Positions 1 through 43,001 of a DNA stretch of 43,001 nt are shown in pieces. The stretch spans positions 1 to 43,001 of the forward strand of contig CAMFCQ010000016.1 in NCBI GenBank assembly GCA_945948915.1, given 5' to 3'. The notes under the pieces are model-generated. The model was not told where the DNA came from, ran no database searches, and was given only the letters and a program-made list of their open reading frames with translations. This DNA comes from an uncultured Clostridia bacterium (GTDB taxonomy: Bacteria; Bacillota; Clostridia; Christensenellales; Aristaeellaceae). The position numbers were made by a program, and so were the translations under genes. Every line of letters starts with the position of its first letter. The first letter of the stretch is position 1.

Positions 1-2
1 TG

Positions 3-1838
3 AAGGACGCCGAGCTGGGCCGCACGGTGTGGACGGAATATGACACGAGCGAGCGTCCGATCCGCACGCATCTGATGGAGGGTGTGACCAGCACCTCCAC
101 CGGCACGCCGAAGTATACGAGCACGCTGGGCTATGACGAGTTTGGCAACGTGGCTTTCTTCAAGGAGAAGGTGAACAACAGCGCCAGCTACGAGACGGCC
201 TACACCTACAATATCGAAAACCAGCCGACGCAGCTTCGCTTCGGTGCGGACAACCGCAAGCTGACCTATACCTATGATCCGATCGGCAGGCTGTACAAGC
301 GCGTGGCTGTCGGCGCAGCGAACTACACCACTCAGTACGCCTACTTTGGCCCGGACCCAGAGGACACCATCCTCACCACGCCGCTGGTCACGAGCATCAC
401 CCAGAACGGCCAGAACTTCTCCTACACCTACGACAACGTGGGCAATATCGCCTCCGAGACGCGCAACGGCCTGACGACGACGTATGTGTATGACAACCTG
501 GGTCAGATCACCCGCGTCAACGATCCGCATGCAAACAAGTCCACGATGTACCTGTACGATCGCGGCGGCAACATGACGGGCTACCTGAGCGCGCCGTACA
601 CGCTGGCGCCCTCGATTGACGGCGTCACGGAGATGGTGTTCTACTCCTATGACGATGCCAACTGGAAGGACAAGGTCACAGCCATCGGCGGCAAGGCGAT
701 TACCTACGATGCCATCGGCAACCCGCTAACCTATGACGGCTGGACGTTCACCTGGAAGGCGGGCCGCATGCTCGCCAGCATGATGAAGACCGGCACCAAC
801 GCGCAGTTCACCTACGACCACAACGGCCTGCGCATCAGGAAGGTCGTCAATGGGGTGACCACCAACTACACGCTGAACGGCAAGAACATCGTCCACGTGA
901 CGCAGGGCAGCAATGATCTGCACTTCTTCTATGATGCGCAGAACAAGCCGGCGATGGTTCGCTTCAATGGAACGGATTACTTCTACGTCTACAACCTGCA
1001 GGGCGACGTTGTGGCCATGATTGACACTAATGGCACACAGGTGGTAGAATATTATTATGACGCGTGGGGCGCTCCGGTTGCCAAAACCGGCACCATGGCT
1101 GCTACGCTGGGCACGGTGAATCCGTTCCGGTATCGCGGATATGTGTACGATGAGGAGACCGGGCTGTACTATCTGAAAGATCGGTACTACAATCCTCTCT
1201 GGAAGAGATTTATCTCTGCTGATGAAAAGAGCAAAACTGGTAATCAGCTCTTGGGCGCTAATCTCTATGTGTATTGTTTGAATAATCCGATCGTGATGAT
1301 CGACCAGAATGGTGACAATCCGGGTGCATTAACACTGATTTCGGAGATGATAGCAACACTTGCTGCAGCTACAGCTGGAATTTCTGGAACGGCTCTTCTT
1401 CTTTGGGGAGTTGCGTCTATCGCATTGCTTGGACTATCATACTATGCTGTTGATGTTATACTGTCGAATCTTGCATACGTAAAAGAACAAGCTAAGATCA
1501 TTGAGCAAGCTGACAGCAAAATCAAGAGAATTGTTCGTAAGGATTCGAAAGAGCGGTACTGGTCTGCAAATCTGAGAAAGGGATATGTCGATATCGGTAG
1601 AAATCTCACTTTCAATCAAGCTGTAAAAATGGTATCTTCTGGTAGTAGCGTGTTTACGGTTACTCAGCACGAAGCAAAGGCAGTAGCTCTTGCTGCAGGA
1701 GGTAATACCGGCAAAAATAACAAGAGTCTTGAGCCAGAAATTGATAAGGGCAAAGAAAATACACCAGGGTTTTATTGGCATTATCATACATACAACCGTT
1801 CTGGTGGACATGTATATTATTTGTTTGGAGGAGAATAA
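3..1838 (+). CDS. RHS/YD-repeat polymorphic toxin, 5' end outside window
   Basis: The reading frame is open to the window edge, so this is the C-terminal part of a larger protein; the first possible internal start is a GTG at 27. Several YD repeats are visible (for example YTYDPIGRLYKR and YVYDNLGQITRV), followed by the RHS-associated core, with GDVVAMIDTNGTQVVEYYYD and then NPFRYRGYVYDEETGLYYL, at about residues 340-430 counted from position 27. Such proteins build a hollow shell that encloses a variable toxic tip. After the core (from about 1,310) the DNA becomes AT-rich, and the protein changes to a hydrophobic stretch and a C-terminal domain ending in WHYHT...GGHVYYLFGG, whose histidines could be catalytic. 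I cannot assign the toxin family. The stop codon overlaps the start of the next gene by one base, as expected for a toxin-immunity pair. Confidence 0.88.
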   Translation, partial: KDAELGRTVWTEYDTSERPIRTHLMEGVTSTSTGTPKYTSTLGYDEFGNVAFFKEKVNNSASYETAYTYNIENQPTQLRFGADNRKLTYTYDPIGRLYKRVAVGAANYTTQYAYFGPDPEDTILTTPLVTSITQNGQNFSYTYDNVGNIASETRNGLTTTYVYDNLGQITRVNDPHANKSTMYLYDRGGNMTGYLSAPYTLAPSIDGVTEMVFYSYDDANWKDKVTAIGGKAITYDAIGNPLTYDGWTFTWKAGRMLASMMKTGTNAQFTYDHNGLRIRKVVNGVTTNYTLNGKNIVHVTQGSNDLHFFYDAQNKPAMVRFNGTDYFYVYNLQGDVVAMIDTNGTQVVEYYYDAWGAPVAKTGTMAATLGTVNPFRYRGYVYDEETGLYYLKDRYYNPLWKRFISADEKSKTGNQLLGANLYVYCLNNPIVMIDQNGDNPGALTLISEMIATLAAATAGISGTALLLWGVASIALLGLSYYAVDVILSNLAYVKEQAKIIEQADSKIKRIVRKDSKERYWSANLRKGYVDIGRNLTFNQAVKMVSSGSSVFTVTQHEAKAVALAAGGNTGKNNKSLEPEIDKGKENTPGFYWHYHTYNRSGGHVYYLFGGE

Positions 1839-2239
1839 TGAAGTACTTTACACCTTACTGGTTTGAAAATGGATGTTTGCCTGTTCCTGAATACGAAGAA
1901 AACTTCAAAGCAATTTGCAATAAACTACCTGATGTTATTGATGAGTTCTTTTCTCTTCATGATACACGAATAATTCGTATTCAGTATATTGAAAAAGGAT
2001 ATGCCCGGAACGATATAGCTCTGTTTCTGGATACCAAACATAGTTATACTAAAGCAAAAAAAATTGTATTTATTAATGCCACGTTAAAGTTAGAGGGAGC
2101 AATCGAGAATACTTGGTGGATTGCTGAAGAAATCAATACCACTGAAGAAGGGTATAAAATGGAAGTTATGACAATTAATGGCGAAACAGGTGAATATTGT
2201 TTCTTAACAATTGAATTCAAGGATATGTTAATCAAGTAA
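1838..2239 (+). CDS. Probable cognate immunity protein (DUF4085-like)
   Basis: A 133-residue soluble, acidic protein with no signal peptide. It starts at an ATG that overlaps the toxin stop codon (TAATG), behind GGAGGAG at 1827-1833, so it is translationally coupled. The N-terminus MKYFTPYWFENG resembles the start of DUF4085-type proteins as I remember them; the assignment is tentative. Its low GC matches the toxin tip and differs from the RHS core, which suggests that tip and immunity gene arrived together as a cassette. Position and coupling support an immunity role; binding to the toxin is inference. Confidence 0.72.
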   Translation: MKYFTPYWFENGCLPVPEYEENFKAICNKLPDVIDEFFSLHDTRIIRIQYIEKGYARNDIALFLDTKHSYTKAKKIVFINATLKLEGAIENTWWIAEEINTTEEGYKMEVMTINGETGEYCFLTIEFKDMLIK

Positions 2240-2268
2240 TAGCATGGCAATCCCTTTCTGTTTGTCAA

Positions 2269-2298
2269 AAGCCACTTCGTGCACATGCGAAGTGGCTT
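2269..2298 (+). terminator. Perfect 11-bp stem-loop after immunity gene
   Basis: AAGCCACTTCG and CGAAGTGGCTT flank an 8-base loop. There is no T-run on the plus strand and only TTTTG on the minus strand, so it is a weak or processing-type terminator. Confidence 0.4.
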
Positions 2299-2433
2299 CA
2301 AATACGTCAAAAAATCAGCAAAGCAGTAAGAGTTGCTCAAGGAAATGCTCCTTGCTCCACACGGAAAGCCTGCCATAAAGCACATCTGCTGCTCTCAATT
2401 GAACATTTATACATCCCCAATCTCCAGAAAACC

Positions 2434-2470
2434 CCCCTTGATTTCACCATTGAAGTCAAGGGGATTTTTT
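2434..2470 (+). terminator. Rho-independent terminator before the CHAP gene
   Basis: CCCCTTGA and TCAAGGGG form the outer stem, with further pairing inside, followed by ATTTTTT. It lies just upstream of the next gene's ribosome site, so it separates the toxin operon from the hydrolase gene or acts as an attenuator for it. Confidence 0.75.
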
Positions 2471-2501
2471 CTGCATTTCCTCAAGAAAGGAGTTTCAACT
2501 C

Positions 2502-3449
2502 ATGGAAAGAAAACGATCTGGGATTGTCATCGGCGGCAAACTCAACCTCCGCGAACAACCCACTACCCAATCCAAGCCTCTCGCGCTCATTCCTGATGGC
2601 GCACAGGTCACTGTGTCCGACTATGACGCGCAATGGTACAAGACCCAGTACAACGGTCATAACGGCTACGTCATGAAGCAGTTTGTGCAGCTTATGCCCG
2701 CTCTGCCGGACGCATGGACATATGGCAAGGTGACCGCCGATCCGCTGAATGTGCGCCGCAGGCCCAGCATTTCCGCGGCGCGCTGGAACGGCCCCTGGCC
2801 GAAGGGAAGAATTGCGCTTATCAAACCCTGCGTGGCAGGTTGGTACGAGACGCGCTATCGCGGAGAGGTCGCCTATGTCTCCGCACAGCATGTGCTTCCT
2901 CTGGCCGTGGATGTGTCAGATTCGCCTGTGGATCGCATGCAATACATGGCGGCATCTGAAATCGGGCGAAGCGATTCCCGTTATTTCAACGGCTACACCG
3001 GCGCATGGTGCCACCGTTTTGCGGACTGGCTGGCCATGCACGCAGGCTTGCCAAAGGACAGAATTCCCAATACCTCCGGATGCGGCAAAGGCATCGTTTG
3101 GTTTGCGACCGACGCGAAGAGCGGCGGTTTTTTCTTTAAGAGCGCAGAGCACAAAAAGCGAATGATGCACAAATACGCCGCGCTCAAAGCCCTCGATACG
3201 AGCCTGACTGCTGCGGAAAGGGACTTCGTTCCTCAGCCCGGCGACTACGTCTACTTCCGCTGGAGCAACGCCACAAGCAGCGTCTCGGTAAGTCATGTCG
3301 GCATCGTCATGGACGTCGAGGACGGCCTGATCATGACGGTAGAGGGCAATGCCGGTGGCAAGGTTGGAGAACGAATCTATGACCTCGATGATTCCCAAAT
3401 CGTGGGCTATGGCAGGCCCATCTATCCCCTCTCAGAACCCCGGGACTGA
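2502..3449 (+). CDS. SH3b-SH3b-CHAP peptidoglycan hydrolase-like protein
   Basis: A 315-residue protein starting at an ATG behind AAGAAAGGAG. Two bacterial SH3 domains are visible at about residues 8-63 (KLNLREQP...GYVMKQFV) and 72-133 (PLNVRRRP...AYVSAQHV). A CHAP-like cysteine amidase/endopeptidase domain follows: GAWCHRFADWLA has the candidate nucleophile cysteine, and SVSHVGIVMDVEDG with TVEGNAGG gives the His and the acidic partner. There is no signal peptide, so export would need a phage-type holin or another route; this fits a phage- or element-borne lysin. Substrate and cleavage bond cannot be read from the sequence. Confidence 0.8.
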   Translation: MERKRSGIVIGGKLNLREQPTTQSKPLALIPDGAQVTVSDYDAQWYKTQYNGHNGYVMKQFVQLMPALPDAWTYGKVTADPLNVRRRPSISAARWNGPWPKGRIALIKPCVAGWYETRYRGEVAYVSAQHVLPLAVDVSDSPVDRMQYMAASEIGRSDSRYFNGYTGAWCHRFADWLAMHAGLPKDRIPNTSGCGKGIVWFATDAKSGGFFFKSAEHKKRMMHKYAALKALDTSLTAAERDFVPQPGDYVYFRWSNATSSVSVSHVGIVMDVEDGLIMTVEGNAGGKVGERIYDLDDSQIVGYGRPIYPLSEPRD

Positions 3450-3557
3450 GTTATCCACAAACCATGCACATTTTTTCGCTTTTTGTGCATGGTTTTTTCA
3501 CTCCACAAAGCCTCTGAGAAACGATATACTAAACCCATTAAGCACAGGAGGAACGCC

Positions 3558-4046
3558 ATGAAAAAAGCTGAATGGATACTGCGCTCGCACCGTGAGCATT
3601 TGGCGACTGAAAAGCTCCTGGAAGCCAAGCTGCAGCAGGTGCTCGACATTTCTGAAGAAGAGAAGGATGACTACATCGAAGCGCAAATGCTGAAGCACGC
3701 CCAGATCGATGGGATGCCACGGACTTCGTGTCAGGAAAGCCGAACAGAAAGAATAGCGCTCTCCTATATGGCTGATCTGCGGACAGAACGCCAGGATCAA
3801 GAAGCAAAGCTGCGCAGCGAATTGCAAAAGACACGATATTACCTGCGCATCTATGATGCTTTGATGGCGAGCCTTACACCTGAGGAATCGTGGCTTGCGC
3901 AGGAACGATACGTCAATGGAAAATCATTGGGGCGCTTGCTGTTGGAAATGCCCGATGAAGTGGGCATCCGTTCAAAAACGACACTCAATAAGCGGTGCGC
4001 CCAGACAATTGATAAGATTGATGGCTTGCTGGCGAAAATCGCATAA
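3558..4046 (+). CDS. Phage-type transcriptional regulator, ArpU/RinA-like (tentative)
   Basis: A 162-residue charged, mostly helical protein. The ATG at 3558 follows AGGAGG; an upstream in-frame start lacks a ribosome site. The C-terminal part, LTPEESWLAQERYVNGKSL and then TTLNKRCAQTIDKID, looks like the sigma-region-4-type helix-turn-helix of late phage regulators (ArpU/RinA/DUF722 style), in which a conserved run about hitting a required length of tyrosine-containing helix precedes the HTH. I infer a DNA-binding role. It may have controlled the neighbouring lysin. The next gene is convergent. Confidence 0.5.
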   Translation: MKKAEWILRSHREHLATEKLLEAKLQQVLDISEEEKDDYIEAQMLKHAQIDGMPRTSCQESRTERIALSYMADLRTERQDQEAKLRSELQKTRYYLRIYDALMASLTPEESWLAQERYVNGKSLGRLLLEMPDEVGIRSKTTLNKRCAQTIDKIDGLLAKIA

Positions 4047-4171
4047 TGCGATTTAAGGAGTTTGGGCAATTCTATAGAAGAAGGAATAATGCTTGTTGCT
4101 GATTCGAGATAACCACTTGCATGTTTGAAAAACACATTTGTGGTCATTTGAAACAAAGATTCACGCAACGT

Positions 4172-4774
4172 TCAATAGCTTTGATGATTTCGGAATACAA
4201 GTTTTCGATGCTGGGTAACAGCGACCATCCTAGAGAGAGCTGAGAAAAATAGTGCAATGGAGAAGACTGGGGTGAGTGTTTGAAAAGGATGAGGGACTAT
4301 AAAAAGACCCAAGGCAAAACATCCTTCAATGGCGATGAGTGTACGAGAACGCTTAACAAACTGGGGTGCTTGTTTTACTAAATATGCTTTATTTGGATGT
4401 AACACAAGAGGAAACTGCCAAAGAAGAACAATGGAGATGACTGTAACGATGATTTGTGCATACGTCGGATACGGTAAGGTCAAAAGGAAAAACGAGGTCA
4501 CAATACCTATGACCATAGTTAGAAAGCAAAGCGAATGGGAGTTTGCGTGATAACCGCCGCCCAAAGACTGATTTAGATAGTATACAACAATCAAAAAACA
4601 GGCTTCAAAAAAGAGTCCGCATAAGGCGCCAATCAAGATAAGACCAAGGGTGCTGAACAAAGTGTACAGTGCGATATCAAAACCATAAACATAGATATCA
4701 CGATCCGTCGGTGAGGGGGATATAATTTTGCGGGATTCAAGGAAACGGACAATTGAATCGGCGAGATTATGCAT
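4172..4774 (-). CDS. agrB: AgrB-type membrane peptidase for autoinducer precursor
   Basis: A 200-residue protein with about five or six hydrophobic segments. The AgrB catalytic signature is present: GGGYHANSHSLCF has His76 and Cys83, seven residues apart, which matches the His/Cys pair of staphylococcal AgrB (77/84). AgrB cuts the C-terminal tail of the AgrD precursor and forms the lactone or thiolactone ring while the peptide crosses the membrane. It is the last gene of a three-gene operon, two bases after the sensor kinase. Its substrate here is most likely the peptide encoded at 7415-7546. Confidence 0.93.
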   Translation of the reverse strand: MHNLADSIVRFLESRKIISPSPTDRDIYVYGFDIALYTLFSTLGLILIGALCGLFFEACFLIVVYYLNQSLGGGYHANSHSLCFLTMVIGIVTSFFLLTLPYPTYAQIIVTVISIVLLWQFPLVLHPNKAYLVKQAPQFVKRSRTLIAIEGCFALGLFIVPHPFQTLTPVFSIALFFSALSRMVAVTQHRKLVFRNHQSY

Positions 4775-4776
4775 TT

Positions 4777-6093
4777 TTAGTTCTCCTCTGATGGGTAGGG
4801 TAATGTGACAATGGAGATAAAAGTATTGTTTTGAACTTCAAAGCTGCAAAATCCATCAGCCTTCTCAGCAATAGATATAATGCTAGGTATACCCAATCCA
4901 TGGGTCTCGGAGGTCTGGGACTTTGATGTCAAAAATATGTTGTTGTGTTTGACGATTGCTGAAGCTGTAGCTGGATTCTCGCATCGTATTGTAAACATAT
5001 TCCAAACGCGGGAAAATGTAAGTGAAATCCATTTGCTTTTGTTTGGAGGCTTGATGCGCATACAACCTTCCATGGCATTGTCAAGTAGGTTGCCAACGAT
5101 TGCACAAAAATCTATTTCAGATATGGGCAGATGGTTTAATGGGCATTGTTCAAGTTGTAACTCGATCCCATTATTCTTGCATGTTATGGATTTTGCGGTG
5201 AGAAGTGCGTCGACTGCGACGCTTCCGGTTAGATAGCCTTCTTGTTTAGCGATTTGCGATTTATAGTCATCAAGATAGGCTTTAGCAGCATTAGAGTTAC
5301 CGCTTAAGATGAGTTGTTCCAATGTTTGGATATGGTGACGGCTATCGTGCTGTTGCTTGAGCATATTTGCATACATGTCTTGAATGACTAACTGATGCTC
5401 TTTTGTTTGTTTCACATGATTTAGTGCAATCTGTGCATGATATGCGCGCTCGGAGATGGAAGTCATTAAATAAAACAGCGAAACGGAAAAAACAGAACAG
5501 AGAATAAGAAAAGCATAGGATAACAAAAAAGGTGAATCAGTAGGATAGACTTCCTGGATTTGCAGCGAGAATATGGTCTCGATAACAATAAGTAAAGAGA
5601 TGTTTGTCAGCAAGAACAGGATGAGCGCCGACCAATGAAGCGTAGACGTTGTTCGTTTTGCTTTTGAGAAAAAGAATATTTCTATAAAGAGAACGAAATT
5701 GGTTGAAAGCACGAAAATGACACGATACTTATTAGAAGACATAATAACTTCATAAGGTATGGAGAAACTTGTGAGGCAAACCTGCAGCATTAGTCCAATG
5801 GTTGAAACCGCAACTACTTCTTTGAAGATTACCCATAGCGCGCAGGTGGACCATTTCTCATTAGAAACAAAACGGAGATATATGAAATAGATCAAACCGC
5901 CGACGCAATCTGAAACAGGAATATCAAAGAATAGATAGGAAGTTAAAAATGTGGTGTATGAGACAACACATAATACATCTGCTCCTTTGGTACCTTTGGG
6001 AATACCTAGACGATTCTTGAAAAAGTACAAATACAAAAAAGATTGGAAAATATTAACTCCAATTTCGAAGGCGATCCAGTTTAAGGAATCCAC
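4777..6093 (-). CDS. AgrC-like GHKL sensor histidine kinase
   Basis: A 438-residue protein. The first ~215 residues are about six membrane segments, as in peptide-sensing AgrC kinases. The cytoplasmic part has an H-box KQQHDSRHHIQTLEQ (candidate phospho-His249), the N-box IVGNLLDNAMEGC (~332-344), and a G-box HGLGIPSI (~398-405). This is the degenerate GHKL ATPase type that pairs with LytTR regulators. The start overlaps the end of the response regulator by 13 bases, and the stop is two bases from agrB, so the three are one transcript. It should sense the mature cyclic peptide. Confidence 0.92.
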   Translation of the reverse strand: MDSLNWIAFEIGVNIFQSFLYLYFFKNRLGIPKGTKGADVLCVVSYTTFLTSYLFFDIPVSDCVGGLIYFIYLRFVSNEKWSTCALWVIFKEVVAVSTIGLMLQVCLTSFSIPYEVIMSSNKYRVIFVLSTNFVLFIEIFFFSKAKRTTSTLHWSALILFLLTNISLLIVIETIFSLQIQEVYPTDSPFLLSYAFLILCSVFSVSLFYLMTSISERAYHAQIALNHVKQTKEHQLVIQDMYANMLKQQHDSRHHIQTLEQLILSGNSNAAKAYLDDYKSQIAKQEGYLTGSVAVDALLTAKSITCKNNGIELQLEQCPLNHLPISEIDFCAIVGNLLDNAMEGCMRIKPPNKSKWISLTFSRVWNMFTIRCENPATASAIVKHNNIFLTSKSQTSETHGLGIPSIISIAEKADGFCSFEVQNNTFISIVTLPYPSEEN

Positions 6094-6818
6094 GACCGTC
6101 CCTCCTGATAGTACTTATTGAACGCAGAGCAGAGGCTTGGGAAAAAAGTCTTGGATACGGGAATTTGCTGTCCATTCGACACTATAATACTGTTCTTGGA
6201 AAAACGGTGGATGTGGAGAAGATTCACGATAAAGCCACGATGACACTGAATGAAAAGCTGGGCAGGTAAGAGCGCCAGAACATCACGGATTTTTGAACGC
6301 ATCTTGGGTGTTGCAGAACTTGTGGAGAGATGAAAAGAGAGATAATGCGCTTCGGCTTCGATGTATATGATTTCGGAGTGCTTCAATATATAACGCTCAT
6401 CAATGGCATTAATAACAAATCTATTCTCGGTTAAGAGCGTAAAATGACGGTATGCGGTATCCATGCAATTAAGAATATCGTTTTCTCGAACAGGTTTGCG
6501 AAGGTACCGCATGGCATTTACGAGATATCCGTCATACACATAGTCATCATAGTTTGTCACAAAAACAATCGGTACATCGTGGTCGCAAGCTCGAATCCTT
6601 TGGGCAAGCAACATACCACTGAGTTCCTTCGGAATCTGGATATCCAAAAAGAGCAGATCAACACGCAATCCATCTATCCAATACTCCAATAGATCTTCGG
6701 ATGATGAAAACTCTGAACAGCGGATGGAATGGTTGTTGTGCAAATCGCACCATTTGCCGATAGCCAGTTTGATTGCTTCACGGTAATAAGCCTCATCATC
6801 GCATATGACTACATGCAT
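6081..6818 (-). CDS. AgrA/LytR-type response regulator (REC-LytTR)
   Basis: A 245-residue protein beginning MHVVICDDEAYY. I chose the ATG at 6818 (a GTG at 6821 is as likely) because AGGGGG lies 9-12 bases upstream and the receiver domain begins exactly there; the longer frame to 6857 has no ribosome site. The receiver carries the acidic pair D7/D8 and phospho-acceptor Asp59 in DLLFLDIQIP. A LytTR DNA-binding domain follows at about 140-245 (IIYIEAEAHYLSFH, and CHRGFIVNLLHIHRF). It is the first gene of the agr-like operon, directly behind a near-consensus promoter. Likely targets are this promoter and that of the precursor gene, which is inference. Confidence 0.93.
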   Translation of the reverse strand: MHVVICDDEAYYREAIKLAIGKWCDLHNNHSIRCSEFSSSEDLLEYWIDGLRVDLLFLDIQIPKELSGMLLAQRIRACDHDVPIVFVTNYDDYVYDGYLVNAMRYLRKPVRENDILNCMDTAYRHFTLLTENRFVINAIDERYILKHSEIIYIEAEAHYLSFHLSTSSATPKMRSKIRDVLALLPAQLFIQCHRGFIVNLLHIHRFSKNSIIVSNGQQIPVSKTFFPSLCSAFNKYYQEGRSWIP

Positions 6819-6868
6819 CACTGATAGATTCCCCCTTTTGGGTTGATCATAACGCACGATTTAATTGT

Positions 6869-6897
6869 ATATTAGTTGTCAAGGCGGAAATTGTCAA
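6869..6897 (-). promoter_or_regulatory. Promoter of agr-like operon with internal direct repeat
   Basis: On the minus strand TTGACA (6897-6892), a 17-base spacer, and TAATAT (6874-6869). The 8-base word CTTGACAA occurs twice, 15 bases apart (plus-strand TTGTCAAG at 6876-6883 and 6891-6898). One copy covers the -35 box and the other lies inside the spacer, suggesting a regulator site on the promoter. Confidence 0.75.
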
Positions 6898-6907
6898 GCA
6901 TAAAAGA

Positions 6908-6933
6908 GGCGACGTATGTTATTGTACGTCGCC
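6908..6933 (-). terminator. Terminator of the XRE regulator gene
   Basis: A perfect 9-bp stem (GGCGACGTA / TACGTCGCC) with an 8-base loop begins three bases after the XRE stop codon; on the minus strand it is followed by TCTTTTAT. Confidence 0.8.
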
Positions 6934-6936
6934 ATT

Positions 6937-7230
6937 TTACTTTGAAGATGATAGGTTAATAAAGACTTGAACCATTGCGCTGATTCGTTTTTGATCCTCT
7001 TTGCAGAGAGAACCGATGTAAATTGAAGGAGTGTCTTCCTTGCCGAGAAGGTAATCAGCACTGACACTAAACACTTGGCAAAGCCGAAGAATATTCTTTG
7101 CGGATGGTTCAGAATCTCCGGATTCCCATTTTCTCACTGTTTTCAGATCAACTTGTAATGCCTTTGCGAGTTGTGCCTGCGACCATCCAGTTTGACTGCG
7201 AAGTTTAGCAATTCGGGTAGCCAACATCAT
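6937..7230 (-). CDS. XRE-family repressor-like regulator
   Basis: A 97-residue protein with a helix-turn-helix at residues ~5-60: WSQAQLAKALQVDLKTVRKW is the classic XRE helix pair, followed by PSAKNILRLCQVFSVSADYL. The rest is a short tail, so there is no sensor domain. A ribosome site (AGAGGTGA) precedes two ATGs (7230 and 7227). It sits between the agr-like operon and the divergently transcribed autoinducer precursor. A palindrome in the shared intergenic region (7255-7266) is a likely operator, so it may control itself and perhaps the precursor gene. It has its own terminator. Confidence 0.9.
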   Translation of the reverse strand: MMLATRIAKLRSQTGWSQAQLAKALQVDLKTVRKWESGDSEPSAKNILRLCQVFSVSADYLLGKEDTPSIYIGSLCKEDQKRISAMVQVFINLSSSK

Positions 7231-7254
7231 TACTCACCTCTGGAATAATCATAC

Positions 7255-7266
7255 CCCAAAGTTGGG
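7255..7266. promoter_or_regulatory. Palindromic candidate operator CCCAAAGTTGGG
   Basis: CCCAA-AG-TTGGG is a perfect 5-bp inverted repeat just upstream of the XRE start. ACCCC half-sites recur at 7308-7312 (as GGGGT) and at 7390-7394, the latter directly before the precursor gene's ribosome site. Size and place fit XRE autoregulation. Confidence 0.45.
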
Positions 7267-7355
7267 AGAACTGTCGTCACTATATTTTAGAATAAAAGTC
7301 TCGATATGGGGTGTGGAAAAGGTAACATATGCCTAAATCGAAGCAGAATATGCCA

Positions 7356-7389
7356 GTTATGGAATATAACAAACATTTTGCTGTATACT
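7356..7389 (+). promoter_or_regulatory. Candidate activator-dependent promoter of the AgrD-like gene
   Basis: TATACT at 7384-7389 is a good -10 box 25 bases before the GTG start, but no -35 box is seen at the right distance. Upstream lies an inverted repeat GTTAT-N5-ATAAC (7356-7370). A promoter lacking a -35 and carrying an upstream site is typical of activation by a response regulator. Tentative. Confidence 0.35.
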
Positions 7390-7414
7390 AAACCCCAAAA
7401 AAGGAGGTGAGATT

Positions 7415-7546
7415 GTGAACGAACTGTTGGCCCTTATTGCGGAGTTTGCTTATTTCTATGGTAAGAATGGAGCTGGCATCCCGAGTCAGCATGGCTCTTA
7501 TGAGGGCGAAGTTCCTCAGGTTCTTCGCGATGGTGACGGTAACTAA
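7415..7546 (+). CDS. agrD: AgrD-like cyclic lactone autoinducer precursor
   Basis: A 43-residue peptide starting at GTG, with AAGGAGGTGA seven bases upstream. It has an amphipathic N-terminal leader (MNELLALIAEFAYFYGKNGA), a core GIPSQHGS, and a charged C-terminal tail YEGEVPQVLRDGDGN. The tail aligns with staphylococcal AgrD tails of the type DEPEVPEELTK. By this alignment the ring would be the five residues Ser-Gln-His-Gly-Ser, closed as a lactone through Ser24, since the peptide has no cysteine at all. The matching AgrB, AgrC and AgrA homologues are encoded divergently 600 bases away and beyond. A strong terminator follows. Precursor identity is well supported; exact ring and N-terminal trimming are inference. 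Confidence 0.85.
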   Translation: MNELLALIAEFAYFYGKNGAGIPSQHGSYEGEVPQVLRDGDGN

Positions 7547-7563
7547 AGTGAAAAATCAAAGAA

Positions 7564-7613
7564 GGCGCTGTCTCGAAATGGCTAAATCAAGCCATGAGAG
7601 GCAGCGTCTTTTT
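7564..7613 (+). terminator. Terminator of the AgrD-like gene
   Basis: A long two-part hairpin: outer GGCGCTG-TCTC with GAGAGGCAGCGTC, inner ATGGCT with AGCCAT, then CTTTTTCT. Confidence 0.8.
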
Positions 7614-7677
7614 CTGCGTCAATTTAGGGAAAACGAAAAACAGAGTGCAGAACGAAACAGCACTCAAGGTACAGTTT

Positions 7678-8004
7678 TCAGAGAGATTTCGAGCAGATTG
7701 GATTATAACCTGGTAGGAAAAGACAACGCAATGATATGGGAACCTCCGACGCTCCTGCTTTGGACTTTATGATGCAGACGAAGGATACTGAGTGCGAGGC
7801 TGAGCAGCAGTCATTTGGCAGTGCCTTCGTATGAACACGAAGCAGAAGACGCTCGAAATCAAGATCTTGCTTCACATAAGCAAAGTTGCCTTCGACCTGA
7901 ATGGAACGGTTCATGCGAAACAAGCAGCTCTTCGGAGAAGAAATCTTTGCTTCCATGAGGGCGTTTTCTTCATGCTCAGTTTTTCGGCGTCTTTGAGGAA
8001 TCAA
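7678..8004 (-). pseudogene. Decayed transposase fragment (IS1182-like C-terminal part)
   Basis: A 108-codon open frame whose middle reads FRMNRSIQVEGNFAYVKQDL and then FERLLLRVHTKA. This resembles the conserved C-terminal block of IS1182-type DDE transposases (RMNRSIQVEGAFGVLKQD-like), which precedes the last catalytic helix. The sequence on both sides does not continue the family, there is no ribosome site, and the rest of the transposase is missing. It is best read as a relic. The 7614-8251 stretch holds no other gene that I can support. Confidence 0.6.
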
Positions 8005-8251
8005 AGATGCCGTTTTTGTTTCTCATGATGGTCACAGATTCGACGGTCCGATGGAGTGATACTCTCGGATGCTAAAGCACAACATCGAATCTCATAGGAT
8101 ACTCTTTGGCCATAGGTCAGAGTTATTTACTCTATATTCATGGTGTTTCAATATCAAAGTGCGAAGGTTCAACAAGCCTTTCTCACGTTGTCGTTCTCCT
8201 CCTTCGATTCGTTGTGGAAACCCAAGAAGAATCAAATGAAGGGAGAAACAC

Positions 8252-8674
8252 ATGAAAAGAATTAATCTTCAGGAGCTGTATCCCGATGCCTATACGTCGG
8301 ATCATTTTGTTGATGTGCCGGATGAGGTTGCGGCAGTTTTCAGCTCATTTGAGCGAATGGAGAAAGCCTATAAACAGCGTACTTATTATCATAAGGCATA
8401 TTATACGCTCGATTGCTCTGACGGCATTGAGCAGAACGTCGTGTTTCGCTCTCTTTCACCGGAAGAAATCTATGAAAGAAAGATGACGAAGAAACAGCTT
8501 CATGCTGCGATTTTGTCACTCCCTGATAAACAGGCTAAGCGGATCTATGCACGCTATATCCTCGGTATCAGTATAGCAGATATCGCAAAGGCAGAAGGAG
8601 TCAGCAGAGTTGCCGTTAACGAGTCGGTTATCAGAGGAATGCATGTTCTTTCGCGTAGAATAAAAGATTTTTGA
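8252..8674 (+). CDS. Sigma-70 region-4-like regulator of a mobile element
   Basis: A 140-residue protein starting at an ATG behind GAAGGGAGAAAC. The C-terminal half, LPDKQAKRIYARYILGISIADIAKAEGVSRVAVNESV in two overlapping blocks, is a sigma region 4.2 helix-turn-helix. The N-terminal part has no recognisable region 2. Proteins of this size and form occur in conjugative and integrative elements of Firmicutes, where they sit upstream of the recombinase module. Here the recombinase follows 730 bases later. Likely DNA-binding regulator of the element. Confidence 0.72.
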   Translation: MKRINLQELYPDAYTSDHFVDVPDEVAAVFSSFERMEKAYKQRTYYHKAYYTLDCSDGIEQNVVFRSLSPEEIYERKMTKKQLHAAILSLPDKQAKRIYARYILGISIADIAKAEGVSRVAVNESVIRGMHVLSRRIKDF

Positions 8675-9207
8675 CTTTTTTATCAAGAACATTTACATTT
8701 GCCCTCAAAAACCTAATGGTTAATGAAGGGAGTATTTCCTGAAGCACATTGACAACTATATACAACGCTAGGGGGACAGTCCCCATGCAGTGGAGCGGAA
8801 AATGGAGCGGCGCAGTGATGGCAAAGTCTGGAGCGACAAACGCATTTCATTGAACCTGCTGTGGCAGGCAGGGCGCGACGATGCGGCATGGGAATAATGA
8901 TACTTCCTCACGGCCCCTTATGGACTTAAGGGGAGTTCCTGCGGTGCTCGCTTGTCCACAGGACAGCGACATTGGCGGGGCTATGTTGTGAATGTGCCGT
9001 TCACACCTCAAAGCGTTGAATATCATCTCATTTTGATATGTTGGAATGCAGTGAATACTGTATGGGCATCAGAAGCCGTGCGGCAGGGCAGGACTCTGCC
9101 GCATCCTTCTGATGCCAGAACGTTGCTTATTGCAGTAAGGGGTTAGGGAGATGAATGGATAAAACAAGGACAATTTGAAGAAAATCCGGATGATGGAGGT
9201 GAAGCAG
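8675..9207. other. Gene-poor stretch with a strong hairpin
   Basis: No gene can be supported. It contains a short GGGGAC/GTCCCC palindrome near 8772-8784 and a long hairpin at 9065-9116 (11-bp outer stem GGCATCAGAAG / CTTCTGATGCC with an inner GTGCGGCAG / CTGCCGCAT stem). The hairpin could be a terminator-like or regulatory structure upstream of the recombinase operon. Confidence 0.5.
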
Positions 9208-9366
9208 ATGGATGAATGTCTTGATGCTGCATTTAGGCAGGCGTGGCTGAATTATGCCAATAAAACTCTGCTTGACATGGGGCTGATCACAGAGCAGGAA
9301 TACCAGAAAATGGCGGTAAAACTTGCCAATTCGCTCGCAAGTTTGCGGAATCCTTCGCAAGCATGA
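9208..9366 (+). CDS. Small protein preceding serine recombinase
   Basis: A 52-residue protein, start ATG at 9208 chosen because GGAGGTGA lies directly upstream. The sequence is helical and charged (AFRQAWLNYANKTLLDMGLI, then EQEYQKMAVKLANSL), with no membrane segment. It ends 34 bases before the recombinase start and is surely co-transcribed. Small ORFs in this place are usual in serine-recombinase modules; a directionality factor or regulator is possible, but nothing in the sequence proves this. Confidence 0.65.
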   Translation: MDECLDAAFRQAWLNYANKTLLDMGLITEQEYQKMAVKLANSLASLRNPSQA

Positions 9367-9400
9367 TAGAATTGCGGTATCAAGCCAGGAGGGTATAGCT

Positions 9401-11029
9401 ATGAACGTGTATGAAGTCCGCAAAATGCTCCAGCATAAACCCATCACGGATATTCCGCTTCGTGTGGTATCCTATTGCAGGGTATCGACAAAGTCGGCGG
9501 AGCAGGCGACATCCATCGAGAATCAGGTTGAGCACTATCGAAAAAAGATCCAGAGCATTCCGGCGTGGACATTTGTCGGCGAATATGTCGATAACGGCAT
9601 TTCAGGCACTTCCGTAAAGGCCAGAGTGCAATTCAACAGAATGGTGGAGGATGCGCAGACCGGCAAGTTCGATCTCATCGTGACAAAAGCTGTTTCGCGC
9701 TTTGCCAGGAATACGCTGGACAGTCTGATGTTTTCGAGGAAGCTACTTGAAGTGGGTGTGGGCATCTGGTTTGATACGGACGGTATTCTGAATCTTGACA
9801 AGGACGGAGAACTCCGGCTTTCGATTTTCTCCGCCTTGGCTCAGGACGAGTCTGCAAAAAAGTCGGAGTCTGTGAAATTCGGCCTTCATGAGGCAATCAA
9901 GAAGGGAACCGTCTTTGGATTTGACAATATGTTCGGATATCGCAAAAAAGACGGGAAGCTGATGATTGATGAAAAAGAAGCCCCTGCAATCAGAAAGCTC
10001 TTTGAACTGTATGCGACAGACCAATACAGCATGAAGCAGATTGAGCAAATCCTGTATAGCGATGGATTCCGCAACCACAACGGCAACAAGCTTTCTCATG
10101 CAACGATGGCGCATATCATCAGGAATCCGAAGTATAAGGGATACTTCTGCGGGAACAAGGTGACGGTTGAAGACATGTTCTCCAAGAAAATGGTGTTTAA
10201 GCCGGAAAAGGAATGGGTAATGTTCAAGGATGAGAGTATCGTGCCGGCGATTGTCAGCGAGGAACTCTGGGAGAAAGCCAACGCTGTGCTGGCTGTGCGG
10301 AGTCTGGACGTCAAGCAAAGGCAGAACAAGTGCAACCGGCCGAATCTGATGACAGGTAAGCTGTACTGTGAACATTGCGGCAGGCTGTATCATCGTAAGA
10401 TGTCCAGAACGAACAAGGGAATAGCGAACAGCTCATGGGTGTGCGCCGGAAAGATCGAACACGGTGCGTCTTCGTGTCCGTCACGGTATATCTATGAGAG
10501 CGAACTGAAGACGGTACTCTACGAGACATTCAGAGGGGACAAGTTTAACGTCGAGGAATGTGTGGATTTGTATGTAGAAGCGTTTCAAACGCTGATCAGC
10601 AACAATGAGACGGGCAGACAAATCGAGGCAGCCAAAAAAGATATGGAGGCGCTGGAGAAGAAGAGAAGCAAGCTGCTTGAGTACAATGTGTTGGGCTCCA
10701 TTACGGATCAGGACTTTCTGGCAATGAACGAGTCGATTTCGTCAGAGCTTGAGGAAAAGAAAATCCGGATTGCCAGTTTGGAAAGTGAACTGGAGAGAGA
10801 AAACAACATTGCAGGCAAGGTGGAGGAAATCCGTGAGTCGCTGATGAAGCTGTCCGGAATTGACAGCCCGGAGATGATTACGGAGGAGTTCATCAAATAC
10901 TGCATCGACAGGATTGACGTGAAGGTGGAAGGCGATGTCCTCAGGCTGACGATCAGCCTTGTTACGGGGAAATCGGCGATCAAGCAGCTCGCAGCTCTTC
11001 GTCCGGGTCAAAGAAGCTTGGTCATGTAG
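9401..11029 (+). CDS. Large serine recombinase at right end of an integrated element
   Basis: A 542-residue protein; the ATG at 9401 follows AGGAGGG. The N-terminal resolvase domain begins VVSYCRVSTKSAEQ, giving catalytic Ser29, with the arginine-rich active-site block AVSRFARNTLDS. A recombinase domain, a zinc-ribbon (KLYCEHCGRLYHRKM ... CAGK ... SSCPSRY) and a long coiled-coil segment (~400-475) follow, the standard large serine integrase plan. Its stop codon TAG and last codons overlap, on the opposite strand, the broken 3' end of a SASP gene. This places the recombinase at the very end of an element integrated in that gene. Confidence 0.95.
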   Translation: MNVYEVRKMLQHKPITDIPLRVVSYCRVSTKSAEQATSIENQVEHYRKKIQSIPAWTFVGEYVDNGISGTSVKARVQFNRMVEDAQTGKFDLIVTKAVSRFARNTLDSLMFSRKLLEVGVGIWFDTDGILNLDKDGELRLSIFSALAQDESAKKSESVKFGLHEAIKKGTVFGFDNMFGYRKKDGKLMIDEKEAPAIRKLFELYATDQYSMKQIEQILYSDGFRNHNGNKLSHATMAHIIRNPKYKGYFCGNKVTVEDMFSKKMVFKPEKEWVMFKDESIVPAIVSEELWEKANAVLAVRSLDVKQRQNKCNRPNLMTGKLYCEHCGRLYHRKMSRTNKGIANSSWVCAGKIEHGASSCPSRYIYESELKTVLYETFRGDKFNVEECVDLYVEAFQTLISNNETGRQIEAAKKDMEALEKKRSKLLEYNVLGSITDQDFLAMNESISSELEEKKIRIASLESELERENNIAGKVEEIRESLMKLSGIDSPEMITEEFIKYCIDRIDVKVEGDVLRLTISLVTGKSAIKQLAALRPGQRSLVM

Positions 11030-11280
11030 CCGCCGATGTAGCCGGCCTGACGGGACGGCAGGTCGCCGTTGTAGCCCTGCTTGAGGTTGATGCCCAGCTC
11101 GGAAGCGATCTCATACTTCATCTGGTTGAGCGCACCCTTGGCCTGCGGCACGACGGTGCGGTTGCTGCGGCTGGAACCGGAAGCGTTCTGCGCGTTCTGC
11201 TGGCCGCCCATGTTCTGCTGCTGCTGCGCGCCCATGTTCTGATTCTGAGCGTTCATGTTCTGATTCTGGTTCTGATACAT
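11008..11280 (-). pseudogene. Alpha/beta-type SASP, C-terminus cut by integration
   Basis: Small acid-soluble spore proteins coat DNA in the forespore. This 90-residue frame has an unusual N-terminal Gln/Asn-rich extension (QNQNQNMNAQNQNMG), then the SASP signature VPQAKGALNQMKYEIASELG and GYIGGYMTK. It then ends LL-stop. The paralogue 48 bases upstream continues KRLVEQAEQQMAGQGF, so helix 2, which contacts DNA, is lost here. The break lies exactly at the end of the serine recombinase gene. It is either a broken gene or one restored by excision of the element. Start ATG with AAGGGG about 13 bases upstream. Confidence 0.8.
11014..11029. other. Element-SASP junction (candidate attachment site)
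   Basis: Reading the SASP gene on the minus strand, codons match the family up to GGYMTK and then run into LL-stop, where the intact paralogue continues KRLVEQAEQQ. The switch falls at CTTGGTCAT (11017-11025), so the crossover core should be within or beside it. The matching left end is not in the window. Confidence 0.6.
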
Positions 11281-11327
11281 AGGAAGAAGTCCCCTTTCTC
11301 ATCTCACAGTCCGCGATGGGCCGGAAA

Positions 11328-11543
11328 TCAGAAGCCCTGGCCCGCCATCTGCTGCTCCGCCTGCTCAACCAGGCGCTTGACCATATAGCCGCCGACGTAG
11401 CCCGCTTCGCGGGAGGTCAGGTCGCCGTTATAGCCCTGCTTGAGGTTGACGCCCAGCTCGCGCGCGATCTCATACTTCATGTTGTTGAGCGCGTTCTTGG
11501 CCTGCGGAACGTTGATCTGATTGCTGTTGCCGTTGCTCGCCAT
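11328..11543 (-). CDS. Alpha/beta-type small acid-soluble spore protein
   Basis: A 71-residue protein. The ATG at 11543 follows GGGGGTGAAAG; longer upstream frames have no ribosome site. It has the two SASP blocks VPQAKNALNNMKYEIARELG and YVGGYMVKRLVEQAEQQM in full. The germination-protease site region (KYEIA) is present. It binds and protects DNA in the dormant spore. It lies head-to-tail with the truncated paralogue, so the two arose by duplication; this copy supplies the reference for what the other lost. Expected to be forespore-expressed (sigma-G). Confidence 0.95.
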   Translation of the reverse strand: MASNGNSNQINVPQAKNALNNMKYEIARELGVNLKQGYNGDLTSREAGYVGGYMVKRLVEQAEQQMAGQGF

Positions 11544-11733
11544 TTCTTTCACCCCCAATCGGTTCACGCCTAGTGTGGCCGTGCCTGCGCCGCATATCCT
11601 GACAGTTTTCGTCACGTTTTCCACGCGCTGACTTCGAAGCTTGATTTTTGAGGGAAAGAGGCGCACGGCAGCATTTGACGGCCGGAATGAAGAAGACGGA
11701 GGTCTGCTTTTTTTCGGGAACAGGATTTTCGTC

Positions 11734-11762
11734 TTTTCAATTCTGCCCGAATGGTGTATAAT
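11734..11762 (+). promoter_or_regulatory. Promoter of ybaB-recR
   Basis: TTTTCA (11734-11739), 17-base spacer, TATAAT (11757-11762). Confidence 0.75.
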
Positions 11763-11799
11763 CGATGATAACGACTTTGATTCTCAGGAGGAATTTACA

Positions 11800-12135
11800 A
11801 TGGCTAGAGGCGGTTTTCCCGGCATTCCGGGCGGCAATATGCAGCAGCTCATGCGTCAGGCGCAGAAGATGCAGCAGCAGATGATGCAGATGCAGCAGGA
11901 GCTTGATGCGCGCGAGTATGAGGGCACGGCCGGCGGCGGCGCTGTCGCCTGTAAGGTCAGCGGCAAGCGCCAGCTGATTTCCCTGACCATCCAGCCCGAC
12001 GCAGTGGATCCGGACGACGTCGAAATGCTTCAGGATATGATTCTGGCGGCGGTCAACGACGCGCTCAAGAAGGGTGAGGAGACCCGCGAGGCGGAGATGA
12101 ACAAGCTCGGCGGCGGCATGGGCGGCATGTTTTAA
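11800..12135 (+). CDS. ybaB: YbaB/EbfC nucleoid-associated protein
   Basis: A 111-residue protein, ATG behind AGGAGGAATTTACA. It has the family's coiled helix ([20 protein letters not shown]), a central [20 protein letters not shown] sheet block and helix [15 protein letters not shown], with a Gly/Met-rich tail. YbaB dimers bind DNA and are linked to replication and repair. It ends two bases before recR, the conserved pair. The usual third partner dnaX is not upstream; a SASP gene is instead. Confidence 0.95.
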
Positions 12136-12137
12136 TC

Positions 12138-12737
12138 ATGGCTGGACAGATTGAACCCATTGCCAGAATGGCGCAGCAGCTTTCCCGGCTGCCGGGCATC
12201 GGCGCAAAATCCGCGCTGCGGCTGGCGTACCACATCGTCTCGCTGCCGGAGGATCAGGTGCACGAGCTGGCCAGTGCGATCTGGCAGGGCCGCAAGGCGG
12301 TCAGGTACTGCTCCTGCTGCGGCAACTACACCGTGGATGATCCGTGCCCGATCTGCGCGGATGAGCGCCGCCACAACGGCGTGCTCTGCGTCGTGCGCGA
12401 TCCGCGCGATGTGGCCGCGATGGAGCGCATGCGCGATTTCAAGGGCACCTACCATGTGCTTCATGGCACGATTTCCCCGATGGAGGGCATCGGCCCGGAG
12501 GACATTCGGATCAGGGAGCTGCTTGCGCGCGTGGGCAGCGAGGAGATCAAGGAGGTCATCCTGGCGACCAATCCGGACATCGAGGGCGAGGCGACGGCAA
12601 GCTACATCGCGCGCCTGCTCAAGCCCATGGGCATTCTGGTCACGCGCATTGCGCACGGGCTGCCGGTCGGCGGCGATCTCGAGTATACCGACGAGGTGAC
12701 GCTTGCCAAGGCGATCGAGGGCCGAAGGGAAATGTAA
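12138..12737 (+). CDS. recR: Recombination mediator RecR
   Basis: A 199-residue protein, the normal size. It shows the HhH motif [17 protein letters not shown], a C4 zinc finger [16 protein letters not shown] (~57-72) and a Toprim domain ([14 protein letters not shown] ... [20 protein letters not shown]). RecR works with RecO and RecF to load RecA on gapped DNA. It is co-transcribed with ybaB. A hairpin follows the stop codon. Confidence 0.97.
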
Positions 12738-12741
12738 ACAG

Positions 12742-12763
12742 GAGAGAGGCGAAAGCCTCTCTC
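12742..12763 (+). terminator. Hairpin after recR
   Basis: Perfect 9-bp stem GAGAGAGGC / GCCTCTCTC with a GAAA tetraloop, without a T-run. Confidence 0.5.
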
Positions 12764-13312
12764 AGACCGTCGAGAAAGCGTTGCCAACGGTCTGTCGCTG
12801 CAAGTCTGCTATCGCATCCTTGCAGCGGATAAAGCATCTTTTCTTGCGCGCCGCGCGCACGGCCAGAAAATGATCAAGGAAGCGGCTTGCAGCCTTCCGG
12901 GAAACTCACATAGCCGCACTTTCAGTGGGCCTTGCGATTTCCGGCGATCCGCCTGCCTGTTTTCGCCACTGGCGGCGACAGGCTTCGGCCCCTTCGCAAG
13001 CAGTTTTGTCAAGGGGTATTCTTTTAAGAATCCATCAATAGCAAACAGCAATGCCTGTCAACGGACCCGAAACAAGGTTGGGTTACTGCGTTTGGCAGGC
13101 GTTGTTATTTTTGGCTCAGAGTGCACCCAAATTGCTCGTCAAGCACAGGTCAAGACATCGCTATACACAGAACGGCTCCCAGAATACATTGGAAGAGAGC
13201 TGCAATGCAACGCAAGGGAGGACGTTATCCCGTGTTCAGCTTTCGTTGACGAGTGCACTGGAAGAATCTCTGTTTGTTTTTGCACCGGCATAGACTTGTC
13301 GGGGTGATATTG
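12764..13312. other. No supported gene between recR and sigK
   Basis: Short open frames are present, but none has both a ribosome site and recognisable protein content. The stretch must contain the sigK promoter; I do not see a convincing sigma-E-type box pair. CATAGACTT at 13289-13297 is a weak -10 candidate. Confidence 0.5.
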
Positions 13313-13963
13313 ATGATCGAGCAGATGGTTTTGTTTTTCCTTCGGGATGCGCTGTTCTTATTGGGTGTACTCTCGCGGGGCAATGCTTTTCCAAACCCGC
13401 TTTCCCGTGAGGAGGAAACTCGGATGATTGAGCGGATGACGCAGGGGGACCACGAAGCGAGAGAGACACTCATTGCACACAATTTGCGGCTTTGCGCACA
13501 TATCGCGCGCAAGTACACCGTGCCGGGCTGCGATCGGGATGACCTGATCTCCATTGGGACAGTCGGCTTGATTAAAGGAGTTAATACGTTCAAGCCTGGA
13601 AGCGGTACGCAGCTGAGCACGTACTGCGCACGATGCATCGAAAATGAGATCCTCATGTGCCTTCGAGCAAGCCAGAAACGCAAGGGGGAAATGTCTCTGC
13701 AGGACCCAATCGGCATGGACAGCGAGGGAAACGAGATCACGCTGATTGACGTGCTGGGAACGGATGAAAACGAGGTGCATGGACAGGTGGAGCGGCAGGT
13801 CAGCCTGCAGACAGTGCGCCGCCTGGTTGGCACCTGCCTGCGCGGCCGGGAACGCACAGTGATTGAGATGCGCTACGGCCTGCTTGACGGCAGAGCGTAT
13901 GCGCAGCAGGAGGTAGCTGCGCGTCTGGGCATTTCCCGGTCGTATGTATCGCGCCGCCGCTAA
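13313..13963 (+). CDS. sigK: Pro-sigma-K, 5' part interrupted by skin-like element
   Basis: Sigma-K directs late mother-cell transcription in sporulation. The ATG at 13313 follows GGGGTGAT. Residues 1-23 form a hydrophobic pro-sequence (VLFFLRDALFLLGVLSRG) before NAFPNPLS, as in pro-sigma-K processed by SpoIVFB. Region 2 (HNLRLCAHIARKY, DDLISIGTVGLIKG, TYCARCIENEILM), the linker (DPIGMDSEGNEITLIDVL) and region 4 (LGISRSYVSR, ending Arg214) are all good matches. After Arg214 the frame reads RR-stop, where the family continues IEK. The missing 18 codons are at 21170-21227, next to a serine recombinase, and share a 10-bp core with this end. Without rejoining, the recognition helix end is lost and the protein should be inactive. 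Confidence 0.95.
   Translation: MIEQMVLFFLRDALFLLGVLSRGNAFPNPLSREEETRMIERMTQGDHEARETLIAHNLRLCAHIARKYTVPGCDRDDLISIGTVGLIKGVNTFKPGSGTQLSTYCARCIENEILMCLRASQKRKGEMSLQDPIGMDSEGNEITLIDVLGTDENEVHGQVERQVSLQTVRRLVGTCLRGRERTVIEMRYGLLDGRAYAQQEVAARLGISRSYVSRRR
13944..13953 (+). repeat. Left recombination core (attL) of the sigK element
   Basis: ATGTATCGCG, within codons Tyr211-Arg214 of sigK, identical to 21160-21169. Confidence 0.88.
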
Positions 13964-14032
13964 TGTAAACGATATGGTCTTTGGGCGGCCGTGCATCGAG
14001 CCATTTCACCGCATGCTCTTCATGTTGATTTG

Positions 14033-14229
14033 ATACTACTCTCAAATAAAATCGGCCATGCAATAACCGGCCGTCAGGTAACGCTTCGCTCCCTGACTGC
14101 TTTTCTTTGATCGCTTCGCGATATGGAGACGTTGGGGGATTTCATCCCCCAAACCCCTAGCCTGGGGACCAGTCCCCAGACCCCTTCTTCGCTTCGCGCT
14201 TATAGCTCGTTTCTATTTGAGAATAGTAT
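14033..14229 (-). repeat. MITE-like repeat, copy 1
   Basis: A 197-bp unit with terminal inverted repeats ATACTACTCTCAAATA and TATTTGAGAATAGTAT (15 of 16 pair). Its right 49 bases are the exact reverse complement of the copy at 42953-43001. Inner hairpins include TGGGGAC/GTCCCCA and GGGGGAT/ATCCCCC, plus a GTCAGG...CCTGAC arm shared with copy 2. No coding capacity. It lies just inside the left end of the sigK element. Confidence 0.85.
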
Positions 14230-14269
14230 GAAGCAGGATCGATATGGCCGGCGCTTGATGAACCGGGAT

Positions 14270-14307
14270 AAAAACCGCGCACCGCTTCGGATGTGAAGCG
14301 GTGCGCG
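14270..14307 (-). terminator. Terminator of the beta-mannosidase gene
   Basis: Perfect 13-bp stem CGCGCACCGCTTC / GAAGCGGTGCGCG with a 6-base loop, followed on the minus strand by GTTTTTA. Confidence 0.88.
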
Positions 14308-14340
14308 TGCGTATTCAGCGTTCTATCTCATCTGAGCAGC

Positions 14341-16776
14341 TCAGCGGATATCATAGACGCTTCTGGCAGAGAACTTTGTGCCTTCGCCCCGGACAATGCG
14401 GATGATTCGTTCTCCGCCGTTCAGGTCAAAATAGTTGTCCTCAAACAGTACGTCCCCGTCTTCGCAGATCAGCTCAATCTGCCTCGCATAGGCGTCTGCG
14501 GAAACGATCAAGGCGCGATCCTCCATGCGAACCTTCACATGCGGATCGGCGAAATGGAAATGCTTTGGTGCGCAGAAGAGCGCCGTGCCTTCGGAAACCG
14601 TGCTGTCCCCGTCAAGCAGTTCATAGGAGACATAATGCTCATACAGATTCGCCTGGGGGAAGACCTGCTTTTCAAGCCAGCATGCGCTCAGGGCGGGCAC
14701 ATCCACCACCGCTTCGCCCTGCTCAAGGATCTCGGCCTGCGGATTCCGGAGCGCCCAGCGCACAAGCGCATGGACGGGCTGCATCGTCTCGTTCGAGACG
14801 TTCAGTCGAATGCTCTTTTCGACGTCCTCTTCGCGCAGCTCCGCGTTGATGTTCTGGCGCTGCGTGAGCGTGCCCTCTTCCTCACACGAGAGAAGAACCG
14901 GGGCGAAGAAGCGCTTTGACGCGTAATGCAGGGCCTTCCAGCGGCCGAAGTAATCGATGGAGGACCAGCTCGCGACGGGCCAGCAGTCGTTGAGCTGCCA
15001 GTAAACGGAACCCATGCACCGGCCGCGGTTGCGCCGCCAATGCTCCACGCCGTAGCGAATCGCTTCCGCCTGAAGAAGCTGCGAAGCGTAGAGCAGTGTG
15101 TCAAAGTCCGTGGGATACAGGAAGGTCTGGGAGAGGTAGTTCAGGATCTTGCCGTTAGCCGCGTTGTTGCGCTGATGCTTTTCCATGACATAGGAGAACA
15201 GATTGCGGTCCTGCGGCAGGGTAAAGCTCTCGACGGTCTTCAGGCAGGGAAGAGACTGGAATCCGAATTCAGAGACAAAACGGAAATGATACTTCCTATA
15301 ATCGGTAAAGGGAACGCCGCCATGCCAGACGGTCCAGTAGTGCACATCGCCGCGGTTTTCGTCATTGGGATTGTCAAAGCCGCCGCCGGAGGACGGGGAC
15401 GCGGGCCAGTAGAACGTATCCGGATCATGTGCCTTGAGCACCTGCGGCAGGATATATTCGTACATCTTCACGTAGTCCGACACCTGCGCCGGCGTTGGGT
15501 CATACCATCTTTCCACAACGCCGATTTCCATCTCATTGTTGCCGCACCACAGGCCCAGCGAGGCATGATGCCGCAGACGGCGGATGTTGTCGGCAAACTC
15601 GGCGCGGATGTTGTCCTCAAATGCAGGCGTCAGCTCGTACATCGCGCAGGCGAACATGAAATCCTGCCAGACCACCAGGCCCAGCTCGTCGCAGGCGTCA
15701 TAGAACCAGTCGTCCGGATAGTATCCGCCGCCCCAGACGCGGATGGCATTGTGGTGCGCATCGGCGGCATCCTGAAGGAGACGGCGCGTGCGCTCCGGCG
15801 TAATCCGCCTGAAGATGTTGTCCTCGGGTATGTAGTCCGCGCCCATCGCGAAGATGGATACGCCGTTGACGCAGGTCTCGAAGGACTCGCCCCATTCGTC
15901 CCTGTTTCGGTTGATGGTCAGCGTGCGCAGGCCGATCCGGCGTTCCCAGGTATCCACGACATGGCCGTCCTGGTCAACAAGCTCCGCGCACACGGTGTAG
16001 AGCGGCTGCGCGCCATAGCCGTTGGGCCACCAAAGCTGCGGCTGCGCGATTAAGACGCGTTCCCCCTGAACCGGGATCACGCGGTGATCGGGCGTCCTGA
16101 CGCTATAGCGCACGGACAGCGTGCCCGCTGCATACCGCTCGATTTCAGGAAAGAACGTGAGCGAAACGCCCTCGCGCCCGTGCTCCTGATGGATGCGGAC
16201 GCTGAGCAGCCGCCCTGTGTGGACGCTCACGAGCGACATGTCGCGCCAGATGCCCGCATCCGGCAGGCGGGGGCCCCAGTCCCAGCCGGACATGCAGTGC
16301 GCCTTGCGCAGAAACGGAAAGCCCTGCGTGCAGTCGGTGGAGCCGTCCACCCGGGAACGGGCATAGGCCTCCCGCTCAAAGCGGATGGGCGAGGAGAAGC
16401 ATACGGTGATGTCATTTTCTCCCGCATGGACGGCACCCAAAACGTCCTTCACCCAGGTGCGGTGCATGTTGTCGGCGTGCAGCACGTCCTGCCCGTTGAT
16501 CGTGACCGTGGCCAGGGTGTCCAGGCCTTCGCAGACCAGCAGCAGCGCATCGCAGGCCAGCGCGTCTTCGGTCAGTGTGAACGTGCGCCGGTACAGATAG
16601 TCCTTCTCCATGAGGCGCTCTGCATCCAGCTCATTGGCGCGCCAAAAGGGATCGTCCATCATTTTGTTGTCAAGCAGGTCGGCGTAGACGGACCCCGGAA
16701 CCTCGGCGCTGATCCACTGCGCATCCTGGACAGCCTTCATTTCCCATGGGCCGCACAAACTCATTCGTTGATTCAT
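14341..16776 (-). CDS. GH2 beta-mannosidase
   Basis: An 811-residue protein, normal family length, ATG behind AAAGGAGC. The N-terminal sugar-binding sandwich opens with the beta-mannosidase hallmark WISAEVPGSVYADLLDNKMM and then DPFWRANEL. The TIM barrel carries the acid/base in LGLWCGNNEMEIG (Glu415) and the nucleophile in RFVSEFGFQSLP (Glu503). A C-terminal beta domain follows. No signal peptide, so it acts in the cytoplasm and releases beta-linked mannose from imported oligosaccharides such as N-glycan cores or mannan pieces. It is cargo of the sigK element, divergent from the rhamnosidase, with its own promoter and terminator. Confidence 0.93.
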   Translation of the reverse strand: MNQRMSLCGPWEMKAVQDAQWISAEVPGSVYADLLDNKMMDDPFWRANELDAERLMEKDYLYRRTFTLTEDALACDALLLVCEGLDTLATVTINGQDVLHADNMHRTWVKDVLGAVHAGENDITVCFSSPIRFEREAYARSRVDGSTDCTQGFPFLRKAHCMSGWDWGPRLPDAGIWRDMSLVSVHTGRLLSVRIHQEHGREGVSLTFFPEIERYAAGTLSVRYSVRTPDHRVIPVQGERVLIAQPQLWWPNGYGAQPLYTVCAELVDQDGHVVDTWERRIGLRTLTINRNRDEWGESFETCVNGVSIFAMGADYIPEDNIFRRITPERTRRLLQDAADAHHNAIRVWGGGYYPDDWFYDACDELGLVVWQDFMFACAMYELTPAFEDNIRAEFADNIRRLRHHASLGLWCGNNEMEIGVVERWYDPTPAQVSDYVKMYEYILPQVLKAHDPDTFYWPASPSSGGGFDNPNDENRGDVHYWTVWHGGVPFTDYRKYHFRFVSEFGFQSLPCLKTVESFTLPQDRNLFSYVMEKHQRNNAANGKILNYLSQTFLYPTDFDTLLYASQLLQAEAIRYGVEHWRRNRGRCMGSVYWQLNDCWPVASWSSIDYFGRWKALHYASKRFFAPVLLSCEEEGTLTQRQNINAELREEDVEKSIRLNVSNETMQPVHALVRWALRNPQAEILEQGEAVVDVPALSACWLEKQVFPQANLYEHYVSYELLDGDSTVSEGTALFCAPKHFHFADPHVKVRMEDRALIVSADAYARQIELICEDGDVLFEDNYFDLNGGERIIRIVRGEGTKFSARSVYDIR

Positions 16777-16829
16777 CTTTTTGCTCCTTTTCTGATTGGC
16801 GGGGCAGACAGCGTGTGCCTTATAGGGAA

Positions 16830-16858
16830 ATTATAATCGACAAGCCGGAAGAAAGCAA
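16830..16858 (-). promoter_or_regulatory. Promoter of the beta-mannosidase gene
   Basis: Minus strand TTGCTT (16858-16853), 17-base spacer, TATAAT (16835-16830). Confidence 0.75.
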
Positions 16859-16976
16859 TCTTTTATAGTTGTTTTGCCGAAGAAGCTTGATTTTCCTATG
16901 GAGTATTTCACAAGAATGTGGTATGGTTATGCCAAGATCGTGCAGGATTGGCGTATTTAAGGGAAGGAGAGCGGTT

Positions 16977-19142
16977 ATGGTCGTTCAGGGACAATGGATT
17001 TCGGCGCCGCTGCAAAACACGGATGCGGTGCCGGTGTTTTTCAAAACATTCAGGGCAGAAAAGCGGATTCACCGGGCGACGCTCACGATCACGGCGCTGG
17101 GCGTGTACGAGGCATGGCTGAACGGGAGCCGCGTCGGGCAGTTTGTGCTCGCGCCCGGCTGGACATCCTACGCGCACCGCCTGCAGGTGCAGCGCTATGA
17201 CGTGACGGCGCAGCTTGAAAAAAGCAACGAGCTTTCTGTGCTGGTCGGGCGGGGATGGTTTTCCTCCCCGATCGGATTCAGTGATGAACTCCGCAGCACG
17301 GGGCTGAGTCGCCCGCGCGCACTGCTCGCGTGGCTGTGCGTGGAGTATGAGGACGGAGAAAAGGCGGTCATCGGCACGGACGAATCCTGGCTGTGCCGCG
17401 AGAGCGCCATCCGCAAGAGCGAGATCTACGACGGCGAAACGTTTGACGCGACGTTCGTCCCGCCTGCGCCCGTCCATGCGCAGGTGCTCGATTATCCGGT
17501 TGATCTGCTGATCGAGCAGGAGGGCGAGGAGGTTCGCGAGCAGGAGCGCGTGCAGGCGCAGCGCATCTTCACCACCCCGGAGGGGGACGTCGTGGTGGAT
17601 TTCGGCCAGGAGATCACCGGCTATGTGGCGTTTTCCGTTGCGGCAAAGCAGGGGGACGAGGTGCTCATCCAGCACGCCGAAGTGCTCGACAGGGATGGCA
17701 ACTTCTACAACGAGAACTACCGCTCGGCCAGGGCGGAAATCCGCTATACCTGTGAGGAAGGGATGAACGTCTATCATCCGCGCCTCACGTTCTACGGCTT
17801 TCGGATGATTCGCCTGGCGAAATGGCCGCAGAGGGTGGAGGACATTCGCCCGGAGCAGTTCACGGCGATTGCCGTGTATTCCGCCATCCGCCGGACGGGC
17901 CATGTATCCTGCTCGAATCCCAAGCTGAATCAGCTCTTCTCCAACGTATTCTGGGGACAGCGCGGCAACTTCCTTGACGTGCCAACGGATTGCCCGCAGC
18001 GGGATGAACGCCTGGGCTGGACGGGCGACGCGCAGGTCTTCTGCAAGGCGGCGTCCTATAACTACGATGTGTACCGGTTCATGCGCAAGTGGCTGCACGA
18101 CCTCGCCGCAGACCAGCTGGCGCAGGGCGGCAAGGTCGGCCATGTGATTCCCGATGTGCTTCACAGCGAGAAGGGCTCCGCCGCATGGGGCGACGCGGCG
18201 ACGATTATCCCCTGGCAGCTGTACATGAGCTACGGCAGGGAGGAAATCCTCACAGAGCAATTCGCGTCCATGCGCGCATGGGTGGACTATATCTCGAAGT
18301 CTACGACCACCCCCGATCTGTGGACGGGCGGCGAGCACTACGGCGACTGGCTGGCGCTGGATGCGCCGCAGGGCAGCTACAAGGGCTCTACGCGGGAGGA
18401 CTTCATCGCCTCCGCGTTCTATGCGCATTCTGCGGAGCTGGTCATCCGCGCCGGCCGCGTGCTGGGCGAGGATGTTCACGAGGTTGAGGCACTGCATGCG
18501 CGCATCGTCGCCGCCTTCCGAGAAGCGTTCCCGGTGTGTCTCACGCAGACGGAGTGCGTGTTGGCGCTGCACTTCGGGCTTGCGGAGGATGAAGAGGCCG
18601 TCGCACGGAAGCTCTGTGAGCTGATTGAGCAGGCGGGCCGCATGGAGACGGGTTTCGTCGGTACGCCGTATCTGCTGCATGTGCTCTCCCGGTACGGTCA
18701 TACCGATCTGGCGTACAGGCTCCTGCTGCGGGAGGCATATCCCTCGTGGCTCTACGCCGTGGATAAGGGCGCGACGACGGTCTGGGAGCACTGGGACGGC
18801 ATTCTTGAAAACGGCGACTTCTGGTCGAGCGACATGAACAGCTTCAACCACTATGCCTATGGCTCTGTGATCGACTGGGTGTATGAGCGGTCTGCGGGCA
18901 TACGGCCCGCCGCGCCCGGCTTTGCGCGCGTGATGGTCGCGCCGGAGCCGGCGGACGCGCTCGACTGGCTGGAGGCGTCCATCGACACGCCGCACGGACG
19001 CGTGTCGAGCCGGTGGACGCATGTGGACGGACGGATTCGCTATGACATCACGCTGCCGGTGCAGGGCGAGGTCGTCATCGACGGCGCGGCATGCACGCTG
19101 GCGCCGGGCAGCCATGTGCTGTGGGGAAAGGACAAAGGCTGA
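16977..19142 (+). CDS. GH78 alpha-L-rhamnosidase
   Basis: A 721-residue protein; ATG at 16977 behind AAGGAGA, because the upstream extension has neither ribosome site nor family similarity. N-terminal beta domains (ITALGVYEAWLNGSRVG, LAPGWTSYAHRLQVQRYDVT) precede the (alpha/alpha)6 barrel, with the GH78 motif DCPQRDERLGWTGDAQVF (Glu344 is the likely general acid) and TVWEHWDGIL (Glu604 the likely base). No signal peptide, so cytosolic. It removes terminal alpha-L-rhamnose from plant glycosides or pectin side chains. It is cargo of the sigK element together with the divergent beta-mannosidase. The exact substrate cannot be read. Confidence 0.93.
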   Translation: MVVQGQWISAPLQNTDAVPVFFKTFRAEKRIHRATLTITALGVYEAWLNGSRVGQFVLAPGWTSYAHRLQVQRYDVTAQLEKSNELSVLVGRGWFSSPIGFSDELRSTGLSRPRALLAWLCVEYEDGEKAVIGTDESWLCRESAIRKSEIYDGETFDATFVPPAPVHAQVLDYPVDLLIEQEGEEVREQERVQAQRIFTTPEGDVVVDFGQEITGYVAFSVAAKQGDEVLIQHAEVLDRDGNFYNENYRSARAEIRYTCEEGMNVYHPRLTFYGFRMIRLAKWPQRVEDIRPEQFTAIAVYSAIRRTGHVSCSNPKLNQLFSNVFWGQRGNFLDVPTDCPQRDERLGWTGDAQVFCKAASYNYDVYRFMRKWLHDLAADQLAQGGKVGHVIPDVLHSEKGSAAWGDAATIIPWQLYMSYGREEILTEQFASMRAWVDYISKSTTTPDLWTGGEHYGDWLALDAPQGSYKGSTREDFIASAFYAHSAELVIRAGRVLGEDVHEVEALHARIVAAFREAFPVCLTQTECVLALHFGLAEDEEAVARKLCELIEQAGRMETGFVGTPYLLHVLSRYGHTDLAYRLLLREAYPSWLYAVDKGATTVWEHWDGILENGDFWSSDMNSFNHYAYGSVIDWVYERSAGIRPAAPGFARVMVAPEPADALDWLEASIDTPHGRVSSRWTHVDGRIRYDITLPVQGEVVIDGAACTLAPGSHVLWGKDKG

Positions 19143-19377
19143 CGGCACCGTATTGCCCAAACCATAACGTCCAGCTGCGGAATGCAGCCGGGCTTGTACA
19201 TGACAGGAAATCTCCCGATTTGCGGGGCAAAGCGCTGTTAGCGGCGTCTTGCTCCGAAGCCGGGAGGTTTTCTTGTGAATTCTTTTCCGCCAGGGAACCA
19301 GGAGTGCTTTTCTGCTGCGCGGAGGACAAGCAAGAAAACCGCGTCCCGACATAGAATCCGCCAAGGAGGTGGGGTGT

Positions 19378-19524
19378 GTGAGGCGTAGTCAAGCCCTTGT
19401 GGTTCGCTGCGAATACCCGAGCACCGGGAAGAGTCTCGCCTGTCTGCTTGAGGAATCCTTCCGGCTTTATCTGGCCCGTATCCTTGCAAGCCCGGACGGT
19501 CATAAGGGATCCTGCGGGCGATGA
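19378..19524 (+). CDS. Small ORF leading the recombinase operon
   Basis: A 48-residue peptide starting at GTG with AAGGAGG eight bases upstream. The sequence includes ALVVRCEYPSTGKSLACLLE and then ESFRLYLARILAS. From memory, peptides with this RCEYP...LLEESFRLYLARIL pattern are often found just upstream of large serine recombinases in gut Firmicutes; I cannot check this here. It ends 27 bases before the recombinase start. A role in recombination direction or expression is inference. The 235 bases before it hold no gene that I can support. Confidence 0.65.
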   Translation: MRRSQALVVRCEYPSTGKSLACLLEESFRLYLARILASPDGHKGSCGR

Positions 19525-19551
19525 ATGGCCGCTTGTTTCAAGGAGGATGTG

Positions 19552-21129
19552 ATGACTCTGGAAATAAGCAACCCCGAGGATTATCATGTCGCCCTGTACA
19601 TCCGATTATCGAAGGAGGATGAGTGCGATGGCCCCTCGCAGAGCGTCACCAACCAAAAATCGTTGCTGAATGAATTCGTCAAACAGCACCGTCTCGTGGT
19701 CTGCGACACCTACATCGACGACGGCTGGAGCGGCACCAGCTTTGACAGGCCGGCCTTTCAGCGCATGATTGCCGACATCGAGGCCCGGAAGGTCAACATG
19801 GTCATCACCAAGGACCTGTCCCGCCTGGGCCGCGACTACATCATGACCGGGCACTACATGGAGCGGTACTTCCCCGAAAAGCGGGTCCGCTACATCTCCC
19901 TGCTGGACGGCATCGACACCGGCGTGGAATCCTCCGCCAACGACATCACCCCGTTCCGTGCCATCATGAACGACATGTACGCCAAGGACATCTCCAAGAA
20001 GATCAAGTCCGTCAAGCGCGACAAGCAGCACAAGGGGCAGTTCATCGGCGGAAAGCCCATGTACGGCTACAAGATGCACCCGACGGAGAAGAACAAAATC
20101 GTCATCGACGAGGAGGTCGCCCCCGTCGTGCGGCGGATCTTCGCCATGGCGCTGGAGGGCGTCAGCTGCCGGCAGATCGCCGTGCGGCTGAACGAGGAGC
20201 ATGTCCCTGCGCCGTCCGTGTACAGCGGTTTGAACGTCGGCAGAAAGGGTCCCTACACCGGGCAGTGGTCCAGCGAGCGCATTTCGGAAATGCTGCAAAA
20301 CGAGACCTACATCGGCCACATGGTGCAGGGGCGCACGGTCAAGATCAGCTACAAGTCGAAGAAATGCCTCAAGCAGGCGCGGGAAAACTGGGTCGTGGTG
20401 GAAAACACCCATGAGCCGCTGATCGATCCGGCCACCTTCCAGAAGGTGAGGCTGCTCATCAGCAGCCGGAAGCACACCCGCAGCCGGACGTATGACTTCC
20501 TGCTTAAGGGGCTGATTGTCTGTCACGAGTGCGGCTATCCCATGGCGGTCGTCAACCGGCCCACAGCAGACGGCTCCCAAAGGCTGTTCTTCGTCTGCCG
20601 GACGTACCAGCGGTTCACGAAGGCGGGCGTCTGCACCTGTCATTCCATTAAGGAAGAAACGGTTACACAGGCGGTGATCGGGAAGGTGCGCGAGGTCTGC
20701 CAGGCGTTCATGAATCCGATCAGCCTGCAGCCCATCGCCGCCGCTGCGGTGGAGCAGGCCCGCCGGGCGGAGAGCCACGAGGCCGAGCGTCAGGCGCTGC
20801 GCAGCAGGATGGACGGCATGACCGCCAATCTGGATCAGGTCTACATGGATCGGCTGAGCGGCCTGCTGGCGGAGGCGGACTTTGAGCGCATCTACAAGCG
20901 CATCCGCATGGAGCGCGAGGCGCTGGAGGAAAAGCTGCGCGCGCTGGAGGCGCAAAAGGAAAGCCCAATCAGCACACAGGAGCGGGCGCGGGAGCTGGTC
21001 GCGCACTTTCTTGCCTCCGTCTGTACCAGCCGGGAGCTGCTGGTCAGCCTCATCGAGCGCGTGGAGCTGACGGAGGACAAACAGATCATCATTCGATTCC
21101 GCTTCCGCGAGCTGGAAGCGATTTCTTAA
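19552..21129 (+). CDS. Large serine recombinase, SpoIVCA-like
   Basis: A 525-residue protein; ATG at 19552 behind AAGGAGGATGTG. The catalytic domain begins VALYIRLSKEDECDGPSQSV (Ser20), with KDLSRLGRDYIMTGHYMERY. A recombinase domain (GGKPMYGYKMHPTEKNKIVI), zinc ribbon (LIVCHECGYPMAVV ... FVCRTY ... VCTCHSI) and coiled coil (~400-475) follow. It differs clearly from the recombinase at 9401-11029. Its stop lies 30 bases from the right core of the sigK element, so it is the obvious candidate for excising the element in the mother cell, the role of SpoIVCA. No sigma-E-type promoter was recognised with confidence. Confidence 0.93.
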   Translation: MTLEISNPEDYHVALYIRLSKEDECDGPSQSVTNQKSLLNEFVKQHRLVVCDTYIDDGWSGTSFDRPAFQRMIADIEARKVNMVITKDLSRLGRDYIMTGHYMERYFPEKRVRYISLLDGIDTGVESSANDITPFRAIMNDMYAKDISKKIKSVKRDKQHKGQFIGGKPMYGYKMHPTEKNKIVIDEEVAPVVRRIFAMALEGVSCRQIAVRLNEEHVPAPSVYSGLNVGRKGPYTGQWSSERISEMLQNETYIGHMVQGRTVKISYKSKKCLKQARENWVVVENTHEPLIDPATFQKVRLLISSRKHTRSRTYDFLLKGLIVCHECGYPMAVVNRPTADGSQRLFFVCRTYQRFTKAGVCTCHSIKEETVTQAVIGKVREVCQAFMNPISLQPIAAAAVEQARRAESHEAERQALRSRMDGMTANLDQVYMDRLSGLLAEADFERIYKRIRMEREALEEKLRALEAQKESPISTQERARELVAHFLASVCTSRELLVSLIERVELTEDKQIIIRFRFRELEAIS

Positions 21130-21159
21130 GGGGCAATCGTTTGCAATAGGCGCGAAGCG

Positions 21160-21169
21160 ATGTATCGCG
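21160..21169 (+). repeat. Right recombination core (attR) of the sigK element
   Basis: ATGTATCGCG, identical to 13944-13953. The sigK 3' fragment continues directly from it. Confidence 0.88.
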
Positions 21170-21227
21170 GATTGAGAAAAAGGCGATGCTGCGGCTCAAG
21201 GAGGCGTTTGAGAAGGGCACGAGCTAA
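21170..21227 (+). CDS. sigK: sigK 3' fragment (last 18 codons and stop)
   Basis: In the frame fixed by joining the two cores, the DNA from 21168 reads Arg-IEKKAMLRLKEAFEKGTS-stop. IEKKA after SYVSR is the most conserved part of sigma-K region 4.2; B. subtilis sigma-K has SYVSRIEKRALMK at this place. The fragment has no start codon or ribosome site of its own, so it is only meaningful after excision (compare spoIIIC of B. subtilis). The joined protein would be 232 residues, close to the 241 of B. subtilis. Confidence 0.92.
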
Positions 21228-21288
21228 GACGTCTGCACGGTTTTTCAGCATGTTTCGCGCGGATTGCGCGGCAAACGGATGAAAATGC

Positions 21289-21317
21289 TTGATCTTTTGA
21301 CAAAGACGTGATACAAT
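21289..21317 (+). promoter_or_regulatory. Promoter of efp
   Basis: TTGATC (21289-21294), 17-base spacer, TACAAT (21312-21317). Confidence 0.72.
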
Positions 21318-21415
21318 CTTAAGCACGAGTGTAATTTGCCGGATCACCGCTTTAAGCATTCAGATGGTGCCTGGCATGCATGAATAACCAAGATTTGTTT
21401 ATGGAGGGATTCCAC

Positions 21416-21973
21416 ATGATTACTGCAGGCGATTTCCGTAAGGGCGTGACCATCGAGTGGGAAGGCGGCGTCTGGACCATCGTTGATTTCCAGCACGTGA
21501 AGCCGGGCAAGGGCGCTGCGTTTGTGCGCACCAAGCTCAAGAACGTCATGACCGGCGCTGTTGTCGAGCGTTCCTTCAACCCGACCGACAAGCAGCCGCG
21601 CGCGACCATTGAGACCAAGGAAATGCAGTACGTCTACACCGACGGCGAGTTCTACTACTTCATGGATCCGGAGAGCTTCGAGCAGATCCCGCTGACCCAG
21701 GATCAGGTCGAGGATGCCATCCAGTTCATGAAGGAAGAGACCATGGCGACCATCCGCTTCTTCAAGGGCAAGGCGTTCTCCGTTGAGGCCCCGAACTTCG
21801 TCGTGCTCGAGGTCACCGACACCGAGCCGGGCTTCAAGGGCGACACCACCAGCAACACCACTAAGCCGGCGGTCCTGGAGACCGGCTACAAGATCGCTGT
21901 GCCGCTGTTCATCAACATCGGCGACAAGATCCGCGTGGATACCCGCGACGGCTCCTACATGGCCCGCGCGTAA
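21416..21973 (+). CDS. efp: Elongation factor P
   Basis: A 185-residue protein, typical length. ATG at 21416 behind ATGGAGGGA; an in-frame ATG 12 codons upstream has no ribosome site. KOW-like domain I ([19 protein letters not shown], with tip [14 protein letters not shown], whose lysine is the usual modification point) and two OB domains ([16 protein letters not shown] at the end) are visible. EF-P relieves ribosomes stalled at proline runs. It is followed by the CD1247-like gene after 30 bases. Confidence 0.97.
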
Positions 21974-22003
21974 TCGGGATTCCATCAGAAAGGCGGCCTG
22001 ACC

Positions 22004-22432
22004 ATGAGCAAGATGGGCGAGAAAGTGGCATACCTGAAGGGCCTGGCGGAGGGTCTCGGCGTCACGGCCGAGACCGACAAGGGCAAACTGATGCTGGCCA
22101 TGATCGACACGCTGGAGGCTTTTGCCGAGCACTGTGAGGAGACCGAAGAGGCCCTTCACGAGCTTCAGGAGGTTGTCGACGAGCTGGACAGCGACGTCGG
22201 CGATCTGGAAGAGGTGCTGCTCAGCGAGGCTGAGGACGATGAGGAAGATGACGACGAGGAAGATGACGAGGACGACGATGAGGAAGGCCTCATCGAGTAC
22301 GAGTGTCCGCACTGCGGCACCGTGATCTTCTTTGACGAGGAAGCCTTTGACATGGAGCAGGAGCATCTGTGTCCGAACTGCAACCGCAAGGTGTTTGAAG
22401 AGGACGAGAATGACGAGGATGACGACGAGTAA
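22004..22432 (+). CDS. CD1247-like acidic zinc-ribbon protein
   Basis: A 142-residue protein, ATG preceded by AAAGGCGG. The N-terminal helix region (KVAYLKGLAEGLGV) resembles the CD1247 N-terminal domain of clostridial proteins encoded beside efp. A very acidic low-complexity linker (Asp/Glu run, ~77-94) follows, and then a zinc ribbon with ECPHCGTVIFF and LCPNCNRKVF. The function is unknown. Position after efp suggests a link to translation or RNA polymerase, which is inference only. Confidence 0.85.
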   Translation: MSKMGEKVAYLKGLAEGLGVTAETDKGKLMLAMIDTLEAFAEHCEETEEALHELQEVVDELDSDVGDLEEVLLSEAEDDEEDDDEEDDEDDDEEGLIEYECPHCGTVIFFDEEAFDMEQEHLCPNCNRKVFEEDENDEDDDE

Positions 22433-22539
22433 TCGCCGGCAATCGACATGAGTCATGAGGGGGACTGATGTGGACGACGCGCGCACGCGCATCTTCCGCA
22501 CAGCCCCCTTTTTTAACAGCAATCGAGGATGATGGAAAC

Positions 22540-23994
22540 ATGAAGAAGATTCTTTTTCTTCTGATGCTGGTACTTGTGCTGGCGATCAGCCTGCCTGCGC
22601 CGGCGGAAGAAGTCCTGTATACGGGCATGGTCACCAAGAAGATGACCATGCGTGAGCGGAAATCCACGTCAGCCAGAAAGCTGGGCAGCGTGGAAGAGGG
22701 CGAATTCATCAGCATCATCGATTACGGCGAGCAGTGGACCAAGATCGAGAAGGACGGCATGACGGGCTATGTGCTCACCAAGAATGTGACCGACCTGGCG
22801 CTGGCCGAGGGCTACAACGACGCGGCGGATGCGGAGTACATCGGCGTAGCGACGAAGGAGCTGACCATTCGCGAGAAGCAGAGCAAGTCTGCGCTGAAGA
22901 TGCAGACGCTTGGCGAGGGCGAGACGGTCTACATTCTGGAGCTGGGCAAGCAGTGGCACAAGGTGATCAAAAACGGCGTGCAGGGCTATGTGCTCGCTGA
23001 CCCGATTACCGGCCTGGAGGGCGCGCACGAGGGCATCGAGGTGCCCGAGCAGTTCGTCACCGCGCCGGCGTTTGAGGCGGTGTACTCCGCGATGGCGGAC
23101 GTCAACCTGTCCATCCGCCGTGACAAGGACGAGAATTCCCGCCTGATGGGCACGGTGTACAAGAACGAGTACGTGGATGTGATGAGCACGGACGGCCAGT
23201 GGGCCCATGTGCGTAAGGACGACGCGGAGGGCTATGTCCGCGGGGATCACCTGCGCTACTACAAGCGCTATGATCCCTACGGCCCGATGATCCCCGGCGC
23301 GGTCTGGTATCCGTATGCGGCGCATGTGCTGCAGGATACGGTCATCTATGACAACGAGACGGGCGAGGAGCTGCGCACCGTGAGCAAGGGCTCCATCATG
23401 GCGGTGAGCGCGCTTAATGAGAGCATGGCGGTGACGCTGCCCTACGACCGCATCACGGGCCGCATTCAGGCGACGGGCAATCTGGAGTTTGAGCCGGTGG
23501 CGCTGTGGCCGGAGGCGGAGAATGGCGACCTGATCGCGGTGTTCTCGACCTACTATGACCCGGCGCAGACGACGCAGGAGCAGATCGGCCGCCTGCACAA
23601 CATCATGCAGGGTGTGGAGCGCCTGAACGACGTGATCGTTCCGGCGGACGAGAAGTTCTACTTCAACGACTACTGCGCGCCGTACACGGCGTCCAACGGC
23701 TATCAGGAAGGGCCGATCATCAATTACGTCTCCAGCGACAAGCTGGGCTATGGCGGCGGCATCTGTCAGGTGTCCACCACGCTGTACAACGCCATCCTGC
23801 AGATCCCCATCGAGGTGATCAAGCAGCAGGTGCATTCCTCCTATGGCATCGAGTATGCGCCGCTCGACTTTGACGCAGCGGTCGGCAACGGCAACATCGA
23901 CCTGCGCCTGCGCAATACGCTGCCCTACGACGTGCGCTTTGAGTTGCAGGCGGTGGACGGCGTGCTGACCGTACGGGTCTACAGGGCAAGCTGA
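22540..23994 (+). CDS. Exported protein, three SH3b domains plus VanW
   Basis: A 484-residue protein with signal peptide MKKILFLLMLVLVLAISL...PAPAEE. ATG at 22540, behind GAGGAT. Three SH3b repeats lie at about 25-83, 103-160 and 187-243 (MTMRERKSTSARKLGSVEEG, LTIREKQSKSALKMQTLGEG, LSIRRDKDENSRLMGTVYKN). The C-terminal VanW domain (~350-484) shows FNDYCAPYTASNGYQEGP and GYGGGICQVSTTLYNAIL, the family signature. VanW proteins are cell-envelope proteins of unclear chemistry; SH3b domains suggest wall binding. Its stop overlaps the start of a second VanW protein by one base. Confidence 0.9.
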   Translation: MKKILFLLMLVLVLAISLPAPAEEVLYTGMVTKKMTMRERKSTSARKLGSVEEGEFISIIDYGEQWTKIEKDGMTGYVLTKNVTDLALAEGYNDAADAEYIGVATKELTIREKQSKSALKMQTLGEGETVYILELGKQWHKVIKNGVQGYVLADPITGLEGAHEGIEVPEQFVTAPAFEAVYSAMADVNLSIRRDKDENSRLMGTVYKNEYVDVMSTDGQWAHVRKDDAEGYVRGDHLRYYKRYDPYGPMIPGAVWYPYAAHVLQDTVIYDNETGEELRTVSKGSIMAVSALNESMAVTLPYDRITGRIQATGNLEFEPVALWPEAENGDLIAVFSTYYDPAQTTQEQIGRLHNIMQGVERLNDVIVPADEKFYFNDYCAPYTASNGYQEGPIINYVSSDKLGYGGGICQVSTTLYNAILQIPIEVIKQQVHSSYGIEYAPLDFDAAVGNGNIDLRLRNTLPYDVRFELQAVDGVLTVRVYRAS

Positions 23995-25007
23995 TGCTCA
24001 GGTACATGCGGGCAGCCGCCGCGCTGCTGACGATGGTTTTGATGCTGGTCGTGTCCGCGGCGGCAGGCATGGCCGAGGATACACAGGAAGAGGCGCTCTT
24101 TTACGGCACCATCGGCAAAAGGCTGACCGTCTACCGCTGGGGTGACGAGAAATCGCCCGTGCTGGGCAGCGTTGAGGCGGGCCGGGTGGTGGATGTCTAC
24201 GCGAAGGGGCGCACCTGGACACGCATCGATTTTGACGGCAGGCAGGGCTATGTGCTCACCAAGTTCATCGAAATGGTACAGCGTAAGGATCCGTTTCAGG
24301 GGCCGATGCCCGGCACGAGCGAGCATGTGGCGGTCGGCTATGTGCTGCGGGATATCTCCTTCAAGCCTGAGGGCTACCGATATCCCATTCAAGTGAGCGA
24401 GGGCTCCTGGCTGTCCATCGAGGAGATCCGCAGCGGCCGGGCGTATTTCCCGTACAGACGAGAGACGGACAACGTGAGCGTCAAGGCTGAGAACCTGAGG
24501 ATCTACGATTTTGTGCCGTGGGACGAGGCGCAGCCGGGCGACCTGATCTACGCGTTCACCACGTTCTACACGACGAGCATGAACAAGGAGGGCAACGCCG
24601 GCAGGCTGTACAACATCGCCCTGGCGGCGCAGCGGCTGACGAGCATCCGTGTGGAGCCGGGCGAACGGTTCTCCTTCAATGCCGTCTGCGGCCCGTACAC
24701 CAGGGAAAACGGCTATCGCTCCGCGCCGATTCTCTCTGGCGAGAGCGAGATGGGCTACGGCGGCGGCGTATGTCAGGTGTGCTCCACGTTTTACAACATC
24801 GTGCTGCGTGTGCCGATGGTCATCGAGGAGATGAACTGGCATTCGCAGGGCGGCGTGAGCTACCTGCCCGCGGGCTATGACGCGACGGTGGGCACCAACA
24901 GCGACCTGGTCGTGCGCAACGTGCTGCCGTATACGCTGCGCATCGAGTTTGAAAACCTGGACGGCGTGATGACGGCGTTCCTGTTCCGCGACTATGAGGA
25001 TGAATGA
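23994..25007 (+). CDS. Exported SH3b-VanW protein, second copy
   Basis: A 337-residue paralogue of the preceding gene, starting at the overlapped TGATG. Signal peptide (AAALLTMVLMLVVSAAAGMAE), one SH3b domain (~38-98, KRLTVYRWGDEKSPVLGSVE), and a VanW domain (~200-337) with FNAVCGPYTRENGYRSAP and GYGGGVCQVCSTFYNIVL. Note CQVC, where most members have CQVS. Overlap means translational coupling and probably a joint role at the envelope. The function is not established. Confidence 0.9.
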   Translation: MLRYMRAAAALLTMVLMLVVSAAAGMAEDTQEEALFYGTIGKRLTVYRWGDEKSPVLGSVEAGRVVDVYAKGRTWTRIDFDGRQGYVLTKFIEMVQRKDPFQGPMPGTSEHVAVGYVLRDISFKPEGYRYPIQVSEGSWLSIEEIRSGRAYFPYRRETDNVSVKAENLRIYDFVPWDEAQPGDLIYAFTTFYTTSMNKEGNAGRLYNIALAAQRLTSIRVEPGERFSFNAVCGPYTRENGYRSAPILSGESEMGYGGGVCQVCSTFYNIVLRVPMVIEEMNWHSQGGVSYLPAGYDATVGTNSDLVVRNVLPYTLRIEFENLDGVMTAFLFRDYEDE

Positions 25008-25019
25008 GGAAAAGCACGG

Positions 25020-25751
25020 ATGAAGATTCTGATTTCCAACGACGACGGCATCTTTGCGCCGGGCATCGCCGCGCTGGTGAAGGCGTTTGCAGGAAGCGGC
25101 TATGAGGTGCTCGTCTGCGCGCCGGACAGCCAGCGCTCTGCGGCCAGCCACAGCCTGACCATCGGGCGGAAGCTCACGGCAAAGGAGATCGCCATGGACG
25201 GCGCGGCCAAGGCATATGCCATCAGCGGCACGCCGGCGGACTGCGTCAAACTGGGCCTGACGGTGCTGTGTCCCGAGGCGGAGGCGGTTGTCTCCGGCGT
25301 GAACCACGGCACAAACGTCGGCACGGACGTGCTGTATTCCGGCACGGTGGCTGCGGCGATGGAGGGCGCGATCTGCGGCAGGCCTGCGATGGCCGTCTCC
25401 CAGATGGAGAAGCGCGCGGAATATGACACGGCGGCTGCGCTGGCGGTGCAGGTGTTTGAAAAGATGACGGCGCATCCGCTTGCGCCGCTGCGGGTGCTCA
25501 ACCTGAACTGTCCCGCTTGCGATGAGATTCGCGGCGTGGTGATGGCGAAGCTGGAGCAGCTGCACTACACGGAGTCCTATGTGCCCGAGGCGCCGGGGAG
25601 CATGACCTATGTGCTCAGCGGCGAGGTGGATCAAGGCAAACGCCAGAGCGACGACTATGCCAGGCTGACGCAGGGCTACGCGACCGTCACGATTGTTCAG
25701 GCCGATATGACGGACTGCGGCGCGACGGCTGCCTGGGATGCGCTGATTTGA
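25020..25751 (+). CDS. surE: 5'/3'-nucleotidase SurE
   Basis: A 243-residue protein, family length. The metal site MKILISNDDGIFAPGI (Asp8, Asp9) and the NHGTNVGTDVLYSGTVAAAM block are intact, as is CAPDSQRSAASHS. SurE is a metal-dependent survival phosphatase that removes phosphate from nucleoside monophosphates. It begins 12 bases after the VanW gene, so it is in the same operon, and is followed by a terminator. Confidence 0.96.
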   Translation: MKILISNDDGIFAPGIAALVKAFAGSGYEVLVCAPDSQRSAASHSLTIGRKLTAKEIAMDGAAKAYAISGTPADCVKLGLTVLCPEAEAVVSGVNHGTNVGTDVLYSGTVAAAMEGAICGRPAMAVSQMEKRAEYDTAAALAVQVFEKMTAHPLAPLRVLNLNCPACDEIRGVVMAKLEQLHYTESYVPEAPGSMTYVLSGEVDQGKRQSDDYARLTQGYATVTIVQADMTDCGATAAWDALI

Positions 25752-25770
25752 CGGAGAATTCAAGAAAACG

Positions 25771-25803
25771 ATGCAGGAAGAAGAAATCTTCTTGCATTTT
25801 TTG
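25771..25803 (+). terminator. Terminator of the VanW-surE operon
   Basis: ATGCAGGAAGA / TCTTCTTGCAT stem (one G-U pair), 5-base loop, T6 tract. The TTGCAT end of the stem is also the -35 box of the next promoter. Confidence 0.82.
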
Positions 25804-25820
25804 CGTATTTTTGATAAAAT
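25792..25820 (+). promoter_or_regulatory. Promoter of the rpiR-type gene
   Basis: TTGCAT (25792-25797), 17-base spacer, TAAAAT (25815-25820). It overlaps the upstream terminator. Confidence 0.72.
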
Positions 25821-25866
25821 GAGAACAAAACTATGCAGACTGTCTTCTTCAGGAGGTCGAAACCAT

Positions 25867-26733
25867 ATGCAGGACATGCAGGACATGATGCGCCGGCTCA
25901 ATCAGTCCGGAAAGCGCCTGAGCAAGGGCCACCGAAAGATTGCCGAATACATCGTGGAGCATTACGACAAGGCGGTCTTCATGACCGCATCCAAGCTGGG
26001 CGAGAAGGTCGGCGTGAGCGAGAGCACCGTCGTGCGCTTTGCCTCGGCGATGGGCTATGAGGGCTATCCGCAGCTGCAGCGCGCGCTGCAGGAGCTCGTT
26101 CGCCACTGGCTGACCGCCGTGCAGCGCTTCGAGATGGCCACCGACATCGACCAGAGCGAGGTGCTGCGCACCGTTCTGCATGCCGATATGCAGAACATCC
26201 GCACCACCACCGAGGAGATCGACGCGCAGGCGTTTGACGAGGTGGTCGATAAGATCATCGGCGCGCGCCATATCTATGTGATGGGCCTTCGCTCTGCGGC
26301 GCCGATCGCGCAGTTCCTGGCCTATTACCTCAACTTTATCTTCGACAATGTCCGCATCATCTCCGAGGCGAGCGGCGATGTGTTTGAGCAGATCAGCCGC
26401 ATCAACGAGACCGACCTGCTCTTTGGCATCAGCTTCCCGCGCTATTCCACGCGTACACTGGAGGCCATGAGCTTTGCTAAGGCGCGCGGCGCGCAGGTCG
26501 TCGGCCTGACCGACGGCCCGATGTCCCCCATCTGCGCGGCGAGCACCGTGTGCCTCACGGCTCGCACGGACATGGCCTCGTTCGTGGATTCCATGGCGGC
26601 CCCGCTGTCGGTCATCAACGCGCTGATCGTCGCGCTGGGCCTGCGCCGCAAGGAGGAGCTGAGCGAGCATTTCCGCCTGATGGAAGGAATCTGGGATGAA
26701 TACAGGGTCTATGTTGGAAAAGACAAGGCTTGA
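25867..26733 (+). CDS. RpiR-family regulator (HTH-SIS)
   Basis: A 288-residue protein; ATG at 25867 behind AGGAGGTCG. The HTH_6 domain (~1-77) shows RKIAEYIVEHYDKAVFMTAS and VGVSESTVVRFASAMGYEGY. A SIS domain follows (~125-255; IYVMGLRSAAPIAQFLAYYL, LFGISFPRYSTRTLEAMSFA), which normally binds a phosphosugar. It probably controls sugar or amino-sugar use. The end overlaps the next gene by 38 bases, so the two are co-expressed. Confidence 0.92.
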   Translation: MQDMQDMMRRLNQSGKRLSKGHRKIAEYIVEHYDKAVFMTASKLGEKVGVSESTVVRFASAMGYEGYPQLQRALQELVRHWLTAVQRFEMATDIDQSEVLRTVLHADMQNIRTTTEEIDAQAFDEVVDKIIGARHIYVMGLRSAAPIAQFLAYYLNFIFDNVRIISEASGDVFEQISRINETDLLFGISFPRYSTRTLEAMSFAKARGAQVVGLTDGPMSPICAASTVCLTARTDMASFVDSMAAPLSVINALIVALGLRRKEELSEHFRLMEGIWDEYRVYVGKDKA

Positions 26734-27964
26734 CCTCATCGTCATCGGCGGCGGCGCGGCCGGCATGATGGCCGCGCTGCAGGCCGCCTGGGCGGGCGCG
26801 CAGGTGACGCTGCTTGAAAAGAACGAAAAGCTGGGCAAGAAGATCTACATCACCGGCAAGGGCCGCTGCAACGTGACGAACGCCTGCGACGCGGAGGATT
26901 TCTTTAAGCAGGTGCCGCGCAACGGCAAGTTCCTCAATGCGGCCGTGCGCCAGTTTACCCACGAGGACGTCACCTCCCTGCTGGCCATGCTGGGCACACA
27001 GACGAAGGTGGAGCGCGGCAACCGCGTCTTCCCCGTGAGCGACAAGGCGAGCGACGTGACGCGCGCCTTTGCCCGGGGCATGAAGGACGCGGGCGTGCAG
27101 GTCTGCCTGAATACGGCGGTTTCGCGCGTGGAACAAGAGGACGGCGGCTTTGCCGTGGCGCTTGCCGGCGGAGGTGCGCTGCACGCGAAGGCCGTGGTGA
27201 TCGCCACCGGCGGCCTGTCCTATCCGTCCACCGGCTCGACGGGCGACGGCTACGCGTTCGCCAGGGAAAATGGCCACACGGTCACGCCGCTCACCGGTTC
27301 GCTGGTGGGCCTGACGATAGAGGAGAAGTGGCCGAAGCTGCTGATGGGCCTGTCGCTCAAGAACGTGCGCGTGAGCGCGCAGATGGGTAAAAGGAAAATC
27401 TACGACGAGCTGGGCGAGATGCTCTTCACGCACTTCGGCGTGAGCGGCCCGCTGATCATCGAGCTGAGCAGCCACATGCCTGAGGACTTTTCCGCCGTGC
27501 AGGTGTCGCTGGACATGAAGCCGGGACTTACGCCCGAGCAGGTTGATCTTCGGCTTCAGCGCGAGTTCGCGGAGAACGTGCGCAAGCAGCTGTCTTCCGT
27601 GCTGGTGACGCTGATGCCCGCGCGCATGGGCCCGGTGTTTGCGCAGCTGTGCGGCCTGTCGCCCGAGCAGATGATCAACCAGATCACGCGCGAGCAGCGC
27701 GCGGCGATCGCCAGAAACCTCAAGGCGCTGCCGCTTCGTGTGACCGGCACGCGGCCCATTGAGGAGGCGATTGTCACCCGCGGCGGCGTGGAGGTCAGAG
27801 AGGTCAATCCGGGCACCATGATGAGCAAGCTTGCGCCGGGCCTGTTCTTTGCCGGCGAGGTGCTCGACGTGGACGCGCACACCGGCGGCTTCAACCTGCA
27901 GATCGCCTTTTCCACGGGCGCGCTGGCGGGCAGAAGCGCGGCGGCATACGTTACAGAAGACTAA
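26696..27964 (+). CDS. HI0933/BaiN-type NAD(P)/FAD-dependent flavoprotein
   Basis: A 422-residue protein. The dinucleotide motif LIVIGGGAAGMMAALQAAWA, then EKNEKLGKKIYITGKGRCNV with the family's GKGRCN(V/L)TN mark, IATGGLSYPSTGSTGDGYAF, and C-terminal LFFAGEVLDVDAHTGGFNLQ. This is the HI0933 family, some members of which reduce bile-acid intermediates (BaiN); there is no bai context here and the substrate is unknown. The start lies inside the rpiR gene; an ATG at 26711 is an alternative. A hairpin follows. Confidence 0.9.
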   Translation: MNTGSMLEKTRLDLIVIGGGAAGMMAALQAAWAGAQVTLLEKNEKLGKKIYITGKGRCNVTNACDAEDFFKQVPRNGKFLNAAVRQFTHEDVTSLLAMLGTQTKVERGNRVFPVSDKASDVTRAFARGMKDAGVQVCLNTAVSRVEQEDGGFAVALAGGGALHAKAVVIATGGLSYPSTGSTGDGYAFARENGHTVTPLTGSLVGLTIEEKWPKLLMGLSLKNVRVSAQMGKRKIYDELGEMLFTHFGVSGPLIIELSSHMPEDFSAVQVSLDMKPGLTPEQVDLRLQREFAENVRKQLSSVLVTLMPARMGPVFAQLCGLSPEQMINQITREQRAAIARNLKALPLRVTGTRPIEEAIVTRGGVEVREVNPGTMMSKLAPGLFFAGEVLDVDAHTGGFNLQIAFSTGALAGRSAAAYVTED

Positions 27965-27968
27965 TGTG

Positions 27969-27996
27969 AAGTCCTCCCTGTGAGCTGGGAGGACTT
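27969..27996 (+). terminator. Hairpin after the flavoprotein gene
   Basis: AAGTCCTCCC / GGGAGGACTT, perfect 10-bp stem with 8-base loop and weak T content afterwards. It sits just upstream of the next ribosome site, so read-through is possible. Confidence 0.6.
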
Positions 27997-28022
27997 TGCG
28001 CTATTTCAAAGGAGGGAAGGAT

Positions 28023-29492
28023 ATGCTGCAATACGAGGAAAACAGGCGCATTTACGAGCGCAGCGCGCGGCTGATTCTGCTGCTGGCCCTGCGCGACGTG
28101 TGCCCGGGCGCCCGGCTGCGCGTGGAGCACAGCATTGGACAGGGCGTGTACATGAACGTGTCCGGCGTGAGCCTGACGGCGGCGCTGGTGCGCAGGATCG
28201 AGGCAAGGATGCACGAGATCGCCGCGCGGAACCTGCCCATCACCAAGTCCCGCTGGACGCGCGAGCAGGCGATTGCCTACTTCGAGGCACAGGGGCAGAC
28301 GGACACCGTGCGCCTGCTGGGCTACCGTCCGTTTGACTTCTTCAACGTCTACACCTGCGACGGCCTGAGCGAGTATTTCTACGGCGATATGGCGAAGACG
28401 ACCGGCGAGATCGACCGGTTTGCGCTGCGGTTTTATTATCCGGGCATGGTGCTGCTGCTGCCGGGCGACGACCTGTCCGGCCCGCCCGCGCCGTTTGTGG
28501 AGCGGCCGCAGCTCATGCGCACCTATGCGGAGGCCAACGAGCACTCCCGCATCCTGGGCTGCGAGACGGCGGCGGATCTCAACGACATCATCGCGCGCGG
28601 TGAGGGACGCACGTTTATCCGCGTGAGCGAGGCCCTGCAGGAGCGCGCCATCGCGAATATCGCCGAGCGCATCGTGGCGCGCGGCGCGCGCGTGGTGTTC
28701 ATCGCCGGGCCGTCCTCAAGCGGCAAGACGACGTTTGCCAACCGGCTCTCCGTCCAGCTGCGGGTGAGCGGCAAGCGTCCGGTGGCCATTTCGCTGGACG
28801 ATTACTACCTCAACCGCGAGGATGTGCCGCGCAATCCGGACGGCTCGCCGGATCTGGAGTGCCTGGAGGCTATCGACGTGCCGCTGTTCAATGAGCAGCT
28901 CATCGATCTGCTGGCCGGGCGCGAGGTGGAGCTGCCGCGCTACTCGTTCTACACCAAGCGCCGCGAGGAAAAGGGCGTGAAGCTCTCGATTTCCGGGGAC
29001 GACATCCTCATTGTCGAGGGCATTCACGGCCTCAACGACGCGCTGAGCAGCGATATCCCCAGCAAGCTCAAGTTCCGCGTGTACGTCAGCGCGCTCACGC
29101 AGCTGAACCTGGATTGCCACAACCGCATCCGCACGACCGATGTGCGGCTCATGCGCCGCATGGTGCGCGACCACCGCACCCGCGCGACGAACGCGCTGGA
29201 GACGATGCAGATGTGGGACAAGGTGCGCGCGGGTGAGGAGAAGTACATCTTCCCGTTCCAGGAGAAGGCGGACGTGATGTTCAACACGTCGCTGCTCTAC
29301 GAGATCGCCGTGCTCAAGAAGTACGCGTATCCGCTGCTGCGCGAGATCGGCGAGGACAGCCCGTACTATACCCGCGCGCGGCGGCTGTGCAAGTTCCTGC
29401 ATTATTTCAAGGACATGGAGGACGAGAACGAGATTCCGCCGACGTCGATCCTGCGCGAGTTCATCGGCGGGTGCACGTTCTACGGCGAATGA
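28023..29492 (+). CDS. Uridine kinase-like protein with N-terminal TGS/SAD-type region
   Basis: A 489-residue protein; ATG at 28023 behind AAAGGAGGGAAGG. The C-terminal half is a phosphoribulokinase/uridine kinase domain with P-loop VFIAGPSSSGKTTFANRL (~residues 225-242), SLDDYYLNREDVP and ILIVEGIHGLN. The N-terminal half resembles the editing and TGS-like region of threonyl-tRNA synthetase (GVYMNVSG, FDFFNVYTCDGLSEYF). This fusion is a known architecture in Firmicutes and Thermotoga; its substrate is not settled, so nucleoside kinase is only the best guess. Confidence 0.85.
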   Translation: MLQYEENRRIYERSARLILLLALRDVCPGARLRVEHSIGQGVYMNVSGVSLTAALVRRIEARMHEIAARNLPITKSRWTREQAIAYFEAQGQTDTVRLLGYRPFDFFNVYTCDGLSEYFYGDMAKTTGEIDRFALRFYYPGMVLLLPGDDLSGPPAPFVERPQLMRTYAEANEHSRILGCETAADLNDIIARGEGRTFIRVSEALQERAIANIAERIVARGARVVFIAGPSSSGKTTFANRLSVQLRVSGKRPVAISLDDYYLNREDVPRNPDGSPDLECLEAIDVPLFNEQLIDLLAGREVELPRYSFYTKRREEKGVKLSISGDDILIVEGIHGLNDALSSDIPSKLKFRVYVSALTQLNLDCHNRIRTTDVRLMRRMVRDHRTRATNALETMQMWDKVRAGEEKYIFPFQEKADVMFNTSLLYEIAVLKKYAYPLLREIGEDSPYYTRARRLCKFLHYFKDMEDENEIPPTSILREFIGGCTFYGE

Positions 29493-29576
29493 CGCGCTGA
29501 TAAACAGATTTTTCCTGACGGATCGCTGATACTTTTTCCCTCCCCGGCGCACAATAGCGTCAAGGAGGCGAATCCA

Positions 29577-30203
29577 GTGAAAAAAGGGTTTTTAGTTCTG
29601 CTGTGCATCGTCATGGCAGGCATGGTGCTCAGCGGCTGCGCGGCGCGCACGGCCAGCGGTACGACGGCGACGGCGGCGCCTATCACGACCAACAGCCCGA
29701 TGGGAACGACGAACGCCCCGGGCAGCGCGGCGACGGTCTCGCCGGATATGTCCCCGGACATGAACAACGGCGCGGCGATGGGCGCGCAGACCGGCACGAC
29801 GGCGGGCACGATGAACGCAGCGAACACCAATGGCGCGGCGACGGCGATGACCCCGGCGCAGGCCGGCAGGCTGGCGGAGCAGATCGAGGAGGCGGTGGAG
29901 CGCATCAGCGAGATCGACGACGCGGAGGTTGTCATCGGCAACGATTCCCGCGTGCTGGTGGCGGTCGAGTTTGAGGATCAGTATCAGGCGGGTCTGGACG
30001 ACCGCATGAAGCAGATGATCGTTCAGGCGGTGCAGAAGGTGGACGACGGGCTCAAGGATATCGAGATCACCGACGACGACACGCTCTACGGTCAGGTGAA
30101 GGGCCTGGGTGAGCGCCTGGCGAACGCGACCGGCCTTGACGAGCTGGCTGATGACTTCGGTGACCTGTGGGACAGGATTACCGGAAGATCAGAAGCGAGA
30201 TAA
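29577..30203 (+). CDS. YhcN/YlaJ-like sporulation lipoprotein
   Basis: A 208-residue protein starting at GTG behind CAAGGAGGCG. Signal peptide with lipobox VLSGC (Cys21). A Thr/Ala/Asn/Gly-rich linker (~22-95) is followed by the YhcN/YlaJ domain: RLAEQIEEAVERISEIDDAE, VLVAVEFEDQYQAGLDDRMK, VDDGLKDIEITDDDTLYG. Family members are found in the inner spore membrane or coat. It has its own terminator. The sporulation role is from the family. Confidence 0.85.
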   Translation: MKKGFLVLLCIVMAGMVLSGCAARTASGTTATAAPITTNSPMGTTNAPGSAATVSPDMSPDMNNGAAMGAQTGTTAGTMNAANTNGAATAMTPAQAGRLAEQIEEAVERISEIDDAEVVIGNDSRVLVAVEFEDQYQAGLDDRMKQMIVQAVQKVDDGLKDIEITDDDTLYGQVKGLGERLANATGLDELADDFGDLWDRITGRSEAR

Positions 30204-30205
30204 AG

Positions 30206-30243
30206 ATGAGGAGCTTTTCGGTGCGCACCGGAAAGCTCCTCAT
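30206..30243 (+). terminator. Terminator of the lipoprotein gene
   Basis: An 18-bp stem starting ATGAGGAGCTTTTCGGTG, two bases after the stop codon; one G-U pair; only a short T/A run follows. Confidence 0.7.
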
Positions 30244-30253
30244 ATTATGATTG

Positions 30254-30447
30254 ATACTCTTTTCTGATAGAAACGAGCAATAAACGCGAAGCGAAGAAGG
30301 GAGTCTGAGGGATGAAATCCCTCAGGCAGGTTTGGGCGGCAGCCCAACGTATCCCCACGTGGCGAAGCCATTCGGTCAAAGCAGTCAGGGAGCGAAGCGT
30401 TACCTGACGGGGCTTAGCACTTGGCTGTTTCTATTTGAAAACAGTAT
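30254..30447 (+). repeat. MITE-like repeat, copy 2
   Basis: A ~194-bp unit with diverged terminal inverted repeats (ATACTCTTTTCTGATA and TATTTGAAAACAGTAT). It shares with copy 1 the block GAAACGAGC...CGCGAAGCGAAGAAGGG and 30 identical bases around CAGTCAGGGAGCGAAGCG. The right terminal repeat overlaps the 3' end of the decarboxylase gene and supplies its stop codon. Confidence 0.82.
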
Positions 30448-31777
30448 GAAGTACGTCTATCTCATCGATTCCGTAATGTGCGAACAGCTCAAGCGCTTCC
30501 CTTGTGATCCTTTCGCCGGACACCGCGATGGGAATCGCGGGCGGGCAGGCGACGGTTGGCGCGCCGCAGATGCGGCCCAGCGCGGCCGAGGCGGGGATCG
30601 TCTCGTGCGGGGCAAACACCGCCTCGCGGATGGAGCAGACGCGCTCCCCCCTGGCGATGGGCAGGACGGGCTGCGGGCGTGCGCTTCGCTGACAGACGCC
30701 CAGCGCATCGATCAGGCGATCCATGTCCGCCTGCGGGGTCTCGGGCGTGAGCATGAAGACGACTGTCTCCGGGTCGGCGAACTCGCACTCCACGCTGCGC
30801 TCCCGCAGCCGCTGCGCCAACTCCGCACCGGTCGTGCCCGCTGCGCACGCGTCCAGCGTCACCTTCAGCGGATCGGAGGGCATCGTCCTCCAGCCGTTCC
30901 GGGCAAGACGCTCGCGCAGCGCGCCGATGCGCTGCACGGTTTTGCAAAGCGCCTGCGCATAGCCGTCCGCCAGATAGGCATTGCACAGATCCAGCGAGCA
31001 GAGCGTCAGATAGGACGGGCTGGTGGAGCCAAAGAGCGCCAGCGCCTGCCTGGCCTGCTGCGCGAACGCGGCGGGTGCGGATTTCGCGATGTGCAGGTAC
31101 GCGCCGCCGGTGAGCACGGGCAGCGTCTTGTGCGCGGAGTCGCAGCAGATGTCCGCGCCCAGGTCGAGCGGATGCTGGCTGGGGGAGAGGAAGCGCAGGT
31201 ACGCGCCGTGCGCGTTGTCCACGGCCAGCACCGTGCCGTGCGTGTGGCAGATTTCGGCCAGCGCGGCGAGGTTCGCCTGACCGCCGAGGTAGTCCGGGCT
31301 GGTGATGTAGACCGCCGCGGGCGGCGCGTCCAGGGCGGATAGCGTGCGCTCCAGTTGCCCGGGCGAGACCTCACAGGCGCACAGCGAGGTCATCTTCTCA
31401 GGCCAGAGCCAGACAACGTCCAGATCCAGCAGCGCGGCGGCGAAGACGAACGCCTTGTGCACGTTGCGCGCGCTCACAATGACCGGCCTTAAGCCGGGCG
31501 CGCGGCAGGTCAGGCAGAGGGAGAGCATCGCACGGATGCACTGGCTGGAGCCCTCGGTGGAATACAGCGTGCGCGCGGAGCCGAAGAGCCGCGCGGCGTT
31601 GTCCTCGCTCTCCCTGATGATGCCGTCCGCTTCGTACAGGCTGTCGGCCCCGGCGATCTCCGTGATGTCCAGCGCTTCACAGCCGAGAAAAGCCCGGCCT
31701 TTGTGACCGGGCATGTGCAGACGCGCCGTCCCGGAGGCGGCATAATGCCGCACAAAATCCGCAATGGGCGTGTTCAT
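30431..31777 (-). CDS. Orn/Lys/Arg decarboxylase-family PLP enzyme
   Basis: A 448-residue protein. I chose the ATG at 31777, with GGAGGA upstream; an ATG at 31807 overlapping the previous stop is possible. It opens MNTPIADFVRHYAASGTARL and HMPGHKGRAFLG, the family hallmark, with SLYEADGIIRESEDNAARLF and the PLP-lysine motif DSAHKTLPVLTGGAYLHI. A shorter C-terminal domain follows. It makes a polyamine precursor or a related amine; the amino-acid preference is unknown. The final codons (TVFK-stop) lie in a MITE terminal repeat, so the original C-terminus has been replaced. It follows the SCIFF maturase gene on the same strand. Confidence 0.85.
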   Translation of the reverse strand: MNTPIADFVRHYAASGTARLHMPGHKGRAFLGCEALDITEIAGADSLYEADGIIRESEDNAARLFGSARTLYSTEGSSQCIRAMLSLCLTCRAPGLRPVIVSARNVHKAFVFAAALLDLDVVWLWPEKMTSLCACEVSPGQLERTLSALDAPPAAVYITSPDYLGGQANLAALAEICHTHGTVLAVDNAHGAYLRFLSPSQHPLDLGADICCDSAHKTLPVLTGGAYLHIAKSAPAAFAQQARQALALFGSTSPSYLTLCSLDLCNAYLADGYAQALCKTVQRIGALRERLARNGWRTMPSDPLKVTLDACAAGTTGAELAQRLRERSVECEFADPETVVFMLTPETPQADMDRLIDALGVCQRSARPQPVLPIARGERVCSIREAVFAPHETIPASAALGRICGAPTVACPPAIPIAVSGERITREALELFAHYGIDEIDVLHTVFK

Positions 31778-31803
31778 CTTGCTGAAATCCTCCGGATGGG
31801 TGA

Positions 31804-33189
31804 TCATTTGTTCTTTCGCGCATCCTCGGCCACGCGCATCATGATCGCGCACTCGATGCGCTTCTTGAACAGCTCGCAGCCCGGCTTGTACACGCCGCCG
31901 ATGCTGCCGGTGGCGTGATAGGCGTTGGCCGCGCAGCCGCCGGAGCAGTAGAGCTTGGCCCAGCAGTCCTTGCACTCGGGGCGGGAATAGGCGTTGCACG
32001 CGCGGAATTCCTCGCGCAGGCTCGTGTTGGTCGCGCCGTCCCAGATGTTGCCCAGCTTGTAGCGCTCCTCGCCGACGAACTGGTGGCAGGGATACAGATC
32101 GCCCCACGGAGTGACGGCCATGTATTCCGTGCCGGAGCCGCAGCCGGAGATGCGCTTGTAGATGCACGGGCCCTCGGTAAGGTCGAGCATGTAGTGGTAG
32201 AAGGTAAAGGGACGGCCCTCCTCTTCACGCCGGAGCATCTCCCTGGCCAGGATCTCGTACTGATCCTTGACCGTCTCGATGTCCTCCGGGGTCAGGGCGG
32301 CCGGATCGCCCTGAGCGCAGACGACCGGCTCCATGCTCAGCTCGGTGAAGCCCATGTCCGCCATGTGGAAGACGTCCTTGGTGAAGTCCGGATTGGCGTG
32401 GGTGAACGTGCCGCGCATGTAGTAATTCCGGTTGCCGCGGGCCTCGACAAACCTCTTGAACCTGGGCACAATGCGGTCGTAGCTGCCGTTGCCCGCGTAA
32501 TCTACGCGCAGCCGGTCGTGGATCTCCTTGCGGCCGTCGAGGCTGAGCACTACGTTGCTCATCTCGCGGTTGGAGAACTCGATCACGTCGTCGTCAATGA
32601 GCATGCCGTTGGTGGTCAGGGTGAAGCGGAAATTCTTGCCGTGCGCCTTTTCCACGCTGCGCGCGTACTGCACCAGCTGCTTGACCACGTCCCAGTTCAT
32701 CAGCGGCTCGCCGCCGAAGAAGTCGACCTCCAGGTTGCGGCGGGTGCCGGAGTGCTCCATGAGGAAATCGAGCGCGCGCTTGCCGACCTCAAAGCTCATC
32801 AGCGCGCGGTCGCCGTGGTACTTGCCCTGGCTGGCGAAGCAGTAGGAGCAGTTCAGGTTGCAGGTGTGCGCGACGTGCAGGCACAGCGCCTTGACCACAT
32901 CGCCGGAGCGCTCCTTGAGGGTGCCGGCCATCGGCGCGAAGGTGTCCGGGGTGAAGAGCTTGCCGCGCGCCTTGAGCGCCGCCACGTCGCCGATGCACAG
33001 GCGGATGTCCTCCTCGGTCACGTCCTCGCGATCGCCGTATCTGGCCATCATGGCCGAAACGATCTCGTCCTCCGATGCGGTCTCGTACATGGCGATGATA
33101 TCGTAGGCTACGTCATCGACGGAATGGACGGAGCCGGAGCAGGTGTCCAGCACGATGTTGTAGCCGTTGAGCTTGTACTGATGAAGCAT
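31804..33189 (-). CDS. scfB: SCIFF peptide maturase, radical SAM/SPASM
   Basis: A 461-residue protein, ATG behind GGGAGGACAAT. A leader-peptide-recognition region (~1-90) precedes the radical SAM core with HVAHTCNLNCSYCFASQGKY (CxxxCxxC), DFFGGEPLMNW and LTTNGMLIDDDV. The SPASM region supplies further cluster cysteines (GPCIYKRISGCGSG, LYPCHQF, CKDCWAKLYCSGGCAAN). ScfB installs Cys-to-Thr type thioether bridges in the SCIFF peptide. The precursor lies 151 bases upstream on the same strand, confirming the assignment. Confidence 0.96.
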   Translation of the reverse strand: MLHQYKLNGYNIVLDTCSGSVHSVDDVAYDIIAMYETASEDEIVSAMMARYGDREDVTEEDIRLCIGDVAALKARGKLFTPDTFAPMAGTLKERSGDVVKALCLHVAHTCNLNCSYCFASQGKYHGDRALMSFEVGKRALDFLMEHSGTRRNLEVDFFGGEPLMNWDVVKQLVQYARSVEKAHGKNFRFTLTTNGMLIDDDVIEFSNREMSNVVLSLDGRKEIHDRLRVDYAGNGSYDRIVPRFKRFVEARGNRNYYMRGTFTHANPDFTKDVFHMADMGFTELSMEPVVCAQGDPAALTPEDIETVKDQYEILAREMLRREEEGRPFTFYHYMLDLTEGPCIYKRISGCGSGTEYMAVTPWGDLYPCHQFVGEERYKLGNIWDGATNTSLREEFRACNAYSRPECKDCWAKLYCSGGCAANAYHATGSIGGVYKPGCELFKKRIECAIMMRVAEDARKNK

Positions 33190-33306
33190 ATTGTCCTCCC
33201 AAGGTCATGAAGTGACGGGCTGTGCCCGTTTCCGCTGAGAACCGCCTGACAGGATGAAGCGGTTCAGTGCCCGAAGCATGTGCTGTGAGCGAATTCGATT
33301 GTGCAT

Positions 33307-33330
33307 AAAAAGTGCCGCCCGAAGGCGGCA
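33307..33330 (-). terminator. Attenuating terminator between SCIFF peptide and maturase
   Basis: Minus strand TGCCGCC-TTCG-GGCGGCA, then CTTTTTA. It lies 11 bases after the peptide stop codon. Partial read-through would give much peptide and little enzyme. Confidence 0.82.
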
Positions 33331-33340
33331 AGCTTTTGAG

Positions 33341-33481
33341 TTACTTGTTCTCGCACTGCTGATTGGCCACGCCGCAGCTGGTCTTGCAGGCGGACTGGCA
33401 AGAGGTCTGGCACTCGCCGCAGCCGCCGTTCTTCGCGCTCTCGCACATGTCGCGGGTCTCAAGCGTCTTGATTCTCTCCAT
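33341..33481 (-). CDS. scfA: SCIFF ranthipeptide precursor
   Basis: A 46-residue peptide, MERIKTLETRDMCESAKNGG followed by CGECQTSCQSACKTSC and GVANQQCENK. Six cysteines within the C-terminal region (CGECQTSCQSACKTSC has five, plus the last Cys43), and another at Cys13, match the six-Cys-in-forty-five family conserved across Clostridia. The threonine and serine residues between cysteines are the bridge acceptors. It is expressed from a near-consensus promoter and followed by an attenuator. Its biological role is still under study in the literature; a quorum or housekeeping signal has been suggested. Confidence 0.96.
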   Translation of the reverse strand: MERIKTLETRDMCESAKNGGCGECQTSCQSACKTSCGVANQQCENK

Positions 33482-33563
33482 AACCGCTATCTCCACTTCT
33501 CAAATAGATTTGATTGTTTGCCGCATCTGCGCGCAGCGCCGACACGGCCCGATAATCATTCAA

Positions 33564-33592
33564 AGTATAGCACAGGCAAACAGGCAAGTCAA
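33564..33592 (-). promoter_or_regulatory. Promoter of the SCIFF peptide gene
   Basis: Minus strand TTGACT (33592-33587), 17-base spacer, TATACT (33569-33564). Confidence 0.8.
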
Positions 33593-33676
33593 GCAATCTG
33601 GCTGCTAAATCTGGAAGAGCAGGCCAGATAGAGGTGAGCGGCATGGACGGGCAAGGCGAATGTTTTGTGAAAGGGG

Positions 33677-33705
33677 TTGCGCACAGCACAAATGGATAGT
33701 ATAGT
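33677..33705 (+). promoter_or_regulatory. Promoter of the NSS symporter gene
   Basis: TTGCGC (33677-33682), 17-base spacer, TATAGT (33700-33705). Confidence 0.65.
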
Positions 33706-33745
33706 AAAAAGTGATACGATATCAAGATACAATCGGAGGGACGAC

Positions 33746-35146
33746 ATGGAAAGCAAAGAAAAGAGAAGCACCTTTTCCGGCTCTGTCGGCTTTGTGCTCG
33801 CGGCGGCCGGCAGCGCGGTGGGCCTGGGCAACATCTGGCGCTTCCCGTATCTGGCGGCCAAGCACGGCGGCGGCGTCTGCCTGCTGTGCTATCTGGTGCT
33901 GGCGCTCACCTTTGGGTTTGCGCTGCTGACGACGGAAATCGCCATCGGACGAAAGACCGGCAAAAGCCCGCTGACGGCCTACGGCGCGATGCATGAAAAG
34001 TTTCATTGGGTGGGTGCGCTGGCATGCCTGGTGCCCACGCTGATTCTGCCGTATTACTGTGTGATCGGCGGCTGGGTGCTCAGGTATCTGGCAGCCTTTT
34101 TGACGGGCGCAGGCGTATCTGCTGCGGCGGACGGGTATTTCACCGGGTTTATCACCGGTCTGGGCAGCCCGATCTTCTGGTTCCTGCTGTTTCTGGCGGC
34201 GACGGTGTTTGTCGTGTACAAGGGTGTGAACAAGGGCATCGAAAAGCTCTCGCGCATCCTCATGCCCATCCTGCTGCTGATGATCATCGCCATCGCCTGC
34301 TTCTCGTTGACGCTTCAGCACACGGATGCGGCGGGTGTGACGCGCACGGGCCTTCAGGGTATGCGGGTCTATATGATCCCCGACTTCTCCGGCATGACGC
34401 TGGGACGCTTCCTCGTCGTGCTGATGGATGCGCTGGGCCAGCTGTTTTACTCCGTCAGCGTGGCGATGGGCATCATGATCACCTACGGTTCGTATGTGAG
34501 GAAGGAGACCAACCTCGTCAGGGCGGTCAACCAGATCGAGATTTTCGATACGCTGGTCGCGTTTCTGGCGGGCCTGATGATCGTGCCCGCGGTGTATACG
34601 TTCATGGGTATGGAGGGCATGAGCGCAGGCCCGAGCCTGATGTTCATCTCTCTGCCCAAAGTCTTTGATGCGATGGGACGCGTGGGCGCGGCGGTCGGCA
34701 TGGTGTTTTTCCTGATGGTGGCCTTTGCGGCGCTGACCTCGTCGGTGTCCATCATGGAGGCGGTGGTCTCCTGCGCGCAGGACAGGCTGCATGCCAGCCG
34801 TGCAAGAGCGACGCTGGGCGTGGGCGCCATGGCGCTTTTGATCGGCCTGATCGTGTGCCTGGGCTATAACGTGCTGTACTTCGAGCTTCGCCTGCCCAAC
34901 GACAGCGTGGGCCAGATCCTCGATGTGCTGGATTATGTCAGCAACTATGTGCTCATGCCGGTCGTCTCCGCGGCAACCTGCCTGATGGTCGGCTGGGCGC
35001 TGGGGCCCAGGAGCACCATCGAGGAAATCACGCGCAACGGCGAGCGCTTTGGCCGCGAGAAGCTCTATGTCGCGATGGTCAAGGTGATCGCGCCGGTGCT
35101 GCTGCTGTTCCTGCTGCTGCAGTCGCTGGGGGTTTTCAGACTGTAA
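33746..35146 (+). CDS. Neurotransmitter:sodium symporter (NSS) family transporter
   Basis: A 466-residue protein; ATG at 33746 behind CGGAGGGACGAC. About 11-12 membrane segments. TM1 shows the NSS sodium and substrate motif GFVLAAAGSAVGLGNIWRFP, and the TM6 region shows GQLFYSVSVAMGIMITYGSY. It takes up an amino acid or amine with sodium; LeuT-type bacterial relatives carry small or aromatic amino acids. The substrate is not readable. Confidence 0.93.
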   Translation: MESKEKRSTFSGSVGFVLAAAGSAVGLGNIWRFPYLAAKHGGGVCLLCYLVLALTFGFALLTTEIAIGRKTGKSPLTAYGAMHEKFHWVGALACLVPTLILPYYCVIGGWVLRYLAAFLTGAGVSAAADGYFTGFITGLGSPIFWFLLFLAATVFVVYKGVNKGIEKLSRILMPILLLMIIAIACFSLTLQHTDAAGVTRTGLQGMRVYMIPDFSGMTLGRFLVVLMDALGQLFYSVSVAMGIMITYGSYVRKETNLVRAVNQIEIFDTLVAFLAGLMIVPAVYTFMGMEGMSAGPSLMFISLPKVFDAMGRVGAAVGMVFFLMVAFAALTSSVSIMEAVVSCAQDRLHASRARATLGVGAMALLIGLIVCLGYNVLYFELRLPNDSVGQILDVLDYVSNYVLMPVVSAATCLMVGWALGPRSTIEEITRNGERFGREKLYVAMVKVIAPVLLLFLLLQSLGVFRL

Positions 35147-35165
35147 AGCTGCGCGGGTCGTGGGC

Positions 35166-36497
35166 TTATGCCTGCGGCCCGTTCTTTTCTTTGGGCGGCA
35201 CGGATGGCAGATCGCCCGTTGCCGGGTTATCAAGGAGTTTTCCCTCCTGCGTAAAGCGCGAGCCATGGCAGGGGCAGTCCCAGGTATGCTCCTGCGGATT
35301 CCATTTGAGCGCGCAGCCCATGTGCGGGCAGCGCGGGCGCGTGGGGGTGAGCAGGCTGCATGTGGCTTCAAAGCCGTTGACGAGCAGCTGCGGCTTCATC
35401 ATGCTGCGCGAAGGGGAGAAGAGCAGCGCGTAAGGGTTTGCCTTGCCCAGCACAAGGTCGCGCAGGATCGTGGACGCGGCCATAGAGAGGGTCATGCCCC
35501 ACTTGCCAAAGCCCGTGGCGACGTAGAGATCGGGCGTGGATCTGGCGTATTGACCGATGTAGGGCAGGCCGTCGAGGGTCATGCAGTCCTGCGCAGCCCA
35601 GCGGCAGACGACCTGCGCGTCCGGATAGGTTGCGCTTGCGACCGCGAGCAGCGCGTCATAGACGCCGCCCTTTTTGCCGGTGCGGTGCGCCCCGCCGCCC
35701 AGCAGCAGCAGATCGCCGCTGTTTCGGAAGGACAGGCCGGTCTCCTGTGCATCGATGTACATGCCCTGCACATCCGGCGCGCTGCGCAGCGCGGCGACAA
35801 AGGAGCGGTGCTGATAGAGCTTGAGAAAATACGCACCGTGCTTATTGAAGAGGGGAAAGTGCGTTGCGACGATGATCTTGTCCGCCGTGATCCGCCCGCG
35901 GCTGGTCAGCACAGCGCGGCCGTCCCACGTGAGCGCGGCGGTGTGCTCAAAGATGTGCAGGTTTTTGGCAATCGCCGCGGCAAACCGGAGCGGATGAAAC
36001 TGTGCCTGATGCGCAAGCCGCAGCGCGCCGGCGACGGGGAAGGGGAGCGGCAGCGCATCCTCAAAGGCTGCGTGCAGCCCGGCGCGCGCCATGGCGGTCC
36101 ATTCCCGCTCGAGCGCGGCACTGCTGGTCCTGTCGTAGACGAATGCGTCCTTCTCCTCGAATTCGCAGTCGATCTTCCTGCACAGGCGGCGGTAACGGGC
36201 AAGCGCGGCTTCATTGGCCTCGCGGTAGAGCTGGGCGGCCTCCACGCCGGACTTGCGAATCAGCCTGTCGTAGATCAGCCGGTGCTGGACGGTGATCTTG
36301 GCCGTGGTGCGCCCGGAGACGCCGTGCATGATCCGGTCCGCCTCGATGAGCGCGCAGGATACGCTGGCCTGCTCAAGCGCATACGCGCAAAGCAGGCCGC
36401 ACAGCCCGCCGCCGATGACGAGCACGTCGGTTTTGAGATCGCCGTCAAGCGCGGGAAAGGACGGCAGCTTCGCCGCCAGCAGCCACAGAGAATCCAT
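35166..36497 (-). CDS. FAD-dependent oxidoreductase with C-terminal Rieske domain
   Basis: A 443-residue protein; ATG at 36497 behind AGGTGAT. A DAO-type FAD domain opens with DVLVIGGGLCGLLCAYALEQ and continues with ADRIMHGVSGRTTAKITVQH. The C-terminal ~60 residues are a Rieske 2Fe-2S domain with RCPHMGCALKW and WDCPCHGSRFTQEGK, giving the Cys-His pairs. This fusion resembles B. subtilis YhfW. An electron path from substrate through FAD to the cluster is likely; the substrate and partner are unknown. It is convergent with the symporter gene and divergent from the AEC transporter. Confidence 0.92.
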   Translation of the reverse strand: MDSLWLLAAKLPSFPALDGDLKTDVLVIGGGLCGLLCAYALEQASVSCALIEADRIMHGVSGRTTAKITVQHRLIYDRLIRKSGVEAAQLYREANEAALARYRRLCRKIDCEFEEKDAFVYDRTSSAALEREWTAMARAGLHAAFEDALPLPFPVAGALRLAHQAQFHPLRFAAAIAKNLHIFEHTAALTWDGRAVLTSRGRITADKIIVATHFPLFNKHGAYFLKLYQHRSFVAALRSAPDVQGMYIDAQETGLSFRNSGDLLLLGGGAHRTGKKGGVYDALLAVASATYPDAQVVCRWAAQDCMTLDGLPYIGQYARSTPDLYVATGFGKWGMTLSMAASTILRDLVLGKANPYALLFSPSRSMMKPQLLVNGFEATCSLLTPTRPRCPHMGCALKWNPQEHTWDCPCHGSRFTQEGKLLDNPATGDLPSVPPKEKNGPQA

Positions 36498-36667
36498 CAA
36501 ACATCACCTGTACACAGGATGCGCCGCCTGATGGCAAAGCATGAGGCAGGAGACAAGGAAAAACCCGGCACAGCGCGCCCGGCCGGAGAATGAAAAGTCT
36601 GCCCAAAGGAGTTCCGAACGGGAGCGAATTGTGGTAAAATAACGAAAACGTTCTTTCGGAGGATGAG

Positions 36668-37606
36668 ATGGACAATCTGGTTTTGTCGTTCAACGTCGTA
36701 TTCCCGCTGTTCGTGAGCATCGCGCTGGGCTACTTCCTGCGCTGTATCCATTTGCTCGAGGGGGATACGCAGAAGAGCCTGAACAAGCTCTGCTTCAAGG
36801 TGTTCCTGCCGATTTATCTGTTCAACAGCGTCTATACCACGAACATCTCCTCGGCGTTCAATCCGAAGCTCATGGGCTTTGCCGTCGTGGGCCTGCTGAC
36901 GATTTATCTCGCGCTGATGGTCTGGATTCCCCGGATCGAGCCGGACAACGCCAAGCGCGGCGTCATGATCCAGGCGATCTTCCGCAGCAACTTTGTGCTC
37001 TTCGGCCTGCCGGTGGCGACCTCGCTGTGCGGCGAACAGAATCTGGGGCCGACCTCGCTGCTCATCGGCGTCGTCGTGCCGCTGTTCAACGTGCTGGCGG
37101 TCGTGTGTCTGGAGACCTTTCGCGGCGGCAGGCCGGATGTCCGCAAGATTCTGCGCGGCATCGCGACCAATCCGCTCATCATTGCCTCCGTGTTGGGCAT
37201 CTCCATGAACCTGCTGGGCATTCGCCTGCCCTCGAGCCTGACCAAAAGCCTCACGGATCTGGGCCGGGTGGCTACGCCGCTGTCGCTGGTGGTGCTGGGC
37301 GCGGGCTTCCAGTTTGAGAAAATGCACGGGTACATCCGTCAGCTGGTGATCTGCATCAGCGGCAAGCTGGTGGTCTGCCCGGTGGTGATGGTCACGATGG
37401 GTGCGCTGCTGGGCTTCCGTGCGGAGACGCTGGTGCCGATCCTCGCGCTGTTCGGCTCGCCCATCGCCGTGTCCTCCTACACCATGGCCGAGCAGATGGA
37501 GGGAGACGGCACATTGGCTGCGTCGCTGGTGGTGCTCACCACGGCGTTGTCCATCCTGACGATGTTCCTGTTTATCTTTGTGCTCAAGCAGCTGGGGCTG
37601 GTCTGA
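36668..37606 (+). CDS. AEC-family transporter (auxin efflux carrier type)
   Basis: A 312-residue protein, start ATG behind CGGAGGATGAG. About ten membrane segments, starting VFPLFVSIALGYFLRCIHLL, with the family features FKVFLPIYLFNSVY and LPVATSLCGEQNLG. Family members move small organic anions such as malate or amino-acid-like compounds. The upstream region has a TAAAAT -10 box at 36635-36640 but no good -35. A two-way terminator follows. Confidence 0.92.
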   Translation: MDNLVLSFNVVFPLFVSIALGYFLRCIHLLEGDTQKSLNKLCFKVFLPIYLFNSVYTTNISSAFNPKLMGFAVVGLLTIYLALMVWIPRIEPDNAKRGVMIQAIFRSNFVLFGLPVATSLCGEQNLGPTSLLIGVVVPLFNVLAVVCLETFRGGRPDVRKILRGIATNPLIIASVLGISMNLLGIRLPSSLTKSLTDLGRVATPLSLVVLGAGFQFEKMHGYIRQLVICISGKLVVCPVVMVTMGALLGFRAETLVPILALFGSPIAVSSYTMAEQMEGDGTLAASLVVLTTALSILTMFLFIFVLKQLGLV

Positions 37607-37617
37607 TTCAAAAAGAG

Positions 37618-37657
37618 AAAGGGGAAGCTGCACCGGATGGCGCGGCTTCCCCTTTTG
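37618..37657. terminator. Bidirectional terminator between convergent genes
   Basis: AAAGGGGAAGC / GCTTCCCCTTT stem; T-rich on the plus strand and TTTCTCTTTTT on the minus strand. Confidence 0.8.
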
Positions 37658-37664
37658 CCTTTTG

Positions 37665-37862
37665 TTATGGGGGATCGGCGGCGGAGCCGTCGTCCTTGTG
37701 CGCGTGAAAGACCTTGATGTCGCCCGGCGCCGTGCCGGGGATGATCGGGTTTGCGCGCTGATGGCTGCGTTTGGCTTTGCCTTGGATCTCCGGTACGGGC
37801 GGCATGTCGTTTCTGGGCTTGACATGCGTGTGCTCGGGCCGCTTCATGCCCTGTTTGGCCAT
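37665..37862 (-). CDS. Small basic protein of unknown function
   Basis: A 65-residue hydrophilic protein, MAKQGMKRPEHTHVKPRND and so on, rich in Pro, Lys and His, with no membrane segment. ATG behind GAGGTGAGGAT. It is likely the second gene of a two-gene operon with the 51-residue protein upstream (24 bases apart). I do not recognise a family. The good ribosome site and biased composition argue that it is real. Confidence 0.6.
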   Translation of the reverse strand: MAKQGMKRPEHTHVKPRNDMPPVPEIQGKAKRSHQRANPIIPGTAPGDIKVFHAHKDDGSAADPP

Positions 37863-37886
37863 ATCCTCACCTCGCTTGCTGCAGCG

Positions 37887-38042
37887 TCACAGTTCGTTCA
37901 GATCCGCCGCGGGCAGGTCGTTCTCGATGTTATCGCGCGCCAGGTCGTTGTCGATCACCGGATACACCTCAGACGGCACCGGCCGCTCGGTCTTTTCCGG
38001 ATAGGCACGCCGCCTGCGGGGCTTTTGCTTTGTTTCGCTCAT
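37887..38042 (-). CDS. Small charged protein of unknown function
   Basis: A 51-residue protein: a basic start (SETKQKPRRRRAYPEKTERP) and an acidic end (DNDLARDNIENDLPAADLNE). ATG at 38042 behind GAGGTGATCGCC; longer upstream frames run into the tRNA gene. It precedes the 65-residue protein on the same strand. The split charge suggests nucleic-acid or protein binding, but no family is recognised. Confidence 0.6.
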   Translation of the reverse strand: MSETKQKPRRRRAYPEKTERPVPSEVYPVIDNDLARDNIENDLPAADLNEL

Positions 38043-38152
38043 GGCGATCACCTCGGCGCTAGGATGCGCGTTCAGGCGCGGATTATGCGCACGTGGTGGA
38101 AAAGGCTTCTCTTGCGTGAAGTACAGCTTAAATATCGGGAGGTAAACAAAAG

Positions 38153-38186
38153 AAAAAGCGCCCGATTTCATTGAGAAATCAGGCAC
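38153..38186 (-). terminator. Terminator of tRNA-Pro
   Basis: Minus strand GTGCCTGATTTC / GAAATCGGGCGC stem with 5-base loop, then TTTTT. Confidence 0.85.
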
Positions 38187-38193
38187 TTTCTGC

Positions 38194-38270
38194 TGGTCGG
38201 AGTGGCGAGATTCGAACTCGCGGCCTCTTGAACCCCATTCAAGCACGCTACCAAACTGCGCTACACCCCG
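38194..38270 (-). tRNA. tRNA-Pro, anticodon GGG
   Basis: 77 bases with encoded CCA. Acceptor stem CGGGGTG/CACTCCG, D arm AGCGCAGTTTGGTAGCG, anticodon arm CTTGA-ATGGGGT-TCAAG (anticodon GGG), T arm with GTTCGAATC. It has a perfect-box promoter and a terminator. Confidence 0.97.
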
Positions 38271-38300
38271 GATGACAGGCAACGCTGTCAAGCAAAAGAC

Positions 38301-38328
38301 ATTATAGCACAACGGGAGGATTTGTCAA
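38301..38328 (-). promoter_or_regulatory. Promoter of tRNA-Pro
   Basis: Minus strand TTGACA (38328-38323), 16-base spacer, TATAAT (38306-38301); both boxes are consensus. Confidence 0.88.
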
Positions 38329-38392
38329 GGGCTTTTTTGGCGGACGTCTGCGAATGAATATTACAAAATTATGAAGTTTGTAACAATTAACG

Positions 38393-38421
38393 TTGACAAC
38401 CGATTTATGCTTCTATATAAT
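38393..38421 (+). promoter_or_regulatory. Perfect consensus promoter facing into an antisense gene
   Basis: TTGACA (38393-38398), 17-base spacer, TATAAT (38416-38421). Downstream there is no plus-strand gene with a ribosome site before rmuC; the transcript would run antisense to the gene at 38448-39146. Confidence 0.75.
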
Positions 38422-38447
38422 GAGGATGACGGATTGTCGTACGCCGC

Positions 38448-39146
38448 TCACTGGCCGATGCCCAGCACGATCGAGGAGATTGTCATGGTTTCCGGATCAA
38501 TGGTGTACACACAGTAGACGTGCTCGTAGGCGCGGTAGCTGTCGCGCGTGCCGGCGGGGTAGGCGCTCGTGGGCGAGAGCAGGGTGACGACGATCTCGCC
38601 GTTGTCCACATTGATCAGGCCGCGCGGGGGCAGGGCGGTCATCACGCCGTTCTGGTTCTCAAAATACTCAGCGCAGTAGAGGATCATCTCTTCGTCAGAC
38701 TGCAGGCCGGTCTGATCGCCGGTGTTCTGCCTGTCCAGATATTCGGCGCAGTAGAGCGCCATTTCCTCATCGGACTGCATGGTCGTCTGCTGAGCGTCCT
38801 GCTGCGCGATGCCGATGTCGGAGGGCAGACGCTCGATCAGCTTTTCAAGCGTGTCGCCGACGCTCACGCCGCGGGGGCCATCGCTGACGGTCATGCGGCC
38901 GCTCTTGCGGATCTGGCTGATCTGCTCGGTGGTGAGATCGGACAGCGAGAACGGCTGGGACGCGCTGAAAGGCAGCGCGGTGGCGACCGGCGCGGATGCC
39001 GGCGCGCTGGCGGCGAACGGATCGAAGATCAGGATGCAGATTACGAGGCTGAGCAGCGCGGCTCCGATGCCGCCTGCGATGCAAAGCGCGGTGATGACGC
39101 GCTGTTGTTTCTTCATCTGTTGTTCTTTTCTGCGTCGTTGGGCCAT
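38448..39146 (-). CDS. Membrane-anchored protein of unknown function
   Basis: A 232-residue protein; ATG at 39146 behind AAAGGAGGTATTCCC. A basic N-terminus (MAQRRRKEQQMKKQQR) leads into one membrane segment (VITALCIAGGIGAALLSLVI); the rest should be outside. A segment LQSDEEMILYCAEYFENQN is a near copy of an earlier MQSDEEMALYCAEYLDRQN, so there is an internal duplication. No family is recognised. Divergent from rmuC, with an extended -10 (TGTTATAAT) at about 39180 on the minus strand. Confidence 0.78.
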   Translation of the reverse strand: MAQRRRKEQQMKKQQRVITALCIAGGIGAALLSLVICILIFDPFAASAPASAPVATALPFSASQPFSLSDLTTEQISQIRKSGRMTVSDGPRGVSVGDTLEKLIERLPSDIGIAQQDAQQTTMQSDEEMALYCAEYLDRQNTGDQTGLQSDEEMILYCAEYFENQNGVMTALPPRGLINVDNGEIVVTLLSPTSAYPAGTRDSYRAYEHVYCVYTIDPETMTISSIVLGIGQ

Positions 39147-39236
39147 GGGAATACCTCCTTTGCTCATCAAACCAGATCATTATAACATACTTTGCATCCC
39201 GTGCGCTACTGCCGGGAGGAGACGGAGCGTGAATTT

Positions 39237-40709
39237 ATGGACATGCTTGACAGGGCTGCTCAGGCGATGGCGGGGCTGGGCACGCAGCAGACGATGCTGA
39301 TCCTGTGCCTTTTGCTGGTGCTGCTGATGCTGGTGGCGCTGGTGCTGCTGCACCGCCGCACGAAGCAGGCGGAGGAGAGCGTGCGCGAGATGAACCGGCA
39401 GATTTCGGAGCAGCTGGCGCAGGCGGACGCGCGCACGCGCGAGGCGAGCCAGAAGACACAGCGCGAGTACAGCGAGGCGATGCAGGCGGTGAACGACAGC
39501 GTCGTGCGCATGATGGGCGAGATGACGCGCACGCAGCAGGGCCAGATGGATTCCCTGGGCGGGCAGATGCGCGCGGCGGGCCGCCAGGAGGAGGAGCGCA
39601 TGGAGCGCATCCGCCAGACGATGGACCGCCGGCTGAGCAGCTACGAGGAACGCCTGAGCAGCGTGACCAGGACGCTGGACGACAAGCTTTCCGGCAACGA
39701 GGAGCGCATGGAGCGCATGCGCGAGACGCTGGAGGGTGGGCTGTCGCGCATCAGTGAGGACAACCGCCGTGAGCTCGAGCAGATGCGCCTGACGGTCGAT
39801 GAGAAGCTGAACGCGACGGTCGATCAGCGGCTGGAGGCGTCGTTTGCGCAGGTGACGCGCAGGCTGGAGCAGGTGACCAGCAGCCTGAACGCCATGCACT
39901 CCCTGGCGGGCAGCGTGGATGAGCTCAGATCGACGCTGGGCGGCACGCAGCCGCTGGGCGTGTGGGGCGAGGTGCAGCTGGGCACGCTGCTTTCGCAGAT
40001 GCTCGCGCCGGATCAGTATGCGCAGCATGCGCCGGTGCGTCCGGGCGGCGAACCTGCGGCGGATTATGTCGTCGTGATGCCGGGCCAGGGCCATGGGCAC
40101 ACGGTGTATCTGCCGATCGACGCGAGCCTGCCGATGCGCGAGTATACGGAGCTGCGCGCCGCACTGGAAAACGGTTCGCGCGAGGATGTGGACAGCGCGC
40201 GCGGATTGCTCGAATCCGCCGTGCGCATGCACGCGCGCCGCATGAGCGAAAAGCTGCTCGCGCCGCCGTACACGACGGACTACGGCGTGCTGTTCCTGCA
40301 GAACGAGGGATTGTATGCGGAGGTGCTGCGCATCAGCGGCCTGGCCGAGCGCATCCAGAATGAGAGCCGCATGGTGATCGCCGGCCCCACGACCTTCGCC
40401 GCGCTGCTGCAGAGCCTTCAGATGGGCTTCAGGTCGCTGGCCATTGAGCAGCGGACGGAGGAGATCATGGCGCTGCTGGGCGCCGTGCGCTCGGATTTCA
40501 GCGGGTTTGCGGGGCTGCTCAGCCGCACGCAGAAGCGCCTGCGCCAGGCGAGTGAGACGATCGAGACAGCGCAGCGCCACAGCGAGAGCATCGCGCGCAG
40601 GCTGTCTGACGTGAGCGAGCTGCCGGGCGAGCAGGCCAAAGCGCTGCTCGGCGAGGACGCCGTCGAGACGGAAAACCCGTTTGACGACGATGACGACGGC
40701 TGGGATTGA
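39237..40709 (+). CDS. rmuC: RmuC-family protein
   Basis: A 490-residue protein; ATG at 39237 with GGAG nine bases upstream. One N-terminal membrane segment (TMLILCLLLVLLMLVALVLL), a long coiled coil (~40-215), then the RmuC nuclease-like core with PLGVWGEVQLGTLLSQML, a DYVVVMPGQ block, LPIDASLPMREY and IAGPTTFAALLQSLQMGFRS. RmuC limits DNA inversion or recombination in Escherichia coli; its chemistry is inferred from a PD-(D/E)XK-like fold. The usual catalytic sheet reads YLPIDAS, where many members have IDAKFP, so the active-site lysine seems to be replaced. Confidence 0.9.
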   Translation: MDMLDRAAQAMAGLGTQQTMLILCLLLVLLMLVALVLLHRRTKQAEESVREMNRQISEQLAQADARTREASQKTQREYSEAMQAVNDSVVRMMGEMTRTQQGQMDSLGGQMRAAGRQEEERMERIRQTMDRRLSSYEERLSSVTRTLDDKLSGNEERMERMRETLEGGLSRISEDNRRELEQMRLTVDEKLNATVDQRLEASFAQVTRRLEQVTSSLNAMHSLAGSVDELRSTLGGTQPLGVWGEVQLGTLLSQMLAPDQYAQHAPVRPGGEPAADYVVVMPGQGHGHTVYLPIDASLPMREYTELRAALENGSREDVDSARGLLESAVRMHARRMSEKLLAPPYTTDYGVLFLQNEGLYAEVLRISGLAERIQNESRMVIAGPTTFAALLQSLQMGFRSLAIEQRTEEIMALLGAVRSDFSGFAGLLSRTQKRLRQASETIETAQRHSESIARRLSDVSELPGEQAKALLGEDAVETENPFDDDDDGWD

Positions 40710-40726
40710 CACAATGATCGATGAAG

Positions 40727-40757
40727 AGAAAAGCGTGTCGAGCGCTTTTCTTTTTTT
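40727..40757 (+). terminator. Terminator of rmuC
   Basis: AGAAAAGCG / CGCTTTTCT stem followed by seven T. Confidence 0.85.
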
Positions 40758-40834
40758 GCGCGCTGCAGCGACAGCGATAAAACCGAAACGCCTATACAAT
40801 GAACCCATATTCTGAGCATAAAGGCGGGAAGTGT

Positions 40835-42898
40835 ATGGCACAGAGCGCGGTCACGGCGGTTGAGGCGATTCGGGAAGAGGAGAGGACGGGCTTTCTGGCG
40901 GGGATTGAGCGGACGCTGAGGAGCCGCGGCACGGCGGCGCAGCGCGTGCTGTGCCTGCTGCTGATGGCGCTGCTCGCTTTGGCAAATCTGCCGGGCGGCG
41001 GCTATGCCTGTCAGGCAGCGATGTTCGCCGTGCTGCTGCGTCAGGGCTTCTGCGTGCCTGCGGCGTTTGCGGGTGCGGCGATCGGCTTTGCGGCCCACTA
41101 TGTGTCGGGCAGTTTGCTGGGCTGCTGGCAGATGGCGGTCTGCGTGCTGCTGTGGCTTTCGTGCGGGCTGTGGGCACACCCCGGCAATCGCATGCCCATG
41201 GCGGCGGCGGTTCTGCTTGCGCAGCTGTCCGCCGGGGCGGTCACAGGCGTCTCGTCGTGGCTGGATGGACTTGCGCTTTCGCTCACCGCGATGGCGGGCG
41301 CGGGACTGAGCATGCTGTATGACGGCGCGGCGCTGGCCGTCTGCTATCGGGACGAGCTGGACGGCGAGACGCGGCCGCTGTGCGTGATGGCGGTGTGCGC
41401 TTCGCTGGCGGCGGGCATGCTGCATCTGCCGCAGGGCGAGATCCTCGCGGGCAGCATGGCGCTGTATCTGACGCTCGAGCACGCCTATGTCGGCGGCGCG
41501 TCGCAGGCGCTGCTGTGCGCGGGCGTGGTGGGCGGCGCGGTGTCGCTGGGCATGGGCAGCGTGAATATCTGCGCGATGCTGCTGTGCGGCGGCTTCCTGG
41601 CCGGCGAAATCAAGACGCGACACAGGAGCCTGTGTCTTCTGCTGATGCTCAGCGGCATGGCGGCGGCCTGCGCGCTGCTGCGCGGCGACCTGGAGGCGAT
41701 CCGGCTGCTGGTCATCTGTCTGCCGGGTGCGCTGCCGTTCCTGCTGCTCTCCAGCGTCCAGCGCACGGCGGTGACGGGGCTGGTGGAGCGCACGGCGCCG
41801 GACGAGATGACGCAGTCCGAGGCGATTGCGGTGCGCTGCGCGTCGATGATCCACGCCTGGGCGCATCTGTACGAGGACACGGCGCAGATGATGCAGGGCC
41901 TGAGCGCGTCGGCGCAGGAGAACCCGCTACTGCGCCAGTGCGTGGAGCTGCTTGGCAAGACGAGCACGGCGGCGCATCAGGTGTGCGAGCGCACGCTCAG
42001 CGAGATTCGCCCGGACGACGAGGCGTACCGCCGCATCCGCTACGCGCTTGTGCGCGCGGGAATGGAGCAGGTGCGCGTGGCCTACGCGCTGCGCATGGGC
42101 GGGCGGATGGAGGCGATGCTCCTCAAGCCCGAGCACATCGCGCCGGTGACGCTGGAAAAGCTGGTGTCCACCGCGTGCGGCGTGCCGATGCGCGCGTGCG
42201 TCCGCGAGGGCATGCTGAGCACGCAGGCGGTGTTTGAGCAGGCACCTGCGCTGATGCTGGAGATTGGCGCGGCGACGCGCAGCCGCTCCGGTGAGGAGGT
42301 GGCGGGCGACAGCTATGTCTCCCGCACGCTGCCGGGCGGCCGGCATGTGCTGGCGCTGTCGGACGGCATGGGCAGCGGCGTGAGTGCGATGCAGGAGAGC
42401 TACGCGGCGCTGCGGCTGATGGTGGAGAGCCTGCGCGCGGGCTACACGCGGGCGCAGGCGCTGGACGTGGTGAACGCACTGATGCTCATGTGCACGGGGC
42501 GGGAAATGTACGCGACGATGGACCTGTGCGTGTGCGACCTGCACACGGGCGAGACGGCGTTTGAAAAGCTGGGCGCGTGCGCGTCGTACGTCGTGCGCGA
42601 CGGCGAGGTGCGCGCCATCGGCGCGGACACGCTGCCGGTGGGCGTGCTGCCGGATGTGGAATCCAGGTCGCTGCGCATGACGCTGCGCCCCGGCGACGTG
42701 GTGATCCTGCTCACCGACGGCGTGGCGGGCGCGTATCCCGGCGGGGAGGAGGCGCTGCGCGCGGCGATTGCCAGGCTGTACTGGCTGCATCCGCAGGCCG
42801 TGGGCGAAAAACTGATCGGCGAATGCCTGCTGGCGGGCGAGGCCAGGGACGACATGGCGGTGCTCTGCGCCCGCGTGAGCCGGTCCATTTTAGAATGA
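40835..42898 (+). CDS. spoIIE: Stage II sporulation protein E (PP2C phosphatase)
   Basis: A 687-residue protein, shorter than B. subtilis SpoIIE (827). ATG at 40835 after GGCGGGAAGTGT. The N-terminal part is a block of about eight to ten membrane segments (~35-320). A linker region follows, and then the PP2C-type phosphatase (~485-687): EVAGDSYVSRTLPGGRHVLA, LSDGMGSGVSAM, GDVVILLTDGV. SpoIIE dephosphorylates SpoIIAA, which frees sigma-F in the forespore. A TATACAAT box lies at 40791-40798, but a Spo0A-controlled -35 region cannot be assigned. A terminator follows. Confidence 0.95.
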   Translation: MAQSAVTAVEAIREEERTGFLAGIERTLRSRGTAAQRVLCLLLMALLALANLPGGGYACQAAMFAVLLRQGFCVPAAFAGAAIGFAAHYVSGSLLGCWQMAVCVLLWLSCGLWAHPGNRMPMAAAVLLAQLSAGAVTGVSSWLDGLALSLTAMAGAGLSMLYDGAALAVCYRDELDGETRPLCVMAVCASLAAGMLHLPQGEILAGSMALYLTLEHAYVGGASQALLCAGVVGGAVSLGMGSVNICAMLLCGGFLAGEIKTRHRSLCLLLMLSGMAAACALLRGDLEAIRLLVICLPGALPFLLLSSVQRTAVTGLVERTAPDEMTQSEAIAVRCASMIHAWAHLYEDTAQMMQGLSASAQENPLLRQCVELLGKTSTAAHQVCERTLSEIRPDDEAYRRIRYALVRAGMEQVRVAYALRMGGRMEAMLLKPEHIAPVTLEKLVSTACGVPMRACVREGMLSTQAVFEQAPALMLEIGAATRSRSGEEVAGDSYVSRTLPGGRHVLALSDGMGSGVSAMQESYAALRLMVESLRAGYTRAQALDVVNALMLMCTGREMYATMDLCVCDLHTGETAFEKLGACASYVVRDGEVRAIGADTLPVGVLPDVESRSLRMTLRPGDVVILLTDGVAGAYPGGEEALRAAIARLYWLHPQAVGEKLIGECLLAGEARDDMAVLCARVSRSILE

Positions 42899-42910
42899 CG
42901 CGCAGAATGT

Positions 42911-42942
42911 GCGCCGGAGGCCGGGGGCTTCCGGCGCTTTTT
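42911..42942 (+). terminator. Terminator of spoIIE
   Basis: GCGCCGGA / TCCGGCGC stem, 11-base loop, TTTTT. Confidence 0.87.
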
Positions 42943-42952
42943 GACCAATGTA

Positions 42953-43001
42953 ATACTATTCTCAAATAGAAACGAGCTATAAGCGCGAAGCGAAGAAGGG
43001 G
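42953..43001 (+). repeat. MITE-like repeat, copy 3 (cut by window end)
   Basis: It begins with terminal repeat ATACTATTCTCAAATA. All 49 bases up to the window end equal the reverse complement of 14181-14229 in copy 1. Confidence 0.85.

Follow-up and report, generated by a model that had tools for sequence, protein, structure and literature searches.

A skin-like element at codon 214 of sigK in an uncultured Clostridia bacterium and its relatives at the same site

Introduction

Studies of skin-type control of sigma-K cover a small number of species in Bacillus and the clostridia. In Bacillus subtilis, the skin element is a 48 kb prophage-like insertion within sigK that has a large serine recombinase, SpoIVCA, and leaves the gene its pro-sequence; the accessible parts of the sources place the recombinase gene under sigma-E/SpoIIID control (PMC517825) and the cut in sigK at an AATGA site (PMC10745906). 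For skinCd of Clostridioides difficile, the available text describes a recombinase, CD1231, directly 5' of the sigK 3' part and constitutively expressed from sigma-A, and, apart from it, a 72-aa directionality factor, CD1234, under sigma-E and SpoIIID (PMC5025042); the sigma-K of this species is described as having no pro-sequence. Excision has been shown for sigK insertions in Bacillus cereus biovar anthracis (Bcbva) and B. cereus AH820, and Bcbva island IV places non-phage cargo inside sigK; the accessible part of that source puts the B. cereus insertions (Bcbva island IV, AH820, J7, J62) at positions 195 and 423 and describes neither a region 4.2 site nor a doubly split sigK (PMC10745906). 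The gin element of B. cereus gerE (GirC, GirX) is, in the excerpt available, short and non-prophage, with a recombinase and a 42-aa partner (PMC5595907), while Alicyclobacillus phage MMB025 (core TCTC) and C. perfringens phage phiS63 are given, in the available portion of their source, as serine-recombinase phages integrated in sigK (PMC13141910).

Here we compare these systems with a locus in a 43,001-nucleotide stretch of DNA (the window) from an uncultured Clostridia bacterium. Like skin, its element is a large-serine-recombinase element within a sigK that keeps its pro-sequence, and the same sigma-E/SpoIIID control is predicted for its recombinase operon, but it measures 7.2 kb, carries glycosidases and lies at codon 214. 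The recombinase is placed as in skinCd, whereas the candidate directionality factor is shorter (~48 aa) and adjoins the recombinase, and the joined gene encodes pro-sigma-K. The non-phage cargo recalls island IV, and nucleotide 195 of the B. cereus insertions agrees with a site near codon 66 described below; gin is similar in size to our 2.4-kb relative L050, but occupies another gene, in Bacillus; and MMB025 and phiS63 are infectious phages, unlike the window's element. The skin-type element is a known kind; the candidates for novelty are the region 4.2 (codon-214) site, the small gene and the three-piece sigK, for which we found no report in the open literature that we searched, the split codon of C. 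difficile lying outside the comparison.

Results and discussion

The split sigK gene and its attachment sites

The initial annotation had read the locus as a sigK split in region 4.2 whose frame is restored exactly by joining two copies of a short core, and each part of that reading holds. The 7,216-bp element cuts sigK at codon 213-214, in region 4.2, and when the two ATGTATCGCG copies are joined the two parts meet in frame as an open 232-residue pro-sigma-K. The features concerned are:

13289..13296, + strand: CATAGACT, sigma-E/K-type -10-like box 5' of sigK (sequence, by eye)
13313..13963, + strand: sigK 5' part, codons 1-213/214, then RRR-stop from the element end (ORF and profile matches)
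13944..13953, + strand: left core ATGTATCGCG, attL; predicted crossover dinucleotide GT at 13946-13947 (sequence)
13960..13973, + strand: right attP arm CTAATGTAAACGAT, within the element (sequence)
21136..21149, + strand: left attP arm ATCGTTTGCAATAG, within the element (sequence)
21160..21169, + strand: right core ATGTATCGCG, attR; predicted crossover dinucleotide GT at 21162-21163 (sequence)
21160..21227, + strand: sigK 3' part, RIEKKAMLRLKEAFEKGTS-stop once joined at the core (sequence)

From its ATG at 13313 to the RRR-stop reached at 13963, the 5' part matches TIGR02846 (spore sigma-K) with 283.7 bits over profile positions 2-213 of 227, a score below the model's cut-off of 298.65 because this ORF lacks the gene end; PRK05803 scores 279.8 bits, above its own cut-off, and the Pfam Sigma70_r4 match stops at profile position 40 of 50. 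The second ATGTATCGCG copy is followed by IEKKAMLRLKEAFEKGTS-stop, ending at 21227. The window contains two copies of the core and no more, starting at 13944 and 21160 on the same strand, 7,216 bp apart; its other strand has none. Only in the circle-joined arrangement do the element ends make up an inverted repeat (12/14, counted by eye), which is centred on the GT of the core; in each of the 14 elements printed, GT is likewise what attL and attR have in common (also by eye).

Recombinase, small gene and cargo

The genes and putative control sites inside the element are as follows:

14341..16776, - strand: cargo, GH2 beta-mannosidase-like gene, 811 aa (ORF and domains)
16869..19142, + strand: cargo, GH78 alpha-L-rhamnosidase-like gene, 757 aa (ORF and domains)
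19322..19331, + strand: SpoIIID-like site GAGGACAAGC, 1 mismatch to consensus (sequence)
19350..19357, + strand: CATAGAAT, sigma-E/K-type -10-like box of the small-gene/recombinase operon (sequence, conserved in relatives)
19378..19524, + strand: conserved small gene, 48 aa, GTG start 19378 or 19372, candidate recombination directionality factor (position, size, conservation)
19525..21129, + strand: large serine recombinase, ORF 534 aa, likely start 19552 (ORF and domains)

The element thus has its own site-specific recombinase adjoining an att site. Its likely start at 19552 was chosen by eye from a ribosome-binding site, its ORF ends 30 bases before the right ATGTATCGCG copy, as first described, and Resolvase, Recombinase and Zn-ribbon domains place it among the large serine recombinases. 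Phage-derived content was not found among the large ORFs, which encode the GH2 and GH78 proteins and the recombinase. The two glycosidase genes and the ~48-codon gene had been absent from the initial description of the element.

In 73 of 81 loci, a gene for a protein of ~48 residues lies 5' of the recombinase gene, and seven of the eight misses lie at contig edges. Searches with the protein found no family or structure match, and its structure model is a single helix (pTM 0.47). From its position, size and conservation, we consider it a candidate directionality factor for excision.

Promoter-like boxes before the operon

A CATAnnnT box lies 5' of the small-gene/recombinase operon in 62 of 68 loci (all small genes with 110 bases upstream), compared with a mean of 5.0 and a maximum of 11 in shuffled sequences; the six loci lacking it are L078, L070, L114, L109, L113 and L118. 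The consensus for SpoIIID is WWRRACARNY. Sites matching it without mismatch occur in 20 of 65 loci (shuffled mean 0.3); with up to one mismatch allowed, the count rises to 36 of 65 (shuffled mean 5.0). As the loci share descent, the shuffled controls exaggerate the independence of all these counts. Restricted to a subset of 57 out of the 71 small genes located, the counts are 54/57 for CATAnnnT, and 16/56 (perfect) and 30/56 (at most one mismatch) for SpoIIID-like sites. Ordinary sigma-A control was rejected as an alternative, TATAAT-like boxes showing no excess (21/57, shuffled mean 22.0). The candidate SpoIIID-binding sequence of the window's operon reads GGACAAGC. Seventeen bases 5' of the CATA box is a -35 block, GCAA, which fits poorly to both sigma-E ATA and sigma-K AC. 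Going by the conserved promoter-like boxes, the operon may be under mother-cell (sigma-E/SpoIIID) control, but with an unusual -35 block.

These counts bear on whether the element is an ordinary integrative element for which sigK is a mere attachment site, with rare exit, no developmental control, and poor or sigma-K-free sporulation. A recombinase and att sites are enough for integration, cargo varies among the elements, and the recombinases of the window and G015 differ by a dS of 0.25 where their hosts' sigK genes differ by 0.70, suggesting later exchange. Against this, the mother-cell-type box found in 62 of 68 loci is present at only one of 11 recombinases located at other sites, and split sigK is under purifying selection (below), so that we regard such an element as unlikely.

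Relatives at the same codon and at other split sites

Among the best 80 of 492 recombinase relatives found, assigned to sites in a score-based pass over the region behind the recombinase, 76 lie at the sigK codon-214 site, 67 oriented as in the window and nine inverted, and their hosts are mostly gut Clostridia. Measured elements range from 2.4 (L050) to 103 kb, and cargo differs from element to element, the window's being the two glycosidases. A palindromic core was ruled out as the reason for the inverted insertions, since what attL and attR have in common is GT. The nine inverted insertions have attP turned round with respect to the recombinase gene, and the starred branches of a quick tree require at least three changes.

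The window comes from a draft assembly of 158 contigs (88.7% complete), which might invite suspicion of an assembly artefact or contaminated bin. Junctions of this type recur, however, across many independent records, named strains included (Blautia wexlerae MSK.20.46, Pseudoflavonifractor capillosus An827 and Flavonifractor sp. An82), and make such an explanation barely credible.

A reversible switch, in which excision and re-integration differ among growing cells and part of the population can complete sporulation, has a precedent in the yin element of yabG, reported in the accessible text as present in both states within one culture (PMC10747680). In locus L088, moreover, both attP arms are joined behind the recombinase, outside sigK, and the same MAG has an uninterrupted sigK. 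However, we rejected L088 as an excised circle, its contig having large chromosomal ORFs (UvrB and PyrE by eye) and non-overlapping ends, and no mixed assembly was found for the window's genome; we give such a switch only a slim chance.

Viral contigs carry sigK at 34 loci. Among the 18 ends printed, prophage-like splits lie near codon 114-121 or 141-144 and none at codon 214, and the exact attP pattern had no match in viral contigs.

Within the genus, sigK is also split at codon 112 (G004, G012, G014); in G004 and G014 the recombinase shares 23% identity with that of the window. The suggestion of an independent invasion of sigK therefore stands insofar as these codon-112 splits have another site and another recombinase, but not as a one-off event, given the 76 relatives at codon 214. 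A three-piece sigK occurs in nine of 18 genomes with the codon-214 split, a sample in which six were picked on suspicion; the second cut, near codon 66 or 112, has a different recombinase, and in Flavonifractor sp. An82 the pieces extend over about 121 kb. The codon-66 junctions of G696 and G694 have merely 2-3 bases in common, so a complete in-frame three-piece joint is claimed only for An82 and, from ~codon 24 onwards, for UBA1701.

sigK and sporulation markers in the genus

The sigma-K match runs uninterrupted past the split point to the profile end in 14 of 29 genus genomes; of four such joints printed, three read SYVSRIEKKAM, as the initial annotation had anticipated for relatives, and one SYISRIEKKAM. 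Between the split sigK of G000 and G015, dN/dS is 0.057 at a dS of 0.70, within or near the range of the 13 other pairs (0.047-0.146), and by this comparison split sigK is under purifying selection. A dead sigK, its frame-exact joint a relic of recent insertion, could be entertained for a host known as a draft genome only, with no sigE match, but this dN/dS between two split copies makes it highly improbable, as does the finding that in 67 of 80 relatives the sequence following the recombinase can be read as a sigK C-terminus. A second intact sigK beside a decaying copy, named at the outset as grounds for doubt, was not found: the window's own genome (88.7% complete) yielded no second sigma-K gene, and the codon-214-split copies of G000 and G015 show no decay, but the G024 MAG has one intact and one split copy. 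The sporulation gene spoIVA is present in 16 of the 29 genus genomes, the window's among them, and was not found in any of the nine lacking a sigma-K-family match; sigE was not found in the window's incomplete genome (88.7%).

Programmed excision

We consider it probable (roughly three chances in four) that the element is a sigK-intervening, skin-type element, excised in the mother cell so that sigK is rebuilt. Sigma-E, with SpoIIID, would transcribe the two-gene operon of the ~48-residue protein and the recombinase in the mother cell; the recombinase would recombine attL with attR at the GT dinucleotide, the small protein acting as the directionality factor required for excision; and the element would depart as a circle, leaving a rebuilt sigK, while the copy kept in the forespore chromosome would be inherited. 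The sigK site may thereby serve as a dock for exchangeable cargo, in the window the GH2 and GH78 glycosidases. Of the original description as functional and developmentally excised, a skin-like element is favoured by the joint, att arms, selection, boxes and spoIVA, whereas its being functional is something we infer. Assemblies examined contained no excised sigK joint or circle; counted against programmed excision are this unseen excised form, the unfound sigE, the poor -35 block, the two copies in G024 and the L088 attP outside sigK.

More broadly, and with somewhat more for it than against it, sigK of gut Clostridia may be a multi-site dock, where distinct lineages of serine recombinase enter at three or more codons (~66, ~112, 214), in some cases two together, such that some species (e.g. 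An82) would need two separate excisions per mother cell; the codon-214 operon under sigma-E/SpoIIID-type control would then be a selected platform for exchangeable cargo. Codon-214 recombinases with readable att sites are candidate DNA-integration tools. With its own att site, small partner, mother-cell-type box and cultured strains, the codon-214 lineage would make programmed excision testable across gut spore formers. A three-piece sigK would require two excisions before sigma-K is made, and so offers a natural way to ask if these elements control sporulation or simply shelter within it.

Organization of the interrupted sigK gene

The sigK reading frame of the window runs from a start at 13313 to SYVSRRR-stop at 13963; IEKKAMLRLKEAFEKGTS-stop stands after a second ATGTATCGCG copy, 7,216 bp downstream. 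The initial annotation had described a duplicated 10-bp core, a cut in region 4.2 and a recombinase beside the right core, and all three points held. The sequence ATGTATCGCG occurs at 13944 and 21160 and nowhere else in the window. The truncated protein covers the spore sigma-K model as far as position 213 (of 227) and Pfam region 4 as far as position 40 (of 50); the part of region 4 cut here is the recognition helix. A serine recombinase, which has Resolvase, Recombinase and Zn-ribbon domains, stops 30 bases short of the right core. The element also carries a GH2 beta-mannosidase-like and a GH78 rhamnosidase-like gene, and the downstream neighbour of sigK is the elongation factor P gene.

In the excised-circle arrangement, ATCGTTTGCAATAG (21136-21149) and CTAATGTAAACGAT (13960-13973) form, by eye, an inverted repeat (12 of 14 positions) centred on the GT of the core. 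Because the repeat of the predicted circle is centred there, and because GT is common to attL and attR (the chromosome-element junctions) with variable flanking bases in the 14 elements compared by eye, the sequences predict GT as the crossover dinucleotide.

Status of sigK in the genus

Uninterrupted sigK in related genomes, for which a search had been proposed, was present in 14 of the 29 genomes of the genus. The codon-214 split occurs in the window's own genome (G000) and in G015, while G002 has the recombinase with the sigK end behind it (contig L068), its 5′ part not being found in the genus search. Pieces split near codon 112 occur in G004 (L173, L174), G012 (L176) and G014 (L175), the adjacent recombinase in G004 and G014 belonging to an unrelated lineage (23% identical to the window's). 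In G024, counted as intact, one MAG (L171, L172) contains both an intact sigK and one of different sequence split at codon 214, reflecting either a mixed bin or two copies. Nine of the 29 genomes gave no sigK match at 1e-30; spoIVA was found in 16, G000 among them, and in none of those nine. A search for sigE in G000 found none.

Over sigK codons 1-213, the two split genes of G000 and G015 differ with dN 0.040 and dS 0.699 (ratio 0.057; 0.047-0.146 in the 13 other pairs computed), and their recombinases with dN 0.021 and dS 0.251. Their elements have only the recombinase end in common (1.8 kb, 94%), and the glycosidases are not shared. For the sixteen elements recovered with both ends (the window's among them), lengths fall between about 2.4 and 9.8 kb, a sample skewed to small elements because the fetched flank was 10 kb; larger elements of about 38.1 kb (G015) and 103.4 kb (Flavonifractor sp. 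An82) also occur. At the locus L050, one ORF of some 110 codons is nearly all that accompanies the recombinase and the small gene described below. Ten cargo proteins from other elements contained shikimate dehydrogenase, 3-dehydroquinase, three AAA ATPases, a tyrosine integrase, Fic, a ParA-type ATPase and an ORC-CDC6-like protein, one of the ten lacking any domain match.

Spread of the recombinase and its site

Six short peptide patterns scanned against 84,980 species genomes returned at least 492 recombinase relatives, a lower bound; a class-level search gave a match at 1e-150 or better in 5 of 393 genomes, the window's included. Among the best 80 of the 492 (69-96% identical), the sigK C-terminus lies behind the recombinase in 67 (with the window, 68 forward of 81). 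In nine (L064, L072, L073, L074, L077, L086, L090, L091, L103) the 5′ part of sigK is instead inverted beside it, attP (the joined element ends) being flipped relative to the recombinase gene, an orientation that changed at least three times in a quick tree. The remaining four were assigned to neither orientation: L096 stops at a contig edge, L048 has a sigK attL about 7 kb from the recombinase, L060 is a Spirochaetales record with a codon-214-type recombinase and non-sigK sequence behind the core (a chimeric contig or mis-binned), and L088 (L249; G709 C40) has such a recombinase with a complete attP outside sigK. Genes on the L088 contig look chromosomal, and sigK is uninterrupted in the same MAG (G709).

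Going by record titles, the relatives include Blautia, Butyricicoccus, Pseudoflavonifractor, Flavonifractor, Oscillibacter, Faecalibacterium, Flintibacter and others. Since the Blautia wexlerae recombinase clusters with Oscillospiraceae and other Lachnospiraceae records in the quick tree, the sequences suggest transfer between lineages. Phage records matched in 117 of 50,697 cases, every one below 60% identity; viral_contigs held nine relatives, six at 60% or more.

A small gene and promoter-like boxes upstream of the recombinase

Directly upstream of the recombinase lies a small gene, 37-59 codons long in the 71 cases located and in most of them preceded by a good ribosome-binding site; iterated profile search detected it in 73 of 81 loci. 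In seven of the eight misses the recombinase match lies no more than 80 bases from the contig start, leaving L094 as the sole real absence. One cysteine is near-invariant in an alignment of 56 small proteins. Pfam gave no convincing family match for five of them, PHROG no match for four, and a profile search against solved chains none; the predicted structure is a single helix (mean pLDDT 79, pTM 0.47). By size and position the protein is a candidate directionality factor, resembling in both CD1234 of skinCd (72 aa; PMC5025042) and GirX of gin (42 aa; PMC5595907).

Of the 71 small genes, 68 have 110 bases upstream, and CATAnnnT is present there in 62 (200 shuffles: mean 5.0, maximum 11); shared descent of the loci means that shuffles overstate the independence of this and the following box counts. 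CATA lies 24-46 bases ahead of the start codon in 56 of 57 aligned loci. Recombinases at other sites have CATAnnnT in 1 of 11, the window's second recombinase included, with start codons less certain there. Sigma-E and sigma-K promoters have similar −10 boxes and a −35 of ATA or AC, respectively (PMC3789822); a GCAA block kept 17 bases upstream of CATA fits either −35 poorly. Bases between the promoter-like blocks are weakly conserved across aligned loci. The SpoIIID consensus is WWRRACARNY, and sites of this form are perfect in 20 of 65 loci (shuffles: mean 0.3, maximum 3) and within one mismatch in 36 (mean 5.0, maximum 11), compared with 0 and 6 in a stretch farther upstream, counted in a set of 56 loci. 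The B. subtilis skin recombinase gene, spoIVCA, is activated by SpoIIID (PMC517825).

Doubly split sigK and other insertion sites

During element measurement we met 5′ sigK parts beginning only at codon ~63 or ~109. In 18 genomes searched, six of them picked for such late-starting parts, sigK is in three pieces in nine, cut at codons ~66 and 214 (G694, G695, G696, G705) or ~112 and 214 (G691, G692, G693, G703, G704), and in all nine a recombinase of a different lineage adjoins the next piece. The three pieces share a single contig in G705 (Flavonifractor sp. An82), G692 (UBA1701) and G696; piece order in the others is inferred, because pieces lie on separate contigs or one is missing. Joined, the An82 sigK encodes a 231-residue protein that matches an intact 230-residue relative at 193 positions; the UBA1701 pieces join in frame from about codon 24, and the codon-66 junctions of G696 and G694 are, by eye, compatible with a KK-YY joint.

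Judged from sequence, codon 141-144 is a fourth insertion site in sigK. IMG/VR prophage-type contigs end in sigK near this position (GTDKEGNE; L268-L270, L273-L276, L278, L282, L294, L295). The window itself has a further recombinase:

9323-11029, + strand: second large serine recombinase
11008-11280, − strand: small acid-soluble spore protein gene

The 3′ ends of these two genes overlap. The spore protein ends GYMTKLL, and its neighbour (11328 onwards) runs on as MVKRLVEQAEQQ; another element may truncate this gene, with its other end past the contig start.

The published sigK splits compared here lie at nt 195, at the B. subtilis AATGA site and at nt 423 (PMC10745906), the C. difficile codon not being among them. 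Searches of the open PubMed Central literature yielded neither a region 4.2 sigK site nor a sigK split twice, nor any survey of sigK elements in Oscillospiraceae or Lachnospiraceae. Elements that split sigK are a known class, within which the region 4.2 site and the doubly split sigK may be new.
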